64,000 nt of DNA from an uncultured Gammaproteobacteria bacterium (GTDB lineage Bacteria > Pseudomonadota > Gammaproteobacteria > Steroidobacterales > Woeseiaceae): NCBI GenBank assembly GCA_937899415.1, contig CALBPI010000003.1:1-64000 (forward strand), written 5' to 3'. The notes beneath the pieces were generated by a model that saw only the letters and a program-made list of their open reading frames with translations, did no database searches and was not told the origin of the DNA. The position numbers and the translations under genes were made by a program. This document shows, in pieces, positions 1 through 64,000 of the stretch (positions are counted from its first letter, which is position 1; the number at the start of each line of letters is the position of its first letter).

Positions 1-1
1 C

Positions 2-1561
2 GACCAGGTCCCCGCGGCCGTCTACATCTAAGTCGTTGACTGCATGCACATCTACGGCAACGAGATCGCGGCGAGATTCGCCGGTACCGATTTGCAGTCA
101 TTCATCGGTGTGACGGCCCGCGAGCTCATGAACCTCGAAACCGCGGAGGCACTGATCAAGGCCGACAAGGAAGCGATGTACGGCGAAGAGACGGTGACCT
201 GGGTGGGGCCCTTGCGATTGCCGGGCGACATCGCCGACCGCCAGATCTGGGATACCAAGTTTCCGATCCGTGGCACCAACGGCGAGCGCATGCTGGGCGG
301 TGTGGGCATCGACGTCACCGAGCTCCACGAGACCCAACGCCAGCTCGGTATCGCGCAGCGGCTCGAGAGCGTGGGCCTCATGGCCAGCGGCGTGGCGCAC
401 GACTTCAACAACCTGCTGTTCGCGATCGCCGGCAACGCAGAGCTCGCGATGCAGCACGTGCCCGGCGAACACGCGGGCAACCTCGAATCCATCCTCGCGG
501 CGACAGAGCACGCCTCGGCGCTGTGCCGTCAATTGCTGGCTATCGGTGGCCGTGCCGAGACGGATACCGGCCGGCAGAGTATCGATCTGGCGGACCTCGT
601 CCGCGAAAGCGCCGAGCTGCTCAAGCTATCGCTGCAGGCCGAGCACCCGCTGGAGCTCAACATCTCCGAAGCTGACTGCACCGTGCATGCAAACCCGGAC
701 CAGCTGCGCCAGGTGCTTGTGAATCTCGTGCTCAACGCCAAGCAGGCCTCGGCACCCAACACGGCGATCACGATTGAGCTCGGCCAGGCGGACCTGTCGT
801 CCTTCGTCGGTCGCACCGCATCGAACATGCATACCTGGCTGGCCGAAGACGCGGGCGACGGCGTATTCATCAGCGTGGAGGACCGCGGTCACGGCATCTC
901 CAAAGACCGCATCGACCGTATCTTCGACCCGTACTACACCGACAGCGAACTCGGTCACGGGCTGGGGCTCGCGACCGTGTTTGGCGTGGTGAAAGCCGTC
1001 CGCGGCGCCATTCGGGTGCAAAGCGAAGACGGTGTGGGCACGCGGTTTGACGTGTTCATTCCCCGCGTGGCGCCCTCTGAGTCCGACGCCGCACTGACGG
1101 TCAGCGTGCCGGTCGACCCTCAGACGGTAACCGGCATGCAGCGCATTCTCGTGATCGATGACCACGAGGGCATTGTCGCGATCGTTACCACCTGGCTCGA
1201 GCGCCTGGGTCTCGATGTCACGTCCTACACGAACAGCCAGCTCGCCGCCGACGTACTACGCTCGCGCGCTTCCGAGTTTGACGCGGTCATTAGCGACGTC
1301 TCCATGCCTGATGTGGGTGGGCTCGGCATCCTCGCGACGGTGCGTGAGCAGGACGCCGATAAGCCCGTGATTCTGGCGAGTGGCTTCAACGATGCCGTCA
1401 TGAAGACCGGCGATGACCCGCGCGTCTGGTTCCTGCAGAAGCCGTACTCGCTGGGCGAGCTGCAACGGGTGCTCAATGAGGCCGCCGAGACGGCGCCGTC
1501 AGACGATGGCCAGTCCGATCCAGAGCTGCAGCAGGCGGTAGCTGGTGTGGGTGACGAGTAG
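2..1561 (+). pseudogene. PAS-hybrid sensor histidine kinase with receiver domain, apparently interrupted by an in-frame TAA
   Basis: The intact frame begins at ATG 44 and gives 505 aa: the rest of a PAS domain (about 1-95), HisKA with phospho-acceptor H119 in HDFNN, HATPase (N-box N227-N231, DRGHG about 280-284, GHGLGLA about 304-310) and a C-terminal receiver (DD at 372-373, phospho-site D418, K466). Upstream of ATG 44 the same frame reads DQVPAAVYI, then TAA at 29-31, then VVDC. That is the conserved start of a PAS domain, with the stop sitting where PAS proteins usually have lysine (YIK). Either the gene is broken, a shortened product starts at 44, or there is a base error; the true N-terminus lies left of the window. 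No transmembrane segment is visible. Role inferred: phosphorelay sensor with unknown input. Confidence 0.7.
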
Positions 1562-2407
1562 CACCGCGAGGAACGGTGCGACGAGCGCAATCGCGGCCCA
1601 CCAAGGCACACCGAATGCGCCGCGAAACATGAAGGGCACGTAAACAAACTTGATTGCGAGCGCCACGCGCCACACGTCAAAGTCCCAAAAGGGCGCTGCG
1701 TCGATGAACCGCAGCAGCGGGATGATCGTGTAGGGCATGAGCGTGAAATAGAGCATCACGAAGGCCAGGAAGTGCAGCGATGCCACGACGTGGTCGGCGT
1801 ACAGCAGCTTGCGCCAGAACGTGAGGATCAGCGTACCGAATGCCAGTAAAGGCACATGCGCAATGACCATAGACTTCGCAAGATCGCCTATCCGCGCATT
1901 GTAGTCGCGTGCGTAATCGCGAAAGATCTCGGTGTTGCGAACGTCCACGCCCTGCTCGATGGTGGCTTGAACATCCAGACCCCGAGACTCGAGCACCACG
2001 TTGATTGCTGGTTGCATCCACGCGCTGTAGGGCTGCAGCGAGTACTGATCCCAGAAATTGATATTGAGGTCGCTAAGTGCAGGCGACAGAAAAAACAATA
2101 CGTTGGCGATCAGAAACAGACCTATGGGCGACAGGTAGCGTCGGCGCCGGCCCATCTGGTACTCACGCGACAGAAAACCCGGCCGCGAAATCAGAAGCCA
2201 GCTCGAGGGCAGCACTCGTCCGTCCAGGTCGGTGATTTCCTGAAGGCTCGCGCGCATCAGGTCGGGCAGCCAACGGTCCTTATCGGTAATGTTCTTCTGG
2301 CCACAAGCGCTGCAGAAGCGGTCGTCGGGCGCCAAAGCGTGCCCGCAGTTCGGGCAGCTCGTGGTGACGGCCTCAGGCGCTGGCGTGTCGGAAGATGTAG
2401 TCGCCAC
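1499..2407 (-). CDS. DUF3667-type zinc-ribbon membrane protein
   Basis: About 302 aa. The N-terminus carries a CPNCG...CSACG zinc ribbon, followed by a conserved stretch with RPGFLSREY and RRRRYLSPIGLFL leading into the first membrane helix. Several more hydrophobic segments fill the C-terminal half, so this is an inner-membrane protein with a cytosolic ribbon. These features match the DUF3667 family, whose function is unknown to me. Start chosen at GTG 2407: the frame is open further up to 2533, but that extension is low-complexity and lies inside the upstream gene. Its first codons overlap the end of the upstream hypothetical gene (stop at 2373), suggesting coupling. Its 3' end overlaps the kinase on the other strand by 63 bp. 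Confidence 0.7.
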   Translation of the reverse strand: MATTSSDTPAPEAVTTSCPNCGHALAPDDRFCSACGQKNITDKDRWLPDLMRASLQEITDLDGRVLPSSWLLISRPGFLSREYQMGRRRRYLSPIGLFLIANVLFFLSPALSDLNINFWDQYSLQPYSAWMQPAINVVLESRGLDVQATIEQGVDVRNTEIFRDYARDYNARIGDLAKSMVIAHVPLLAFGTLILTFWRKLLYADHVVASLHFLAFVMLYFTLMPYTIIPLLRFIDAAPFWDFDVWRVALAIKFVYVPFMFRGAFGVPWWAAIALVAPFLAVLLVTHTSYRLLQLWIGLAIV

Positions 2408-2807
2408 CAGGCTGGGTCTCTGCGTCGCCGACAATGGGGCCGTCCTGCGCGTCTTCGTAGGGTATGTGTGCGAACAGCGAGACGCCGTCGCGGTGGTCGA
2501 GCTCGATGGCGATGGCGTCTTCGGCATCAACACCGCCAGGGTTCTCGACGAGTGCGTCGTAGATCACCGCGGTGGCGACGTAGCCACGCTTGTCGACATC
2601 GCGGCGCAGGCGGAATCGTAAACGCTCGATGCGGTGGCTGCGGTCGAGTGCGGCGTCACCCGTTTCGCCGCCGATGGCGACGATGTCACCGTTCTCGCGC
2701 AACACGGCGGCCATGGGCATGAGCTCACCGAGATCACACATCACGCGCACGGCCAGCGAGACGCTGATACGTCGGAGCTGTTCGAGTTGCAGGTGGGGAT
2801 CGGCCAT
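2373..2807 (-). CDS. hypothetical protein
   Basis: 144 aa, not recognised. Start chosen at ATG 2807; a TTG at 2819 is possible but would sit directly against the GGAG. The protein is soluble, charged and has no signal peptide or membrane helix. A hydrophobic/charged N-terminal stretch is followed by an acidic C-terminal part with an ELDHRDGVSLFAHIPYED segment. It lies 80 bp after the DesR-like regulator and overlaps the start of the zinc-ribbon membrane gene, so it probably belongs to the leftward operon. Function cannot be inferred. Confidence 0.6.
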   Translation of the reverse strand: MADPHLQLEQLRRISVSLAVRVMCDLGELMPMAAVLRENGDIVAIGGETGDAALDRSHRIERLRFRLRRDVDKRGYVATAVIYDALVENPGGVDAEDAIAIELDHRDGVSLFAHIPYEDAQDGPIVGDAETQPGGDYIFRHASA

Positions 2808-2887
2808 CGCCGGTCGCAAGCTCCGTTGCCATCGCTTATGGCCGAGAGCCTACCATCATTGTCACAGGCGCGGTGACCCGCGCGTGG

Positions 2888-3490
2888 CTACAGCCAGCCG
2901 AGATCGCGCGCGCGCCGAAAGGCCTCGACGCGGTTGCCGGCCTGCAGCTTGTCCATGGCTTCGGTCAGGTAGTTGCGCACGGTGCCATCGCTCAGTCCCA
3001 GCTCGGCCGCGATCTGCTTGTTGGCCAGGCCCGACTCGGCGAGCTGCAACACCTGGCGCTCACGCTCGGTGAGCGGATCGGGCGTGGTCCAGGCCAGCTC
3101 TGCGAGCTCGGCGGGCACGTGCCGTTCGCCGCGCGCGACCGCGCGCACGGCTGTGGCCAGCGCGTCGCTGCTCGAGTCCTTGAGCACGTAACCCGCAACC
3201 CCGGCATTGAGTGCGCGCTGCAGATAGCCTGGCCGCGAAAACGTGGTCACGATCAGCACGCGCGTCTTGCTGCGCGCATCGCGAATGCGCTCGGCGATCT
3301 CGATGCCGCTTGCACCCGGCATTTCGATATCGGTAATGAGCACGTCGGGCTCATGTTCGGTAACCGCGTCGAGCGCGCTCAGGCCATCGGCCGCGTCGGC
3401 GACGAGCTCGATGTCGTCTTCCAGCGAAAGCAGCGTCGCTAATGCGCCACGCAGCATGGCCTGGTCTTCGGCGATCACGACGCGAATCAC
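2888..3490 (-). CDS. NarL/DesR-family response regulator
   Basis: 200 aa two-domain regulator. The receiver has the acidic pair E8-D9 and phospho-acceptor D54 in LITDIEMPG; the C-terminal LuxR-type helix-turn-helix (about 138-195) contains LTERERQVLQLAESGLAN and GLSDGTVRNYL. Start chosen at GTG 3490 because it overlaps the kinase stop codon as GTGA, giving the MIRVVIAEDQ beginning normal for the family; the longer open frame lacks homology-like sequence. It is the partner of the DesK-like kinase just upstream. By analogy with DesKR/LiaRS-type pairs next to ABC exporters, it probably controls the ABC/amidohydrolase genes of the same operon (inference). Confidence 0.9.
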   Translation of the reverse strand: MIRVVIAEDQAMLRGALATLLSLEDDIELVADAADGLSALDAVTEHEPDVLITDIEMPGASGIEIAERIRDARSKTRVLIVTTFSRPGYLQRALNAGVAGYVLKDSSSDALATAVRAVARGERHVPAELAELAWTTPDPLTERERQVLQLAESGLANKQIAAELGLSDGTVRNYLTEAMDKLQAGNRVEAFRRARDLGWL

Positions 3491-4602
3491 GAAGCCCCGC
3501 CCGCTGCGGCCGTTTCGATCGGCAGAGAAATGCGGATACACATACCGCCTTCACGCTCAATATTCGTCTCGCCACCCAGTGCGGCGACGCGTTTGCGCAA
3601 GCCCGCGAGCCCCGAGCCTTCCCCGGGTGTGTCACCGCCGCCGTGGCCGTTGTCGGCGACGGTGAGCGAGAGCTGAGCACCGTCCTGACCAATCTCGATG
3701 CGCGCGGCATCGGCGCCCGAATGGCGCACGATGTTGGTCGTGGCTTCGCGGATCGTGAGTCCCAGCGCCTTGCCCACGGGCGGCGCCAGCGGCGGCAAGT
3801 CGCTCGTGACGTCGAGCTCGACACCGGCCGCATCCAGGGCCTGCCGGGCCAGTGCGATTTCGTTTTCCACAGAGGTGGCCGTCATGTCGTAAACGGCGGC
3901 GCGAATCTCGCCCAGCGCTTTGCGTGCGGTGCCGGCCACGTCTTCGAACTCAGTCTTGGCACGGACCGGGTCGCGTTCGATGAGCTTGGCGGCCACCTCG
4001 GCCTTGAGCGCTACGGTGGTCAGCGTTTGTCCGAGCAGGTCGTGCAAGTCGTGGGCGATGCGCTCGCGCTCGGCGAGCGTGGCGCGCTGGCGCTCGAGCA
4101 CACGGCTTCTGCGCAGCATGCGCTCGCGCTCGATTCCGTCGGCCGCGCCTGTGCAGGCGGCACCAATGATGGCGCCGAACATGAGGTCGAAGCCGACGAC
4201 GAACCACGGCTTGATGAACAGGATGCCGAAGGTGGCATAGGCCAGGGAAAAGGCGAGGATGAGCAACAGCGCGCGACGCTTGGGTCGTTGAAACGCGCAC
4301 TGCACGCAGGCGTAAACGTGGAACACGCCGTGAATGCCCGCGAAGGGCGACATGGCCCAGGCAAGGCCTTCCATGACCGCCGCATTCAGGACAAAACGCG
4401 GTGTGCTGCCTTCGTAAGCGTGGAAGTAGACGGGCAGGAACACGGCGATCGCGATGGCTGCCGCGATGATGTCGTCGCGCCCTGGCGTCTGCCAAATCCA
4501 GCCCGTGAAAAAGATCGCGAGATAGATGAGGTTGAACGCGAGCCAGCCCTTTCGGCCGCTGCTCGTGCTTTGTTCCTGCTCAATTTCAGCTTCGACGGTC
4601 AT
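3487..4602 (-). CDS. DesK-like sensor histidine kinase (HisKA_3)
   Basis: 371 aa. The N-terminal 145 residues contain about four or five hydrophobic segments forming a membrane sensor with almost no periplasmic loop. The HisKA_3 dimerisation helix follows, with phospho-acceptor H184 in RIAHDLHDLLGQ, then a compact HATPase domain (IREATTNIVRHS N-box, ADNGHGG, GSGLAGLRKRV). This is the DesK/LiaS/NarX-type organisation, commonly sensing membrane state or membrane-active compounds. The ATG at 4602 lies 6 bp after the stop of the amidohydrolase gene, and the stop overlaps the regulator start, so kinase and regulator are translationally coupled. Confidence 0.9.
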   Translation of the reverse strand: MTVEAEIEQEQSTSSGRKGWLAFNLIYLAIFFTGWIWQTPGRDDIIAAAIAIAVFLPVYFHAYEGSTPRFVLNAAVMEGLAWAMSPFAGIHGVFHVYACVQCAFQRPKRRALLLILAFSLAYATFGILFIKPWFVVGFDLMFGAIIGAACTGAADGIERERMLRRSRVLERQRATLAERERIAHDLHDLLGQTLTTVALKAEVAAKLIERDPVRAKTEFEDVAGTARKALGEIRAAVYDMTATSVENEIALARQALDAAGVELDVTSDLPPLAPPVGKALGLTIREATTNIVRHSGADAARIEIGQDGAQLSLTVADNGHGGGDTPGEGSGLAGLRKRVAALGGETNIEREGGMCIRISLPIETAAAGGAS

Positions 4603-4608
4603 CGTGGC

Positions 4609-6393
4609 TCAGCGTATCAGGGTGACGTTGTCGAGTTCGAACGCGTACTCGCCGGCTCGCATCGGTGTCACGAAGGCCATGCCGCCGAAGCGATCCGGCT
4701 CAAATCCCGCCACATCGGCGATGGCGATTTCAACGCGCTGCCAGTCTTCGGTCACCTCGAACATCGCCGTGGGCGGTGCGCCCATGCCGCCCGCGACGAA
4801 CAGCATGAGCCGGTAGTTCGCGGGCGTGCCGCGCACCTCGAAGGCCACGGCGCGTGCGTCGCCCAGGTCGCCGACAGCCTCCTGGCTGGTTGTGCCGAGG
4901 AAGGCACCGGCCCAGGGGAACGCGAAGCCTGATCCGACGGTGGTCGTCACGGCCAGTGCGCCGCCGTCACCGCGTTCAATACGCGCGACACGGGCGTTTG
5001 AATCACCACCCATCATGCGGTCGCTGGTCTCGGACCAGACGAGCCCCTCAGGCGCGCTGGTGCCCACCTCGAAGTCGCCCAGTACACCCGCAAGCGCCAG
5101 CGTGCTGCCCTCGGTCGGCTCGGGGTCGTCGCCAACGGCGACGCCGTTGCGGTAGACGATGTCGATGCGGCGGGTTGCTGTGATGTCGGCACCGGGGTCG
5201 CCGGCAACCAGCACGAGATCGGCGCGCGCACCGGGTGCGATGCGGCCTCGGTCGTCGGCGCCAAAGAACTTCGCGGGCAATGCGGTTGCCGCGGCCAGCG
5301 CTTCCTCGGTGCTCAGGCCCGCGCGCACGAGCAGCGCCATCTCAGCGTGGACCGAGACGCCGTGCGCGGTGCCTGGGTTGGGCGCGTCGGAGCCGGCGAG
5401 GATCGGAACGCCGGCGTCGTGCAGCAGACCCACGGTCTCGAGTGCTTTGTCCAGATCGAAATAGGGTGAGCTCGAACCAAAGTCCTGGCGCAGGTTGGTC
5501 GTTGCCGCGGGTGTCAGTCGCGGCCCCAGGTCGGGGTCGTCAATCAGCTCAGGCCCCGTGGACTTGCCGTTAACCATGGCGATGACCGCGAGCGTGGGGA
5601 TGACAAACACCTTACGCTCGACGGCGGCCTCGATGAAGGCCGCATCGGCCACCTTGTCGGCGAAGATGTGCACGAAACCGTCAACGCCTGCGTCCAGCAA
5701 TTCACGGGCGCCCTCGAGTGACGACACGTGAGCCACGGCTTGCACGCCCTGATCGTGCGCCGCCTCGATCACGGCCGTGGCGGTCTCGAGGTCGAGGCTC
5801 GGGATGTAGGTGGCGTAAGGCATGTAGACGAGCTTGATGAAGTCCGAGCCTTCCTCGATGCGCGCCGCCACCCAGGCGGGCGCGTCTTCGGGTCCCTCTA
5901 GCGTCTCGACGTTGATGCCGTACTGCGTGCCGTGCCCGCGTTCGACTGTGGCCAGCATGCCGGCGCTGAATAGTGCGGCGCTGTTGCTGGGCGCGAAGCT
6001 GTCGCGCGCGTCGCGCGCGCCCGCCAGCAACGCGGGTGCCGTGAACATATCGATGAGGGCCGTGACGCCGAACGTGACGGCGTCGCGTTGTGCTGTCGCA
6101 AAGGTATGCACGTGCGCGTCGAAGAGTCCGGGCAACAGGGTCTTGCCCGCCGCGTCGAGTCGACTGGCGCCTTGGGCCTCTGCGCCAGGGTCACCGATCG
6201 AGACGATCTTGCCGTCGGCGACGGTGACCGCCGCCGGGCCCTGCATAGCCTCACCATCAAAGTAACGCACGTTGTCGATCACAACAGCGCCGTCGAGGTC
6301 GGGTGCGGGCGCCGGTGTCGGCAGCAGGATCATGAGTCCGACAAAGGCCGTGGCAACCGCCGCTGCGGTGATCAGTGTGGTTTTCTTGAGCAT
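4609..6393 (-). CDS. exported or membrane-anchored amidohydrolase with C-terminal CIA30-like domain
   Basis: 594 aa. Residues 1-25 form a signal peptide or anchor. The amidohydrolase barrel spans about 35-430: metal-binding HVH at 94-96, a lysine in FIKLVYMP (about 187), H221 (VAHVSS), H241 (FVHIF) and an aspartate in AGSDAPNPGTAH (about 336), all typical of imidazolonepropionase/prolidase-like metal hydrolases. The last 150 residues (GDFEVG...WSETSDRMMGGDSNARV...FAFPWAGAF) resemble the CIA30/NDUFAF1 beta-sandwich. Probable periplasmic hydrolase of a small amide or lactam; substrate unknown. It lies between an ABC exporter (17 bp gap) and a DesK-like kinase (6 bp gap), suggesting a joint detoxification or envelope-stress role. 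Confidence 0.85.
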   Translation of the reverse strand: MLKKTTLITAAAVATAFVGLMILLPTPAPAPDLDGAVVIDNVRYFDGEAMQGPAAVTVADGKIVSIGDPGAEAQGASRLDAAGKTLLPGLFDAHVHTFATAQRDAVTFGVTALIDMFTAPALLAGARDARDSFAPSNSAALFSAGMLATVERGHGTQYGINVETLEGPEDAPAWVAARIEEGSDFIKLVYMPYATYIPSLDLETATAVIEAAHDQGVQAVAHVSSLEGARELLDAGVDGFVHIFADKVADAAFIEAAVERKVFVIPTLAVIAMVNGKSTGPELIDDPDLGPRLTPAATTNLRQDFGSSSPYFDLDKALETVGLLHDAGVPILAGSDAPNPGTAHGVSVHAEMALLVRAGLSTEEALAAATALPAKFFGADDRGRIAPGARADLVLVAGDPGADITATRRIDIVYRNGVAVGDDPEPTEGSTLALAGVLGDFEVGTSAPEGLVWSETSDRMMGGDSNARVARIERGDGGALAVTTTVGSGFAFPWAGAFLGTTSQEAVGDLGDARAVAFEVRGTPANYRLMLFVAGGMGAPPTAMFEVTEDWQRVEIAIADVAGFEPDRFGGMAFVTPMRAGEYAFELDNVTLIR

Positions 6394-6410
6394 TGTGCTG
6401 CGTCCCGCGC

Positions 6411-7151
6411 TCAGCGCTGCCGCGACCAGGTCCAGCCCGCAAGCGCGGCGCAGGCCAGCGTCATACCGGCCACAACGGTGGCGTGGAACCCTGCGATGCG
6501 GTCGCCGGGCGCGTCAACTACGGTCAAGGCGATCTCAGCCAGGTGAAAGCTCGGCAGCGCGTTGCTGATGGCGACCATCCATCCGGGGAAGAACGTGGCC
6601 GGAAACCAAAGCCCACCAATCACCGCAAAGCTCAGGAACACGATGTTGGCAATGGCCACGGCGCCGTTGGTGCTGAAGCTGAATCCGATCGAAAGACCGA
6701 TCAGTGAGAACGGGAACACGGCCGAAAGGTGCACGAGAAACAGCGTGAGCCAGACCGTCTTGGGCAATTCGACGCCGCCCATAAAGGCCGCGGCCGCGTA
6801 GATCGGCATCAGCGCCATCGCGGCGAACGCGATGGTCGCGCCGAGCTTCGCGCCGATAAACGTGCTGGCGGGTGCGGGTGCTGCGCGCTTGAGCTCGAGC
6901 CAGCCGCGTTCGCGCTCGCCAGCCACGCCAACGCCAAAGCCAAACAGCGACGGGCCCATAACGGCGAAGATGCCGTAGGTTGCCAGCAGGTAGGTTGCGG
7001 CGCCGCCGCCGCGTGACATGAGTACGCCAAACATCATGTAGAAGGCGACGGGCAAGGCGAGCGTGGGCAACAGAAACTCGGGTGCGCGAAACGACTGCGT
7101 GAGCTCCGCGCCGGTTTCTGCGGCGAGGATTCCGGCGTAGGTGCGGCTCAT
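6411..7151 (-). CDS. ABC-2 type transporter permease
   Basis: 246 aa with about six hydrophobic helices and the ABC-2 permease pattern: an N-terminal cytosolic segment, a first helix LLPTLALPVAFYMMFGVL, the GERERGWLELKRAAPAPAS cytosolic loop typical of these permeases, and late helices around GGLWFPATFFPGWM. It would form the membrane half of a drug, lipid or antibiotic exporter. Its ATG overlaps the stop of the ATPase gene as ATGA, so the two are translated together. No accessory periplasmic subunit is present. Substrate unknown. Confidence 0.9.
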   Translation of the reverse strand: MSRTYAGILAAETGAELTQSFRAPEFLLPTLALPVAFYMMFGVLMSRGGGAATYLLATYGIFAVMGPSLFGFGVGVAGERERGWLELKRAAPAPASTFIGAKLGATIAFAAMALMPIYAAAAFMGGVELPKTVWLTLFLVHLSAVFPFSLIGLSIGFSFSTNGAVAIANIVFLSFAVIGGLWFPATFFPGWMVAISNALPSFHLAEIALTVVDAPGDRIAGFHATVVAGMTLACAALAGWTWSRQR

Positions 7152-8083
7152 GACGCGTCCTCCGTGGTGACCGCCGACAACGCCGTGAAGGCCTGTTCGA
7201 GCGTGGGTTTGGTGACCTCGAGATCGTCGACGTCGGGGTCGGCGTCGAGCAACGCGCGCAACGTGGTGGGCGCGTGCTCGCAGGACAACGTCAGCAAGCG
7301 GCCGTGCCTGTCGGCGGCGCGGACGCCAGGCAGCGCCAGCGCTTGTTCGGGCGTGATCGATGTGCGGCAGCGGATAATCGCGCCGCCCGTGCGTGCGCGG
7401 ATCGCGGCCGCGGTGTCGTCGGCGATAACGCGCCCCTGAGCCAACACAACGATGCGGTCGGCCAGCGCGTCGGCCTCTTCCAGATAATGCGTGGTGAGAA
7501 TGATGCTCGTTCCGCGCGCGGCCAGCCGCCGCACGTTGTCCCAGACAGCGCGGCGGGCGTCGGTATCCAGCCCCGTCGTCGGCTCATCCAGGAAGAGCAG
7601 CCGCGGCTTGCCAATAAGTGCCACGGCAAACTGCACACGGCGCTTCTGGCCGCCTGAGAGCTTCTTGTAACGCGTGTCAGCGAAGTTGCCGATGTCGGCT
7701 TCCTCGATCACGGCGTCAATGTCGGCAGGATCGCTGTAGTAGCTCGAAAACAGCGCCAGCTGTTCGCGCGCTGTGAGCGCCTCGCTTAAGTCTGTGTCCT
7801 GCAGCATGACGCCCGTACCGAGGCGCGCGGCCATGCTGCCTGCGGGTTCGCCGAGCACCTTCACGCTGCCGGTCGTCGGTGGCAGCAGCCCCAGGGCACA
7901 GCGGATAAACGTGGTCTTGCCGGCGCCGTTGCGTCCGAGCAGCGTGCAAATCTGCCCAGCGGGTACGTGCAGGTCGACAGCGTCGAGCGCGACGGTGTCG
8001 CCGAAGCGGCGGCTTAAGTCTTGCGCTTCAATGACAGCGGGCAGCTGTCTTGGGTCGGTGTGTGTGTCCATGGCAGACATCAT
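7148..8083 (-). CDS. ABC transporter ATP-binding protein
   Basis: About 311 aa from ATG 8083 (the ATG at 8071 is also possible; a longer frame to 8122 has no family-like sequence). Walker A GRNGAGKTT, signature LSGGQKRRVQ, Walker B PRLLFLDEPTTGLD and an H-loop in ILTTHYLEEADALADRI are all present. The approximately 90-residue C-terminal extension is typical of CcmA/NatA/DrrA-type exporter ATPases. It energises the permease encoded immediately downstream with a 4-nt overlap. Located after a LysR gene and before an amidohydrolase and a DesK/DesR pair, probably all in one transcript. Confidence 0.92.
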   Translation of the reverse strand: MMSAMDTHTDPRQLPAVIEAQDLSRRFGDTVALDAVDLHVPAGQICTLLGRNGAGKTTFIRCALGLLPPTTGSVKVLGEPAGSMAARLGTGVMLQDTDLSEALTAREQLALFSSYYSDPADIDAVIEEADIGNFADTRYKKLSGGQKRRVQFAVALIGKPRLLFLDEPTTGLDTDARRAVWDNVRRLAARGTSIILTTHYLEEADALADRIVVLAQGRVIADDTAAAIRARTGGAIIRCRTSITPEQALALPGVRAADRHGRLLTLSCEHAPTTLRALLDADPDVDDLEVTKPTLEQAFTALSAVTTEDAS

Positions 8084-8141
8084 CGCGCCGGCCCGCCTGC
8101 CGACGCCATTGCCAAAGCGCACCGTCGTGCCATGACATTTG

Positions 8142-9080
8142 TCATGCGGCCGGGGCTTCGCCCACGAAGCCCGTCTCGAAGGCCTCGGCGGCGTTGCGCA
8201 CGTGCTCGGACAGGTAGTCGAATACAGCGCGGATACGGGCGCTGTGGCGCAGCTCCTCGTGGGTCACGATCCAAAGGTCGGCGCTGCCGACGTTGCGGCC
8301 CGGGAAGACGTTGACGAGTTCCGGGTACATGGTCGCCCAACGGTGCGACGCGACGCCGACGCCGTAGCCTGCGCGGATCGCGGACATGCGCGCGGCCATG
8401 CTGTTGGACGTCACGGAGAAGTGCAAGGCGGAGTCCGGAGGCGACTCAACGAGTGGCAGGATGCCGGGCGGCTGGCTTTCGCTCGCGAAGCCGACGATGT
8501 CCTTGTGCATGACCTCTTGCTCGCTCTTGATCGGGCCATGACGTTTGAGCCAGTCGCGGCTGGCGTACCAGCCAAAGCCAATTTTCACGAGCTTTCGCGC
8601 GATGAGGTCGGGTTGCGTCGGCTCACCGATGCGCAGGGCGATGTCGGCCTCGCGCCGCACGAGGTCGACGGCGCGTGCTTCGATGAGCAGGTTGAGCACG
8701 ATGTCCGGGTACTGATCGTGGAAGGCGCGCAGCTCAGGCGCAAGCCACTCAGTCCCCGTACCTTCCGTGGCCGAAATGGTCACGGTGCCCGAGAGTCCTG
8801 AAGACTGGACATCGAGCGCGCGGCCGATGGCATGCATCTCGGACTGCATGCGGCGTGCGTTCTCGACGATGGCGTGGCCCGCGTCGGTAAGCGCGAGGCG
8901 GCGGCCGTCTCGCGTGAACAGCGTGGTGCCCATGCGCTTCTGCAGGGCGGTCAGGCGGCGACCCAGTGTGGGCTGGGAGAGGCCCAGGTGTTCTGCGGCG
9001 GCGACGAGCGTGCCGTGGTCGACGAGTGCCAGGAACAGACGCATATCCGCCCAGTCACGAAGCTCATCCGATTCATTCAT
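8142..9080 (-). CDS. LysR-family transcriptional regulator
   Basis: 312 aa. An N-terminal winged helix-turn-helix (about 8-67: LFLALVDHGTLVAAAEHLGLSQPTLGRRLTALQ) is followed by a LysR substrate-binding domain (about 95-300). The strong conservation of GLSQPTLGRRL and the length are normal for LysR. It lies about 60 bp upstream of the ABC ATPase and on the same strand, so unlike many LysR genes it is not divergent from its neighbours; the TPR gene at 9181 is divergent. Effector unknown. Confidence 0.92.
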   Translation of the reverse strand: MNESDELRDWADMRLFLALVDHGTLVAAAEHLGLSQPTLGRRLTALQKRMGTTLFTRDGRRLALTDAGHAIVENARRMQSEMHAIGRALDVQSSGLSGTVTISATEGTGTEWLAPELRAFHDQYPDIVLNLLIEARAVDLVRREADIALRIGEPTQPDLIARKLVKIGFGWYASRDWLKRHGPIKSEQEVMHKDIVGFASESQPPGILPLVESPPDSALHFSVTSNSMAARMSAIRAGYGVGVASHRWATMYPELVNVFPGRNVGSADLWIVTHEELRHSARIRAVFDYLSEHVRNAAEAFETGFVGEAPAA

Positions 9081-9180
9081 AACTGAATACCTCGAATACT
9101 TTGGCGTAATTGTTGTTCATATTCTTCACCAATAAGGTAGTCCCCGTAAACCCCTCAACCCCCCCTACGAGGACTTAGCC

Positions 9181-9657
9181 ATGAACCTGAAGACTGTGAT
9201 TGTTGCCGCCGCAGCGGCCTTTGTTTTTGTCTCGGCACCGGCCCAGGCCGACTCGCTGACGGCAAGCGCCAACCACCAGAGCGCGCTGGCCAGCGCGGAG
9301 CGCGCGCTCGAGCGCGGCGACGCGGACACGGCTCTGCTGGTGCTTGAAGACACGCGACGCGGCTTGCGCCACGACGGTGACATCGCTCGCGTTGAGTCGA
9401 TGCGTTGCGTTGCCCTGCACGCGCTGACGCGCTACGAGGACGCCGAGGCTGCCTGCTCGATCGCGATCGACACGCGCACGGCGCACTGGAGCGACTACAA
9501 CAATCGTGGCGCAGCGCGCATCAAGCTCGGTGACTACGACGGTGCTATCGACGACTTGCACCAGGCCAACCTGCTGCGGCGCGGCGCTTCAGCCGTACGT
9601 CGTAACCTCGCGCGCGCAACGGCCCTGCGCGACAGCCAGGCGGTCGCCAGCAACTGA
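9181..9657 (+). CDS. secreted TPR-like protein
   Basis: 158 aa. A Sec signal peptide (about 1-23, cleavage near AQA-DS) is followed by about three helical TPR-like repeats: AERALERGDADTALLVLEDT, RYEDAEAACSIAI, and YNNRGAARIKLGDYDGAIDDLHQA. Two cysteines in the middle could form a periplasmic disulfide. The start is well supported by GAGGA about 10 bp upstream. TPR proteins act as scaffolds; no partner is evident. It is divergent from the LysR gene, leaving a 100-bp AT-richer promoter region that contains a repeated GAATAC hexamer (9085-9090 and 9094-9099). Confidence 0.8.
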   Translation: MNLKTVIVAAAAAFVFVSAPAQADSLTASANHQSALASAERALERGDADTALLVLEDTRRGLRHDGDIARVESMRCVALHALTRYEDAEAACSIAIDTRTAHWSDYNNRGAARIKLGDYDGAIDDLHQANLLRRGASAVRRNLARATALRDSQAVASN

Positions 9658-9759
9658 TCGAACGCGCATCTGCGCACACTGTGAGCCGGCGGTGGGCCGC
9701 CACCCCAGGTCTTCTACGCGTGTCCCCCGACGCGCGCGGGTCCGCCGCCGGTTGACGGG

Positions 9760-10821
9760 TTAGCGTGTGAGCTGATACCGACCAACATGGTCGTCGGCTA
9801 TCGTGCCCAGGAAGAGCTCGCCGTCGTACTCGTTGACACTCGTAATCGAGTGCAACGTGCCCTCTGTCCACTGCAGGTTGTGCACAAGCTCGCCCTCGAG
9901 CGACAGGCCAATCACGAAGGCATGACGGTCGGGCGGCACAAGCCAGGCCTGGGGCAGGGCGCCCAGCAAACGCCGCAGCCAGGGCTTCTCACCGAGCTGC
10001 TCCAGCGGCCCCCCACGTAAGACCGGCATCGCGACCCAGAACGTGTCCCGACCGTTGAACGACAGGTTGTCGGGATGGCCAGGCAACTCCGATGCGAAGA
10101 CATCGCGTTCGCCTTCCCGGTCACCGCGCAGCCAGAAGCGGTGGATCACACCCGTTCCCGTCTCGTTGACCAGCAGGAAGTTGTCATCAGGCCCCAGCGC
10201 GATGCCGTTGGCGAAGAACAGGCCATCGGCGAAGCGCGTGGTCTCGCCCGTCACCGGATCGAATCGAATGACCTCCCCGGTGCGGCTAGCCTCCAGAAAG
10301 TCGTACATGTAGCGGTGCACGCCAAAGCGCTGGCTCGCATTGGTAAACCAGATGACGCCGTCGCCATCGATCACGAGGTCATCGGTGAAACGCAGCGTGT
10401 CGTCGTCGTTGGCGTCGACGAGCACGTTGATGGTGCCGTCGGGCGCGATCGCGAGCAGACCGCGGTCGGCGTCGGCGACGATGAGCTGGCCCGCAGTATC
10501 AAAGGCCATGCCCAGTGGCCGGCCGCCCGTGTTGACGAACTCGCGGATGTCCTCGGTCGAGGTGAAGCTCAGGATGCGTCCGTCGAGCAGGCCTGTGTAG
10601 AAACGCCCGTCGGGACCGCGTTCCACGTCCTCGGGACCCAGTCCCAGGTTGATGATCGCGGCGCGCGAGAGTCTCTGATTCTCCGCGTAGGGACCCTCGA
10701 GCGGCGTCACCGGGTCCGGCGCCCAGTCCGCAGGTCGGACGGGTGACAGAAACCAGGCGGCGGTGGCCAGGATAGCGGCAAGCAAGGCGGTGGCCGCGAC
10801 GGCCTGAAAGAGCTTTTTCAA
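9760..10821 (-). CDS. strictosidine-synthase-like / SMP-30-type six-bladed beta-propeller
   Basis: 353 aa with an N-terminal membrane anchor (about 8-27) and a beta-propeller carrying the strictosidine-synthase family stretch: FGVHRYMYDFLE, GEVIRFDPVTGETT, FFANGIALGPD, VNETGTGVIHRFWLRG, LPGHPDNLSFNG. Relatives include APMAP/paraoxonase-like esterases and gluconolactonases. The family often binds calcium and hydrolyses lactones or esters; the catalytic glutamate of true strictosidine synthases cannot be confirmed by eye. Probably periplasm-facing. It stands alone, divergent from a small membrane gene across a 148-bp region that contains an FNR-like box. Confidence 0.85.
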   Translation of the reverse strand: MKKLFQAVAATALLAAILATAAWFLSPVRPADWAPDPVTPLEGPYAENQRLSRAAIINLGLGPEDVERGPDGRFYTGLLDGRILSFTSTEDIREFVNTGGRPLGMAFDTAGQLIVADADRGLLAIAPDGTINVLVDANDDDTLRFTDDLVIDGDGVIWFTNASQRFGVHRYMYDFLEASRTGEVIRFDPVTGETTRFADGLFFANGIALGPDDNFLLVNETGTGVIHRFWLRGDREGERDVFASELPGHPDNLSFNGRDTFWVAMPVLRGGPLEQLGEKPWLRRLLGALPQAWLVPPDRHAFVIGLSLEGELVHNLQWTEGTLHSITSVNEYDGELFLGTIADDHVGRYQLTR

Positions 10822-10889
10822 AGGAATACGTCCCTATTTGGGCCGCACAGGCTCACTGAGTGCCGAAGGACTGTCAAGCGTGCGTCAAA

Positions 10890-10903
10890 TTGACGCAGAT
10901 CAA
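10890..10903. promoter_or_regulatory. FNR/Anr-like box
   Basis: TTGACGCAGATCAA matches the FNR/Anr/Crp consensus half-sites TTGAT-N4-ATCAA with one mismatch and the correct 4-bp spacer. It lies in the divergent region between the propeller gene (ATG 10821, minus) and the small membrane gene (ATG 10970, plus), about 70 bp from each start. Oxygen- or redox-dependent control of one or both is inferred. Confidence 0.45.
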
Positions 10904-10969
10904 TGCCGGCTCCGGGTGCGGCGGCGGAAACCGGACCGAATGCGCCGCGCTTTCTGGGGGAATCGGCTC

Positions 10970-11170
10970 ATGCTCGTGATTGGCCTTCACCTGCGCCACA
11001 TCATGCGCGACTGGGTCGGGGCGTTCCGTCAGCTGGCCGCCGACGGGCCGAATGAGACGATCTCGGCGGGCATGGAGCGTTCATTGGCCAAGGGGCGCGC
11101 TATGGCCTACGTCTGCTGGATCGGGATCGCGAGCGTCGCGTTCCTCGGTACCGTCAAGCCGAACTTCTAA
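10970..11170 (+). CDS. small membrane protein, hypothetical
   Basis: 66 aa from ATG 10970, preceded by a strong GGGGGA 9 bp upstream; longer in-frame starts (10838, 10940) have no such site and would cover the FNR-like box. Amphipathic basic N-terminal half (HLRHIMRDWVGAFRQLA), then one transmembrane helix near the C-terminus (AMAYVCWIGIASVAFLG). Not recognised. Possible anaerobically induced small inner-membrane protein, judged only from the upstream box. It ends 3 bp from the end of the convergent HAD gene. Confidence 0.55.
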   Translation: MLVIGLHLRHIMRDWVGAFRQLAADGPNETISAGMERSLAKGRAMAYVCWIGIASVAFLGTVKPNF

Positions 11171-11173
11171 CGC

Positions 11174-11995
11174 CTAAAGGTCGAAGCGCTCGCGCAGGAA
11201 GCGGGCGATGCCATCTTCGTCGTGGTGGCCGATGATCTCGGTCGCCCGATCCTTAACGTGCGATTTCGCATTGGCGGGCGCGTAGCTCTCGTCGGCGAGC
11301 TCGAACATGCTGACGTCGTTATCGCTGTCGCCAAAGCAAACGACACGATCGGCGCCGAGCATTTCCTTGAGCGTGATGACGGCGCCGCCCTTGCTGGCGT
11401 CAGAGTGATGCACGTCGAGCCAGGCCAGATCCTTGGCCTCGATGGCGACGCCCGAGTAGGCCACGAGGTGCGGCTCGTCGCGTACCACATCGATAACGGC
11501 CTCAACGCGAACGCGGCTGCCGATCGCGCTCACGTTGCTGATCTCGGCGTTGTCGGGCAGCGCCTCGAGCGGCTCGGCGCGGATGCCGCGCGTGATCGTG
11601 TACTCATTGACCACAAACTGCTCGGCCTTGCTGCGCAGTGGCGCGTGGTAGACGACATGCTCGCTGTCGCCTTCAATCGTGAACACGAAGGGGGCCAACC
11701 CATTGGCCAGGCAGCCGGCAACCACGCGCGCGAGTTCTGAGGTCGTCAACACCTGCCTGTGCGAAAATGAGTCCGCCTCGGGGTGCCAGATCACCACGCC
11801 ATTCTTGAAGACGTGCGGCAGCCTAAAGCCGTGCCCGCGCAGGATGTCGCGCGAGGCGTGCAGCGTGCGGCCCGTGGCGACGGTGTAGGCGATGTCGCGC
11901 TGAGCCAGCCGCTGCAGCGTGTCGCGGGTGAAATCACTAATGGCGGCATCGCGGTTGAGCAGCGTGCCGTCGAGATCGAATACGACGAGTTCCAT
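11174..11995 (-). CDS. Cof-type HAD-IIB hydrolase
   Basis: 273 aa. HAD motif I DLDGTLL (about 7-13), motif II TGRTLH, a lysine in DASKGGAV and motif III FGDSDNDVSMFE are all present, with the large C2B cap between motifs II and III. The Cof/YbiV/SupH family dephosphorylates sugar phosphates and flavin or thiamin precursors; the substrate of this member is unknown. A TACAAT -10-like hexamer lies only about 7 bp upstream of the ATG (12007-12002 on the minus strand), so the transcript may be nearly leaderless. Confidence 0.9.
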   Translation of the reverse strand: MELVVFDLDGTLLNRDAAISDFTRDTLQRLAQRDIAYTVATGRTLHASRDILRGHGFRLPHVFKNGVVIWHPEADSFSHRQVLTTSELARVVAGCLANGLAPFVFTIEGDSEHVVYHAPLRSKAEQFVVNEYTITRGIRAEPLEALPDNAEISNVSAIGSRVRVEAVIDVVRDEPHLVAYSGVAIEAKDLAWLDVHHSDASKGGAVITLKEMLGADRVVCFGDSDNDVSMFELADESYAPANAKSHVKDRATEIIGHHDEDGIARFLRERFDL

Positions 11996-12012
11996 TCGCG
12001 CATTGTACTGAC

Positions 12013-12053
12013 TTCGTCACTTCGACAAGGGCGACATTCGTCACGTCGACAAA
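12013..12053 (+). repeat. two direct repeats with 25-bp period in a divergent promoter region
   Basis: TTCGTCACTTCGACAA (12013-12028) and TTCGTCACGTCGACAA (12038-12053) differ at one base and are 25 bp apart start to start, i.e. not quite on the same helix face. They sit between the HAD gene (ATG 11995, minus) and the outer-membrane protein gene (ATG 12190, plus). The core ACTTCGACAAG recurs at 27803-27813 upstream of the RND operon. Regulator binding is inferred. Confidence 0.4.
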
Positions 12054-12189
12054 ACCTAGCAGCGGGTGCGCCTGAGTGGTGTGGCCTTCCAATTCGGGAT
12101 TCGCGAACTGCGGTCGCCGAACTTCGGGTCTCACGCGTCGTCTTAAGCGACAACGCGCTTCGCAAGCGCAAGAACAACAAAGGACTGTC

Positions 12190-13149
12190 ATGCGCAATAC
12201 GGTTTGGTCTCGATCCGCAGTTGTTGGGGCTGCCGTTCTCGTTGCACCGGCTCTTGCCCAGGAGCCGTTCCAGTGGGAAATTGGCGGTGCGTTTAGTCAG
12301 AGCGAGTTTTCGCGAACCGATAATCAAGTATTTGACCCTGCATTCGGGTTTGGCACCTTCCTGTTCACCGAGTCGACCGTAGACACAGATCGCTTCCGAC
12401 TGGATGCCACCTGGTTCTTCGAGCCTGTGGAATCCAACCGGGGGCCGCTTGAGCGCGCGGCCTTTCTTGATCGTGCATCATCGATATCAGCCTTCGCCCT
12501 GCGATCCGAGCTGACGGCGTCCGCGATTCAGCTCTCAGACGCGCTGCCAAGCTTCTCCGAGCAAGCGGAGCTTGCCGAGAACTCACTTGGTTTCGGGTTT
12601 CGTTACGTGCTGCCCGACGACACCTGGTTTATAGAAGCCAGTGTCTCGCGGCGGGACACGGAGTCGATTCCGGGAAACGCCAGTGATCAGTACGCGATCG
12701 CCGCAGGTCGTTACCTCGGGGATCGCACTGCCGTCTCATTGCGTATCGACCGCAGTGAGGGCGGGTCGGGTTCGATACTTCCCGGAACCTCAGGCGGGCA
12801 GGACAACTACTCGCTGGAAATCACGCACATCGGAGACCTCTGGGGCGACTGGCAATACGCCGTCGACAGCAGTCTCACCGAGAGTGATCAGGACTTCGTT
12901 GATCTGCGTTTCGATGTTTCGGGAACACTGTACCCGTCCCGATACCTGGGGTTCGGCGCTCAGGCAAGCGTCTCTGCCGAAGACTTTACTGACCAGTCGA
13001 AGCGCTATGGCGCATTTGGCCGCTGGTTCGTCAACGATGCCTGGTCTGTATCGGCGCGCTACGAGTGGACCGACTTCGAGGGCTCATTCGGAGATGGTGT
13101 TGATATCGACGATGACGCGTTCGAGCTGCGCGTGGATCATCGGTTCTAG
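12190..13149 (+). CDS. outer-membrane beta-barrel protein (putative porin)
   Basis: 320 aa from ATG 12190, preceded by AAGGAC; the in-frame extension upstream is basic and unlike a signal. A signal peptide ends near PALAQE, then come many alternating amphipathic strands (SLGFGFRYVLPDDTWFIEASVSRR, WSVSARYEWTDFEG) and a C-terminal phenylalanine (ELRVDHRF), the signature recognised by the BAM complex. About 14-16 strands are likely. The family resembles uncharacterised 'putative porins' of marine gammaproteobacteria. Solute unknown. The gene stands alone, with the direct-repeat region upstream. Confidence 0.75.
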   Translation: MRNTVWSRSAVVGAAVLVAPALAQEPFQWEIGGAFSQSEFSRTDNQVFDPAFGFGTFLFTESTVDTDRFRLDATWFFEPVESNRGPLERAAFLDRASSISAFALRSELTASAIQLSDALPSFSEQAELAENSLGFGFRYVLPDDTWFIEASVSRRDTESIPGNASDQYAIAAGRYLGDRTAVSLRIDRSEGGSGSILPGTSGGQDNYSLEITHIGDLWGDWQYAVDSSLTESDQDFVDLRFDVSGTLYPSRYLGFGAQASVSAEDFTDQSKRYGAFGRWFVNDAWSVSARYEWTDFEGSFGDGVDIDDDAFELRVDHRF

Positions 13150-13312
13150 GGCACTCCGGGTGTAACACAGGGCGGCCGGGCGCGGACTCGCTGCTGCCCG
13201 AGCGGCTCAAAATCGGTACCATCGCGACGATGAATGTGTTCTGCGTCTGCGGTTTGGGGCGGGTCCGACCCTTCTGTGCACTCAAGGTGTGCGTTCCTGG
13301 TGTTGGCCTCCA

Positions 13313-13996
13313 ATGAGTGAGCCTCCGAAAGCGCCCGGTCGACAACATCTCGTCGTTCGATTTGCGGGCGAAGCGCTACTCATCGTTGCCTCGGTCTTCG
13401 TCGCTATCCTCCTCGAAAGTATGTGGCAGGACCGTTCTGAGGTTCGAGACGCCAGGGAATCGCTCGCGCAGGTGCGCCTGAGCCTGGCTGAAGACGTGCA
13501 GTTTTTCGATCGGGTGGAGCAGGAACAGCAGCAGGCGGCGGAGAAGACGCGGCGTTTGCTCGAGTGGTTCGAGGACCCTGAGGCGCTGCCCAACGACGCG
13601 GTGCATGAGGTGTTCCTCAACTACAACATGCCGATATCGATCTGGCCGCGCCGTGCGGCCTGGAACACGATGGTCAACTCAGGCCAGTTTCGCTTGCTCG
13701 AAGCGCCGGACCTCGTCACCCGGATTGGTAACTACTACGAGCACCACCTGCGGCGGATGGAGTACAACGGTCAGCAGTACGACGCCGCCTTCACCGTGGT
13801 GTCCCGCGGGGAATTGAGCGAACTCTGGGACTTCGATACGCGCGTGTTGCTGACGCGTGATGCCCCCCGACTCACGCAGTTTCGCAACAGGCTGAGACGG
13901 ATCGACGACTGGACGACCTACTACCTGGATCGGGTGGAACGAAACCGGGCGCGGGCGGAGTCTCTTATCGAGGAGATCGACGCTTATCTCGACTAG
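13313..13996 (+). CDS. membrane-anchored coiled-coil protein, DUF6090-like
   Basis: 227 aa from ATG 13313. One transmembrane helix near the N-terminus (GEALLIVASVFVAILLESMWQD, about 18-37) is followed by helical, charged sequence with coiled-coil character (ESLAQVRLSLAEDVQFFDRVEQEQQ), a conserved YNMPISIWPRRAAWNTMVNSGQFRLL block and a helical tail. The GE-LLIV-(V/I)LLA-W pattern is shared by small membrane proteins such as DUF6090. Function unknown. Orientation is probably N-in with a periplasmic helical domain. Confidence 0.65.
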   Translation: MSEPPKAPGRQHLVVRFAGEALLIVASVFVAILLESMWQDRSEVRDARESLAQVRLSLAEDVQFFDRVEQEQQQAAEKTRRLLEWFEDPEALPNDAVHEVFLNYNMPISIWPRRAAWNTMVNSGQFRLLEAPDLVTRIGNYYEHHLRRMEYNGQQYDAAFTVVSRGELSELWDFDTRVLLTRDAPRLTQFRNRLRRIDDWTTYYLDRVERNRARAESLIEEIDAYLD

Positions 13997-14144
13997 GGCG
14001 GTACTAGCGCCAGGTCTGGATCCTGAAGCGCCTATCTCGGGCGATCTGACATAACCGGTGCCCGGCGCGCGTCGCGCTGTCAACCAAACCGCCATCCGTG
14101 CGTTGTGAGGGGTGTCTGACCACACAACCCACGGGAGGCCCCCA

Positions 14145-16028
14145 ATGGCCCGCACGATTTTGGAACGGCTGCGCACCCCCGGCGCAGCGCGCGCACGTGA
14201 TGCGCTGATTTATGCGGCGATGCTTATCGTCATGATCACCCTGTCCGCCTGCGGTGGCGGTGGCGGTGACATCGCTAACGAAGACCCCGTCGCCGTAAAT
14301 GACACGGGCCTGCTCTACGTCGGGCTCACCGATGCCGAAGGCGACTTTGTCACCTACGCCGTCGACGTCGACTCGATCCTGCTTGAGCGCGCCAATGGCA
14401 CGACCGTGGAAACGCTGCCGCTGTCGACGCGCGTCGACTTCGCTGAGCTCACGGAAGTCACGGAGTTTCTGAACATCGCGACCGTGCCCGCGGGCAACTA
14501 CGTCGCCGCGAGTATCCGCCTGGACTTCTCGGAGGCGCAGGTCGTCGTGCAGAACGAGACAGGCGTGATCACCGAAGCTGAAGTGGTTGACGAGGCTGGC
14601 AATCCGCTCGGCGACTACGAAGTGCGCTTGCAGCTCGCCAACACGGACATCATCCGGATCGCACCGGGTATTCCTGCGGCGTTCAGCCTCGACTTTGACC
14701 TCGACGCGTCGAACGAGATCGACCGAAGCATGTCACCGCCCATCGTGACGGTGTCGCCGTTGCTGCTGGCGCAGGCCGAGCTTGAGGAAGACCGCGAGCA
14801 CCGCGTGCGCGGCGTGCTGGCTGAGGCCAGCATTGACGAGAGCGCATTCACGCTTAAGGTACGACCGTTTAAACGCCGCACGGGTGACTTTGGTCGCTTC
14901 ACCGTCAACGTCGATGAGGAAACGCAGTACGAAGTTGACGGTGTGGGTTATACGGGTGCGGCCGGTCTTGAAGCCGTCGCGGCACTCGAAGAGAACACCC
15001 CCGTCGTTGCCAGCGGCAGCATCTCGAACCGCAGCATGATGGCCGATATCGTCATTGCCGGTAGCAGCGTGCCCTGGGCCGACGACACGGTCGTCAAGGG
15101 TGTCGTAACGGCACGAAGTGGCGACACGCTCACCATCGGTGGTGCACGTGTTGAGTTCGGTGACGGTCGCGTCGACTTCGGCGGCAGCTTTGAAGTGCTG
15201 CTGGGCGAAGCCACGACGGTGACGGCACCGGGCGTCGACAACGCCGACCTCAACATCGACAGCATCTCGGTCGGCCAGCGCATCGTCGCGTTCGGCGAGC
15301 CTTCGGCCACGGACCTCGTGTTCGACGCCACGGCGGGCCGCATCGTCATGCAGTTCAGCCAATTCACGGCCGTCGTTGCCCAGGAAACGCCGCTCGCGGC
15401 AGAGCTGGGTCTCTACAACGGTCGCCGTCCGGGCGCCTACGACTTCTCGGGCACGGGCAGCGCGCCGGAGCTTGATGCGGATCCCGATTTCTACGAGATC
15501 GACACGGGTGCGCTGTTGCTCAACGACGTTGAGCTTGGCGACCTGATTCGTGTTCGCGGCCTCGTGACGCCCTTTGGTTCTGCCCCCGAGGACTTCACGG
15601 CGCGCACCGTGATCGACATCGAGACCTCGCGTCGCGCCGGGGAGCTCAAGGTCGTCTGGCCTGGCGATGCACCGTCCACGACGCCGTTTATCGCCACGTC
15701 GCCCACGACGATCGACGTTGACATCAGCGAGTCCGAGGAATGGCTCCGTGTCCGCGGCATCCCGCGCTTCATCACCAACCCGCTCGAGATGCTGACGATT
15801 GCAGCGACTGAAAGCGGTGAGGGTGTTTACGCGGTGCACGTACGCGGCAGCGGTGTCGTCACGGCTTATCGCAACTTCGCGGACCTGGTTGATGCGCTCA
15901 ACGCCGAGCTCGAAGCGGGCAATGCATTGCAGAGGATCAATGCGCGGGTCGGCTATACTGGCACGACCGACGTGCTGGTCAGCCCGCGAGCCAGCTTTGT
16001 ATTCGTCGCGCCGGGCGATGCCGAGTAA
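14145..16028 (+). CDS. DUF4382/DUF5666-like lipoprotein
   Basis: 627 aa from ATG 14145 behind GGGAGG. A signal peptide ends in lipobox LSAC, followed by five glycines. Residues about 45-215 match the DUF4382 pattern (LLYVGLTDAEGDFVTYAVDVDSILLER...LPLSTRVDFAEL...VPAGNYVAASIRLDFSEAQV). The rest is a string of OB-like beta repeats resembling DUF5666 (VRGVLAEASID, VVKGVVTARSGDTLTIGG, DLIRVRGLVTPFG). Highly acidic and probably anchored to the outer membrane or periplasmic face. It ends 14 bp before the ECF sigma gene and is probably co-transcribed with it. Ligand unknown. Confidence 0.8.
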   Translation: MARTILERLRTPGAARARDALIYAAMLIVMITLSACGGGGGDIANEDPVAVNDTGLLYVGLTDAEGDFVTYAVDVDSILLERANGTTVETLPLSTRVDFAELTEVTEFLNIATVPAGNYVAASIRLDFSEAQVVVQNETGVITEAEVVDEAGNPLGDYEVRLQLANTDIIRIAPGIPAAFSLDFDLDASNEIDRSMSPPIVTVSPLLLAQAELEEDREHRVRGVLAEASIDESAFTLKVRPFKRRTGDFGRFTVNVDEETQYEVDGVGYTGAAGLEAVAALEENTPVVASGSISNRSMMADIVIAGSSVPWADDTVVKGVVTARSGDTLTIGGARVEFGDGRVDFGGSFEVLLGEATTVTAPGVDNADLNIDSISVGQRIVAFGEPSATDLVFDATAGRIVMQFSQFTAVVAQETPLAAELGLYNGRRPGAYDFSGTGSAPELDADPDFYEIDTGALLLNDVELGDLIRVRGLVTPFGSAPEDFTARTVIDIETSRRAGELKVVWPGDAPSTTPFIATSPTTIDVDISESEEWLRVRGIPRFITNPLEMLTIAATESGEGVYAVHVRGSGVVTAYRNFADLVDALNAELEAGNALQRINARVGYTGTTDVLVSPRASFVFVAPGDAE

Positions 16029-16042
16029 CACCGAGACACTGC

Positions 16043-16588
16043 ATGAGTCCCGCCACCGAAATGAATCGGTTCCTTATGGACGTGGAGAACCGGGCCTTTC
16101 GGATGGCGGAGCTCGCAGTCGGTAATCGGGATGACGCCATGGATATCGTCCAGGACTCGATGCTCACGCTGGCCCGGAAGTACGCCAAGCGGCCGACCAC
16201 GGAGTGGCGGCCGCTGTTCTTCCGGATCCTGCAAAACCGTATCACCGACTGTTACCGCCGCCGCGCGTCGAGCAACCGGCTGTTCTCCTTTTTCTCGTCG
16301 TTTCGCAACGACGAAGGTGAGGTGGTCGACGTGGCAGCGCTGCAACCCGGTCCTGCCGCGGATGAGCCCGAGCACCGCACAGTGATCGACGGTGCCTCCG
16401 ATGAAGTCGATCGCGCGCTGGCCGAGTTGCCACCGCGCCAACGACAGGCCTTTCTGCTCAGAAGCTGGGAGGGCTTAAGCGTTGCCGAAACTGCAGCGGC
16501 CATGAAATGCAGTGAAGGCAGCGTCAAGACACACTATTCACGCGCCGTCGGCAGACTGCGCGAAGCGCTGGGAGCGCACTGGCCATGA
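16043..16588 (+). CDS. ECF-type RNA polymerase sigma factor
   Basis: 181 aa with sigma region 2 (about 10-75: AELAVGNRDDAMDIVQDSMLTLARKY...WRPLFFRILQNRITDCYRR) and region 4 (about 120-175: ALAELPPRQRQAFLLRSWEGLSVAETAAAMKCSEGSVKTHYSRAVGRL). The linker between them is about 45 residues. It heads a run with the DUF3619, acidic and DUF3106 genes; the next gene overlaps by 4 nt (ATGA). Such sigma/DUF3619/DUF3106 strings occur in gamma- and betaproteobacteria. The inducing signal is unknown. Confidence 0.92.
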   Translation: MSPATEMNRFLMDVENRAFRMAELAVGNRDDAMDIVQDSMLTLARKYAKRPTTEWRPLFFRILQNRITDCYRRRASSNRLFSFFSSFRNDEGEVVDVAALQPGPAADEPEHRTVIDGASDEVDRALAELPPRQRQAFLLRSWEGLSVAETAAAMKCSEGSVKTHYSRAVGRLREALGAHWP

Positions 16589-16929
16589 ACGACAAGACGC
16601 AATACGACACCGACGACGCGCTCGCGACAGCCGTGGTCGATCGACTGTCCACCGACATCGACCCCGAAGTGGCGGCACGACTGCGTGCTGCACGACAGGA
16701 GGCGGTGTACCTCGTCGACAGCGCGCATCGCAAACGCGCGCCCTGGCTCGCCCCGGCAGGCGGCCTGGTTGCCGCGTCCGTTGTCGCTGCGGTGTTGCTC
16801 CGCGAACCGGGCATGCAACCGATGCCGGTGCTCGATGACGCCGAGATGGCCGCGGCGGCCGAACTCGAGCTACTCGAAGAGCTCGAGATGCTGGCCTGGC
16901 TCGACGAGGAGATGCTCGATGCGGGCTAG
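16585..16929 (+). CDS. DUF3619-like membrane protein, candidate anti-sigma factor
   Basis: 114 aa. Cytosolic N-terminal helical part (LATAVVDRLSTDIDPEVAARLRAARQEAVYL), one transmembrane helix (about 53-71, APAGGLVAASVVAAVLL), then an acidic, leucine-rich periplasmic tail (AAELELLEELEMLAWLDEEMLD). Size, topology and position next to an ECF sigma gene (ATGA overlap) fit DUF3619 proteins. A role as membrane-bound anti-sigma factor is inferred from topology and neighbours; there is no zinc-binding HxxxCxxC motif. Confidence 0.8.
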   Translation: MNDKTQYDTDDALATAVVDRLSTDIDPEVAARLRAARQEAVYLVDSAHRKRAPWLAPAGGLVAASVVAAVLLREPGMQPMPVLDDAEMAAAAELELLEELEMLAWLDEEMLDAG

Positions 16930-17161
16930 GCGCCTGTGGCCCTGGATGCTGGCCGTGGCGCCGATGTGTGCGTTGGCGGCCGAGCCCCTCGCGAGCGAAG
17001 ACGACTACGGCTTCTTCGATTTTCTCGGCGAGATGGTCGAAGACGGTGACGGTGAGTGGGTGGACCCGCTCACCATGGAGGAATTGGCGGAAGACGCCAC
17101 GAAATTGAGTGAAGACGACGGGCTGCCCATGCCGGCGCCCGAGGATGAAGACGATGAGTAA
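16919..17161 (+). CDS. small highly acidic secreted protein
   Basis: 80 aa from ATG 16919, overlapping the end of the DUF3619 gene. Signal peptide MRARRLWPWMLAVAPMCALAAEP, then a mature part of about 57 residues in which aspartate and glutamate are by far the commonest residues and arginine is absent (EDDYGFFDFLGEMVEDGDGE; tail PAPEDEDDE). It overlaps the following arginine-rich DUF3106 gene by 8 nt. The opposite charges of the two products suggest they bind each other in the periplasm (inference). No family recognised. Confidence 0.7.
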   Translation: MRARRLWPWMLAVAPMCALAAEPLASEDDYGFFDFLGEMVEDGDGEWVDPLTMEELAEDATKLSEDDGLPMPAPEDEDDE

Positions 17162-17627
17162 CCTGATCAAAATCGCTTGTGCGCTCGTGCTGCTCGCAAG
17201 CAGCGCGCCGACCTGGGCGCAGGAGTGGGCGGCGCTCACCGAGGCACAGCGCGAGGCGCTGGCACGCTATGAGCAGTCCTGGAGTGAGTTCGACACCGAA
17301 CGTCGCGAACGCCTCGTACGCGGCGCCGACCGCTGGCTGGCCATGGACGATGGGCAACGTGACGCGGTTCGGCAACGCTTCGATCGGTGGCAGGGCTTGT
17401 CGGCGGAACGCAAGACAGAATTGCTCGATCGCATGCGCCGCTTCCGCGAGCTCACGCCCGATCAGCGCGACGTGCTGCGTAACCGCCTGCGCCGACTCAA
17501 CCGTTTGACGCCGGAGCAGCGCGACCAGCTGCGCCGCCGCTTCCGCGAGCTCTCACCCGATCAGCGCCGCGAAGCGCTCGACCGTATGCGCGAACGCGCA
17601 CGCGACCGCCGCCTCACGCGGGACTAG
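17154..17627 (+). CDS. DUF3106 arginine-rich periplasmic protein
   Basis: 157 aa from ATG 17154 (ATGAGTAA overlap with the previous stop). Signal peptide ends near TWAQE. The mature protein is helical, very arginine-rich and made of degenerate repeats of the form F-R-x-L-(T/S)-P-x-Q-R-x-x-L-(R/D): RRFRELTPDQRDVLRNR, RLNRLTPEQRDQLRRR, RFRELSPDQRREALDR. This is the DUF3106 pattern and also recalls Spy/CpxP-like LTPEQ helices. A periplasmic chaperone or sensor role is possible but unproved. Its last 4 bp overlap the convergent beta-barrel gene. Confidence 0.85.
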   Translation: MSNLIKIACALVLLASSAPTWAQEWAALTEAQREALARYEQSWSEFDTERRERLVRGADRWLAMDDGQRDAVRQRFDRWQGLSAERKTELLDRMRRFRELTPDQRDVLRNRLRRLNRLTPEQRDQLRRRFRELSPDQRREALDRMRERARDRRLTRD

Positions 17628-18487
17628 TCGAAGAGACCGTAGAACAGGTAGAGCACGCTGACGTAGAACGTCGTGTCGTCTTCCACGACGCCGTCGCTGT
17701 TGCTCAAACCGAACCCGATGTCGAGATCGCCGCGATCGCCTGCAGGCATGAGCAGGTTGGCGCCGAAGCTGTCGACATCACCAAGATTGCCCGCAAGTTC
17801 GTCGCGTGCGTAGCTCAAGCCGAAGGCGCGGCTGCCACGCATCGGGAACTCGACATCTACTGTGATCGTTGAGTCCGTGAGTGCACTCGCCAGCGTCAGG
17901 CTCGTCGGCGACAGCCGTTGCACGATAAACGCACCACTCAACGGTGACAGGTCCCGGTTGTAGTCGTACTGGCGCAGCGACGCGCCTAGGGCGACGCGGT
18001 TGTCCGTGCGGTAGCGTGCGGCGACGCGCCAACCCTCGGCCTCGAGCGGCACCTCGACGGCGATGGCATCGTTGCGCAAAAAAGGGCGCACGGCGAGATC
18101 AATGTCGCGTTCCAGATAGCGTGCCGACAGCGACCAATGCTCGCTGGTGTGGAACACACCGAGCGTCAGATCCGTGCTGTCGAGGTCATCAGGGTCGCCC
18201 GACTGACCGCCAGACGCCTCAAAGCCGATCGGGCCGAAGTCGTAGCGGCCGCCGACATTCCAGTCGCGCGTCTCGATGTCCTCTGGAATCGCGTCGGCGT
18301 TGGTCGCCGCGTAGCTTGCGAAAACGGAAGCCTGTTCATTAAACGAGACATCGACAATGCCGACGACACCGATGCCGCCGCCGTTGTCCGCTGACACTCC
18401 GAATCCCAATGCGTAGCCTGCATCGTCTGCCGCTGCGGGCGCCGCGAGGAATGCAGTGGTGAGCAATATGCTGAGGCGGTGTGTCAT
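17624..18487 (-). CDS. outer-membrane beta-barrel protein, hypothetical
   Basis: 287 aa from ATG 18487; the longer open frame upstream has no signal-like sequence. Signal peptide ends at PAAADD. The mature part consists of alternating strands (VFASYAATNADAI, DWNVGGRYDFGPIGFEASGGQSG, HWSLSARYLERDIDLAV) and ends YLFYGLFD with aromatic residues. About 12 strands are likely. Similar in style to YfaZ-like outer-membrane proteins, but no family is assigned with confidence. Monocistronic, convergent with the DUF3106 gene. Confidence 0.65.
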   Translation of the reverse strand: MTHRLSILLTTAFLAAPAAADDAGYALGFGVSADNGGGIGVVGIVDVSFNEQASVFASYAATNADAIPEDIETRDWNVGGRYDFGPIGFEASGGQSGDPDDLDSTDLTLGVFHTSEHWSLSARYLERDIDLAVRPFLRNDAIAVEVPLEAEGWRVAARYRTDNRVALGASLRQYDYNRDLSPLSGAFIVQRLSPTSLTLASALTDSTITVDVEFPMRGSRAFGLSYARDELAGNLGDVDSFGANLLMPAGDRGDLDIGFGLSNSDGVVEDDTTFYVSVLYLFYGLFD

Positions 18488-18590
18488 AAGCGGCAGACTA
18501 GCCCAATGGCGATGACCCTGCCATGGGGGAAGGGTCGCGAATCCTATCGAGCTTGCTATTATCAGGGGCCCGTCTGAATGGAAGCTGAAA

Positions 18591-19496
18591 GTGCCCGTAG
18601 CCCGCGTTAACGACATCCGCATCGCCTATGAACGACATGGCCCAGAGGACGCGACGCCGCTCATCCTCGTGCAAGGCCTGAGCATGCCGCTCAATGCCTG
18701 GCCGCCCGTGTTCATTGAGCGTCTCGTGGAAGCCGGCTTCCATGTTGTGACCCTCGACAATCGGGATATCGGAGAATCAGAGCTGTTCCGTGATTTCGGT
18801 GTGCCCAACGTGCCCTGGCAGATTTTGCGCATGCGGCTCGGTATGTCGGTGCGTACGGCGTACCGCCTCAGTGACATGGCCGACGACATCGTGGGCCTCA
18901 TGGATGCGTTGCATATCGGTTCGGCACACATTGCGGGCGTCTCGATGGGCGGCATGATCAGCCAGGAACTCGCGATGGGTCACGCGGACCGACTGCGCAG
19001 CCTGACCTCGATCATGTCGACGACGGGCAACCCGCGCCTGCCGCAAGCTGACAGCGAAATCGTTCGGCTCATGGTTACGCGCCCCAAGACCGAGAACACC
19101 GACAAGCGCATCGAGCACGCCATGAAGCTCTGGCGACTCATCTCAAGCCCGGGCTTCGATGTCGATTACGATTACGTCGAGCAGCGCCTGCGCAACATGT
19201 ACGCGCGCGGTGTGACGCGGGGCGGTGTCGTGCGGCAGATGCTGGCCATTGCAGCGTCCGGCAATCGTGCGCCCAGGCTCAAGACTGTCGAGACGCCGAC
19301 ACTCGTGGTTCACGGACGTGAGGATCGATTGGTTCCCATGGAGGGTGGTGTTGACACGGCCAAGTCAATTCCGGGCGCGCGGCTCGAGCTCATCGAAGGC
19401 ATGGGTCACGACTTGCCGCTGGGTGTCCTCGAGATTTTGTCAGAACTGATCACCGATCACGCCCGTGCAGCTGAAAGAGAGCGCGAGGCCGCCTGA
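18591..19496 (+). CDS. alpha/beta hydrolase
   Basis: 301 aa starting with GTG 18591. The hydrolase fold contains oxyanion-loop LVQGLSMPLNAW, nucleophile elbow GVSMGGM (serine about 119), acid in VVHGREDRLVP and base in GMGHDLP. There is no signal peptide. Relatives are esterases and lactone or enol-lactone hydrolases, often next to acyl-CoA genes. It is 53 bp upstream of two acyl-CoA dehydrogenase genes and likely co-transcribed with them, suggesting hydrolysis of an ester or thioester that feeds beta-oxidation. Confidence 0.85.
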   Translation: MPVARVNDIRIAYERHGPEDATPLILVQGLSMPLNAWPPVFIERLVEAGFHVVTLDNRDIGESELFRDFGVPNVPWQILRMRLGMSVRTAYRLSDMADDIVGLMDALHIGSAHIAGVSMGGMISQELAMGHADRLRSLTSIMSTTGNPRLPQADSEIVRLMVTRPKTENTDKRIEHAMKLWRLISSPGFDVDYDYVEQRLRNMYARGVTRGGVVRQMLAIAASGNRAPRLKTVETPTLVVHGREDRLVPMEGGVDTAKSIPGARLELIEGMGHDLPLGVLEILSELITDHARAAEREREAA

Positions 19497-19549
19497 TCTG
19501 CGCAGACACTTGGCGGGCTGGAAGCCCGAGGCAGTGACCAGGGGGGACG

Positions 19550-20722
19550 ATGTCACTCGATTTCGATAGCGCGCGATTGCCCAATCGCGACCTGACCGAA
19601 GAGCACCACGCCTGGCGCACGCAGCTGCGCCGCTTCATCGATGATGAGGTGATGCCGCACGCGGCCGAATGGGACGAGGCCGGCGACATTCCTGCTTGGC
19701 TCTGGACGCGTGCTGCGGCGCTCGGTTTGCTCAGGCTCGGCTACCCCGAGCGGTACGGTGGCGTCAGTGACGGCATCGACATCTGGTTTCATAACATCGT
19801 CAACGAGGAGCTTGCGCGGCTCGGCGTGGGCGGTGTGGCCGCGACGCTCATGGTGCATAACATAGGGCTACCACCCGTCGTGAATTTCGCGTCGGAGGCC
19901 GTGCGCGAGCGCGTGGCGCCACCCGTGCTCGCGGGCGACGCGCACATCTCGCTGGCCATCACCGAGCCCGGCGGCGGCTCGGATGTCGCCAGCCTCGCGA
20001 CTACCGCCGTTCAGGACGGCGACCATTTTGTGGTCAACGGCAGCAAGACCTACATCACGGGCGGTATGCGTGCCAACTGGTTCTCGACGGCAGTGCGTAC
20101 GGGCGGCGAGGGTGCCAGTGGTGTGTCGATGCTGCTCATTGATGCCGATGCACCGGGCGTGTCGCGCACGGAGCTCGACCGCAAGCAGGGCTGGTGGGCC
20201 AGCGACACGGCGACGATTTACTTCGAAGATGTTCGCGTGCCTGTGGCGCAGCTCATCGGTGAGCGCGAGCAGGGCTTCAAGGTCATCATGAACAACTTCA
20301 ACAGCGAACGGCTGGCGATGGCAGTTGGAATGGAGGCCATGGCGCGCGTGTGCCTGGAAGAGGCCGTGGAATGGGCGCGCGAACGCAAGACCTTCGGCAA
20401 GCGGCTGGCCGACCACCAGGTGATCCGCCACAAGGTCGCGCAGATGAAGCAGCGTCTCAATGCCACGCAGGGTTACCTGCAACTGGTCTCGCAGCAGTAC
20501 GAGGACGGCAACGTCGATGCGGGTGATATGGCATTGCTCAAGGTGCAGGCCAGCGAGACTGTCGAGTTCTGCGCGCGCGAAGCCATGCAGATTCTCGGCG
20601 GCGCAGGCTATATCCGCGGCAATCGGGTCGAACGTATTTACCGTGAGGTACGTGTCAACGCCATTGGTGGCGGCAGTGAAGAGATCATGCGCGACCTTGC
20701 GGCGCGCCAGTACCGGTTTTGA
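19550..20722 (+). CDS. acyl-CoA dehydrogenase
   Basis: 390 aa, full length. N-terminal helical domain, FAD-binding middle (SLAITEPGGGSDVASLATTA), C-terminal helices with RKTFGKRLADHQ and ILGGAGYIRGNRVERIYRE. The C-terminal loop reads AIGGGSEEIM, lacking the YEG glutamate of MCAD/SCAD types, while an ERL-containing helix (NNFNSERLAMA) supplies the glutamate used in LCAD/isovaleryl-type enzymes. GGGGGGA precedes the ATG. Oxidises an acyl-CoA to the 2-enoyl-CoA with electrons to ETF; chain length or branching unknown. Confidence 0.92.
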   Translation: MSLDFDSARLPNRDLTEEHHAWRTQLRRFIDDEVMPHAAEWDEAGDIPAWLWTRAAALGLLRLGYPERYGGVSDGIDIWFHNIVNEELARLGVGGVAATLMVHNIGLPPVVNFASEAVRERVAPPVLAGDAHISLAITEPGGGSDVASLATTAVQDGDHFVVNGSKTYITGGMRANWFSTAVRTGGEGASGVSMLLIDADAPGVSRTELDRKQGWWASDTATIYFEDVRVPVAQLIGEREQGFKVIMNNFNSERLAMAVGMEAMARVCLEEAVEWARERKTFGKRLADHQVIRHKVAQMKQRLNATQGYLQLVSQQYEDGNVDAGDMALLKVQASETVEFCAREAMQILGGAGYIRGNRVERIYREVRVNAIGGGSEEIMRDLAARQYRF

Positions 20723-20732
20723 GAGGCCCGGC

Positions 20733-21880
<1,148 letters not shown>

Positions 21881-21884
<4 letters not shown>

Positions 21885-24800
21885 GCCGTTGCCTGCGGCT
21901 CCTGCGGGGGCGTGCGCTGCGGCACATACCAGCTGACGATCTTCTTGATGCCGCGACTAATGTCGTCGGCGATCATGATGTTCACAGGCACAAGCAACAA
22001 CGTGATGAACGTTGCGAACAGGATGCCGTAGGCCAGCGAGATGCCCATGGGGATCAGGAACTGCGCCGTGGTTGCCTTGACGCTCAACATCGGCAAGAGC
22101 CCGAAATAGGTCGTGACTGACGTGAGCATGACGGGGCGGAAGCGGGCGACACCAGCCGTGCGTACAGCTTGTGCCAGGGGTACGCCCGAGCGGTGCTGCC
22201 GGTTGATGTAGTCCACGAGCACGAGACTGTCGTTGACGACGACGCCCGTCAGTGCGAGCAGCCCAAACACGGACAGGATGGACATGGTGTAGCCCAGCAT
22301 CCAGTGGCCGAGGATCGCGCCAATGACCCCGAACGGGATCACAGACATGACGAGCAGCGGTTGCAGGTAACTCTTGAGCGGCATGGCGAGCAGGCAGAAG
22401 ATCACGAACAGCACGACGGCCAGTCCCAACTTCAGACTGCCCAGTGCTTCACGTTGCTCGCGCGCTTCACCTTCAAGCTTGTGGTCGATGCCCGGATAGC
22501 GCTGTAGAAGTTCATCCACAAACGCCACGATGCCACCCTGAATGAGGGTCATGTTGGCGGCGTCCTTGTTGATCTCGGACGTCAAATTGAGGGTTCGGTA
22601 ACAGTCAATACGTGTGATTTGGGACGGCCCGTTGCCGGGGGGCAGCGTGGCGATGTTGGCCAGGGGCACTGCACCGCCGTTCGGCGTGCTCACGAGGATT
22701 TCTCCAAGCGTCGCGATGGTCTCGCGCTCGTTGCGCGACAGGCGCACCAGCACCCGGATGTCGTCGCGACCGCGCTGAATGCGCTGCGCCTCGAACCCAC
22801 GGAACGCCTCCGATACCTGGCCGATGACGTCAGCGCGCGTCATGCCGAGCAGCAGGCCCTCGGAAGTGAGCTCGATCTTCAGCTCTTCTTTCCCGTCGGA
22901 CAGGCTGTCGGCGATCTCGTAGACGTTCTCGTAGCCCGCCAGATGCGCCTTCATTTCAGCGCCCACAGCGCTGAGCTGTTCCAGCGACTGCCCGGAGAAC
23001 TGAATATCAATGGGTGCACTGGGGCCGCGCCAGGTCGAACGGAAGTTGAGTGTCTCGGCGCCGGGCACAGGCCCAACCGCTTTGCGCCACTCGGCGGTGA
23101 ACTCGTTGCTCGAGACCTTGCCGACGCGATCCTCAGCCGGTGACATTTCCACCTGGACGCGGCCGACATGGGAGCCGTTGTTGCGGCCCGCCGTACCCGT
23201 CGAGGCCAGAATGTTGAGCACGACGGGCTCGTCGTACATCGCGTTGTATTTGTCGCGCAGCTCCTCGGCCACGCCCAGCATGCGCTGAATGTTCCGATCC
23301 GTGACCGAGAACGGGGTGCCGACGGGCATGGCCACTTCGGCGCGAATGGTCTCCGAGGGAATACGGGGGAAGAACACGAAGCGCTGGTAGCCGCTAAAGA
23401 TCAGCGTCGTGACGATGGCAAGCACACCCAGGAACCCGGCCAGCGTCGTGTAGCGGTAAGTGAGCGTCTTCTCGAGGATCGGTTTGTAGAACTTGACGAC
23501 GGCGCTCTCGAAGCCGTCGGCGAAGCGCTTTTGCCAGCGCTGGAACCAGTTGCCGTGCTTGCTCACGCCGCGGATGGTCACGTGCTTGAGGTGGGCCGGG
23601 AGGATCAGCTTCGACTCGACGAGCGAGAAGACAAAGACAGGAATCACAACCATCGAAATGGCCGAGAAGAAGTCACCACGGCGACCCTCCACGAACATCA
23701 GCGGCACGAAGGCCGCCATGGTGGTCAGGATGCCAAAGGTGACGGGCCCTGCGACTTCGCGCGTGCCGACAATGGCCGCGGACAGGCCGTCTTCACCGCG
23801 CTTTAAGTGGGTGTAGACGTTCTCGCCGGTCACGATGGCGTCGTCGACCACGAGCCCCAGCACGAGAATGAAGCCAAACAGGCTCATGATGTTCATGCTG
23901 ATGCCGAGCGCGCCCATGACGATGAACGCGCCAAAGAAGCTGATGGGGATGCCGATGAACACCCAGAGCGCGATGGCCGGGCGCAGAAACAGCGTGAGCA
24001 TCAGGATCACGAGAATGCCGCCCTGGGCGGCGCTGCTGATCAGAATGCCCAGGCGATTCTTGAGCACCACCGAGTCATCGTCCCAGGTCGAGATTGTCAT
24101 GCCGACCGGCAGTGAGGCCTGCTTTTCCTCGACGTAGTCGCGCACGAGTGCGGCGATGTCGAGTGCGCTTTGTTGGCCGACGCGGGACACGTCGAGAAAG
24201 GCGGCCGCGGTGCCGTTGAACCGGACCTTGACGGCGTCTTCTTCGAAGCCGTCGTCGACACGTGCGATATCGGCGACGCGGATGATTGAGCCGTCGGGGT
24301 TGGTGCGCACGACGATATCTTCGAACTGGGTCTGGCGGTAGGCCTGGCCCTTGGAGCGGATCAGCACATCGCCGCCCGCCGTGCGGACGTTGCCCGCCGA
24401 CAAGTCCAGCGAGCTGTCGCGAATGGCCTGTGCGACCTCGGCCAGTGTCAGCCCGGCGTCGCGCAGCCGGTCCTGCGAGGCCTCGATGGCGATCTCGTAG
24501 CGACGCACGGAGTCGAGTGCCACCTGTGTGATGCCGTCAATGCGCAGCAGGTCTTCGCGCACTTGCTCGGCCACGGCACGCAGCTCGTCTTCGTCAATGT
24601 CCGCGGCGATGACGACGTTGATAACGGCGAATGACCGCGTCTGAAGCGCGATGATCGGGCGTTCGGCCTCGGCCGGCAGCCCGTTGATCGCATCCACGCG
24701 ACTCTTGATATCGCTCAGCAGTTCGCGCGGGTCGTAGCCGTTCTCGACTTCGACAGCGACGGCCGTCGAGCCTTCGACGGACCGCGAGGTGATCCGGTCG

Positions 24801-25027
24801 ATGCCTTCGAGATCGGACAAGGATTCTTCCACGCGAACCGCAATGCCGAGCTCGACGTCTTCAGGTGTCGCACCTCGCAGCGGTACCTGGACCGTGACGA
24901 CTTCTGGATCGGAAGGCGGGTACACCTCGAACGTGACGAAATCCCGAATCGAGAGAATGCCGCCCACGAGGATCGTGAGCATGAGCAAATTGGCGGCAAC
25001 CGAGTTGCGGGCAAACCAGGCGATCAT
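21881..25027 (-). CDS. RND efflux transporter permease
   Basis: 1048 aa, the usual length for AcrB/MexB-type inner-membrane pumps. N-terminal helix FARNSVAANLLMLTILVGGIL, two large periplasmic loops, and transmembrane helix 4 with GLVVDDAIVTGENVYTHL carrying the paired aspartates of the proton relay. The second half repeats the fold (LLALTGVVVNDSLVLVDYINRQ). The short N-terminus and SDPEVVTV stretch resemble the HAE1-like branch common in marine gammaproteobacteria rather than AcrB itself. Last gene of the OMF-MFP-RND operon; its start overlaps the adaptor stop by 4 nt. Confidence 0.95.
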
Positions 25028-26292
25028 AGATCGAGCGCCCCGGATGCGGCGCTACCACCACCGCCAATGGCGCTCGCGCCGACGCGGTCGCGCTCGGCGG
25101 CACCTGTAACGGTGACGCGGGTGCCCGATGTGACCTGGCCAAGCTGGGTCGTGACGACCTCTTCGCCAGGCTGCAGGCCCGCATTGATGATGCTCTCTTC
25201 TTCGTTCTGCCAGGCGACGTCAATACGACGGCGGTCGAGCACGCCGTTTTCGACGACGTAGACGAATGCGCCCTGGTAGATGATCTGGTTGGGCACAACG
25301 ATCGCGTCCGGCAGCGTACGGCCTTCGATGCGGGCCGTGACGTACTGTCCGATCTTGATGGGCAGGCCGGACTCGCGCACGCCGTAAGGGTCTTCTACAC
25401 GCGCGGTGACATGCAACTGGCGCGCGACGGCGTCGATAGCGCCTTCCGTGCGGACCAGCATGCCTTGCCAGGTGGTACTGCCATCGAGCTCGGAAGCAAA
25501 CAGCACGGGCGCGCCCGCGCCCGCCGTTGCGTCGAGTTCGGGCAACTCGATGTAGCCGAGATCGCGATTGCGCAGCGGCAGTCGCACTTCGACGCTGTCA
25601 GTGGCGTAGATCGAGCCTAGCGTGGCGTTAGGTGCAACGACCTGGCCGACGTCGACGTCCTGGCTCAGTACGCGACCATCGTAAGGTGCCACCACGCGGG
25701 TGCGCTCCAGCGCGAGCTGCGCTTTGGTCAGGCCCGCCTCGGCGGATGCCAGGCGTGCTGCGGCGGCCTGACGTTGCGGTTCCCGCGCAACCAGTGGTGG
25801 CGGCTCGCCCTCGTTGCCCAGGCGTGCCCAGTCGGCGCGCGCCTGTTCTGCGCGGGCTTCGGCATCAGCCAGCGCCTGGCGCGCGTCGAGTAACGTCGCC
25901 TCGGCGATTTGAACATCCGCTACGTAGTCACGCGGGTCGATCGCAACGAGCACCTCGCCCTTGGCAAAAAAGCCGCCGTCGCGAAATGCGGGATTGACCT
26001 CGAGGATCTGCCCGCCCACCTGCGCCACGAGCTGGCTGCGCGTGCGCGGCTGCACGGTGCCGTAGCTCTCGAGCATGACCTGGTAGTCGCTGGCCGTGAT
26101 CGTGAGGGTTTCGACGAGCAGCAGGGGCGCGCCGCCGTCGCCGCGCTCACCGGGCTTCTGCTTGCTCCAGAAGATCACGAGTGCGATACCGCACAAGACG
26201 ATAATCGTCAGGATCGGCAGCGTGGTGAGCACCACGAGGCTGGGTCGCGATTCGCCAGCTGCGTGGTCGCTGTGCAGTTCGTGCTCGTTCAT
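25024..26292 (-). CDS. RND efflux periplasmic adaptor (membrane fusion protein)
   Basis: 422 aa. One N-terminal membrane anchor (about 23-44, LTTLPILTIIVLCGIALVIFW), lipoyl-like halves (GTVQPRTRSQLVAQVGGQILEVN and VVAPYDGRVLSQDVDVGQVV), an intervening alpha-hairpin (LLDARQALADAEARAEQARADWARLG), then beta-barrel and membrane-proximal domains. It joins the RND pump to the TolC-like channel. Overlaps both neighbours by 4 nt (ATGA type), so stoichiometric synthesis is likely. Confidence 0.93.
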   Translation of the reverse strand: MNEHELHSDHAAGESRPSLVVLTTLPILTIIVLCGIALVIFWSKQKPGERGDGGAPLLLVETLTITASDYQVMLESYGTVQPRTRSQLVAQVGGQILEVNPAFRDGGFFAKGEVLVAIDPRDYVADVQIAEATLLDARQALADAEARAEQARADWARLGNEGEPPPLVAREPQRQAAAARLASAEAGLTKAQLALERTRVVAPYDGRVLSQDVDVGQVVAPNATLGSIYATDSVEVRLPLRNRDLGYIELPELDATAGAGAPVLFASELDGSTTWQGMLVRTEGAIDAVARQLHVTARVEDPYGVRESGLPIKIGQYVTARIEGRTLPDAIVVPNQIIYQGAFVYVVENGVLDRRRIDVAWQNEEESIINAGLQPGEEVVTTQLGQVTSGTRVTVTGAAERDRVGASAIGGGGSAASGALDL

Positions 26293-27686
26293 CGGCGGGC
26301 TTCCATGGTGTCGGTCGGCCCGAATGGACCGCCGAGTGCCTGATACAGATCTATCCGGTTTCGCAGCCGCGCCTCAGCCAGACGCACTTCGGCCGCGCGG
26401 GCGTCGAAGGCGCGCTGCTGCGTCTCGAGGACTGTCGCGAAGTTGATGATGCCGCGTGCGTACTGGTCGAGCGCGAGCTCCAGCGCCGCGTCGGCCGCAA
26501 TGCGGCTCTGGTTGGTGGCCGCAAAGCGTTGGTCGAGTGTGCGCGAACGGCTCAGACCATTTTCCACCTCGGCAAAAGCGCCCACGACGTTGCCGAGCCA
26601 GACTTGTTCCAGCTCCGCGGCGCGCGCGAGGGCCGAGCGTTCGGCCGCACGAAGTCGGCCGCCCTCGAACAACGGTTGCGTGAGACTCGTGAAGATGCGC
26701 CAGTTGAGCGGGTCCGTGTCGATGGCCTCGCCGACGGTTGGACCGACGCCCTGTGCGTCGCCCGTAAAGACCAGGCGGGGAAAGCGCTGCTTGTGCGCAA
26801 CGGCGGCGTCGGCATCCGCGGCAAGCAGATCGAGCCAGGACTGCTGCAGATCAGCGCGCCGCGTAATCAACGCGCCGGGCACACCGGCCGCGGGTGTCAC
26901 GGGCGGGATGGCCAGGCTGGGCGTTTCCGCCAGGTCGCCATCGGGGTAATCCACGACGAGCGCCTGCAACGTCGCCGCGGCCTCCACGGCAAGCTGGCGT
27001 TGCTCGGCCAGTGCGGCGATCTCGGCCTCGACCGCGCTGCGCGACAGATACACGTCCAGCGCTTCATTAATACCTGAGCGGTAACCGCGCTCGACCACAT
27101 CAAGCGCCGCCGTCGCATTCTCGACGCGTTGTTCGAAGACGCCTTCGAGATCGCGCGCGGCGGCTAGTCCGTACCAGGCGCGGGCCGTGTCGGCCACGAT
27201 CCGACGGCGCACATCAAGGTAGCGGGCTTCGGCGCTGGCCAGTCGCAGCGCTGCGGCGCGGTTGGCCGTCGACAGCTCGCCAAGGATGTCGGCCTGCCAG
27301 GCCACATCGAGTGTCAGCGTGAAGCGGTCGTTGAACTGGATGGGCTCGGGGTCGCGCCGGAAGGTCGCCAGAGACAGCGCAAACGTGGGCCACCGCGCGG
27401 CGCGCGTGACGGAGAGCTGTTCGCGGGCCTGCTGCAGCCGCTGGCGCTCGGCGCCCAGCTCGGCGTTGTTGGCGAGCACGCGGCCGGTGAAGGCCTCCAG
27501 TGCCGGGTCCGAAAACGAGCCGAGCCAGGCCGGGTCGATCTCGCCCGCGGCGTCGAGGCGCTGCCAGCCCTCAGGCAGGTCGAGCGCGCGCTCGACACTG
27601 TTCAGGGGCTCGCGATCGGACACGGTCGCGCAGCCCACAACGAGGGCTGCGGCGGCGATCACGAGGCTGACGCGCGGCTGGGGCAT
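26289..27686 (-). CDS. TolC/NodT-type outer-membrane efflux lipoprotein
   Basis: 465 aa from ATG 27686; the open frame continues to 27812, but that extension would run across the palindromic operator and promoter. Signal peptide with lipobox VVGC (ALVVGCATVSD) fits the NodT/OprM lipoprotein class. Two repeats of long helical hairpins contain the usual RADL-type stretch (GALITRRADLQQSWLDLLAADADA) and end in VRLAEARLRNRIDLYQALGG. First gene of the leftward efflux operon. Confidence 0.92.
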   Translation of the reverse strand: MPQPRVSLVIAAAALVVGCATVSDREPLNSVERALDLPEGWQRLDAAGEIDPAWLGSFSDPALEAFTGRVLANNAELGAERQRLQQAREQLSVTRAARWPTFALSLATFRRDPEPIQFNDRFTLTLDVAWQADILGELSTANRAAALRLASAEARYLDVRRRIVADTARAWYGLAAARDLEGVFEQRVENATAALDVVERGYRSGINEALDVYLSRSAVEAEIAALAEQRQLAVEAAATLQALVVDYPDGDLAETPSLAIPPVTPAAGVPGALITRRADLQQSWLDLLAADADAAVAHKQRFPRLVFTGDAQGVGPTVGEAIDTDPLNWRIFTSLTQPLFEGGRLRAAERSALARAAELEQVWLGNVVGAFAEVENGLSRSRTLDQRFAATNQSRIAADAALELALDQYARGIINFATVLETQQRAFDARAAEVRLAEARLRNRIDLYQALGGPFGPTDTMEARR

Positions 27687-27746
27687 GGGGGGCTTCTCGC
27701 AGGCAAAAGACACCAGGCCACTGGCGCTCAGCGCGTCAGCGGCGGC

Positions 27747-27769
27747 TTGTCTAGATTTCCGATAGACAA
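27747..27769. promoter_or_regulatory. palindromic operator of the RND efflux operon
   Basis: A perfect inverted repeat, TTGTCTA-N9-TAGACAA, lies just downstream of an extended -10-like element (TGG-TATACT, minus strand, 27779-27771) and about 61-83 bp upstream of the first efflux gene. This is a typical position for a repressor blocking initiation; TetR-family operators have this size. No TetR gene is adjacent, so the regulator would be encoded elsewhere. A weaker GACA-N5-TGTC element lies at 27808-27820. Confidence 0.5.
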
Positions 27770-27833
27770 AAGTATACCACAGAAGCTCGACAGCCCCGAA
27801 AAACTTCGACAAGAAGTGTCAAGATGCGCTAAA

Positions 27834-28937
27834 TCAGGCCGCGTAGGGCGCGAACGGCATCTCGAGTGCTTCGGCAACGGCCTCGTGCGTGACCTTGCCG
27901 TCGTGCACGTTGACGCCTTCCTGGAAGTAGGCGTCATGCGTCAGCAGGTCAAGTCCGCCGCTGGCCAGCCGGTGCACATAGGGCAGCGTGGCATTGGTCA
28001 GCGCGAACGTCGAGGTGCGGGCCACCCCGCCAGGCATATTGGCCACGCAGTAATGCACGACGCCATCGACCTCGTAGGTGGGTTCCTTGTGCGTCGTAGG
28101 CCGCGAGGTCTCGAAACAGCCGCCCTGGTCGATGGAGACATCGACGAGCACGGTACCCTTTTTCATGTCGCCCAGCATGTCTCGCGTTATGAGCTTGGGG
28201 GCGGCCGCGCCGGGAATCAGCACCGTACCGATAATGAGATCGGCGTCCGCGACGGCCGCAGCGATGGCGTTGTGGCTTGAGTAGCGCAGCGCCGTCTGCG
28301 TGCCGTAGTCGAGGTCGAGCGCCTCGAGCCGCGCCACGGATTTCTCGAACAGCGTGACGTCGGCGCGTGCGCCCAGCGCCATCTGCAGCGCGTTGGTACC
28401 CGCGACGCCCCCGCCCAGGATCACGACCTTGGCGGCGCCCACGCCCGGCACACCCGAGAGCAGCAGACCACGCCCGCCTGCGGCGGACTCGAGCAGATGC
28501 GCGCCCACCTGGACGGAGAGCCGGCCCGCGACCTGGCTCATGGGGCGCAGCAGCGGCAGGCCGCCCTCGGGTGCGGTAATCGTCTCGTAGGCAATGGCCG
28601 TGCAGCCCGATGCGCAGAGCGCCTCGGCCTGCGGTTTGTCGGCCGCCAGGTGCAGGTACGTGAACAACGTGTGGCGCGGCGTGAGTTTTTCGCACTCGAC
28701 GAGCTGCGGCTCCTTGACCTTGATGATGAGGTCAGCGCTGTCGAAAACCGCGTCGGCGTCGGCAACGATCGTGGCGCCCGCCGCCTCGTATTGCGCGTCC
28801 GGGATGCTGACGCCTTCGCCGGCGCCCGATTGGACATAAACCGCATGTCCCGCGCGCGTCAGGTCGGCCACGCCGTCGTCGGTCATGCCGACACGCCGCT
28901 CGGCTACTTTGATCTCTGTTGGTACGCCTACACGCAT
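27834..28937 (-). CDS. ald: alanine dehydrogenase
   Basis: 367 aa from ATG 28937 (MRVGVPTEIKVAERRVGMT). N-terminal domain with the substrate lysine in IIKVKEPQ and ERRVG, NAD-binding GGGVAGTNALQMALGA, C-terminal VDVSIDQGGCFETSRPTTH and the LPYVHRLASGGLDLL region. All are hallmarks of bacterial NAD-dependent L-alanine dehydrogenase, which interconverts alanine and pyruvate plus ammonium. Length is normal. It precedes the efflux operon by 147 bp but has its own context; no Lrp-type regulator is adjacent. Confidence 0.95.
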   Translation of the reverse strand: MRVGVPTEIKVAERRVGMTDDGVADLTRAGHAVYVQSGAGEGVSIPDAQYEAAGATIVADADAVFDSADLIIKVKEPQLVECEKLTPRHTLFTYLHLAADKPQAEALCASGCTAIAYETITAPEGGLPLLRPMSQVAGRLSVQVGAHLLESAAGGRGLLLSGVPGVGAAKVVILGGGVAGTNALQMALGARADVTLFEKSVARLEALDLDYGTQTALRYSSHNAIAAAVADADLIIGTVLIPGAAAPKLITRDMLGDMKKGTVLVDVSIDQGGCFETSRPTTHKEPTYEVDGVVHYCVANMPGGVARTSTFALTNATLPYVHRLASGGLDLLTHDAYFQEGVNVHDGKVTHEAVAEALEMPFAPYAA

Positions 28938-29081
28938 TGCCCCGTCCCGTGCGTTGTCGTTGTTGTGAGCCCGCAATTATCGCACGCCGCAGCGCTTGGT
29001 GGCGGTCCCGGGAACCGAACGCCTGAAGAAAAACGGCGGCCCGTCGCTAACGGGGTCAGGTGGCACAACCGGGTTTCAAAA

Positions 29082-29918
29082 ATGGCAGAGAACCCCACCG
29101 GCGCCACGCGTACCCGATCGGGCTGTCGCGCACTGGCAGGCGGCCTGATGTGCACGGTCATGGCTGCTTGCGGCGGCGGTGGCGGCAGTGCGCCGCAGGT
29201 GGCAACGCCTGTTGAGCCGGACATTGCGCGTGACCTGGAATTAGCGGCACTGGCTTACAGTACCGACCAACGCACCCCGCCCGGGTTTTATACCGAGGCG
29301 GTGCGTTATCCCGACCGCAGTGAATTCCGCTTCCACATCAAGAGTGATGACCTGGGCGTCGCGGCGCCGCTGGCGTTCGAGATGTGCAGTGACGACTTCA
29401 ACGAGGCGCTGCAGTGGTCGGAAGCGGGCGCCGATGCACGAGACTTCGAAACGACGCTCACGGGCAACGCGGAGACCGACTGGTTCTTCGAGTTCGACCG
29501 CGCCGTCATCGACGTCCAGCCGGCTGTCGTTATCAATCGAGTCTTTAAATGCAGCGCGCTCGACCGCGCGGGCCTCGCGCCTGAGGGTTACGCGGGCCAG
29601 CTCATGATGCGGCCGCTGGGCGCCGACCAGCTGCGCTTCGTCGCCGAGTACCTCTGGCAGTACAGTATCTACAACAACGCGCTCAACGCTGTGTCGGCCA
29701 GTGCTTCGGGCACTGCGGCCGGTGCGCTCGTGCATGACCTCGAACGCGTTGAGGTGCTGGTCGGTGAAGGGCAGGCGAACGGCTGCGACCGCATCGAGGT
29801 CTGGACCTGGCGCTGGACCGCCGACCCGACGACGGGTGCACTGACCAGCGAGCAGCGTTTCGAGCGGGCTTTCGACGCGCGCTTCGAAAACGCCACCGCC
29901 CAGCTGTGCGGTAGCTGA
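29082..29918 (+). CDS. hypothetical lipoprotein
   Basis: 278 aa from ATG 29082. Basic N-terminus, hydrophobic stretch, lipobox MAAC followed by five glycines, the same lipobox-glycine style as the DUF4382 lipoprotein at 14.1 kb. The mature part is a mixed alpha/beta domain with three cysteines (FEMCSDDF, VFKCSALD, QLCGS) and conserved-looking WFFEFDRAVIDVQPAVVIN and EVWTWRWTADPTTG. No family recognised. It ends 5 bp before the EAL-domain gene and is probably co-transcribed with it. Confidence 0.7.
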   Translation: MAENPTGATRTRSGCRALAGGLMCTVMAACGGGGGSAPQVATPVEPDIARDLELAALAYSTDQRTPPGFYTEAVRYPDRSEFRFHIKSDDLGVAAPLAFEMCSDDFNEALQWSEAGADARDFETTLTGNAETDWFFEFDRAVIDVQPAVVINRVFKCSALDRAGLAPEGYAGQLMMRPLGADQLRFVAEYLWQYSIYNNALNAVSASASGTAAGALVHDLERVEVLVGEGQANGCDRIEVWTWRWTADPTTGALTSEQRFERAFDARFENATAQLCGS

Positions 29919-29923
29919 CCTCG

Positions 29924-31606
29924 ATGGCAAAAACCTCGCTGATCATGGCGCTCCCGGATCCGATCCTCGTGGTGCGCCGCGACGGTCTGATTGTCGACTC
30001 GATTGGGGGCAAGACCTTCACGATGGACCTTGAGCCCGACGCCATTGTCGGTGAGACCATCGAGGACGCGCTGCCCAGGAGTTTTGCCGACCGGCTCAAA
30101 TTTCTGATCCCGCGTGTGCTGCGCGGGCGCGACGCCGCCAATGACACCGTGCATGAAGCCGGGCGTCGCTTTGAGTTGCGCGTCAGCGTGCACGGGCGCG
30201 AACGCGTGCTCGTCGTGCTGCGCGAGCTCGGCGGCGGCAATGCGAGCGTGGAGGGCACGGCGGCCTACATCGACGAGGACATCGTCACGGGGCTCATCGA
30301 GCGCCAACGCGCCCTGGCGCTGCTCGATGACAGCATCACGGGCGCGAAGCTGGCCGAGCGACCGCTGACGATTTTCTGCTGCGGCATCCGCAACTACGAG
30401 GACTGCTACGCAGGCTTCGGGCAGGCCATGGCTGACGCCATGCAGCGCGTCGCGGCGCAGCGGCTGCAGCGCGCCTGTGAGGTGAGCCTCGACGACACCT
30501 TGCTGCGCGTCGACGGTCGGCCTCTGCTCACGCGTGTGAGCGACGGGTCTTTCCTGTTCGCCTTGCGCGAGTCCGACAGCCCCGAACTCGTGGAGCGCGT
30601 GACGGCTGTGTTGCGCGCGGCGTTCGCGGAGCCGTTGTCGCTGGCCGACACGTTGATCGAGGTGAAGCTCAACGTGGGTTGTGCCTCGCTGCCGCGCGAC
30701 GGTGAGACGGCGGGTGATCTTCTGCGCGACGCCATGGCCGCCATGCGCGAGGCGGGGCGTCTCGACCGCACAATGATCTCGCGTTTCGGGGACACGGCGA
30801 CATCGCGGGCTATGGGCGCTGAGGACCTCGGGACCGAACTGCGTTGGGCGCTCGACAAGGGACAGTTCGAGCTGCACTACCAACCCGTCTTCAATCTCTC
30901 CGATGCGACACCCGTGGCCATCGAGGCGTTCCTGCGCTGGCAGCACCCGCTGCGTGGTGTGATTCCGGCGGCGGACTTCATGCCCTATGCCTCGGCGGCA
31001 GGTATCACCGCCGATATCGACGACTGGGTGCTGCGCACCGCCTGTACCGACGTTAACGCTGTCCGCGAGGCCAGCGTGCTGCCGCTGGCGGTGACAGTGA
31101 ACCTGTCATCGGACTGGATCACACGCGACGCACTGATCGAAAACCTTAGCGCGCTCTTTGACGAGATCGCGTTCGAGCCGGCGCGGCTGCAGCTCGATCT
31201 GACCGAGCGTATGCTCATGAGAAGCGCCAACGCGGGGCCGCTCATCGCGCACCTCAAAGCGATGCAGGTGGGCATCCAGATTGACGATTTCGGCTGCGGC
31301 TACACCTCGTTGTCGGAGCTCAGGCGCCTGCCGCTCGATGCGCTCAAGATCGGCGGTTCGTTCACGAATCGCATCGGTGCGGCCACAGAGGACGAGGCCC
31401 TGTGCCGAAGCGTGATTGGGCTCGCGCACGCCTACGGCATGCGCTGCATCGCCGAAGCCGTGGAACGCCAGGACCAGGTGCAGTTCCTGCGCGAGGCGGG
31501 CTGTGACGAGGTCCAGGGCGTGCTGTTCGGCGAACCCATGGTCTTTGACGAGCTGCTCGTATTCCTGCAGCAATTTACGCTGGGCATGTCCCAGCGAAGT
31601 GGTTAA
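29924..31606 (+). CDS. PAS/degenerate GGDEF/EAL domain protein
   Basis: 560 aa, cytosolic. N-terminal PAS-like domain (about 5-105), a GGDEF-fold domain (about 115-290) whose signature is SDGSF at 206-210 and so is not expected to make c-di-GMP, then an EAL domain (about 305-555). EAL signatures: EAF at 334-336 in place of EAL, NLSS, LTER, DDFGCGYTSL, LKIGGSF (aspartate of the usual KID replaced by glycine), AEAVE, and VQGVLFGEPM. Most acidic, asparagine, lysine and glutamine ligands survive, so weak phosphodiesterase activity or c-di-GMP binding are both possible. Confidence 0.88.
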   Translation: MAKTSLIMALPDPILVVRRDGLIVDSIGGKTFTMDLEPDAIVGETIEDALPRSFADRLKFLIPRVLRGRDAANDTVHEAGRRFELRVSVHGRERVLVVLRELGGGNASVEGTAAYIDEDIVTGLIERQRALALLDDSITGAKLAERPLTIFCCGIRNYEDCYAGFGQAMADAMQRVAAQRLQRACEVSLDDTLLRVDGRPLLTRVSDGSFLFALRESDSPELVERVTAVLRAAFAEPLSLADTLIEVKLNVGCASLPRDGETAGDLLRDAMAAMREAGRLDRTMISRFGDTATSRAMGAEDLGTELRWALDKGQFELHYQPVFNLSDATPVAIEAFLRWQHPLRGVIPAADFMPYASAAGITADIDDWVLRTACTDVNAVREASVLPLAVTVNLSSDWITRDALIENLSALFDEIAFEPARLQLDLTERMLMRSANAGPLIAHLKAMQVGIQIDDFGCGYTSLSELRRLPLDALKIGGSFTNRIGAATEDEALCRSVIGLAHAYGMRCIAEAVERQDQVQFLREAGCDEVQGVLFGEPMVFDELLVFLQQFTLGMSQRSG

Positions 31607-31684
31607 TTCTCCCCACGACGCTTCGGGCGCTGGGCTGGTACACTGACCGGCACGGATACATCGGCTGGACCTGGGGGGGACACC

Positions 31685-32143
31685 ATGCAGGCCGACTCAA
31701 CCCTGACTGACGGGGTACCGGCGCAGGCCGGAAAACCACCGCGGTCGTATTACGTCATTTCGGCGCTGGCGCTCGTTTGGTACGCCATCGGGGTGACGGC
31801 GTTTATCACCCAAATTACGTCAGCACCGACCGAGCTCGGGCAATCGCCAGAACAGGTCGCCTTCTACGAGCAGGTGCCCAACTGGGTGCTCACGGCCATG
31901 GCCGTGTCCACGTTCGGTGGGGTGTTCGCGTGCTTCATGCTGCTCATCCGTAACAAGCAGGCCTTGCCGCTCTTCGGAGTCTCTCTTCTGGCTGTGCTTG
32001 TCCAGGATGTTTACAACTTTCTGATGGCCGATGCGCTGTCAGTCTTCGGGGCGCAGATGCTTGTGCTGCCAGTACTTGTACTCGGCATTGGCATCGCCAT
32101 GCTCGTCTACGCTATGCGCGCGCTGCGGCGCGGCTGGTTGTAG
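31685..32143 (+). CDS. small four-helix membrane protein
   Basis: 152 aa with four predicted transmembrane helices (about 20-39, 68-86, 94-113, 119-138) and a conserved pattern YYVISALALVWYAIGV...TQIT...PNWVLTAMAVSTFGGV...LLIRNK. This family is sometimes labelled 'sugar transporter' in databases without good reason; function unknown. A GGGGGGA ribosome site lies 4 bp before the ATG. Transcription probably ends at the strong hairpin just after the stop. Confidence 0.75.
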   Translation: MQADSTLTDGVPAQAGKPPRSYYVISALALVWYAIGVTAFITQITSAPTELGQSPEQVAFYEQVPNWVLTAMAVSTFGGVFACFMLLIRNKQALPLFGVSLLAVLVQDVYNFLMADALSVFGAQMLVLPVLVLGIGIAMLVYAMRALRRGWL

Positions 32144-32150
32144 GTGGGTC

Positions 32151-32182
32151 GGCGGCGGCCCGCAGGGGGGTGGGCCGCCGCC
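32151..32182. terminator. hairpin terminator between convergent genes
   Basis: GGCGGCGGCCC (32151-32161) and GGGCCGCCGCC (32172-32182) form a perfect 11-bp GC stem with a 10-base loop, followed on the plus strand by a short ATTCTT. It lies 8 bp after the stop of the membrane gene and 20 bp before the end of the opposing gene, so it may serve both directions. The T-tract is short, so termination efficiency is uncertain. Confidence 0.6.
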
Positions 32183-32202
32183 ATTCTTAACAAGCTCCCG
32201 CC

Positions 32203-32556
32203 TTAGTCGATGGCCAGCGGTGCCTGGCCGCGACGGCCTTCGCGCCACCAACCCGTTTCAATCGAGATGCTGGCCTCGTCGGCGTTCGAGCCGACTTCGC
32301 AGAGTGCGCGGTAACGTGCCGACTTGTCGGCCGTATCCACCTTGTGGCGAACGGTCAGCCAGAACGTGGCGTTGCCGTCCGCTTCGACGTTACGGATACG
32401 GTTGATCCGCGTGTGGCCATTGCCGAGCTCGGTGCGGATTGCGTCCTCACAGGCTTCGAGCATGCGCGCATTGGTGCGTGCTTCTGCGGGGCTGGCTGCG
32501 GCCATCGTCACGGCTGCCACGGCAGCCACCAGAGTCGTCTTGATCAGTGCATGCAT
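32203..32556 (-). CDS. small periplasmic protein, hypothetical
   Basis: 117 aa. Signal peptide (about 1-26, cleavage near AEA-RT), mature protein of about 90 residues with two cysteines (MLEACEDAIRTELG and ALCEVGSN) likely disulfide-linked, and a basic tail. The sequence RINRIRNVEADGNATFWLTVRHKV is strand-rich. Not assigned to a family. GGAGATCAAC precedes the ATG. It is divergent from a LysR gene with 118 bp between. Confidence 0.7.
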   Translation of the reverse strand: MHALIKTTLVAAVAAVTMAAASPAEARTNARMLEACEDAIRTELGNGHTRINRIRNVEADGNATFWLTVRHKVDTADKSARYRALCEVGSNADEASISIETGWWREGRRGQAPLAID

Positions 32557-32674
32557 GTTGATCTCCAGGTCCGGTGCGGTTGAGGGGATAGGGGGGTTTG
32601 CACCGGACAGGTATGAAGCCTAGGATTGCGGTGACGCATAAGCAATTTCAAAAACGAAAGTTACTATTGCACTA

Positions 32675-33586
32675 ATGCATAACTTTGATTGGGACGACAT
32701 TCGGGTCTTTCTGGCCATCGTCGAGCATGGCTCGCTGAACCAGGCCGCCGATTACCTGGCCATTAACCAGAGCACCGTGAGCCGGCGTATTGCCGCGCTC
32801 GAGGAGCGGCTGGACGTCAGCCTGTTCGAGCGCAAGCGTGGCAGCCGCTGGGCCGTCACCCCGGCTGGCGAGCAGATGCTTGAGTCGGCCGAGAAGATGA
32901 ATGACTTCGCGGACGCCATTTCGCGCGACGTGCTCTCGAACAGCACCGATGTGCGTGGGCACGTGACGGTGACCTTCGCCGAAGTGGGCACGCGCTATAT
33001 CGCGGCGCCGGCTCTGGGTGAGCTCGCGAAGCAATACTCGGAACTTTCGCTGACGTTGCTCGTCGACCCAAACCCGCTCAACCTAGCGGCGCGCGAGGCG
33101 GACGTGGCGATCCGCATTGGCGACGTGATGCCCGACGACGTTTTGGCCACGCAGATCTGCACGGCGTCGGTCGCCATTTACGGCACGCCTGAACTGCACG
33201 AGCGCTACCGCAACGGCGAGGAAGGCCTGCCCGTCATGACCTGGACCGTCGATGACAAGCTGACGCAATGGCTGCAGGCCGTGATGCCAAATACGCGTTT
33301 GATGTACCGCTCCAACTCCTCGGTCGCCATCACGGAGATGGCGAGCCGTGGTGCCTGCATCGTGCCGCTCTCGTGCTTCGAGGGGGATCGTGCCGAGGAG
33401 CTCGAGCGCTTTGAGGAAATCCCAATCATGGCGGGACCCGGACTCTGGGTAATTTCGCATGCGGACTTGCGGACGACGGCGCGGGTTCGGCTGGTGCGGG
33501 ACACGCTGGTTGAGCAGCTCATGTTAGAGCGCGATCAGATTGAGGTGGATCCCAACGCGCCGCGGCTTGAGGGTTCGGGCGCCTGA
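32675..33586 (+). CDS. LysR-family transcriptional regulator
   Basis: 303 aa. Winged helix at the N-terminus (RVFLAIVEHGSLNQAADYLAINQSTVSRRIAALEERL) and LysR effector domain (about 92-290). A short AT-rich promoter with TATTGCACTAATGCAT precedes the gene and is shared with the divergent small periplasmic protein gene. Regulation of that gene, of itself, or of an unlinked target is possible. Confidence 0.92.
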   Translation: MHNFDWDDIRVFLAIVEHGSLNQAADYLAINQSTVSRRIAALEERLDVSLFERKRGSRWAVTPAGEQMLESAEKMNDFADAISRDVLSNSTDVRGHVTVTFAEVGTRYIAAPALGELAKQYSELSLTLLVDPNPLNLAAREADVAIRIGDVMPDDVLATQICTASVAIYGTPELHERYRNGEEGLPVMTWTVDDKLTQWLQAVMPNTRLMYRSNSSVAITEMASRGACIVPLSCFEGDRAEELERFEEIPIMAGPGLWVISHADLRTTARVRLVRDTLVEQLMLERDQIEVDPNAPRLEGSGA

Positions 33587-33626
33587 CAAGACGCATCGTT
33601 GGATTTGCCTTCGCCGGATCTTTTAT

Positions 33627-33642
33627 GCAACATGTTGCGCAA
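33627..33642. promoter_or_regulatory. palindromic operator before the MarR gene
   Basis: A 12-bp perfect palindrome GCAACATGTTGC (33627-33638) overlaps a second one, TTGCGCAA (33635-33642), just upstream of a TATAAA -10-like element (33650-33655). The arrangement suits autorepression by the MarR-type protein encoded next to it. Because the -10 overlaps the first in-frame ATG (33655), translation should start at ATG 33670. Confidence 0.45.
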
Positions 33643-33669
33643 TTAGTTGTATAAATGAGATGTGACGCC

Positions 33670-34155
33670 ATGTCAGCCCCTCAATACCTCGATACCACGG
33701 CCGCGTTCGCGCTCCGGGTGACGCAGCTCTCCGACCGCTTGTACGCGCAAATGGCGTCGTCGATGGCAGACCGCGACATGCGCATCGTGACCAAGACCAT
33801 GGGTATCGTGCAGCTGCTGTATTCGGAAGGCCCGCAGTCGCAGGCAGATATTGCGCAGCGTCTGCGCTACTCGCACCAGCTTGCCGCCCAGCGCCTGAGC
33901 TGGCTCTACAAGCACGACTACGCCGTTGCCGTACCCGACCCCAACGACGGCCGACGCAACGTCATCGACCTGACGGACGCCGGTCGCGAGGAGGGCGCGA
34001 AGCTGCAACGCTTCCTGCCGTTGCTGATCGAGGCCTATCGCCACCTGTTCGATGAACTCGGCCTCGATCTCGATGCCGTCGTGCAGCGGGCCGACGAACA
34101 GCTGCGGGCGACGCCGCTTTCAGCACGGATGCAGGGTGATCTAGGTGTTGGCTGA
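33670..34155 (+). CDS. MarR-family transcriptional regulator
   Basis: 161 aa from ATG 33670. Helical N-terminal dimerisation part, a winged helix (GIVQLLYSEGPQSQADIAQRLRYSHQLAAQRLSWLYKHDYAVAVPDPNDGRRNVIDLTDAGREEG) with the canonical DxRxx wing (DPNDGRRN), and C-terminal dimer helices. The following ABC ATPase gene starts near or within its 3' end, so it probably regulates that ABC/aminopeptidase operon and itself through the palindrome upstream. Confidence 0.92.
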   Translation: MSAPQYLDTTAAFALRVTQLSDRLYAQMASSMADRDMRIVTKTMGIVQLLYSEGPQSQADIAQRLRYSHQLAAQRLSWLYKHDYAVAVPDPNDGRRNVIDLTDAGREEGAKLQRFLPLLIEAYRHLFDELGLDLDAVVQRADEQLRATPLSARMQGDLGVG

Positions 34156-35065
34156 GGCGGTGTCGGCTGCAGCGTCGCACGAAAGCGCGGACGCCATGCT
34201 GGTCATCGATGCTGTGAGCAAGACCTACGCGAAGGGTCCGCTCGCGCTCGACAACGTCAGCCTCTCGATCAAGCCCGGCTTGTTCGGGTTGCTGGGCCCC
34301 AACGGGGCGGGCAAGTCGACGCTCATGCGCACGCTGGCCACGTTGCAACAGCCCTCGAGCGGTTCGGTTCACTTCGACGGCGTCGACGTGGTCGCGTCGC
34401 CCGAGACGGTGCGACGGTCACTGGGCTACCTGCCGCAGGACTTCGGCGTCTACCCGCGGATCAGCGCCTACCGCCTGCTGGACCATCTCGCGATTCTCAA
34501 GGGGCTTACGGACAAGGCGCAACGCCGCGACGAAGTCGACGCATTGCTTCACAAGACCAATCTGTATGCGGATCGCAAACGCTCGGTCAGCACGTTTTCG
34601 GGGGGCATGCGGCAACGGTTTGGCATCGCGCAGGCGTTGCTGGGCGACCCCCGACTTGTCATCGTCGACGAACCCACAGCCGGTTTGGATCCCGCCGAGC
34701 GCAACCGGTTTCACACGCTGCTCGCGGAGCTGTCGCGCGACAAGGTCATTCTGCTCTCCACGCACATCGTCGATGACGTGGAGGAGCTGTGCGCCGAGGT
34801 CGCCATCCTCGTGCGCGGTCGTGTGACACGGGCCGGGGCGCCGGCGTCATTGGTCGACGCGCTGCGCGGCAAACTCTGGAGCCGGCGTGTCCCCCGCGCT
34901 GAACTCGAAGCGGTTGCCAGCGACCCGCGCCACATTGCGACTCGACTGAGCGCTGGCGAGCCTGTTGTCAGAATGGTCGCTGACGCGGCACCGGACGCTG
35001 GCTACGAGCCCGCGGTCCCGGATCTTGAGGACGTCTACTTCCACACACTGAAGACCGCGCAATGA
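34145..35065 (+). CDS. ABC transporter ATP-binding protein
   Basis: 306 aa from GTG 34145 (AGGGTGA upstream, overlapping the MarR stop); ATG 34196 would give a 289-aa product that still holds the whole domain. Walker A GPNGAGKST, signature FSGGMRQRFGIAQAL, Walker B PRLVIVDEPTAGLDP, H-loop LSTHIVDDVEEL. The C-terminal extension ends with YEPAVPDLEDVYFHTL, typical of exporter ATPases that pair with large permeases. Its stop overlaps the permease ATG by 4 nt. Confidence 0.93.
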   Translation: MLAEAVSAAASHESADAMLVIDAVSKTYAKGPLALDNVSLSIKPGLFGLLGPNGAGKSTLMRTLATLQQPSSGSVHFDGVDVVASPETVRRSLGYLPQDFGVYPRISAYRLLDHLAILKGLTDKAQRRDEVDALLHKTNLYADRKRSVSTFSGGMRQRFGIAQALLGDPRLVIVDEPTAGLDPAERNRFHTLLAELSRDKVILLSTHIVDDVEELCAEVAILVRGRVTRAGAPASLVDALRGKLWSRRVPRAELEAVASDPRHIATRLSAGEPVVRMVADAAPDAGYEPAVPDLEDVYFHTLKTAQ

Positions 35066-38000
35066 ACGTCCTCGCGTCGCTGTTTCGGTTTGAGCTCAAT
35101 TACCAGGTTCGTCAGCCCGCGTTCTTTGTGACCACGCTATTGCTGCTCGGCGCCAGCTTCTTCGCAACCGCGTCGGCAGACCTGCAACGCGCGCGGGGCA
35201 TAACCACGACCGTTAACGGCCCCTACGCCGTGGTTATGACGCACCTGGTGCTGAGCATCATTGCCATGTTCCTCGTTGGGCACTTCGTCGGCCGGGCGGC
35301 AACGCGCGACCGCACGCACGATATGGATGGCCTGGTGCTCACAACGCCCGTGCCGACGCAGACGCGCCTTTTGGGTCAGTTACTAGGGGCGGGTGCCGTT
35401 TGTCTGCTGGCCTTTGTGGCCGTGTCGATCGGCGGCGCGGCCGGCGCGTTCTGGCCCGACATTGCCGCGGAACAACGCGGGCCGTTTCGACTGGCACCGT
35501 ATCTCTGGGTGTACCTGGTCATCGTGCTGCCCAATCTCTTCTTCTGCGCCGTTATGCTTTATTCCCTGGCGCGTGTCGTGCGATCGATGATGGGGATGTA
35601 CTTGGGCCTGGTCGCCTTCTTCGTATTTTACGAGGTGGGGACCGAGCTTCTGAACAACCCGGGCTTGCGGTCGCTGGCCGCATTGCTGGATCCGTTCGGG
35701 TTTAGTGCGTTCATCGATGCGACCGGCTATTGGACGGCGGAAGAGAAGAACCAACTATTGGCGCCGGTCACGGGGCCGCTGCTGCTGAATCGCGTGCTCT
35801 GGCTTTGCGTCGCCGCGTCTACCTTGTCGCTGCTGCTGCGGTTTCATGACGAGCGCCGGGAACGCGCTTCCGGTAAGCGTGCCAGTCGGTCCGACGACGC
35901 AAAGGCGCCCGCGTTGGTGTTGCCGCAGCGCCGCGCCAGGCCGTCCGTGCGTGGCGCATCCGGTGTTCGTCAGTTCATGGCGCGCACGCGACTCGAGACC
36001 ACGCAGCTCATTGGCAGTCCGGCGTTCCTCATTCTGAGCCTGCTGACGTCGTTCCTGCTTATTGCCGGGCTCCTTGCCGGCGATGGATTTTACGGCACAC
36101 GCAGCTGGCCGTTGACGCGCATGTTGTCAGAATCCATCCAGGGCGCGCTGTCGCTACTGATCCTCATCGTGCTCAGTTACTACGCCGCCGAATCGGTCTG
36201 GCGCGAACGTCAGGTTGGCGTGTCGTCGCTGATCGATGCGACACCCGTGCACAACGCCGTGCTGTATCTCTCCAAACTCATCGCGCTGTGGGCCGTGATC
36301 ATCGGGCTGTGTGTCGTCGGGGTTGGTATCGCTGTGATCTACCAGACCGCGTCGGGCTACACCGACTACGAGTGGTCGGTCTACGCACAGACCTTAAGCC
36401 TGCAATACCTGCTGCCCGCGATGTTCATCGCCGTGTTGTCGATGCTCATCCAGATTGTCAGCCCCAACAAATACGTCGGCATGCTCGTCTTCGCCGGCTA
36501 TGTCGTCACGAGTCTCGTGTTGCCGCAACTCGGTCTCGAGCATCACCTCTGGCGCTACTCGGAGGGGCCCGAGGCCATCTACTCGGACATGAACGGTCTC
36601 GACCATTTTCTGGCGCCGCTCCTGGCTTATCACCTTTACTGGGGTGTGTTCGCGGCCGCGCTCGTTGTCGTCGGCTACGGTTTGTGGCCGCGCGGCACGG
36701 GTATCGGTTTGCTTGCGCGGGCATACGCAACCCGCGTGACAGTGGGTCGCTCCGGTGCGCTGGTGCTTGCGCTGTGCCTGGCGGCATTCGCGGCCACGGG
36801 CGGTTACATCCACCACAACACCAATGTGCTCAATGACTACCGCAGCGCCGACGCGACGCTCGATTGGCGCGCGGAGTACGAGCGTGAGCTCAAGGCGTTT
36901 CAGTCGGCGCCGCTTCCAAAGATCCGTGCCGTCAGTGCGGAGGTTGCGATCTACCCCGAATCACGTCGGGTCACCGTGGCCGGGCAGTACCGGCTGCGCA
37001 ATGAGACGGCTGCGCCAATCGGCGAGTTTCTCTTGAGTTGGGATACGAACAACGAGGTCACGTTCGCCCTCGAAAACGGCAGGGCGGCCCGGAGGTTTGA
37101 GGCATTGAGCGCGGTCCTCGTCACGCTCGATGAGCCGCTGTTGCCAAGTGCCGAGCGTATGCTCGAGTTCACTGTTGATCGACGCAACGAGGGCTTTCGC
37201 GAGCGTGAGGTCGACAACCGGGTCGTTGCCAACGGCACATTCATCAATAACCAGGAGCTCTTGCTGCGCATCGGCTACGACGCGGACCAGGAGTTGCAGG
37301 ACGCGAGAGACCGGGCCAGACGCGGGCTCGATGACTGGGCGGGGCTCGCTGACCTCGACGACGAGACGCAGTATGGGCGCACCTACCTGGGCGCCGATGT
37401 GCACGAGGTCGATCTCGACGTCACGGTATCGACGCACGTCGACCAGACTGCCATTGCACCCGGTCGGCTATTGCGCGAGTGGGTGGACGGCGAGCGGCGC
37501 TTCTTTCACTACCGGACCGACCGGCCCATTCTGAATTTCTTCACCGTCCTGTCGGGTGACTACGCGGTCGAGACCGTGGTCCACAATGATGTGGAGATCG
37601 CGGTCTACCACCACCCCGAACACGATATGAACGTGGCGCGCATGATCGAGGCGACGCGGGATTCTCTTGACTATTTCGGCGCGGAGTTCGGGCCCTACCA
37701 GTACCAACATGTGCGCATTGTCGAATTCCCGCGCTACGAGTCGTTCGCACAGAGTTTTGCCAACACGATTCCTTACTCCGAAGACATCGGCTTTGTCGCT
37801 GATCTTCGCGACGCCGATACGATCGACTATGTCTATTCCGTGACGGCGCATGAACTCGCCCACCAGTGGTGGGGCCATCAGATCGCGCCCGCGAACGTGC
37901 AGGGCGGCACCGTGCTCTCGGAGTCACTGGCCCAGTACTCGGCCTACATGCTGATTCAGCACCGCTACGGCCCAGCCTATCTGCGGCGCTTCCTGAAGTG

Positions 38001-38640
38001 GGAGCTCGACCGCTATCTGCGTGGCCGGAGCAACGAGACCGATGAAGAGCAGGTTCTGATGCGCACCGAGAACAAGTCCTACATTCACTACCAGAAGGGC
38101 GGGCTGGTTCTTTATGCGCTGCAGGACGTGATGGGCGCCGACCGGTTGCACGCAGCCCTGCGCGACCTGCTCGACAGCTATCGTGACGACCTGCAGGTGT
38201 TTCCGACGACCCGCGACTTGCTGGCGCGCCTTCGGGCAGAAGCTGATCCGGCGTCTGCGGCGTTCATCGAGGACGGGTTCGAACGCATCATGATCTACGA
38301 CTTCAGTGTCCAATCAGCCGTAGGGCGTGCACGGCCGTCGGGCGGGTATCAGATCGAGGTCACAGTGAACGCGGGCAGGGCAGACGCCACCGCCGGTGGT
38401 CGAGGCACGCCCGTCGAAATGGATGAGCAGATCGACGTTGGCTTGCTTCGTGCGCATCCCGATGCGCCGATGACCGCCGAGGACGTGATCGATGTCACCG
38501 TCTCACGGCTCACCGACGGCACACAGTCGCTGACGCTGTACAGCGACGTGCAGCCTGAGTTTGTCTCGGTGGACCCGTTCCTGAAACGCATTGATCGAGA
38601 TGCCGATGACAATACGATGGCGGTGTCCTGGTCTGACTAA
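35062..38640 (+). CDS. ABC permease fused to M1-family aminopeptidase
   Basis: 1192 aa. The first 590 residues contain two ABC-2 type membrane bundles (about 6 helices each, linked by a basic, disordered loop near 275-310). From about 625 the protein is an M1 (gluzincin) peptidase: a beta-rich N-terminal domain, then zinc site HELAHQWWGH at 930-939 with the third ligand glutamate in LSESLAQY, and the DNLM/MMD-like helical end. An exporter and an extracytoplasmic peptidase on one chain is a known but little-studied arrangement in Xanthomonadales and relatives. Likely role: export coupled to, or fed by, N-terminal trimming of peptides. Confidence 0.9.
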   Translation: MNVLASLFRFELNYQVRQPAFFVTTLLLLGASFFATASADLQRARGITTTVNGPYAVVMTHLVLSIIAMFLVGHFVGRAATRDRTHDMDGLVLTTPVPTQTRLLGQLLGAGAVCLLAFVAVSIGGAAGAFWPDIAAEQRGPFRLAPYLWVYLVIVLPNLFFCAVMLYSLARVVRSMMGMYLGLVAFFVFYEVGTELLNNPGLRSLAALLDPFGFSAFIDATGYWTAEEKNQLLAPVTGPLLLNRVLWLCVAASTLSLLLRFHDERRERASGKRASRSDDAKAPALVLPQRRARPSVRGASGVRQFMARTRLETTQLIGSPAFLILSLLTSFLLIAGLLAGDGFYGTRSWPLTRMLSESIQGALSLLILIVLSYYAAESVWRERQVGVSSLIDATPVHNAVLYLSKLIALWAVIIGLCVVGVGIAVIYQTASGYTDYEWSVYAQTLSLQYLLPAMFIAVLSMLIQIVSPNKYVGMLVFAGYVVTSLVLPQLGLEHHLWRYSEGPEAIYSDMNGLDHFLAPLLAYHLYWGVFAAALVVVGYGLWPRGTGIGLLARAYATRVTVGRSGALVLALCLAAFAATGGYIHHNTNVLNDYRSADATLDWRAEYERELKAFQSAPLPKIRAVSAEVAIYPESRRVTVAGQYRLRNETAAPIGEFLLSWDTNNEVTFALENGRAARRFEALSAVLVTLDEPLLPSAERMLEFTVDRRNEGFREREVDNRVVANGTFINNQELLLRIGYDADQELQDARDRARRGLDDWAGLADLDDETQYGRTYLGADVHEVDLDVTVSTHVDQTAIAPGRLLREWVDGERRFFHYRTDRPILNFFTVLSGDYAVETVVHNDVEIAVYHHPEHDMNVARMIEATRDSLDYFGAEFGPYQYQHVRIVEFPRYESFAQSFANTIPYSEDIGFVADLRDADTIDYVYSVTAHELAHQWWGHQIAPANVQGGTVLSESLAQYSAYMLIQHRYGPAYLRRFLKWELDRYLRGRSNETDEEQVLMRTENKSYIHYQKGGLVLYALQDVMGADRLHAALRDLLDSYRDDLQVFPTTRDLLARLRAEADPASAAFIEDGFERIMIYDFSVQSAVGRARPSGGYQIEVTVNAGRADATAGGRGTPVEMDEQIDVGLLRAHPDAPMTAEDVIDVTVSRLTDGTQSLTLYSDVQPEFVSVDPFLKRIDRDADDNTMAVSWSD

Positions 38641-38756
38641 CTGCTGACGAATCGGCAAAACAAACCTGGATGTAACCGAATCCCGCCAGTCGCCCTATAA
38701 GTTTTTCAAGAGGCCCGCTCGTCTTGCGTGGGCTGCAATGAAACCGGGAGACTGTT

Positions 38757-39809
38757 TTGAAGCACGTATTGGTCTTGCTGCTGGTCTTGAGTACACCTTC
38801 CTTGCTTGCCGCTGAAAATCGGCCATTCACCTTCGAGTACCAGGAACTGACGTATGCCGGGGAGATCATGCAGCCGCAAAGCGCGGCGAAAGGCATGGTC
38901 GTCATCATTCCGGGGCACGGGCCGACGGAGTTCGTGGAGGGCGATGAATACCAGGAGCTCAGAGCGTTCCTCGTCGCGCAGCAGTACAGCGTGGCGTACT
39001 GGGACAAGGCCGGATGCGGGCTCAGCGAAGGCGAGTACGACCACAACCAGTCGATTGAAAGCAGTGCCGATGAGGCGCTCGCTGCGATTGAAGCCATTCA
39101 GGAGCTTGATGTCACCGGTGCTGACAAGCTGGGTTTCTGGAGTATCAGCCGCGGCGGCTGGATCGTGCCCAAGATTTCAGAGTCCTTCGATGGCATGCGG
39201 TTCTGGATTTCGATCAGCGGTACGACCGCGATCGAGAACAGCCGCTACATGCTCGAGGCCAACCTGAAAGCGGAGAAGCGCACCCCCGAGCAGATTGCGC
39301 TGTTGATGTCGGAGTGGGACGACTACCAGAGGATTCTTGTGCGCGGCGGAACGCTCGAAGACTTCAACGCGAGTACTCAGAACCTCATGGCGGATGCCTA
39401 CTACAACGGCGACAACTTTCAGATGACGGCGGAGATCCTCGCCAACATCCAGGGGTTCTTTGGTTCCGGGGCATTCGAGTTTGACGACCAGACGAATCAG
39501 ATCGTGATGTACCCCGACCTGGAGTCGACGCTGCGTCGCTTGTCGATTCCTGTCATCGCGATCCTGGGCCGTCTCGACTCGCAAATCGACTGGCAAGCCA
39601 CAGGCGCGCTGTACGAGCGCGCGGCGCAAGCCGGCGGCATGCAATTGGACACGGTCTACCTCGACAACTGCAATCATGTCATGCAGACCAGCGTGACTGG
39701 TGCCTTGTACGAAGATCTGCCACCCGACACGCCCGCTTGCGCCGGCTACTACGATGCCATGCGCACTTGGCTCCAGGGCGTTGGTGCCGGCGAGGCGGAA
39801 GCCCCTTAG
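38757..39809 (+). CDS. exported alpha/beta hydrolase
   Basis: 350 aa with TTG start at 38757 after GGGAGA. Signal peptide ends at LLAAEN. Hydrolase fold: IIPGHGPTEF oxyanion loop, YWDKAGCGLSEG, nucleophile elbow GFWSISRGGW, acid in AILGRLDSQID, base in DNCNHVM. The pattern matches the S9/serine-aminopeptidase-like 'dienelactone hydrolase' branch. It shares WDK(A/P)G-G-SEG and (S/G)SR-GWI with the lipoprotein hydrolase at 42.2 kb, so the two are paralogues. Substrate unknown; close to the M1 aminopeptidase fusion, 116 bp upstream. Confidence 0.85.
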   Translation: MKHVLVLLLVLSTPSLLAAENRPFTFEYQELTYAGEIMQPQSAAKGMVVIIPGHGPTEFVEGDEYQELRAFLVAQQYSVAYWDKAGCGLSEGEYDHNQSIESSADEALAAIEAIQELDVTGADKLGFWSISRGGWIVPKISESFDGMRFWISISGTTAIENSRYMLEANLKAEKRTPEQIALLMSEWDDYQRILVRGGTLEDFNASTQNLMADAYYNGDNFQMTAEILANIQGFFGSGAFEFDDQTNQIVMYPDLESTLRRLSIPVIAILGRLDSQIDWQATGALYERAAQAGGMQLDTVYLDNCNHVMQTSVTGALYEDLPPDTPACAGYYDAMRTWLQGVGAGEAEAP

Positions 39810-39861
39810 TGGCGTTGCTGGCATCGGCGACACCGATTGACGTGGCGACATCGGGGGCGTC

Positions 39862-40893
39862 ATGCTCTCAGCGCCTATGCACACGCTGGAAGACAGAAAT
39901 CATCTTGGCGGGACGGCGCCTTCGAGTGAGCGCGCGCCCGGGCTAGATCGCGCGTCCCCGTCACGTCGGTCAGGTGTGTTCGCGCGTTTGCAGCCCTGGG
40001 TTCAAGCCGCGCGCCCGATCGCGCACCCCATGATCTTCGTACCCCTGCTGCTCGGGCAGGCATTTGCGTTCCAGGCCCATGGGCAATTCAGTGCGACGTT
40101 CTTCGTTTTCGCGCTGGCGTTCGGCCTGCTCTACCAGGTGTATCTGCTTTACACCAACGACCATGTCGATGCCGCCATCGACGCGACTAACGTGCAGTAC
40201 TGGCTTTCGGGTGGCTCCCGAGTCGTGCCCGAGGGCAAGCTGACCGAATTGCAACTGCTCGCCGGTGCCCGGGTCACGCTGATGATGCTGGCAGCCTTCA
40301 CGGTGATTCTCGCCGTGGCGGCGCAGCGGCCCTTGATGCCGGTCGCGCTGCTTTTGGCCGCGGTGCTCTGCTGGGCCTATAACCGCAAGCCCCTGCAACT
40401 GTCCTATCGCGGTTACGGCGAGGTCTTGCAGGGCCTGGGGTGCGGCGTACTGTTGCCCCTGATCGGCTACTACCTTCAAAACGGCGCGCTGCAGGGCTTT
40501 CCCTGGGCCGCTCTGATCCCGCTCTACCTCGTATTCCACGCCGGCAATCTCGTGACAGCGCTGCCGGACTACGCCTCTGACAAAGCCGGTGGCAAACGGA
40601 CGTTTCCGGTGCGGCGGGGTGAGCTGCCTGCGCGGTGGACCGCTTTCGTGCTGCTGGGCGGCGCCTACGCGAGCCTGTTCTTTGTGGCGCCCGCATTCTC
40701 ACCCGTGGTGCTTGCGGTCATTGTTGGGCCGGCCGGGCTCCTCCTTGCCGGCCTGATCCTGTCCGGGCTCATAGGTCGCGCCAATGTGAGCGCATTCTCG
40801 CAGTGCAGGGCTTTTGTTAACGGCGTATCCGCGAGCCAGGCCTGGTTCTTGTGCGCCTGGGTTGGTGCCGCATTCCTGGCGGGTGCGCCATGA
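39862..40893 (+). CDS. UbiA-family prenyltransferase
   Basis: 343 aa (an ATG at 39877 is equally possible). About eight to nine transmembrane helices. The two aspartate-rich motifs of UbiA/MenA enzymes are present: YTNDHVDAAIDATN after helix 2, and LPDYASDKAGGKRT in the second half. These bind the polyprenyl diphosphate through magnesium. Length is near that of MenA (about 300) with a longer N-terminus. No quinone pathway genes are beside it; instead its stop overlaps the start of a flavin amine-oxidase-like gene, so an unusual prenylated product is possible. Confidence 0.85.
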   Translation: MLSAPMHTLEDRNHLGGTAPSSERAPGLDRASPSRRSGVFARLQPWVQAARPIAHPMIFVPLLLGQAFAFQAHGQFSATFFVFALAFGLLYQVYLLYTNDHVDAAIDATNVQYWLSGGSRVVPEGKLTELQLLAGARVTLMMLAAFTVILAVAAQRPLMPVALLLAAVLCWAYNRKPLQLSYRGYGEVLQGLGCGVLLPLIGYYLQNGALQGFPWAALIPLYLVFHAGNLVTALPDYASDKAGGKRTFPVRRGELPARWTAFVLLGGAYASLFFVAPAFSPVVLAVIVGPAGLLLAGLILSGLIGRANVSAFSQCRAFVNGVSASQAWFLCAWVGAAFLAGAP

Positions 40894-42203
40894 AAGTTGC
40901 GGTCGTTGGCAGCGGCATCGCGGGGCTCACCGCCGCGTGGTCATTGAGCACGCGACACGAGGTGACCGTCTTCGAGAAGAGCGCGAACCCGGGCATGGAC
41001 GCGCACTCGCTCGATATCGAAACTCCTGAGGGCGCTGCGCGTGTTGACGTGCCGTTGCGTGTCTTCTTTGATGGCTTCTATCCGAACCTCACGAAGCTCT
41101 ACCGCTTGCTGGGCGTCGAGTTCAAGCCAATCAATTATTCGGCATCATTCGGTCTGCTCGGTGAAAACACCTACTTCCGTTTCGATAACTACAAGGTCGG
41201 GCGGTACACGGTGCCGTTTCTAAAAGGTCGTCGATCCCTGAACCGGACCGGACTACGTATCGGCTTGGACAATCTGCGGTTCTTCCGACGGCTCGCGTCG
41301 GAGCTTGCATGGGGCGTCGATGATGATCTGACCCTGCAGGACTACCTCACGCGTCACAACTACTCGCGCTCATTCGCCGAGGGTTTTCTTTACCCGGCGT
41401 TTGCCGGTATCTGCACGTGCAGCCACGAGAGCATCAAAGCCTATCCGGCGCGCGTTGTTCTGGAATACCTCAATAGCGACTTGCTGTTGTCGTCTGTGCA
41501 GCGCGTGACGCGTGGCACGCAGGAGGTCGTGGACCGGTTGGCGCATCAGGTCCATGAGATTCGGCTTGGCCAGGCGATCACCGAGGTCTATGAGACCGAT
41601 GCTGGCGTTACCGTGCACACCGCAGCTTCCCGCGACATGTTCGATCACGTCGTCATGGCTACACAAGCCAATCAGACGGCGCAGATCCTGACCCGCGCCT
41701 CGGCCGATGAACGTGCCGCGCTGCAACGCTTTCGTTACGAGCCCAGCCGCGTGGTGGTGCACCAGGACGCGCGGCTTGCACCGCCGGGCGGTGTGCGCGC
41801 CTGGGCGCCCGTCAATTTTCTGTTGCCCGACACGACATCTACACCGATGGCGACGATCTGGCTCAATGCCATACAGGCGATGCCGGGAAGTTCGCCAGTC
41901 TTCCAGTCCTGGAACCCCGTCGTCGAGCCAGATCCGGAAGCCGTTCTGGGCGAGTCGAGTTTCGAACGCCCCGTGGTCAGTGCCGCTTCACTGCGCGGGC
42001 TGCGCGAGCTCGCCACGCTGCACGCTCAGCCCGACCGGCGCATCTGGTTCTGCGGGTCCTACGCAAGCCATGGCATCCCGCTGCTTGAGAGCGCAGCCAA
42101 CTCGGCGCTGTCTGTCGCCGAGCGATTAGGGTGTCCGCGGCCCTGGGCTGACGTGCCCGCGGCGCCTGCTCGGGGTGATCTCGCCAGCGCGGCGAGCACC
42201 TAG
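40890..42203 (+). CDS. FAD-dependent amine-oxidase-like oxidoreductase
   Basis: 437 aa from ATG 40890 (ATGA overlap with the prenyltransferase). Rossmann FAD-binding VAVVGSGIAGLTAAWSLS at the N-terminus, VFEKSANPGMDAHS, and a C-terminal flavin motif RIWFCGSYASHGIPLLESAANSALSVAE. The substrate-binding middle resembles NAD(P)/FAD proteins of the UfaO/phytoene-desaturase type (FFDGFYPNLTKLYRLLGVEF) more than true amine oxidases. It probably oxidises a lipid or the prenylated product of its partner (inference). Confidence 0.85.
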   Translation: MKVAVVGSGIAGLTAAWSLSTRHEVTVFEKSANPGMDAHSLDIETPEGAARVDVPLRVFFDGFYPNLTKLYRLLGVEFKPINYSASFGLLGENTYFRFDNYKVGRYTVPFLKGRRSLNRTGLRIGLDNLRFFRRLASELAWGVDDDLTLQDYLTRHNYSRSFAEGFLYPAFAGICTCSHESIKAYPARVVLEYLNSDLLLSSVQRVTRGTQEVVDRLAHQVHEIRLGQAITEVYETDAGVTVHTAASRDMFDHVVMATQANQTAQILTRASADERAALQRFRYEPSRVVVHQDARLAPPGGVRAWAPVNFLLPDTTSTPMATIWLNAIQAMPGSSPVFQSWNPVVEPDPEAVLGESSFERPVVSAASLRGLRELATLHAQPDRRIWFCGSYASHGIPLLESAANSALSVAERLGCPRPWADVPAAPARGDLASAAST

Positions 42204-43312
42204 TCGCGATCCAGCACGTGTTCCTGTAGCCAGGCGAGCTGCGCTTCGTAGTAGCGCGCCGTTTTCTTGCGCTTGGGCGATGCCGCCATTTCCTTGAGGC
42301 TGCCGGTCTCTGACACATTTAGCGCGTGGTCGGCGTCCGCGAAGCTTTCGATCTTGAGTGTTGCTTCGGTGTTCGTACCAATCGTGCTGACGTAAAGGTC
42401 TCGGGTCTTGCGCCAGTTGATGTTGAGGTCCTTTTCACCGAACAGTGCGAGCACGTCGATGTTCAGTGAGGCCAGCATGTCGTCGAAGCCCTCGATCCAG
42501 ACGTAGTCGCACAACTCGTTGTCGGTGTTCGGGCACTCACCGTCCTTGCAGCGCATCTGGTTGAGCTCGTACTGCAATCGGTTGGGCCACGCGCCGCGCT
42601 TTTCCAGGATGTACTCATTGGCGCGAAGCGTCTGTGTGGCTTCCTGGTAAGCGGCGAAGCTGCCGTTGTTGCGGAAGATCTCGCAGCCGGCGCGCCACTC
42701 GGACTCAATCGCGCGGACCTCTTCCTCCGTGCCGCCTTCATAGGGCAGGTTGGATAGCAGCAGATAGGTGAAGTTGTCCTCGGCCGTGGTGCCGCTCACC
42801 GACACCCAGAAGTCGAGCTCTGGGTCTTGCGACAGGGCGATGGGTGCGATCCAGCCGGCGCGGCTGCCGCCCCACAGTCCGATCTTCTCTGCGCCGGGTG
42901 CGCCGATCTCCCGCAGGTAGGCTGCCGCATCAAGCACTTCCTGCGCGCTTTCGTGGACAGACTGGTTGATATCGAAGGTGCCTTCGCTGCGGCCCAGGCC
43001 TGGCTTGTCCCAGAGCGCCGTGGCGATGCCCATCTCATTGAACCGCTTGCGTACCGGGCTGTACGAAATCCAGTTGCGGACATCGGTGTGCCCGTAGCTG
43101 TGAACGATGATGATGAGGGCTTCGGCGGGTTTGTCGGCGGGGACGTCGAAGACGCCGGAGAGCTCAACGTCACTCGACCTAAACGTGAAGTCGACCGTGG
43201 CGCCCGCTGTGAACGAGGTGGGCTGGGGCGCGAGCTCATTAGCGGTCGGCATATCGCAGCCATACAGACTTAAAACAGCGAGAACAAGGTAACTGACGGT
43301 GACGCGGCGCAT
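42200..43312 (-). CDS. lipoprotein alpha/beta hydrolase
   Basis: 370 aa. Signal peptide with lipobox LYGC (VLSLYGCDMPT). Hydrolase fold: IIIVHSYGHTD, ALWDKPGLGRSEG, nucleophile elbow GLWGGSRAGW, acid in ALFGEKDLNINW, base in DADHALNVSE. It is a paralogue of the hydrolase at 38.8 kb (same WDKPG-G-SEG and SRAGWI signatures) but lipid-anchored and on the opposite strand. Four cysteines in an insertion around MRCKDGECPNTDNELCDY may form disulfides. Converges with the amine-oxidase gene (4-bp overlap). Confidence 0.85.
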   Translation of the reverse strand: MRRVTVSYLVLAVLSLYGCDMPTANELAPQPTSFTAGATVDFTFRSSDVELSGVFDVPADKPAEALIIIVHSYGHTDVRNWISYSPVRKRFNEMGIATALWDKPGLGRSEGTFDINQSVHESAQEVLDAAAYLREIGAPGAEKIGLWGGSRAGWIAPIALSQDPELDFWVSVSGTTAEDNFTYLLLSNLPYEGGTEEEVRAIESEWRAGCEIFRNNGSFAAYQEATQTLRANEYILEKRGAWPNRLQYELNQMRCKDGECPNTDNELCDYVWIEGFDDMLASLNIDVLALFGEKDLNINWRKTRDLYVSTIGTNTEATLKIESFADADHALNVSETGSLKEMAASPKRKKTARYYEAQLAWLQEHVLDRD

Positions 43313-43629
43313 GATGTTTCTCTAGCTCAGACGGTGATCTGATCAGACGATACGACGTTGGATGTCAGGAGTCCGAGCAACGTTTAGTGCCGGCGCACAA
43401 ATCGTTCTTGAACGCTGGATACGGAGTGGTTTGCGACCAAGCCGCGGGATTGCCGGCTTCAAAGCACATCGCTATTGCTGGCCGCACCTGTCTCGCCAAC
43501 ACTAGACGCTTTCTGTGTTCGTCCCGCCAGTGAGGTGACGCGCTCACAGACCTCAGCCTAAGCTGCAGTCACTGTGTACGACGGTGTTAGGCCAGGGTGA
43601 TGCCACACAGGTTCGGACCGCTGTCACAT
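43313..43629. other. intergenic region without a recognised gene
   Basis: No frame here looks coding: the longest, 60 codons on the minus strand, has no family-like sequence or ribosome site. A 10-bp palindrome TCTGATCAGA at 43338-43347 lies about 30 bp upstream of the lipoprotein hydrolase start and may be regulatory. This stretch also marks the change from the housekeeping-like left part to the catabolic island. Confidence 0.5.
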
Positions 43630-44754
43630 TCAAAATGTCACGTCATTGAATACGAGTACCGGCTTTACGCACAGCCCAGCGGCTTGCTCCGAGATGGCTT
43701 CATTGATGCGTTCGAAGGGGTAGGGCGTCATCAGTTTCTCAAATGGAAATCGCCCAGCGTCGTGAAGTTCGAGTAATCGCGGTATGAATTCTTGAGGTAC
43801 ACCGTCGCCCTCGACAACCCCAATGATCCTGTGCCCGCTTGTCATCATGTGGTTGATGGAAACCTCGAGCGATGGGTCACTGCCGGGCGCGATGCCGACA
43901 GCGGCGAGGGTCCCTCGTTTGGACAGAGCGCCCAGCGCGCCGCGCATCACCGACGACAGTCCAGTCGTATCGACTGCCTGTTCAACGCCGTGTGGCGAAA
44001 CGTCGCGTACTTGCTGCAACAGAGGGCCGTCGATCGGGTCCAGCGTATGCGTTGCACCGAGCTCGGTTGCAATCGCGCGTCGCTCTGGCAGAGGGTCAGA
44101 CACGATGATCGGGTCGCAGTTTTTTGCGGCCGCCGCCATGACCGCAGCGAGCCCGACTGCACCAGCCCCCGCGAGCAGCATCGCCGAACCGGGAGTTGGA
44201 TCGAGTGCATTGAAAACCGTTCCCGCGCCTGTCTGCAAGCTACAGCCGAAAGGCCCGAGCATGGCAATCGGGGCGCTGCCAGTCGCGAGGGTCACGTTTC
44301 GCGGTTGGGTGACGACGTGGGATGCAAACGACGATTGCCCAAAGAAGTGACCTGCGATTGGGCCCGATTGATCATGAAGCGCGCTGGGTCCTGACTCGCG
44401 TTGGCCGCTGTAGTTGAGTGCGCCGGCCTCGTCGCAATACCCGGGATGTTTGTGGCTGCAGTGTCGACAAGCGCCGCAATAGCCGTACGACAGAATGACT
44501 CGGTCACCCCGCTTGAGCCCACGAACTGCGGTCCCAGTTTCCTCAACGATACCGGACCCTTCATGTCCCAGCACGGCGGGGAGTGCCGGCGGAAAGTTGG
44601 AATCCCTAACGACGAGGTCGGTGTGGCAGATGCCGACCCCCGCAATCCTCACGAGCACCTCGTTCGGGGCGGGGCCCGACAAGGTCAGATCCTCGATCGT
44701 GAACGGTGCCCTGGGACGTCGCGCAACCGCCGCAACGATCGAACGATGTTCCAT
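43630..44754 (-). CDS. zinc-dependent alcohol dehydrogenase
   Basis: 374 aa MDR enzyme. Catalytic zinc ligands: cysteine in GICHTDLV, histidine in LGHEGSGIV, and a third cysteine in GPFGCSLQTG. Structural zinc site: CGACRHCSHKHPGYC (four cysteines). NAD-binding GAGAVGLAAVMAA, with an aspartate in IIVSDPLPER favouring NAD. This is the aryl/benzyl-alcohol dehydrogenase-like branch. It oxidises a primary or secondary alcohol to a carbonyl that could feed the aldehyde dehydrogenase at 53.5 kb. It follows the receptor gene with 26 bp between, on the same strand. Confidence 0.93.
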   Translation of the reverse strand: MEHRSIVAAVARRPRAPFTIEDLTLSGPAPNEVLVRIAGVGICHTDLVVRDSNFPPALPAVLGHEGSGIVEETGTAVRGLKRGDRVILSYGYCGACRHCSHKHPGYCDEAGALNYSGQRESGPSALHDQSGPIAGHFFGQSSFASHVVTQPRNVTLATGSAPIAMLGPFGCSLQTGAGTVFNALDPTPGSAMLLAGAGAVGLAAVMAAAAKNCDPIIVSDPLPERRAIATELGATHTLDPIDGPLLQQVRDVSPHGVEQAVDTTGLSSVMRGALGALSKRGTLAAVGIAPGSDPSLEVSINHMMTSGHRIIGVVEGDGVPQEFIPRLLELHDAGRFPFEKLMTPYPFERINEAISEQAAGLCVKPVLVFNDVTF

Positions 44755-44780
44755 TCCTGCAGCTGGCTCGCTTCTGACGT

Positions 44781-47180
44781 CTAGAACTCGACCGTAACGG
44801 ATGCTCCAAATTCTCGAGGCGAGTCGAGCGTCGCAAATGTAAACAATCCAGCGACGGGTAGTGCACTGTTCACGCCAACGTCGTCGGTCAGATTGCGGCC
44901 GAACAACGACAGGTTCACGCGTGCGGAATTCCAGTCGAAGCCGTAGCCCACGGATACGTTCAAGGTGCCTTGTTCTTCCGAAACGCCGCGCGGATCGTTG
45001 AATGCGGGTCCGTTGGTATCCACGGAGACCGGCGGATCTATCTGGGGACCGACATTGGGGTTGGCGTTCACAATTGTAGTCTGGAAATCATCGACGAAAC
45101 GGTAGGAGACGCTCGCCGTGAGGTCGCCGGCGCCAATCGCTGCTGTGTACAAGGCCGCGATCGAATAAGTGATTTCGGGCGCGCGTCGTATTGTGAGATT
45201 CGATTGGTCGAGTGTTACAGCGTCTCCTGTGCCCGGATCGATGGAGAGAATAGGAAAGCTATCAAACTCCGCATCGAGGTAGCTGGCGGACGCCGACAGT
45301 CTCAGATTCTCCGAGATGACGATCTGACCGTCCATCTCGATACCCCAGAATGTCGAGTCGGAGGCATTCAGGACCACGGTTTCCTGGAACGGTGCAACGT
45401 TGATGGGAATGACGATCTCTTCCTGCCGGTCCGCATACTCGGAGTAGAAGGTGGCGACATTGAAACGCGCCCGGCCGCCCAAGAAATCGGTCTTGATACC
45501 CACTTCGAAGGCGTCAACATCTTCCGGTTCATAGACCGTCGTGGCCGCAACCAATGTGCCGGCGCGACCGTTGAAGCCACCCGAGCGAAATCCTTGCGAC
45601 CAGCTTACATAGCCGAATAGGCCGTCAGCGAACTGATAGTCCAAAGATATGCGTGGCGAAAAATCGCTGAAGTCTGCCTCCTGCAGGCCGTCGCCATTGA
45701 TCGACACATTACTGGGCAGGGTGGCTGCGTCAGTCGTGTCAAACAGTGGGATCGTCAGGCTGACTGCCGGGAATCGAATCCGATTATTGATCCGAAATTG
45801 CTTCTCATCGCGCGTATACCGCCCACCGAGATTCAATCGCATTCGATCGCTCAGGTCGAAGTCGACGTCTGCAAAGAATGCGTAAGACAGCGTCTCCTGA
45901 AACACATTGGCGGTGATTTGTCCGGGAGACATCAGCGTCGCGTCAAAGAAGAGAGGCGAATCCGTCTCCTGGAATAGCTCATATTCGCTATCGAGAAAAA
46001 AGAACCCGAAGACACCACTGAACCGATCATTGAACGAGGCGTTGAGCTGCACTTCTTCCGTGAGCTGCTGGTAATCCTGCTGGCGGCTGGTGGTAAAGAA
46101 GTTGGCAGCCGTTCCGTCAAAATCCTGTGTTTGAAGCTCGTCCGATTCTCGGTAGCCGGTGATCGACTTAATCGAGAGCATATCGCTGATTGCCCAGGTT
46201 AACTCGGCGGTCACATCGACCTCATCGAGGTCAAAACTGTCATCAAATTCCGACGTTGTCTCAAAGCGGTCCGCGAGCTGATCAATACTCTGATCGCAGT
46301 CATTTCCGCTTGCGAATGGCGGCAACACACCCGGTATGCCAGAACAGATGAGATCGGCATTCGACTGACTCAGACTGACCACTGACGGCTGGCCCGAAAA
46401 CTCTTGGCTCTCGATGGTGACCAGCGCATTGAGGCTGGGCGTCAGATCGTAGTCGATCGTCGCGCCGAAGTTACGGTAGTCGTTCGCACCGTCACTGCCA
46501 CCAAGCGTCGTGTTGTCGAAGTAGCCATCCAGCTCGCGATTGAATGCGAATAGTTTCAGTCCGCCGTTGCTGCCCAGGGCCGTATTGACGACGGCACCGA
46601 GTTCCTCGCGCCCGAACTCGCCAAGCGTCGCACGTACCCTCGCGCCAAATTCTCGCGTTGGTGCTGTCCTGCGGACGCTGATGACTCCACCTATGGTGTT
46701 TCGACCGAACAGTGTTCCTTGCGGTCCGCGCAATACTTCAATGCTCTCAAAGTCAAAGGTGTTCGTTAATTGCGCCGAACTCGTTGCCAGGAAAACGCCA
46801 TCGATTACGACACCGACTGTGGGTTCGAAGCTGCGCTCAACATCTTCGAAGCTCAGGCCGCGAATGGAGATTGACGTGCCCCCGATCGCGGCCGACGAGT
46901 CGTTCAGGACCAGGTTTGGCACACGTCCTTCCAGGTCCCGCAGGTCAACCGCCCCTTCGTTCTGCAAGGTCGACGGCGCGATCGCGGTCACCGCAACCGG
47001 CACGGTCTGCGAGTCCTCTTCGCGCTTGCGTGCTGTCACAGTGATCGTATCGATTGCGAGGTCGCTGGCGCCCGAGCCGTCGGCTGTGTCCTGTGAATTC
47101 GCCGTTGGCGGCAGCATCCACAGTGTCAGCAACATCGCACTGGGTGTTAAGAGAGACCGGGTGTGTTTGATGATATCCAT
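44781..47180 (-). CDS. TonB-dependent outer-membrane receptor
   Basis: 799 aa from ATG 47180, preceded by GGGGGATT. Signal peptide (cleavage near ANSQD), plug domain with TITVTARKREEDSQTVPVAVTAI, SIRGLSFED, VIDGVFLAT and EVLRGPQGTLFGRNTIGGVISV, then a 22-strand barrel ending ...REFGASVTVEF with C-terminal phenylalanine. There is no separate N-terminal signalling domain. In catabolic islands of sphingomonads and gammaproteobacteria such receptors import bulky hydrophobic substrates; that role is inferred from its neighbours. Confidence 0.95.
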   Translation of the reverse strand: MDIIKHTRSLLTPSAMLLTLWMLPPTANSQDTADGSGASDLAIDTITVTARKREEDSQTVPVAVTAIAPSTLQNEGAVDLRDLEGRVPNLVLNDSSAAIGGTSISIRGLSFEDVERSFEPTVGVVIDGVFLATSSAQLTNTFDFESIEVLRGPQGTLFGRNTIGGVISVRRTAPTREFGARVRATLGEFGREELGAVVNTALGSNGGLKLFAFNRELDGYFDNTTLGGSDGANDYRNFGATIDYDLTPSLNALVTIESQEFSGQPSVVSLSQSNADLICSGIPGVLPPFASGNDCDQSIDQLADRFETTSEFDDSFDLDEVDVTAELTWAISDMLSIKSITGYRESDELQTQDFDGTAANFFTTSRQQDYQQLTEEVQLNASFNDRFSGVFGFFFLDSEYELFQETDSPLFFDATLMSPGQITANVFQETLSYAFFADVDFDLSDRMRLNLGGRYTRDEKQFRINNRIRFPAVSLTIPLFDTTDAATLPSNVSINGDGLQEADFSDFSPRISLDYQFADGLFGYVSWSQGFRSGGFNGRAGTLVAATTVYEPEDVDAFEVGIKTDFLGGRARFNVATFYSEYADRQEEIVIPINVAPFQETVVLNASDSTFWGIEMDGQIVISENLRLSASASYLDAEFDSFPILSIDPGTGDAVTLDQSNLTIRRAPEITYSIAALYTAAIGAGDLTASVSYRFVDDFQTTIVNANPNVGPQIDPPVSVDTNGPAFNDPRGVSEEQGTLNVSVGYGFDWNSARVNLSLFGRNLTDDVGVNSALPVAGLFTFATLDSPREFGASVTVEF

Positions 47181-47637
47181 GCTCGAATCCCCCCGAATTC
47201 GCGGATGCTGCACGAGTTGTGAGCACTAAAAAAATTGTTGCGTTGTTGCGATTTGGAAGTCAACGCAGAATCGGCGCAATACGCCTAGCGGTTTTCGTAG
47301 TTATGCGAACGCAACGTCGCCGCGGCTTGTGTTTGCTAGCCCTCAAGGAGCGTGGGTCACGCTGCGAAAACGTCGTCACGTCGTCGGCGTGTTTCAAGTA
47401 GGATGAGGTACCCGGGCCACAGAAATGCGGCCAGTACACGATGGTTTCACGGACGAGAGGCAGCGGTCGATGCCTTCGTCAGCTCAGACGCGTGAACCCG
47501 AGCCAGCTCTAGCAAAATGCAGAGTTGAGCCAGCGCATCCGCCGACGAGTCTCACACTGTCGATCCAGCGGTGTTCGTCTTGGCGATTCGCCAAAAGCGT
47601 CGAACAAATTTGTGCGCGATCCGCCCGTGACGGGTCG
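47181..47637. other. intergenic region without a recognised gene
   Basis: Between the receptor start and the end of the CoA-ligase gene. No convincing coding frame on either strand. Near the receptor lies a perfect tandem repeat of TTGTTGCG (47235-47250), and on the minus strand a TTGACT -35-like hexamer lies near 47260. Probably the receptor promoter region plus spacer DNA; by eye it is less GC-rich than the genes around it. Confidence 0.45.
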
Positions 47638-49206
47638 TCAACTGGCCTTCGAATACTGGCTGCGCAGTTCACGACGCAGCACTTTTCCAGATGGGTTGCG
47701 CGGCAGGGTGTCGACGAAATCGACCGACTTTGGACACTTGTACGCTGCAATTTTTCCGCGGGCATACTTGATGAGATCGGCCTCTGAGGCCACAGCATCC
47801 GCCTTCAATACCACACAGGCTTTAACGGCCTCTCCCCATGTGTCATCGGGTACGCCAATCACCGCAACATCGGCGACTGCGGGATGGTCGAACACCGCAT
47901 TCTCTACCTCCGCAGGATAGACATTCTCGCCGCCCGAGATGATCATGTCCTTGACGCGATCGCGGATGAACAAGTACCCGTCTTCGTCGAGATAACCGGC
48001 ATCTCCAGTTCGCAGCCAGCCCTCCGCGTCGATCGTCGCAGCGGTTGCATCAGGTTGATTCCAGTATTTCGTCATGTTCATTCGTGAGCGTGTCGCAATC
48101 TCGCCGACCTCTCCCTGAGGTCGCGCGTGGCCGGCATCATCCAGAATCATGATCTCCACGCCAGGCAACGCTTGTCCGGCTGATCGCATTCGCGGGTTTC
48201 CCGCTGGGTCATGGTCCTCCGGAGGGAGTGCCACGATCGTACCGCTGGTCTCTGTCATGCCATACATTTGCACGAATCCGCATTGGAAAACCTCTATTGA
48301 TCGCTGCAGCAATGCGAGCGGAATAGGAGAGGCGCCGTACAGGATGTACTTGAGCGGCGAGAAATCCACTTCCGCGACGCGCGGCTGGTTGACGACAATC
48401 TGCATGGCGGCGGGCACGAGAAACAACTTGGAAATGCGGTGTTCATCGATGAAGTCGAGCACCTTTAATGGGTCGAATTCCCGCATCACGACGCCGGTGG
48501 CGCCGAAGCTCAATGTCGTCAGACCCCAGGCCGTACCGCCAATATGGAAGCAAGGCATTGCGATGAGACTGACGTCTTCAGCGCACCACCGATTCCACTC
48601 CGGGTTGTCACGCTCCTGGCCGCGAAAGTTGGACTCCAGTAGTGCCGCATGGGAGATGACCGCGCCCTTTGGATAGCCAGTGGTACCAGACGTGTAAAGC
48701 TGAACCGCGTCCTCGTCGGATGCCACCGCGAGCTTGGGGTCGTCGGTAGCGTGCCCGCATCGCCAGTGCAGATAGTCGGGGAGGCCGGCCGCGTTTTGCT
48801 CCAAGCAGATCACGTGCTCTATGCATGGCGCATTCAATCGGATGGGGTCTAGCGCTGCGACGAATTCGGCGCCGACAAAAAGCACGCGCGCCTTCGCATC
48901 ATTCAGAATGTAAGCAGCCTCAGGCGGCGCGATTCGCCAATTGATCGGACAAACGACAGCGCCCAGTTTGGCAGCGCCCATCAAGAGCTCGAAATAGTGG
49001 GGCGTGTTCTTGCCGAGATAGGCAATACGCTCCCCGTGTTCAATGCCAAGCGCACGTAAACCATGGGCACACTGGCTCGCGGCTTTATCAAGCTCGCCGT
49101 AACTTATCGTAGTACCTTCAAAAACGAATGCCTTCTTGTCGGGTTGCGCCTTGGCTTGCCCGCGAACAATATCCGCGATGGTTACAAGTTCTGAACGCAT
49201 CGACAT
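47638..49206 (-). CDS. acyl-CoA ligase (AMP-forming)
   Basis: 522 aa from ATG 49206 behind AAGGAG (ATG 49200 is also possible; the frame to 49308 has no family-like sequence). Adenylation motifs: LYTSGTTGYPKGAVISH, YGMTETSG, GDAGYLDEDGYLFIRDRVKDMIISGGENVYPAEVE and the C-terminal lysine motif PRNPSGKVLRR. The family includes fatty-acid, bile-acid and steroid side-chain CoA ligases. It would activate the carboxylate made by the oxidative genes of the island. Divergent from the DUF35/thiolase pair. Confidence 0.93.
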   Translation of the reverse strand: MSMRSELVTIADIVRGQAKAQPDKKAFVFEGTTISYGELDKAASQCAHGLRALGIEHGERIAYLGKNTPHYFELLMGAAKLGAVVCPINWRIAPPEAAYILNDAKARVLFVGAEFVAALDPIRLNAPCIEHVICLEQNAAGLPDYLHWRCGHATDDPKLAVASDEDAVQLYTSGTTGYPKGAVISHAALLESNFRGQERDNPEWNRWCAEDVSLIAMPCFHIGGTAWGLTTLSFGATGVVMREFDPLKVLDFIDEHRISKLFLVPAAMQIVVNQPRVAEVDFSPLKYILYGASPIPLALLQRSIEVFQCGFVQMYGMTETSGTIVALPPEDHDPAGNPRMRSAGQALPGVEIMILDDAGHARPQGEVGEIATRSRMNMTKYWNQPDATAATIDAEGWLRTGDAGYLDEDGYLFIRDRVKDMIISGGENVYPAEVENAVFDHPAVADVAVIGVPDDTWGEAVKACVVLKADAVASEADLIKYARGKIAAYKCPKSVDFVDTLPRNPSGKVLRRELRSQYSKAS

Positions 49207-49319
49207 CGACTCATGCACTCCTTGAGGGCGACAACGTATCAGCCAACTACTGAGCAAAATCAGAGGTGACTTCTCTCGTTGGGACGATAGCATTGTGGTC
49301 AAGATCATTGGAAATCAGT

Positions 49320-49727
49320 ATGGCTCGCGTTTTTGATAGCGTTCTCGATGAGTCCGGGAAGTCTCCGCGACTCATAGGCGGGCGTTCCCGCACGAGTGGT
49401 GCCATTGTCTTTCCGCTTCCGGAGGGCAGTGAAGCAGACTTGTTTGATCGCATACTGCTGCGGCCCGACGGGAAGCTCTGGTCGTTCACGATTCAACGCT
49501 TCCCACCCAAGCACCCGCCTTACCTGGGTGTCACGGACCCAGCCCGGTTTTCGCCGTTCGCGGTCGGTTACGTCGAGCTCGAGAATGAAGTCATTGTCGA
49601 GTCACGCCTGTTGATCGATGACTTCGCAGAGCTGCACATCGGTATGCCAATGACGCTGACGACAACGACCATCGAAACCGAGGAAGGTGCAAGGTCGATC
49701 CGCACCTTCGCGTTTGAGCCTGTATAG
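49320..49727 (+). CDS. OB-fold DUF35-type protein lacking the zinc ribbon cysteines
   Basis: 135 aa from ATG 49320. The OB-fold part is clear (KLWSFTIQRFPPKHPPYLG...PFAVGYVELENEVIVESRLL...IGMPMTL). DUF35 proteins normally begin with a CxxCG zinc ribbon (LIGGRCRxCG); here the same place reads LIGGRSRTSG (S23, S26) and the whole protein has no cysteine. DUF35 partners bind acyl-CoA and team with thiolase-fold enzymes (e.g. ChsH2-Ltp2 retro-aldolases). The downstream thiolase Shine-Dalgarno overlaps its stop, so the two are likely a complex. Confidence 0.85.
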   Translation: MARVFDSVLDESGKSPRLIGGRSRTSGAIVFPLPEGSEADLFDRILLRPDGKLWSFTIQRFPPKHPPYLGVTDPARFSPFAVGYVELENEVIVESRLLIDDFAELHIGMPMTLTTTTIETEEGARSIRTFAFEPV

Positions 49728-49739
49728 GAGTCGACCATC
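49726..49739 (+). promoter_or_regulatory. Shine-Dalgarno followed by an apparent ATC start codon
   Basis: AGGAG at 49726-49730 overlaps the DUF35 stop TAG, and six bases later comes ATC ACT AAC GTA TAC. That ATC is exactly where the thiolase start should be, giving (M)TNVYIVGAG. No ATG, GTG, TTG or CTG occurs in frame between this site and ATG 49833. Either an AUC start is used, or the base is a mutation or read error. Confidence 0.6.
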
Positions 49740-50876
49740 ACTAACGTATACATTGTCGGCGCTGGCATTCATCCGTTTGGTCGGCATGACGCCAGTGGGC
49801 TCGACCAGGGCGTTCATGCAGCGCGTGCCGCCATGGAGGATTGCGGCCTCACATGGCCAGAGATTCAGTTTGCGTTCGGTGGCTCGGCCGCTGCGGGTGA
49901 CGCGGATGCCATGTTGCCGCGTCTGGGCCTGACTGGTGCTCAATTCATCAACGTTGCCAACGGGTGTGCCACGGGTGGCTCCGCGTTGCTGTCAGGTTAC
50001 TGGGCCATCCAATCCGGCGAATTCGACCTGGGTATGGTGGTGGGTTTCGATAAACATCCGCGTGGTGCGTTCAACGCTTTGCCGGGAGAGTTGGGCTTGC
50101 CAGATTGGTATGGTGAAACGGGGATGATGCTGACCACCCAGTTCTTCGCCATGAAGATCCGCCGCTACATGCAGGCTTTCGACATCTCCGAGAAGACCCT
50201 GGCGCTCGTGGCAGAAAAGGCGTTCGCAAACGGCGCGCGAACTGATCACGCCTGGCGACGCGAGCCAGTCGATGCGGAGACCATCGCGGCGTCGCGAATG
50301 ATCAACGACCCGTTGACGAAGTTCATGTTTTGTTCGCCGGCGGAGGGCGGTGTCGCGCTCGTCATCGCCAGCGAGAAGCGGGCGCGGCAAATGGGCAGAG
50401 CCAATGTGAAGATTCTGGGCGCGGCCATGCGTACCCGACCGGAAGGCTCCTTTGAGGTGTTTGCACCGAGCCTTTCGACAACGCGGGGCGTAGCCCCGAC
50501 CGTGCTCGCATCGCAGGCCGCATTCGAGATGGCGGGCGTCGGACCCGAGGACATCGATGTCGCGCAATTGCAGGACACAGAGTCTGGCGCCGAGATCATG
50601 CACATGGCCGAGAATGGTTTTTGCAAGGATGGCGATCAAGAGCGCATGATCCGTGATGGCCAGACGCGCCTCGACGGGACACTGCCGATCAACACCGACG
50701 GCGGCTGTCTGGCCTGCGGCGAGCCCATTGGGGCATCCGGTCTGCGCCAGATCTACGAGAACGTTGTCCAGTTACGCGGCATTGCAGAGGACCGTCAGGT
50801 CGCAAACGTGCGACTGGCTTACAGCCAGGTGTATGGCGCGCCGGGTCTGTCAGCGGTCTGCATACTCGGTCGCTGA
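49737..50876 (+). CDS. thiolase-fold enzyme, SCP-x/Ltp2-like
   Basis: 379 aa if initiated at ATC 49737; beginning at the next ATG (49833) would delete the first strand and GAG turn. Nucleophile C77 in NGCATGGSAL. The C-terminal motifs are atypical: NTDGGCLACGEPIGASG has GEP where thiolases have GHP, and SQVYGAPG replaces the C-G-G active-site loop. That pattern occurs in lipid-transfer-type thiolases and Ltp2-like retro-aldolases partnered with DUF35 proteins, so carbon-carbon cleavage without classical thiolysis is likely (inference). Pairs with the DUF35 gene upstream. Confidence 0.85.
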   Translation: MTNVYIVGAGIHPFGRHDASGLDQGVHAARAAMEDCGLTWPEIQFAFGGSAAAGDADAMLPRLGLTGAQFINVANGCATGGSALLSGYWAIQSGEFDLGMVVGFDKHPRGAFNALPGELGLPDWYGETGMMLTTQFFAMKIRRYMQAFDISEKTLALVAEKAFANGARTDHAWRREPVDAETIAASRMINDPLTKFMFCSPAEGGVALVIASEKRARQMGRANVKILGAAMRTRPEGSFEVFAPSLSTTRGVAPTVLASQAAFEMAGVGPEDIDVAQLQDTESGAEIMHMAENGFCKDGDQERMIRDGQTRLDGTLPINTDGGCLACGEPIGASGLRQIYENVVQLRGIAEDRQVANVRLAYSQVYGAPGLSAVCILGR

Positions 50877-50877
50877 G

Positions 50878-52428
50878 TCACAGTGCCACTGGGTCGTCTC
50901 GCATTGCGCGCCAACAAAGCTGACCGTTTCGCTCGCTGACCATGCCCACCGCGCCTACTGCTGAGGCATTGAAGTCTGTGAGCAGGTCGATGGTATGGCT
51001 GTCCTCGGGCGCGACGCCGGCGATGAGTCGATCGCCATCAATGCTGCGCAGCACGACAACCCCACGCTCGGGTTGGCCGCCGCGATCGAAGTAGGTCGCG
51101 TAGGTTTCCACCGTTGCAGCGCCGACATAAGCGTCGATCACACGTGGTGAATCCGCACGTATCGCATCGGCTGCCTCCTGCACGCTGTATTGATGCGACA
51201 ACTGACGTGTTGGCGGTTTGGAGGACAAGACCAGCCCGTGGTGTTTGGTCATCACGCCGCCCTGGCCGTAGAGGAGCCCTGTCGTATCTGTAGCGGTGCG
51301 TAAACGACGCACCATCGCACAGGTCGCATGGGTCATGTAGTTGTTCATCGGGCCACCAAAAAACGTCAGGCCGCCCGTGACTGTCGGAGGAACCGCCTGG
51401 CGCATGCCAAGCCGTTGCAGGCGGCTCAGCGCCAGTTTAGGCACCACGGGGAAGCAACTGTAGAGCTCGGCGAAATCGAAGTATTGCGCGCCACCAACGG
51501 CGTCTGCCGCCGCATCCAGTACGACATCCATCGCCGGGCTATGGTCCAGGCGCGGGCGCTGCAGAAAATCACTCGATTCTCGCGCTGCCGCGCCCTCCTG
51601 GACGAACACGAGCTGGTCGTGCCTGGCGCCCACGGATCGGGCGAATGCGAGGCTGGTGACGATAACGGCGGCCGCCTGGTTGACGCTGTCGTTCGCAACC
51701 ATCCATTTGGTGTAAGGGAATGTGACCATGGGATTGTGTTGGGAGATCGTTGCGATTGCGTGGTCGTTTCTGTGTTCGCGAAGCCACGCGTGGGGATTGT
51801 CAGCCGCCACCGCCGCATACTGACTCCAAATGTCCGCGGACCAACGCATCGATTCCGTTGGGGTTTGTCCCAGTGCGCCGATCAGCGCGTTCTCAAACAT
51901 CGAATACACATGGATCGGACGTTGTACGCCGAGTGCCTGCACATGCGGTTGAATACCGAGCGACGTGTCTTCCAGGTCGCCCCACGCGTCGGCGACGCTC
52001 GCGCGCGTACTCCAGTCGAAGCGGAATTTTTCCCGCCGTGCTTTACGAATGGCGTTTTGCGACTCCCCACCTACGATCGCGATGGCCTGCGCTTTGCCAG
52101 ACTGTATGGCAAGGGCAGCCTCATGAATGAGCCGCAGCGGCTTTTCTCCGCCCATGCCCGCCTTTACTTGTCTCGGTGGCTCAATGCAAAGAGATTGGCA
52201 CAGCAATGCGGCCGGATCTTGGTAGCGCCAGGAGACCGTGCCCAGAACGGAGATGCTGTCAAGGCGCCTTAGAATCGCGGCGCCTGCATCGTCTTCCGCG
52301 GCGCGCATCGCCGCAGCCATCAGCTGTACAGGCTCGAGTGCCTGAGCAAGGTCACCCGTTTTCTGCGCCGCCTCGCCCGTCGCAAGGATGACAGGCGTCG
52401 CCTCGGGTTTGCAGACTGTCTTGTTCAT
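50878..52428 (-). CDS. thiolase-like protein with TLP1-type C-terminal domain
   Basis: 516 aa. Thiolase-like core with IAIVGGESQNA, DFAELYSCFPVVPKLAL and TVTGGLTFFGGPMNNYMTHA, followed by an extra C-terminal beta domain (about 420-516, VIDAYVGAATVETYATYFDRGGQPERGVVVLRS) as in TLP1-type thiolase-like proteins. Those proteins often lack part of the thiolase triad; here a GG-P-NNY loop stands in place of the usual GHP. A role in beta-ketothiolysis or aldol chemistry on CoA esters is plausible but unproved. Converges on the thiolase gene, 1 bp apart. Confidence 0.85.
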   Translation of the reverse strand: MNKTVCKPEATPVILATGEAAQKTGDLAQALEPVQLMAAAMRAAEDDAGAAILRRLDSISVLGTVSWRYQDPAALLCQSLCIEPPRQVKAGMGGEKPLRLIHEAALAIQSGKAQAIAIVGGESQNAIRKARREKFRFDWSTRASVADAWGDLEDTSLGIQPHVQALGVQRPIHVYSMFENALIGALGQTPTESMRWSADIWSQYAAVAADNPHAWLREHRNDHAIATISQHNPMVTFPYTKWMVANDSVNQAAAVIVTSLAFARSVGARHDQLVFVQEGAAARESSDFLQRPRLDHSPAMDVVLDAAADAVGGAQYFDFAELYSCFPVVPKLALSRLQRLGMRQAVPPTVTGGLTFFGGPMNNYMTHATCAMVRRLRTATDTTGLLYGQGGVMTKHHGLVLSSKPPTRQLSHQYSVQEAADAIRADSPRVIDAYVGAATVETYATYFDRGGQPERGVVVLRSIDGDRLIAGVAPEDSHTIDLLTDFNASAVGAVGMVSERNGQLCWRAMRDDPVAL

Positions 52429-52648
52429 GATTTGGCTGTTGACCCACGATGACGAGCAGTGGCTTGCGCATAGGAGCGGTGGTCTCTAGTCGGGTCAGGC
52501 GCAACTCGCTATTGGTTGTTGTCACGTAGCGGCGATCCTAGCGGCATTGCTAGTTTCGCGTGTGGCCCGCGACCTGCAATTCTTCTTCCCAGTGTTATAG
52601 GGGAAGTCCCGCACCATCTTCACTAGTACTTCTGATGGCGCGAAGGGG

Positions 52649-53440
52649 ATGCGATTGATGCTGGGCAACGATTCATTGCGATACGAGCGGCTCGCTGAGC
52701 ATATTGTCGTGCTCACGATCGACCGGCCGGACGCGCGCAATGCGATAGACGGACTTGTGACTGCGGGTTTGGATGCGGCATTGAAAGCCACCGAAGCGGA
52801 CAACGACATCCAAGTGGTTATTCTCACCGGTACCGGCGAACAGGCGTTTTGTGCTGGTGCCGATCTGAAGGCAATTGCCCGCGGTGATGGCGCGTCGCTA
52901 TCCACTGCCACCGGCGGTTTTGCGGGACTGACACGAGCACGGCGCACCAAAGTGTGGATCGCAGCAGTGAACGGTGCGGCACTCGCCGGCGGGTGTGAAC
53001 TCGCGCTGGCCTGCGATCTCATTGTCGCTTCGAGTGGGGCGACGTTCGGTCTGCCCGAACCCAAGCGTGGGTTGATCGCAGCCGCGGGTGGCGTGTTTCG
53101 ACTCATCCGCTCGCTGCCGCGGGCGATTGCGCTCGAACTCATTGCAACCGGTGACCACTTGACCGCATCGCGTGCATTTGATTTCGGATTCGTCAATCAC
53201 GTTGTGCCCCCAGACGCCGTGCTCGATGCCGCGTTGTCCCTCGCGAAGAAGATCACGGCAAATGCCCCGTTGGCGGTTCGAGAGAGCCTCATGATCGCTC
53301 GCGAGGCAGCGAGTCTCGATGAGTCGTCGCTTTGGTCGTTGAGCGACCAGGCCTATCGACGGATTCGCGCAACGGAGGATTTCAGGGAAGGCCCCAAGGC
53401 ATTTCTGGAGAAACGTCTGCCGCGATGGCAGGGGCGCTAA
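52649..53440 (+). CDS. enoyl-CoA hydratase/isomerase
   Basis: 263 aa (ATG 52658 is an alternative start), GAAGGGG upstream. Crotonase fold: TIDRPDARNAID, oxyanion hole AFCAGADLKAI and VNGAALAGGCELALACD, and one catalytic glutamate in FGLPEPKRGLIAAAGG. The second glutamate position typical of hydratases cannot be decided by eye, so hydratase and isomerase are both possible. Likely acts after an acyl-CoA dehydrogenase step. First gene of a rightward run with the aldehyde dehydrogenase and CoA-transferase. Confidence 0.92.
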   Translation: MRLMLGNDSLRYERLAEHIVVLTIDRPDARNAIDGLVTAGLDAALKATEADNDIQVVILTGTGEQAFCAGADLKAIARGDGASLSTATGGFAGLTRARRTKVWIAAVNGAALAGGCELALACDLIVASSGATFGLPEPKRGLIAAAGGVFRLIRSLPRAIALELIATGDHLTASRAFDFGFVNHVVPPDAVLDAALSLAKKITANAPLAVRESLMIAREAASLDESSLWSLSDQAYRRIRATEDFREGPKAFLEKRLPRWQGR

Positions 53441-53495
53441 GACCGACCACGAGACATTCAGTAGCGCTATTCAATACGAGAAAGGAGAACAGCCA

Positions 53496-54935
53496 GTGGC
53501 ACGCAGCATGACGGTGAATCCCAGCACACAGTACGTGATGACAATCAATGGAGAGGCGACGTTGTCGCCACAGACCATCGAAGTCGTCAATCCTGCGAAC
53601 GGCGCCGCGTTTGCAGAGGCGCCGGACTGTTCCTCGGCGCAATTAGATGCCGCGGTCGAGGCAGCGCGCGCGGCCTTCCCAGCTTGGCGCGATACGTCGA
53701 TTGACGAGCGCGCGGCTCTGCTCGTTCGGATGGGCGATGCGTTGGAAGAGCACGTCGATGAACTCACGGCGCTCTTCACCGCAGAGCAGGGTCGCCCGCT
53801 AGCTGCAGCGCGTATGGAGGTAAGCGGTGCTGCACAGTGGCTGAAAGCCGCTTCGCAGCTGCGTCCGTCGACGAAGGTAGCAGAGGACTCTGACGAGCAG
53901 TATGTTGAAACGCGCTATGTACCTCTGGGCGTCGTGTGCGCGATTGCGCCTTGGAATTTCCCCGTGACGTTGGCTGTCGTGAAGATCGCCCCGGCCTTGC
54001 TGGCGGGTAATACGATGGTGCTGAAACCTTCGCCGTATACACCGTTGTGCACGCTACGACTGGGTGAAATCTTTGCGCGCGTGCTGCCACCGGGTGTGCT
54101 GAATGTCGTGTCTGGGGGAGATGCGCTGGGCCCAATGATGACCGCACATCCCGGGTTCGCCAAGATTTCGTTTACTGGATCGACGGCAACGGGGAAACTC
54201 GTGATGGAGAACGCGGCCCGCGATCTCAAGAAGGTGACGCTTGAGCTTGGTGGCAATGATGCGGCGGTCGTGTTGCCTGATGTCGACGTAGACCAGGTGG
54301 CCCAGCAAATCTTCACTGGCGCTTTCTTCAACTCGGCACAGATCTGTGTTGCCACCAAACGTCTGTATGTCCATGAATCTGTATATGAGGCGCTTCGCGA
54401 CAGGCTGTTGGATATCGCCAAATCAACCGTCGTGGGTGATGGCAGCGAGCCCGGTACACATCTTGGGCCCATTCAGAATCGCCGCCAGTATGAGCGCGTC
54501 ATGGGCCTGCTCGATGATGCGCAAGATACTGGATTGGTGCTGTTGCAAGGCGCCAATGTGCCTTCAGGGGACGGCTACTTTGTACCGGTAACCATCGTCG
54601 ACAATCCGCCCGAGACTTCCCGAGTCGTGCGGGAGGAAGCATTCGGTCCGATTCTACCCATGCTGAAATTCACCGATATTGAAGACGTTCTCGACCGCGC
54701 CAACAACTCCGAGTACGGACTCGCCGGTGCCGTTTGGTCCGACGATACGGAAGCTGCCCTGGCGATCGCGCGTCGAATGGAAACCGGCACGGTCTGGATC
54801 AATCAGAACCTCAAGGTTCGCCCGGACACACCATTCGGTGGCCACAAGCAGTCAGGTGTCGGTGTCGAGTATGGCGTTGAGGGTCTGCTTGAATTCATGG
54901 CGCCGCAGTCAATTTTGGTCGCAAGACGCGGATAA
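53496..54935 (+). CDS. NAD(P)-dependent aldehyde dehydrogenase
   Basis: 479 aa from GTG 53496 behind AAAGGAG. Motifs: NFPVTLAVVKIAPALLAGNTMVLKPS, FTGSTATGK, general base glutamate in LELGGNDAAVV, nucleophile cysteine in FNSAQICVATKRLYV, and EAFGPILPMLKF. Normal family length. Oxidises an aldehyde to the acid, which the CoA-ligase or CoA-transferase could activate. The 13-nt leader AGGAGAACAGCCA recurs before the SDR gene at 57 kb. Confidence 0.94.
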   Translation: MARSMTVNPSTQYVMTINGEATLSPQTIEVVNPANGAAFAEAPDCSSAQLDAAVEAARAAFPAWRDTSIDERAALLVRMGDALEEHVDELTALFTAEQGRPLAAARMEVSGAAQWLKAASQLRPSTKVAEDSDEQYVETRYVPLGVVCAIAPWNFPVTLAVVKIAPALLAGNTMVLKPSPYTPLCTLRLGEIFARVLPPGVLNVVSGGDALGPMMTAHPGFAKISFTGSTATGKLVMENAARDLKKVTLELGGNDAAVVLPDVDVDQVAQQIFTGAFFNSAQICVATKRLYVHESVYEALRDRLLDIAKSTVVGDGSEPGTHLGPIQNRRQYERVMGLLDDAQDTGLVLLQGANVPSGDGYFVPVTIVDNPPETSRVVREEAFGPILPMLKFTDIEDVLDRANNSEYGLAGAVWSDDTEAALAIARRMETGTVWINQNLKVRPDTPFGGHKQSGVGVEYGVEGLLEFMAPQSILVARRG

Positions 54936-54972
54936 CTGCCCCGCGATTTCAATCCGCTACGGGAATTTGAGC

Positions 54973-56175
54973 ATGGCCTGGCGAACGCATCCCACCAAGG
55001 GGCCTCTGAATGGCGTGAAGATCATCGATGTGTCCACGGTGGTGTTCGGTCCGTTCGCGACCCAGATTTTCGGCGATCTGGGCGCCGACGTCATCAAGAT
55101 TGAGTACGGACGCGGCGACATCATGCGTCAGGCCGGCAAATCGCCGGTGGACGGGCTGGGTCCGATTTATCTCAATATCAATCGTAACAAACGCAGTCTC
55201 AAGCTCGACTTGAGCAAGGCGCAGGCAAAGTCTGCTCTCAATCGATTGATTGCTGATGCCGATGTATTTTTTCACAACGTCCGCGAAGCGGGTATCGCGC
55301 GACTAGGCTACGACTACGAGGCGGTCAGCGCGATTAAGTCGGACATTGTCTATGTACACTGCTGCGGCTTTGGCAAAGGCGGTGTCTACGAAGGGCGCCA
55401 GGCCTACGACGATCTTGTACAGGCGGCGTCGGGCGTCGCGGGGCTGATGCCTTTGTCGGACGGCTCGCCACCGCGATACTTGCCGACGCTTCTGATGGAC
55501 AAGACAGCGGCTCTCTATTCAGCCTATGCGACGATCGCGGCGCTCTACCATCGCGAACGCACGGGCGAAGGCCAATTTGTCGAAACGCCCATGTTTGAGG
55601 CGGGCGCGCATTTCAATATGGTCGAAAACCTCTACGGTCAAACTTTCGAGCCGCCTCTAGGCACTGTAGCGTACTCGCGATCGATCAACGCGCGTCGCAA
55701 GCCCTACAAGACCATCGATGGCTACGTTGCGATCCTGCCTTATCGCGACTCGGAATGGGAAGTGTTCTTTCGGCTCGGTGGTCGCGAAGGCGTGTTCCAG
55801 GACGAGCGTTTCAGCACCTACAGGAAGCGTACGGAACACATTGAGGCGCTCTATGCCATCATCGAAGAAGTTGCGCTAACCAAGACAACGGATGAGTGGC
55901 TGCGTGTGCTCGAGGCGGAGAACATCCCGGCGATGCGTTACAACCCCATGGGCGAGGTGATCGATGATCCGCACCTCAATGCCGTCGACTTCTTCCAGCT
56001 GCGAGATCACCCCGACGCGGGTCGCTACCATTCGATTCGACACCCCGTGCAATTCAGCAAGACGCCCGCTGAAACGCGCTTTGACGCGCGGTCGGTTGGC
56101 GCGGATACGTCGGATATTCTGTCGGAGCTTGGCTTCGACGACGACGAGATCGCCGCCATCACTGCTGAAGACTGA
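54973..56175 (+). CDS. class III CoA-transferase (CaiB/BaiF family)
   Basis: 400 aa from ATG 54973, 37 bp after the aldehyde dehydrogenase. N-terminal Rossmann-like part GVKIIDVSTVVFGPFATQIFGDLGADVIKIE, NRNKRSLKLDL, catalytic aspartate (about D146) in RQAYDDLVQAASGVAG, and the GGR and PxR-type segments of formyl-CoA/bile-acid CoA-transferases. Moves CoA between acyl groups without ATP. Together with the AMP-forming ligase it gives the island two ways to make CoA esters. Confidence 0.93.
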   Translation: MAWRTHPTKGPLNGVKIIDVSTVVFGPFATQIFGDLGADVIKIEYGRGDIMRQAGKSPVDGLGPIYLNINRNKRSLKLDLSKAQAKSALNRLIADADVFFHNVREAGIARLGYDYEAVSAIKSDIVYVHCCGFGKGGVYEGRQAYDDLVQAASGVAGLMPLSDGSPPRYLPTLLMDKTAALYSAYATIAALYHRERTGEGQFVETPMFEAGAHFNMVENLYGQTFEPPLGTVAYSRSINARRKPYKTIDGYVAILPYRDSEWEVFFRLGGREGVFQDERFSTYRKRTEHIEALYAIIEEVALTKTTDEWLRVLEAENIPAMRYNPMGEVIDDPHLNAVDFFQLRDHPDAGRYHSIRHPVQFSKTPAETRFDARSVGADTSDILSELGFDDDEIAAITAED

Positions 56176-56219
56176 CCTGCTCCAGGCATCGGGACGGCGA
56201 CGAGTCAAAGCGCCAAGTG

Positions 56220-56996
56220 TTACAGAAGCTGCCCGCCGTCCACTGGGAGGTCGACACCCGTTGTGAATGTCGCCTCGTCAGAAGCCAAAAAAACGATGGC
56301 GTTGGCAGGTTCGTCTGGGCGCCCGAGGCGATTCATCGGGTGGGCACTCGCGAATCCTTCAATAACCGCTTCTCGGGTAGACCCCTGCGCGATGCCGGCT
56401 GCGATGTAGCGCTCTACCATCTCCGTATGTATGGCGCCCGGCACGACACAGTTGACCCGCACGTCATAGCCTTGCTCCGCACAGTGCAAGGCAGCGGACT
56501 TTGACAGCATGCGAACACCGCCCTTTGAGGCGCAGTACGCCGCAAACGGTGCGCCACCCTTCACACCAAGTGTTGAGCCAACATTCACGATCGATGCGCC
56601 CGCTTGGTTCTTGATTGCGGCAAGTCCGTACTTGCAGCCCAGAAACACGCCATGCAGATTGATGGCGATCGTTTGCTGGAATGCCTCGAACGTCACGTCT
56701 TCAATGCTCCCGGGGACGCTGATACCGGCAGAGTTGACGATTGTGGTTAGCGTCTCGAACGCATTTCGGGCGGCGCCAATCGCGTGTTGCCAAGATGCCT
56801 CCATTGTGACGTCATGTTCCACGAACACAGTCTTGCGACCCAATTCATCGGCCAGGGCGCGACCGTTCTCTGTGTCACGGTCGGTAATGACAACATTCGC
56901 ACCCTCGGCGACAAACCGTCGGGCCGCCGCAGCGCCGATCCCGCTTGCGCCGCCGGTAATCAGAGCCGTCTTGTTGTCCAGTCTTCCTGCCGGCAT
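56220..56996 (-). CDS. short-chain dehydrogenase/reductase
   Basis: 258 aa from ATG 56996 with TAGGAG 9 bp upstream. Classical SDR: TGGASGIG cofactor loop, VITDRD (aspartate favours NAD), NSAGIS, catalytic serine in VNVGSTLG, YCASK, and DLPVDGGQ at the C-terminus. Likely a hydroxy/keto dehydrogenase of the island (3-alpha/7-alpha hydroxysteroid-type enzymes look like this). A 14-bp perfect palindrome lies 20 bp upstream of its start. Confidence 0.92.
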   Translation of the reverse strand: MPAGRLDNKTALITGGASGIGAAAARRFVAEGANVVITDRDTENGRALADELGRKTVFVEHDVTMEASWQHAIGAARNAFETLTTIVNSAGISVPGSIEDVTFEAFQQTIAINLHGVFLGCKYGLAAIKNQAGASIVNVGSTLGVKGGAPFAAYCASKGGVRMLSKSAALHCAEQGYDVRVNCVVPGAIHTEMVERYIAAGIAQGSTREAVIEGFASAHPMNRLGRPDEPANAIVFLASDEATFTTGVDLPVDGGQLL

Positions 56997-57016
56997 GGCT
57001 GTTCTCCTATATCTCA

Positions 57017-57030
57017 ACCCGTGCACGGGT
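57017..57030. promoter_or_regulatory. 14-bp palindrome in a divergent promoter region
   Basis: ACCCGTGCACGGGT is a perfect inverted repeat located 20 bp before the SDR ATG (minus strand) and 160 bp before the Rieske oxygenase start (plus strand). Its position suggests an operator controlling both divergent genes. No regulator gene is encoded in the island as seen here. Confidence 0.4.
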
Positions 57031-57190
57031 GCCGTCGCCCAAGATGTCGCCGATCACTAATCTACAATGCCTGGACGATGAAACGCGCCCTAGCAAAACA
57101 GGCAGGCGCTTTGGTATTGGTCGATTGAACCTGACCTTGTATCGTTGATTTGTAGTGACACGTTGGACGCAATTGGCCTGCGAGGCATCT

Positions 57191-58624
57191 ATGGAAGACC
57201 GAGAACCAGAGCAATCAAGGCAATCACGCTGCCCCGGAATGAGTTACTCGGATCTCCTCGATTTGGATTCCCGCGAGGTGCCGGCGTTTTTGCGCAAAGA
57301 GTCGCAGCGCGATATGGGCACGGCGCCCCTATCAACTGAGCGCTACACCTCGCCTGACTTCATGGCCCTCGAAAACGAGAAGATGTGGCCGAATGTTTGG
57401 CAATTTGCGGCCCGCGAAGAGGACTTTCTCAATCCAGGTGACCATGTCGTCTACGAGAATGCCGGGCGATCCTATGTTCTGGTTCGGCAGGATGACGGCG
57501 ATATTCGCGCCTTTCACAACGTCTGTCTTCACCGGGGACGAAAGCTGCGTACCAAGTCGGGTTTTGCGAAGGAACTGAAGTGCCCGTTTCACGGTTTTTC
57601 CTGGCGCAATGACGGCACGCTTAAGCATATTCCATGTCAGTGGGACTTCGAGCATCTGGATCACGATGCAATGGCATTGCCGCAGCTGCGCGTGGAGCGC
57701 TGGCAGGGTTTCGTGATGGTGTCTGAGAACACGGATATTGCATCGTTTTCTGAATGGGCTGGAGACGCCCTCGCACACTTCGAGCGTTGGCGATTGGACG
57801 AGTGCTATACCGTTGCTTGGATTGGTCGCGTCATTCCTGCGAACTGGAAGGCTACGGCCGAGGCCTTTATGGAGGCGTGGCATACGGTGGCGACCCACCC
57901 ACAGATTATGGGTTTCACGGGTGACGCCAATACACGTTACGACCTGTATGGCGATCACGTAAATCGCGCCATCACACCGTCTGCGGTGCTGTCACCACAC
58001 ATTGCCGATAAACACGATCAACAGTACATCTTGGACACACTGCAAGCATTCGCAACGCAAGGTGATGATGATGGCGGTCCGCGCCGCAAACCCGGCGCCC
58101 GATTCAGTGACGCAGACTCCCAGTCGCAAACGCAAGATGACGGTGATCCAGTTATGGCACGAAAGGTCACGGCTGAGGCCAACCGTCAGATGTTTGGCGA
58201 GCAATCGGGAAACGACTTCTCGACAGTCTCGGACAGCGAGATGACAGACAATTTCACCTACAACATCTTTCCAAATTTTGCGCCCTGGGGCGGATTTATT
58301 CCTAACATTGTCTACCGGTGGCGTCCGCATCGGGACCCGGATCATTGCTTGATGGAAGTGCGCATATTGATGCGCGGCAAGCCCGGGGAGCCCAAGCCGA
58401 AAGCGCCACCGATGCACCTCATTGGCGAAGACAAGCCCTTCGCGTCAGCGAGCCATCTGATCGGCGCAGGCCTTGCGACTGTGTTCGATCAGGACATGGC
58501 GAATCTGCCATACGTGCAGGAAGGCATGAAAGCGTCTGCGAACCGGAAACTCGAGCTTGGCCAATACCAGGAAAGCCGGATTCGCCATTTCCACGAGACG
58601 CTCGACAAGTATCTTCAGTCCTGA
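57191..58624 (+). CDS. Rieske-type ring-hydroxylating oxygenase, alpha subunit
   Basis: 477 aa from ATG 57191 (GCGAGG upstream; GTG 57155 and ATG 57239 are alternatives). Rieske centre: CLHRGRKL (C112, H114) and CPFHGF (C131, H134). Mononuclear iron motif: NWKATAEAFMEAWHTVATHPQ (two histidines) with a later acidic ligand. A region after about 270 is rich in polar residues. No beta subunit, ferredoxin or reductase gene is present in the window. Relatives include carnitine/choline-type, vanillate-type and KshA-like oxygenases; hydroxylation of a cyclic substrate is inferred. Confidence 0.92.
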   Translation: MEDREPEQSRQSRCPGMSYSDLLDLDSREVPAFLRKESQRDMGTAPLSTERYTSPDFMALENEKMWPNVWQFAAREEDFLNPGDHVVYENAGRSYVLVRQDDGDIRAFHNVCLHRGRKLRTKSGFAKELKCPFHGFSWRNDGTLKHIPCQWDFEHLDHDAMALPQLRVERWQGFVMVSENTDIASFSEWAGDALAHFERWRLDECYTVAWIGRVIPANWKATAEAFMEAWHTVATHPQIMGFTGDANTRYDLYGDHVNRAITPSAVLSPHIADKHDQQYILDTLQAFATQGDDDGGPRRKPGARFSDADSQSQTQDDGDPVMARKVTAEANRQMFGEQSGNDFSTVSDSEMTDNFTYNIFPNFAPWGGFIPNIVYRWRPHRDPDHCLMEVRILMRGKPGEPKPKAPPMHLIGEDKPFASASHLIGAGLATVFDQDMANLPYVQEGMKASANRKLELGQYQESRIRHFHETLDKYLQS

Positions 58625-58665
58625 CGCGCGGTTTCGGTTGGCGTGTAAACCAGAAAGGCTTGACG

Positions 58666-59796
58666 ATGATTGCCATTGAGCCCGTTAAAGTGCCGAAGTG
58701 GGGTCTCTCCATGGAGGAAGGTGAGATTGTCCAGTGGCATGTGGCCGAGGGTGATCGGGTCGCGGAAGGCGATGAACTCGTCGATATTGAAACCACCAAA
58801 ATCACGAATGTCTGTGAAGCACACACGGGTGGGTTGATCCGTCGACTGGTAGCGAAACCCGGTCAGACGCTGCCAGTCGGTGCGTTAATCGCCGTCATGG
58901 CCGAGGCGGACGTTTCGGATGCCGATATCGAGGCCTACGTTGCCGAGTTCGAGTCTCACTTCGACCCCGATGAGACCGCTGATACGGGACTGGTGCTGTC
59001 CACCGTCGATATTGCCGGCGGGCGATCACTGCGGGTTGGCACGGCCGGTCTGTCGAATGACGCGATGCCCATGGTGATGCTGCATGGATTCGGCGGTGAC
59101 CTTCAAAACTGGTCGCTGGTACAGGAGATCATTGCCCAATCGCACCCGACCTATGCAATCGAGTTGCCGGGACATGGACAGTCCACGAAGGACGTGGGCG
59201 AGGGTACGCTTACGAGTCTCGCCGAAGGCGTTGCACAGGCTGTCGACGCGCTTGATCTGGATCGCATTATTCTCGTAGGCCACTCGCTGGGCGGTGCGGT
59301 GGCGCTTGCCGCGGCGTCAATCGATTCCAATCGCGTTGCCGGACTGGGGCTCGTGTGCCCCGCGGCCATGCCGGGTGGCGAGATCAACCAAAGCTATCTG
59401 GACACGTTCGTCGAGGCCCGACGTGCCCGAGATCTGCGCGCGGCGGTGTCGCTGCTTTTCGGGAATCCCGATCTTGCGACGCGCGAGATGCTGGATGAAT
59501 TGATCAAAATGAAACGTCTCGACGGTGCGAAGGAAGCGCTCGTCGCGATTAAGGATGGGTTGTTGAGCGCTGCCGATGCTGAGGCCACCGCAATGTCTGA
59601 GGCGCTGGCGACTCTGAGTTGCCCAACTGCGCTAATAGCGAGCAAAGCAGATCAGATTGTTGGTGTTCCCGACGAGTCTGCCTTCCCTCCGCACACCGAG
59701 ACACTGTGGGTCGATAACGTCGGCCACATGCCGCACGTTGAGGCGCCAGATGCGGTCGCGGGCGCGTTGGTCGCACTGCTGCGCAGGATGAACTGA
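58666..59796 (+). CDS. lipoyl domain fused to alpha/beta hydrolase (AcoC-like)
   Basis: 376 aa from ATG 58666. Residues 1-80: biotinyl/lipoyl domain with acceptor K45 in VDIETTKITN. Residues about 125-376: alpha/beta hydrolase with HGFGGDLQNW, nucleophile GHSLGG, acid in ASKADQIVG, base in NVGHMPHVE. The same arrangement occurs in acetoin dehydrogenase E2 (AcoC), but no E1 or E3 genes are near and no 2-oxoacid dehydrogenase core follows. It may carry an acyl group as a lipoyl thioester released by its own hydrolase (inference). 41 bp after the Rieske gene. Confidence 0.9.
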   Translation: MIAIEPVKVPKWGLSMEEGEIVQWHVAEGDRVAEGDELVDIETTKITNVCEAHTGGLIRRLVAKPGQTLPVGALIAVMAEADVSDADIEAYVAEFESHFDPDETADTGLVLSTVDIAGGRSLRVGTAGLSNDAMPMVMLHGFGGDLQNWSLVQEIIAQSHPTYAIELPGHGQSTKDVGEGTLTSLAEGVAQAVDALDLDRIILVGHSLGGAVALAAASIDSNRVAGLGLVCPAAMPGGEINQSYLDTFVEARRARDLRAAVSLLFGNPDLATREMLDELIKMKRLDGAKEALVAIKDGLLSAADAEATAMSEALATLSCPTALIASKADQIVGVPDESAFPPHTETLWVDNVGHMPHVEAPDAVAGALVALLRRMN

Positions 59797-59897
59797 CGCA
59801 AGGGCCGCGACGCGGTTCCTACTGATTGTTTCGCGAGGTGCACAAGCGGGCGCTAGCGGCCACACTTACGGCGATCCTATTGATCGAGGAATGCACA

Positions 59898-60659
59898 ATG
59901 GAACTCAGACTCAAGGGTAGTCGTGTCTTGATCGCAGGGGCGAGCAGGGGCATTGGCCTTGCCTCGGCAAAAGCATTCGCGGCGGAAGGCTGTGATGTCG
60001 CGATCTGTGCGCGCGGCCAGTCAGGCGTGGATGACGCTGTAGAAGCGCTGACGTCTATGGGCGTGCGGGCCATTGGTGATTCGGTCGACTTGTCGGATGC
60101 GCAAGCCTATCGCGAGTGGATTGTGGGTGCTGCGAATACACTGGGAGGCTGCGACGTTTTTATCCCCATGGCTTCGGCAGGCGGTGGTGCCGCCAGCGAA
60201 GAGACGTGGCAGGCCGCCTTCAACGTCGACTTGATGTCAGTGTTTCGCGGTATTGATACGGCGGTACCGTTTCTCGAGAAGTCTGATTCCGGCGCGATCG
60301 TCGCCGTATCCACGACTGCCGCAGTCGAGGATTTCGCGGGCCCGCAACCCTACAATGCGATGAAGGCGGCAGTGATCAACTATATGTCAGCGATGTCGCA
60401 GGCGTTGGCACCGAAGGGAATTCGCGTCAATACGATCTCGCCGGGCCCCATCTATGTAGAGGGTGGCGCGTGGAACTGGGTGAAAGACAATATCCCGGAC
60501 TTCTATAAGGCGACGCTTGCGGGCATGCCCATGGGTCGCTTCGGCAATGCCGAGGAAGTGGCCAACGCCATTGTGTTCGCAGCGTCCTCAGCCGTGCCAT
60601 TCATGACTGGCACGAATATTGTTGTCGATGGTGGTTTCACAAAGCGCGTTCAGTACTAA
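59898..60659 (+). CDS. short-chain dehydrogenase/reductase
   Basis: 253 aa from ATG 59898. AGASRGIG cofactor loop, CARGQ after strand 2 (arginine suggests NADP), IPMASAGG in place of NAG, catalytic serine in AVSTTAA, YNAMK, and ISPGPIYVEGGAW, FMTGTNIVVDGGF. Normal length. Second of three SDRs in the island, followed 12 bp later by the ThuA-like gene, so likely in the same transcript. Confidence 0.92.
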   Translation: MELRLKGSRVLIAGASRGIGLASAKAFAAEGCDVAICARGQSGVDDAVEALTSMGVRAIGDSVDLSDAQAYREWIVGAANTLGGCDVFIPMASAGGGAASEETWQAAFNVDLMSVFRGIDTAVPFLEKSDSGAIVAVSTTAAVEDFAGPQPYNAMKAAVINYMSAMSQALAPKGIRVNTISPGPIYVEGGAWNWVKDNIPDFYKATLAGMPMGRFGNAEEVANAIVFAASSAVPFMTGTNIVVDGGFTKRVQY

Positions 60660-60671
60660 CGGCACGCTGAC

Positions 60672-61484
60672 ATGAACGATCCGTCAAAAAAGCGGATTGA
60701 CGCAGTTTTTGTTGTTGGCGGCGCCTGGCATGACTTTGACTTCGCGCGCCTGGAGATTCTCAAGCTGCTGGCGGAGGACGAGCGCATCCGGGCGCGTGTC
60801 TTCGAGGACTACGACAGCGCGCGCGTCGCTCTCGAAGACGCCGACTTTTTGATCACCTATACCTGCAATGTTCTGGCCTCCGTCGAAACGCAGGAAGCGC
60901 TTCGGGCATTCGTTGTTGGCGGCAAGCGTTGGTACGCCCTGCATGGCACCAACTCAGTTCTGCGTTTTCTATCGCCCGAGGGTGGTGATTATGGAGACCT
61001 GTTGGTCGATGCGCCGCGCTGGGCACCTTTATTGATGGAAACGCTGGGCAGCCAATTTGTTGCGCATCCGCCCATCGCGCCTTACAGGGTCAACGTCGTG
61101 CAGCCGGAGCACCCGATGCTCGAGGGGGTCACGCCATTTGACACCAGCGACGAACTCTACTTGCTGGAAACCTACGGCGAGCTCGACGTGCTGCTCGATT
61201 GTGAGTTTGAAGGTGAGGCAACCGGGTTTGTGGAGAAAGACTGGCAAAAGGCGAGGCACCCAGTCATGTATTTCAAGCCGCATGGCGAAGGCGCGGTACT
61301 CTACCTGACACTCGGCCACTGCCGTGGTCACTACGATATGCCCGGCGTCGCTGATTACTATCCTGAGATCGAGCGTTGCGCCTGGGAATTGCCCGTGTTT
61401 TACACCCTGCTGCGCAGAGGGATCGACTGGGCGAAAGCGCCGACACTCATGGAGGCGCCCCCAGACAGTAACACTGTCGTTTGA
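60672..61484 (+). CDS. ThuA-like protein
   Basis: 270 aa. Class I glutamine-amidotransferase-like (flavodoxin-like) fold typical of ThuA: AVFVVGGAWHDFDFARLEIL, FLITYTCNV, FVVGGKRWYALHG, LYLLETYGELDVLL, PVMYFKPHGEGAVLYLTLGHCRGHYD. ThuA-like proteins are mostly found with sugar or secondary-metabolite degradation, but their chemistry is poorly defined. Here it sits between two SDRs with overlapping or close starts, which ties it to the same oxidative pathway. Confidence 0.85.
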   Translation: MNDPSKKRIDAVFVVGGAWHDFDFARLEILKLLAEDERIRARVFEDYDSARVALEDADFLITYTCNVLASVETQEALRAFVVGGKRWYALHGTNSVLRFLSPEGGDYGDLLVDAPRWAPLLMETLGSQFVAHPPIAPYRVNVVQPEHPMLEGVTPFDTSDELYLLETYGELDVLLDCEFEGEATGFVEKDWQKARHPVMYFKPHGEGAVLYLTLGHCRGHYDMPGVADYYPEIERCAWELPVFYTLLRRGIDWAKAPTLMEAPPDSNTVV

Positions 61485-61495
61485 GGATTCCGCAG

Positions 61496-62305
61496 GTGTC
61501 AGACCAAAAATCGCTCGTGGTCCTCGTTATCGGTGCGTCGACCGGCATCGGCCGCGCAACCGCAAGCCTGCTGGCACAAAAGGGCCACCGCGTTTTTGCC
61601 ACCAGCCGCGACGCATCGCGCATCGATCTTCATGGGGTCGAGGCCCTGTCGCTGGATGTATTTGACGAAGCGTCTATCGACAGGTCGGTTGCGCATGTCA
61701 TTGACCGGGCGGGAAGACTTGATGCGCTCGTCTACAGCGCCGGCTTTTACGTCACTGGCGCGGTAGAGGAGTCATCGTTAGACGATGTGCTGGACCAAAT
61801 GCACGCATACTTTTTTGGCGCGGTACGCGCGGCACGGTCTGTCTTGCCGCATATGCGGGCCAATTCGTTCGGTCGTCTAACGTTCATGAGTTCTACAGCG
61901 GGCACAGTTGCGATACCGTTCCACGCGGCGTATTCCGCCAGTAAGGGTGCGTTGGGCCGCTGGGCGGAAGCACTCGCTTATGAAGTCGAGCCGTTCAACA
62001 TTCGCGCGTCTTACATTGAGGCTGGACCCATCAAAACAAACGCACCGAACGCGATGCGTGCGACGTCACAACCCCTTGATGACTACGAGTCGCGTCGCGC
62101 AAACGCGGTTTCCGGCTTCAAGACATCAATCAATGGTGGCTTGCCAGCGGAACGGATCGCCACTGCGATCGCGCATGCTATTGAAAGCCCGCGCCCTCGG
62201 GTGCGGTATCGAGTAGGTGCGGCCGGCCGGATATTCCCATGGGTGCAGGCGTTGCTCGGCGAGCGACTATTCCGAGCCGTCATTCGGAAGTCGTTTCAGC
62301 TTTAG
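61496..62305 (+). CDS. short-chain dehydrogenase/reductase
   Basis: 269 aa from GTG 61496; TTG 61481, overlapping the previous stop as TTGA, is an alternative. IGASTGIG cofactor loop, ATSRDASR (arginine suggests NADP), LVYSAGF (serine where NAG has asparagine), catalytic MSSTAG, YSASKGALGRW, IEAGPIKTNAP. This subgroup resembles retinol/steroid dehydrogenase-like SDRs with a C-terminal hydrophobic tail (IFPWVQALLGERLFRAVIRKSF). Last gene of the rightward run, convergent with the epoxide-hydrolase-type gene. Confidence 0.9.
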   Translation: MSDQKSLVVLVIGASTGIGRATASLLAQKGHRVFATSRDASRIDLHGVEALSLDVFDEASIDRSVAHVIDRAGRLDALVYSAGFYVTGAVEESSLDDVLDQMHAYFFGAVRAARSVLPHMRANSFGRLTFMSSTAGTVAIPFHAAYSASKGALGRWAEALAYEVEPFNIRASYIEAGPIKTNAPNAMRATSQPLDDYESRRANAVSGFKTSINGGLPAERIATAIAHAIESPRPRVRYRVGAAGRIFPWVQALLGERLFRAVIRKSFQL

Positions 62306-62402
62306 TGCGCCTGCCCATCGTGAGCCGATAAGTCTGGTGAACGATAGGGGCTGGCGTCGGGTGCCGCCACGCTGGAACAAGCGAGAACCGCCTAGCAACG
62401 TG

Positions 62403-62780
62403 TCAAGATGCCATTTGCGACTCAAACTCGGCGAAGTCGAAATAGTCGCGCCACTGCTTGAGTTTTCCGTTGCCGTCAAACTCGAAAGTACCCATGACCC
62501 GTATGGTGACTGACTTGCCGTTTGCCAGGCGAAAACGGTCCGTACGTTCTGTCAGAACGGCGCCATGGTTCGATTCAGCAATGTGGTGCATTTCCCATTC
62601 GACATGTTCAGCGCCGGTTAGCAAGGGCATGGCGAAAGCGCGCAGCGCCTCGGCACCTATGATCGGCGCCATCGGAATATTGTGATAGAAGATGTCGTTC
62701 GCGACGGCGCGAATGATGGCATCGATATCGCAGCGCTCCCAGGCCGAAATAAAGGCCTCTGTGCGTTGAATGTTATTCAC
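62403..62780 (-). CDS. limonene-1,2-epoxide hydrolase family protein
   Basis: 125 aa from GTG 62780, overlapping the P450 end by 8 nt; the frame continues upstream inside the P450 but without family-like sequence. The NTF2-like fold of limonene-epoxide hydrolase is clear: AFISAWERCDIDAIIRAV, FYHNIPMAPIIG, LTERTDRF, VMGTFEFDGNGKLKQWRDYFD. The tyrosine, asparagine, arginine and two aspartates of the LEH active site are all present at the expected motifs, so epoxide hydrolysis is likely. Coupling to a P450 suggests oxidation to an epoxide followed by opening to a diol. Confidence 0.88.
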   Translation of the reverse strand: MNNIQRTEAFISAWERCDIDAIIRAVANDIFYHNIPMAPIIGAEALRAFAMPLLTGAEHVEWEMHHIAESNHGAVLTERTDRFRLANGKSVTIRVMGTFEFDGNGKLKQWRDYFDFAEFESQMAS

Positions 62781-64000
62781 GTTCTGCCGGGGCCGGGGCT
62801 TTCTCAAAGGCGACGTCCAGAGCGAACACGCCGCGCAGCAGTATGCTCGGCAGAAACCGCAGCGCCTGGTCGGGCGGGTCAAGGCGGATATTCTTGAGGC
62901 GGCGCAACAGGATGGGAAAAGCTGTTTGCAGTTCTTTGCGAGCGAGCTGCGAGCCTAGGCACGTATGGATGCCTCCGCCGAACGCCAAATGCTCCTTGGC
63001 GTTGGTCCTCAGCATGTCAAAACGGTCAGCGTCAGCGAACTTTGCCTCGTCGCGGTTGCCTGATCCGTACCGCACCAGGATAAGGTCATTCTTCCTGATC
63101 GGTTCACCACCGATTTCTGTATCGGCAGTTGCAACCCGCCACATGTTGTTGGTGGGTGACAGGAAGCGCAGTGTTTCCTCCACAAAGTTCTTAACTAGAG
63201 TTGGATCCGCGCTCAGTGCGTCCAATTGCTCAGGATGGGTCAATAGAAAGTACAGACCTGCGGTAAGCGTGTGGGCGGTCGTCTCATTGCCGGCAACCAG
63301 CAGCTGCTGCAGAATCGATAGCAACTCCTCGTAAGTCATCTTTCGATCGTCGCCCTCTTCGGACAAGTCAGCATGCACCAGGTCGGATATGACGTCCTCG
63401 GTTGGGTTGGCGCGCTTGCGCTCGATAACCTCCACGAAATACTTCTGAAACTCGACAATCTTGCCGGCGGCCCATAGCCTCTCTTCCTTCGCTGCCACGC
63501 CGCCAAGCTGCACCAGGAATGCATTTGACCATTCCTCAAACTGATCGAAATGCTCTCGCGGGACGCCGAGCGCATCCGCAATGACATACATCGGCAATTT
63601 GTTTGCGAACTCGCTCTTGAATTCGATACGCCCCGATTCGGGGAGCTCGTCAATCAGTGATTCGACGAGTTCCTCCACATACGCGGTCATCTGCAACACC
63701 CGTCGATAGGTGAAGGCTTTCATCGCCAGCTTGCGATACCGCGTGTGCTGCGGCGGATCGGCAGTGAGCATCGTGTCCGCCACAATCCAGCCCTGCTTGA
63801 TGATCTCGACCTCGTCTGGATCCTGCTGCTCGGTGCTGCCGGAGCGCAACTGCTCTGCGAATCTGTTCGAGAACAACTTCGGCTGGGTATTGACCTGCCG
63901 GATGAGATCGTAGGTCGACACATAGACCACGTTGTTCTTCGGATCACGGTAGACCGGCGCCTCTGCGCGAAGCCGCGCGTAGAACGGATGGGGATCTTGC
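62773..64000 (-). CDS. cytochrome P450, N-terminus cut by the window edge
   Basis: At least 408 codons; the frame stays open through the last base and reads QDPHPFYARLRAEAPVYRDPKNNVVYVSTYD, a normal P450 beginning, so the start lies just beyond 64000. I-helix LLVAGNETTAHTL (AGxETT), ExxR in EETLRFLSP, PERF-like region DADRFDM, heme loop FGGGIHTCLGSQLARKE. Soluble bacterial class I type (CYP107/CYP125-like in style, not assigned). No ferredoxin is seen. Overlaps the epoxide-hydrolase-type gene by 8 nt. Confidence 0.93.
   Translation of the reverse strand, partial: QDPHPFYARLRAEAPVYRDPKNNVVYVSTYDLIRQVNTQPKLFSNRFAEQLRSGSTEQQDPDEVEIIKQGWIVADTMLTADPPQHTRYRKLAMKAFTYRRVLQMTAYVEELVESLIDELPESGRIEFKSEFANKLPMYVIADALGVPREHFDQFEEWSNAFLVQLGGVAAKEERLWAAGKIVEFQKYFVEVIERKRANPTEDVISDLVHADLSEEGDDRKMTYEELLSILQQLLVAGNETTAHTLTAGLYFLLTHPEQLDALSADPTLVKNFVEETLRFLSPTNNMWRVATADTEIGGEPIRKNDLILVRYGSGNRDEAKFADADRFDMLRTNAKEHLAFGGGIHTCLGSQLARKELQTAFPILLRRLKNIRLDPPDQALRFLPSILLRGVFALDVAFEKAPAPAERE

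Follow-up and report, generated by a model that had tools for sequence, protein, structure and literature searches.

The flavin enzyme of the furan fatty acid pathway is UfaD, an NAD/FAD-binding protein related to phytoene desaturases that adds a second, conjugated double bond adjoining the methyl-branched one in phospholipid chains, and UfaO is a DUF1365 protein (PMC7380195). The window, i.e., the whole 64,000-nucleotide stretch of DNA analyzed here, encodes a homologous FAD oxidoreductase with 28 to 34% identity to DUF1365-linked homologs. However, this protein belongs to a sister clade (support, 100/100), has no DUF1365 neighbor, and differs at 21 positions. The closest solved structure to the flavin protein is that of LkcE, the lankacidin amine oxidase/cyclase (27 to 28% identity; Z score of 37.9). 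Two residues mutated in LkcE structures set the proteins apart: E64 aligns with an invariant Arg57, and R326 lies in an alignment insertion (judged by eye). Furthermore, no polyketide genes were found near the window pair. Because LkcE E64 aligns with an invariant arginine, the alignment does not imply LkcE chemistry for the flavin protein.

BchG and BchP, which also occur in the genome of the window, likewise combine a UbiA-type enzyme with a flavin enzyme acting on a prenyl chain. BchP, however, belongs to another flavin family and reduces geranylgeranyl groups, and the window pair is not BchG/BchP. In C50 carotenoid systems (elongase and lycopene cyclase), a UbiA-type enzyme stands beside a lycopene-cyclase-domain protein, as does a sister-branch UbiA of Ilyobacter, whereas no cyclase or carotenoid core genes lie beside the window pair. 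MenA and MenA-like enzymes are the nearest curated models of the window UbiA and resemble it in the UbiA fold and the second motif, but the window protein scores below all cutoffs, forms its own branch, and carries NDxxDxxxD as its first motif.

Organization and conservation of the gene pair

All four open reading frames of the locus were present where a sequence-only reading of this DNA had placed them. They encode an exported alpha/beta-hydrolase (38757 to 39809, forward strand), a UbiA-superfamily prenyltransferase (39862 to 40893, forward strand), an FAD-dependent oxidase/dehydrogenase with an LkcE/UfaD-type flavin amine-oxidase fold (40890 to 42203, forward strand), and a paralogous lipoprotein-type alpha/beta-hydrolase (42200 to 43312, reverse strand) that is convergent with the pair. 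The sequence also confirmed the claimed overlap between the UbiA and flavin genes at ATGA (40890 to 40893, forward strand), in which the UbiA stop codon TGA (40891 to 40893) overlaps the flavin-gene ATG (40890 to 40892). The flavin-gene stop in turn overlaps the stop of the convergent hydrolase gene (CTAG). The upstream hydrolase gene, which has the same orientation as UbiA, stops some 50 bases short of it and probably shares a transcript with the pair. A scan of the locus for promoters and terminators gave no signal above chance.

The UbiA and flavin genes are a conserved two-gene unit, not a four-gene unit. A scan of named genome contigs yielded nine loci. The window and L062 to L069 make nine loci with both flanks on the contig, and the two genes were adjacent and codirectional in all nine, with the order flavin-UbiA in L063 and L069; the contig of another locus, L070, stops within UbiA. 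Conservation of the pair had been named beforehand as a refutation test for the sequence-only reading, and the claim was not refuted by it. The Lysobacterales locus L062 shows 60/61% identity to the window pair, L064 to L068 are from Gammaproteobacteria, L063 is labeled Nitrospinaceae, and L069 is from SAR324. Given the near identity of L063 and L069, the Nitrospinaceae label of the 4-kb contig may reflect mis-binning of SAR324 DNA. L064, L065, and L068 duplicate the records of genomes G135, G325, and G209, respectively. With these caveats, about six lineages remain (Gammaproteobacteria and the SAR324/Nitrospinaceae-labeled lineage). The UbiA reading frame of the SAR324 metagenome-assembled genome is split over two frames (L069, 10055 to 10967), and the L063 copy is intact.

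Among 99 genomes of relatives, a high-scoring UbiA with an adjoining flavin partner was found in the window's own genome only. Two relatives, G067 and G080, each have two tandem genes for a related UbiA (L048 and L049) and no flavin partner beside them, and in G080 a 234-amino-acid protein with no Pfam or NCBIfam match is encoded between them. In the class sample (369 genomes), the UbiA clade was present in four genomes: the window's own, G135, G209, and G325. The same four genomes scored at least 750 bits with the flavin profile, followed by G122 at 409 bits and a drop to 244 bits, such that the flavin clade was carried by all four UbiA-clade genomes and by G122 as the sole other carrier. By hand count, the chance of this 3/3 co-occurrence among 368 genomes (own genome left out) is about 5e-7, with G209 and G325 belonging to the same genus. 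In a search of plasmids, the Ilyobacter protein was the one match for UbiA, and matches for the flavin protein were at the level of UfaD only (31 to 33% identity).

The flanking hydrolases are paralogous with shared signatures, as previously read from the sequence: they are 30% identical over 334 amino acids (E value, 4e-42), and both contain WDK-G-SEG and S-R-[GA]-GW as well as what appears to be a Ser/Asp/His set. Their matches to alpha/beta-hydrolases are weak, and only the product of 38757 to 39809 passes a Pfam cutoff; its N terminus looks like a Sec signal and that of the product of 42200 to 43312 looks like a lipoprotein signal. No homologs of either protein were encoded in the other pair neighborhoods. 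When profiles were run against 13 genomes that bear the pair or are related, matches came from G067 (one true homolog) and G828 only, with none in the genomes behind L059, L060, L061, L063, L066, L067, and L069. In G828, the genome of L062 and the closest pair genome, the orthologs (63% and 73% identical, the latter being that of 42200 to 43312) lie on two other contigs, and the G067 ortholog, that of 38757 to 39809, is likewise unlinked. Both hydrolases are thus old in the lineage, and their placement on either side of the pair seems to be a local feature. Their absence near the pair elsewhere places them outside the conserved unit. The four-gene unit suggested by the earlier reading did not hold up, and we rejected it as a conserved entity because the hydrolases are unlinked to the pair elsewhere.

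Clades of the UbiA and flavin proteins

The UbiA protein matched PF01040 with 84.2 bits (gathering cutoff, 34.2). Both Asp-rich motifs are intact (NDHVDAAID and DYASDKAGGKRT) and invariant in the alignment. The true start may lie downstream of the annotated one, because the first approximately 38 residues are not conserved. The AF2 model (pLDDT of 87.5) had UbiA of A. fulgidus as its best structural match (E value, 5.6e-7). The protein scored below every NCBIfam cutoff; the best match was a MenA-like model (78 bits versus a cutoff of 264), and the menA equivalog TIGR00751 gave 34.8 bits versus a cutoff of 102. UbiA proteins of the pair formed one group in two trees (supports of 94/94 and 86/93), joined (99 to 100%) solely by the tandem UbiAs of G067 and G080 and one UbiA from Ilyobacter polytropus. 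MenA proteins, including that of E. coli, formed another clade in both trees. The first motif reads NDxxDxxxD in UbiA versus NDxxDxxxG in the MenA rows, and its second Asp-rich motif resembles that of MenA. Thus, the trees and the NCBIfam scores separate the protein from housekeeping MenA/UbiA enzymes, a grouping that the sequence-only reading had named as the outcome that would count against it. Elsewhere, the genome of the window encodes a 4-hydroxybenzoate UbiA, BchG, and CyoE (heme O synthase), each above its curated cutoff, so that the window UbiA is the fourth such enzyme in the genome.

Two other settings of UbiA-type genes were observed. On plasmid pILYOP01 of the fusobacterium I. polytropus, the sister-branch UbiA directly follows a lycopene-cyclase-domain gene (L123, 8296 to 9894). 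In G024 and G036 (L050 and L051), a MenA-like UbiA (154 bits versus a cutoff of 264; slightly above the menA cutoff) lies between genes of the Nqr sodium pump and an operon for a NiFe hydrogenase.

The flavin protein contains a GSGIAGL dinucleotide motif and matched the Pfam families Amino_oxidase (53.6 bits) and NAD_binding_8 (55 bits) above their cutoffs; its best NCBIfam match was HpnE (58 bits versus a cutoff of 283). The AF2 model (pLDDT of 85.3) was closest to LkcE, aligning over 400 residues at 28% identity. After a gap below LkcE, the structural matches were many flavin oxidases, including phytoene desaturase and a fatty-acid isomerase. In the flavin tree, the two sister clades comprised 37 DUF1365-linked proteins and 13 proteins including that of the window. 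All 37 of the former had a DUF1365 neighbor, and nearly all had a Cfa-type methyltransferase as well. Members of the window clade were next to UbiA in nine cases and next to an S-adenosylmethionine (SAM) methyltransferase in four; none was next to DUF1365. The positions that distinguish the two clades are fixed or nearly fixed (e.g., R57 for I/M and P55 for G). UfaD itself was absent from the tree, and we infer its placement in the DUF1365-linked clade from gene order. The earlier label "UfaO-like" was incorrect, since UfaO is a DUF1365 protein (PMC7380195) and the flavin gene has flavin oxidase Pfam domains only; a search of the window's genome found no DUF1365 gene, and the label was rejected.

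The flavin genes of the SAR324 type grouped with the methyltransferase-linked ones and not with those of the gammaproteobacterial pair, whereas their UbiA grouped with that of the window. Because the two trees disagree for SAR324, the sequences suggest repeated pairing, partner exchange, or UbiA loss. In G076, G061, G089, and G122 (L019, L020, L021, and L090), the window-clade flavin gene is followed by a SAM methyltransferase gene, and no UbiA of the window clade was detected at the thresholds used. The methyltransferases beside these four flavin genes gave weak matches, all below cutoff.

Proposed function of the pair and rival explanations

We hold with moderate confidence that the pair is a translationally coupled two-enzyme unit in which UbiA prenylates an acceptor in the membrane to give a product that the flavin enzyme dehydrogenates or oxidizes. 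The membrane-embedded UbiA would use a prenyl diphosphate as the donor, and its acceptor would be none of the precursors of ubiquinone, heme, or bacteriochlorophyll. The flavin enzyme would then remove hydrogen from the UbiA product, or oxygenate it, using FAD and probably O2, to yield an oxidized or extra-unsaturated prenylated membrane lipid. We infer the order of action, the acceptor, desaturation over other oxidation, and the lipid role. The flavin step is modeled on UfaD, which desaturates beside a double bond with a methyl branch; isoprene units contain such a bond as well. This link to UfaD is a chemical analogy, in which the methyl-branched double bond is methyltransferase made for UfaD and built in for a prenyl group; the same methyl-branch logic would cover the methyltransferase-linked flavin members.

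Genes just upstream of UbiA or near the pair were compared among the loci. IPP isomerase (above cutoff) is directly upstream of UbiA in L064, and the gene just upstream of it belongs to the fatty-acid-hydroxylase family in L067 and encodes a fatty-acid desaturase-reductase fusion in L061. A CrtI-like gene is downstream of the pair in L066, a metallo-beta-lactamase-fold gene is near the pair in L060, and a small kinase-like gene is near it in L062. The lipid and isoprenoid neighbors, which were selected after inspection, each occur at a single locus and none recurs. The occasional IPP isomerase, hydroxylase, desaturase, and CrtI-like neighbors fit prenyl-lipid tailoring, but the occurrence of no tailoring neighbor at more than one locus counts against the proposed two-enzyme unit. 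Flavin enzymes of this fold serve amines, heme precursors, polyketides, and lipids alike. The substrate of the flavin enzyme need not be prenylated, because its clade also occurs beside a methyltransferase without a window-clade UbiA.

The nearest curated UbiA models are aromatic prenyltransferases, and this, together with the MenA-like second Asp-rich motif, would suit prenylation of an aromatic head group whose ring is then oxidized or oxidatively cyclized by the flavin enzyme to a tocopherol- or chromene-like membrane antioxidant. Such a route seems unlikely: no aromatic-precursor gene occurs at any pair locus, and all UbiA scores are so far under the curated cutoffs that the acceptor class is not read from them. 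The same MenA-like top models could mean that UbiA is a menaquinone-pathway MenA that has diverged and that the neighboring flavin gene is unrelated to it, which we regard as most improbable. The protein reaches about a third of the menA cutoff (35 versus 102 bits), falls outside the MenA clade, and differs from MenA in its first motif, and its pairing with the flavin gene is conserved. In addition, a search limited to MenD found none above the cutoff in the genome (best, 50.8 bits; cutoff, 244). A MenA/menaquinone role was rejected on the scores, the tree, and the MenD result.

Less likely again than the aromatic route is the addition of isoprene by UbiA to a carotenoid-like polyene or other isoprenoid, in the manner of lycopene elongases, with the flavin enzyme desaturating the product. 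The lycopene-cyclase-domain gene directly preceding the Ilyobacter UbiA, the IPP isomerase in L064, and the CrtI-like gene in L066 favor this explanation. However, the Ilyobacter protein is on a sister branch and has no adjoining flavin gene, no gene for phytoene synthase or desaturase was observed next to the pair at any locus, and the UbiA tree was built without lycopene elongases (CrtEb/LyeJ). It is very unlikely that the four genes together make up a single lipid pathway of the lineage, with the exported hydrolases releasing or trimming a prenylated product. The short same-strand gap between the upstream hydrolase gene and UbiA agrees with this pathway, as does a weak co-occurrence (both orthologs in G828, and one in G067, which has the sister UbiA), but the hydrolases are unlinked in those two genomes and, as described above, matched neither the seven other genomes nor any other pair neighborhood.

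For the two-enzyme unit proposed here, the earlier idea that the pair makes or remodels a prenylated lipid was borne out as a fit, through conservation of the pair and the separate UbiA clade. The lipid may serve as the antioxidant or pigment suggested earlier or have another role. A more speculative extension, which we consider doubtful, is that a stand-alone UbiA with a UfaD-sister enzyme conjugating beside an isoprenoid methyl branch makes an undescribed class of oxidized or conjugated prenyl lipids.

Novelty and genomic context

The UbiA and flavin superfamilies are well known, and their pairing and the two clades appear to be undescribed; a literature search of open-license PubMed Central found no description of a UbiA-flavin pair. 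If the proposed function is correct, a two-gene cassette of uncultured marine and soil-type bacteria would make a membrane lipid that has not been linked to genes in any lipid survey, and would provide a route to a new prenyl lipid that is minimal and can be cloned. Three settings of the flavin enzyme (DUF1365 and methyltransferase, methyltransferase alone, and UbiA) would then be united by chemistry beside a methyl-branched double bond.

Other genes of the same genome (G000) were also noted. On contig C84 (L101, 2432 to 5845), BchG and BchP flank a major-facilitator-type gene that looks PucC-like by eye. BchG and BchP are both above their cutoffs, and given their presence the genome is probably that of a phototroph. 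Within the window, a gene for an ABC ATPase is followed by one whose product joins an ABC-2 permease to an M1-type peptidase domain (34145 to 38640), and a MarR-like gene (by eye; 33655 to 34155) lies upstream of the ABC ATPase gene.
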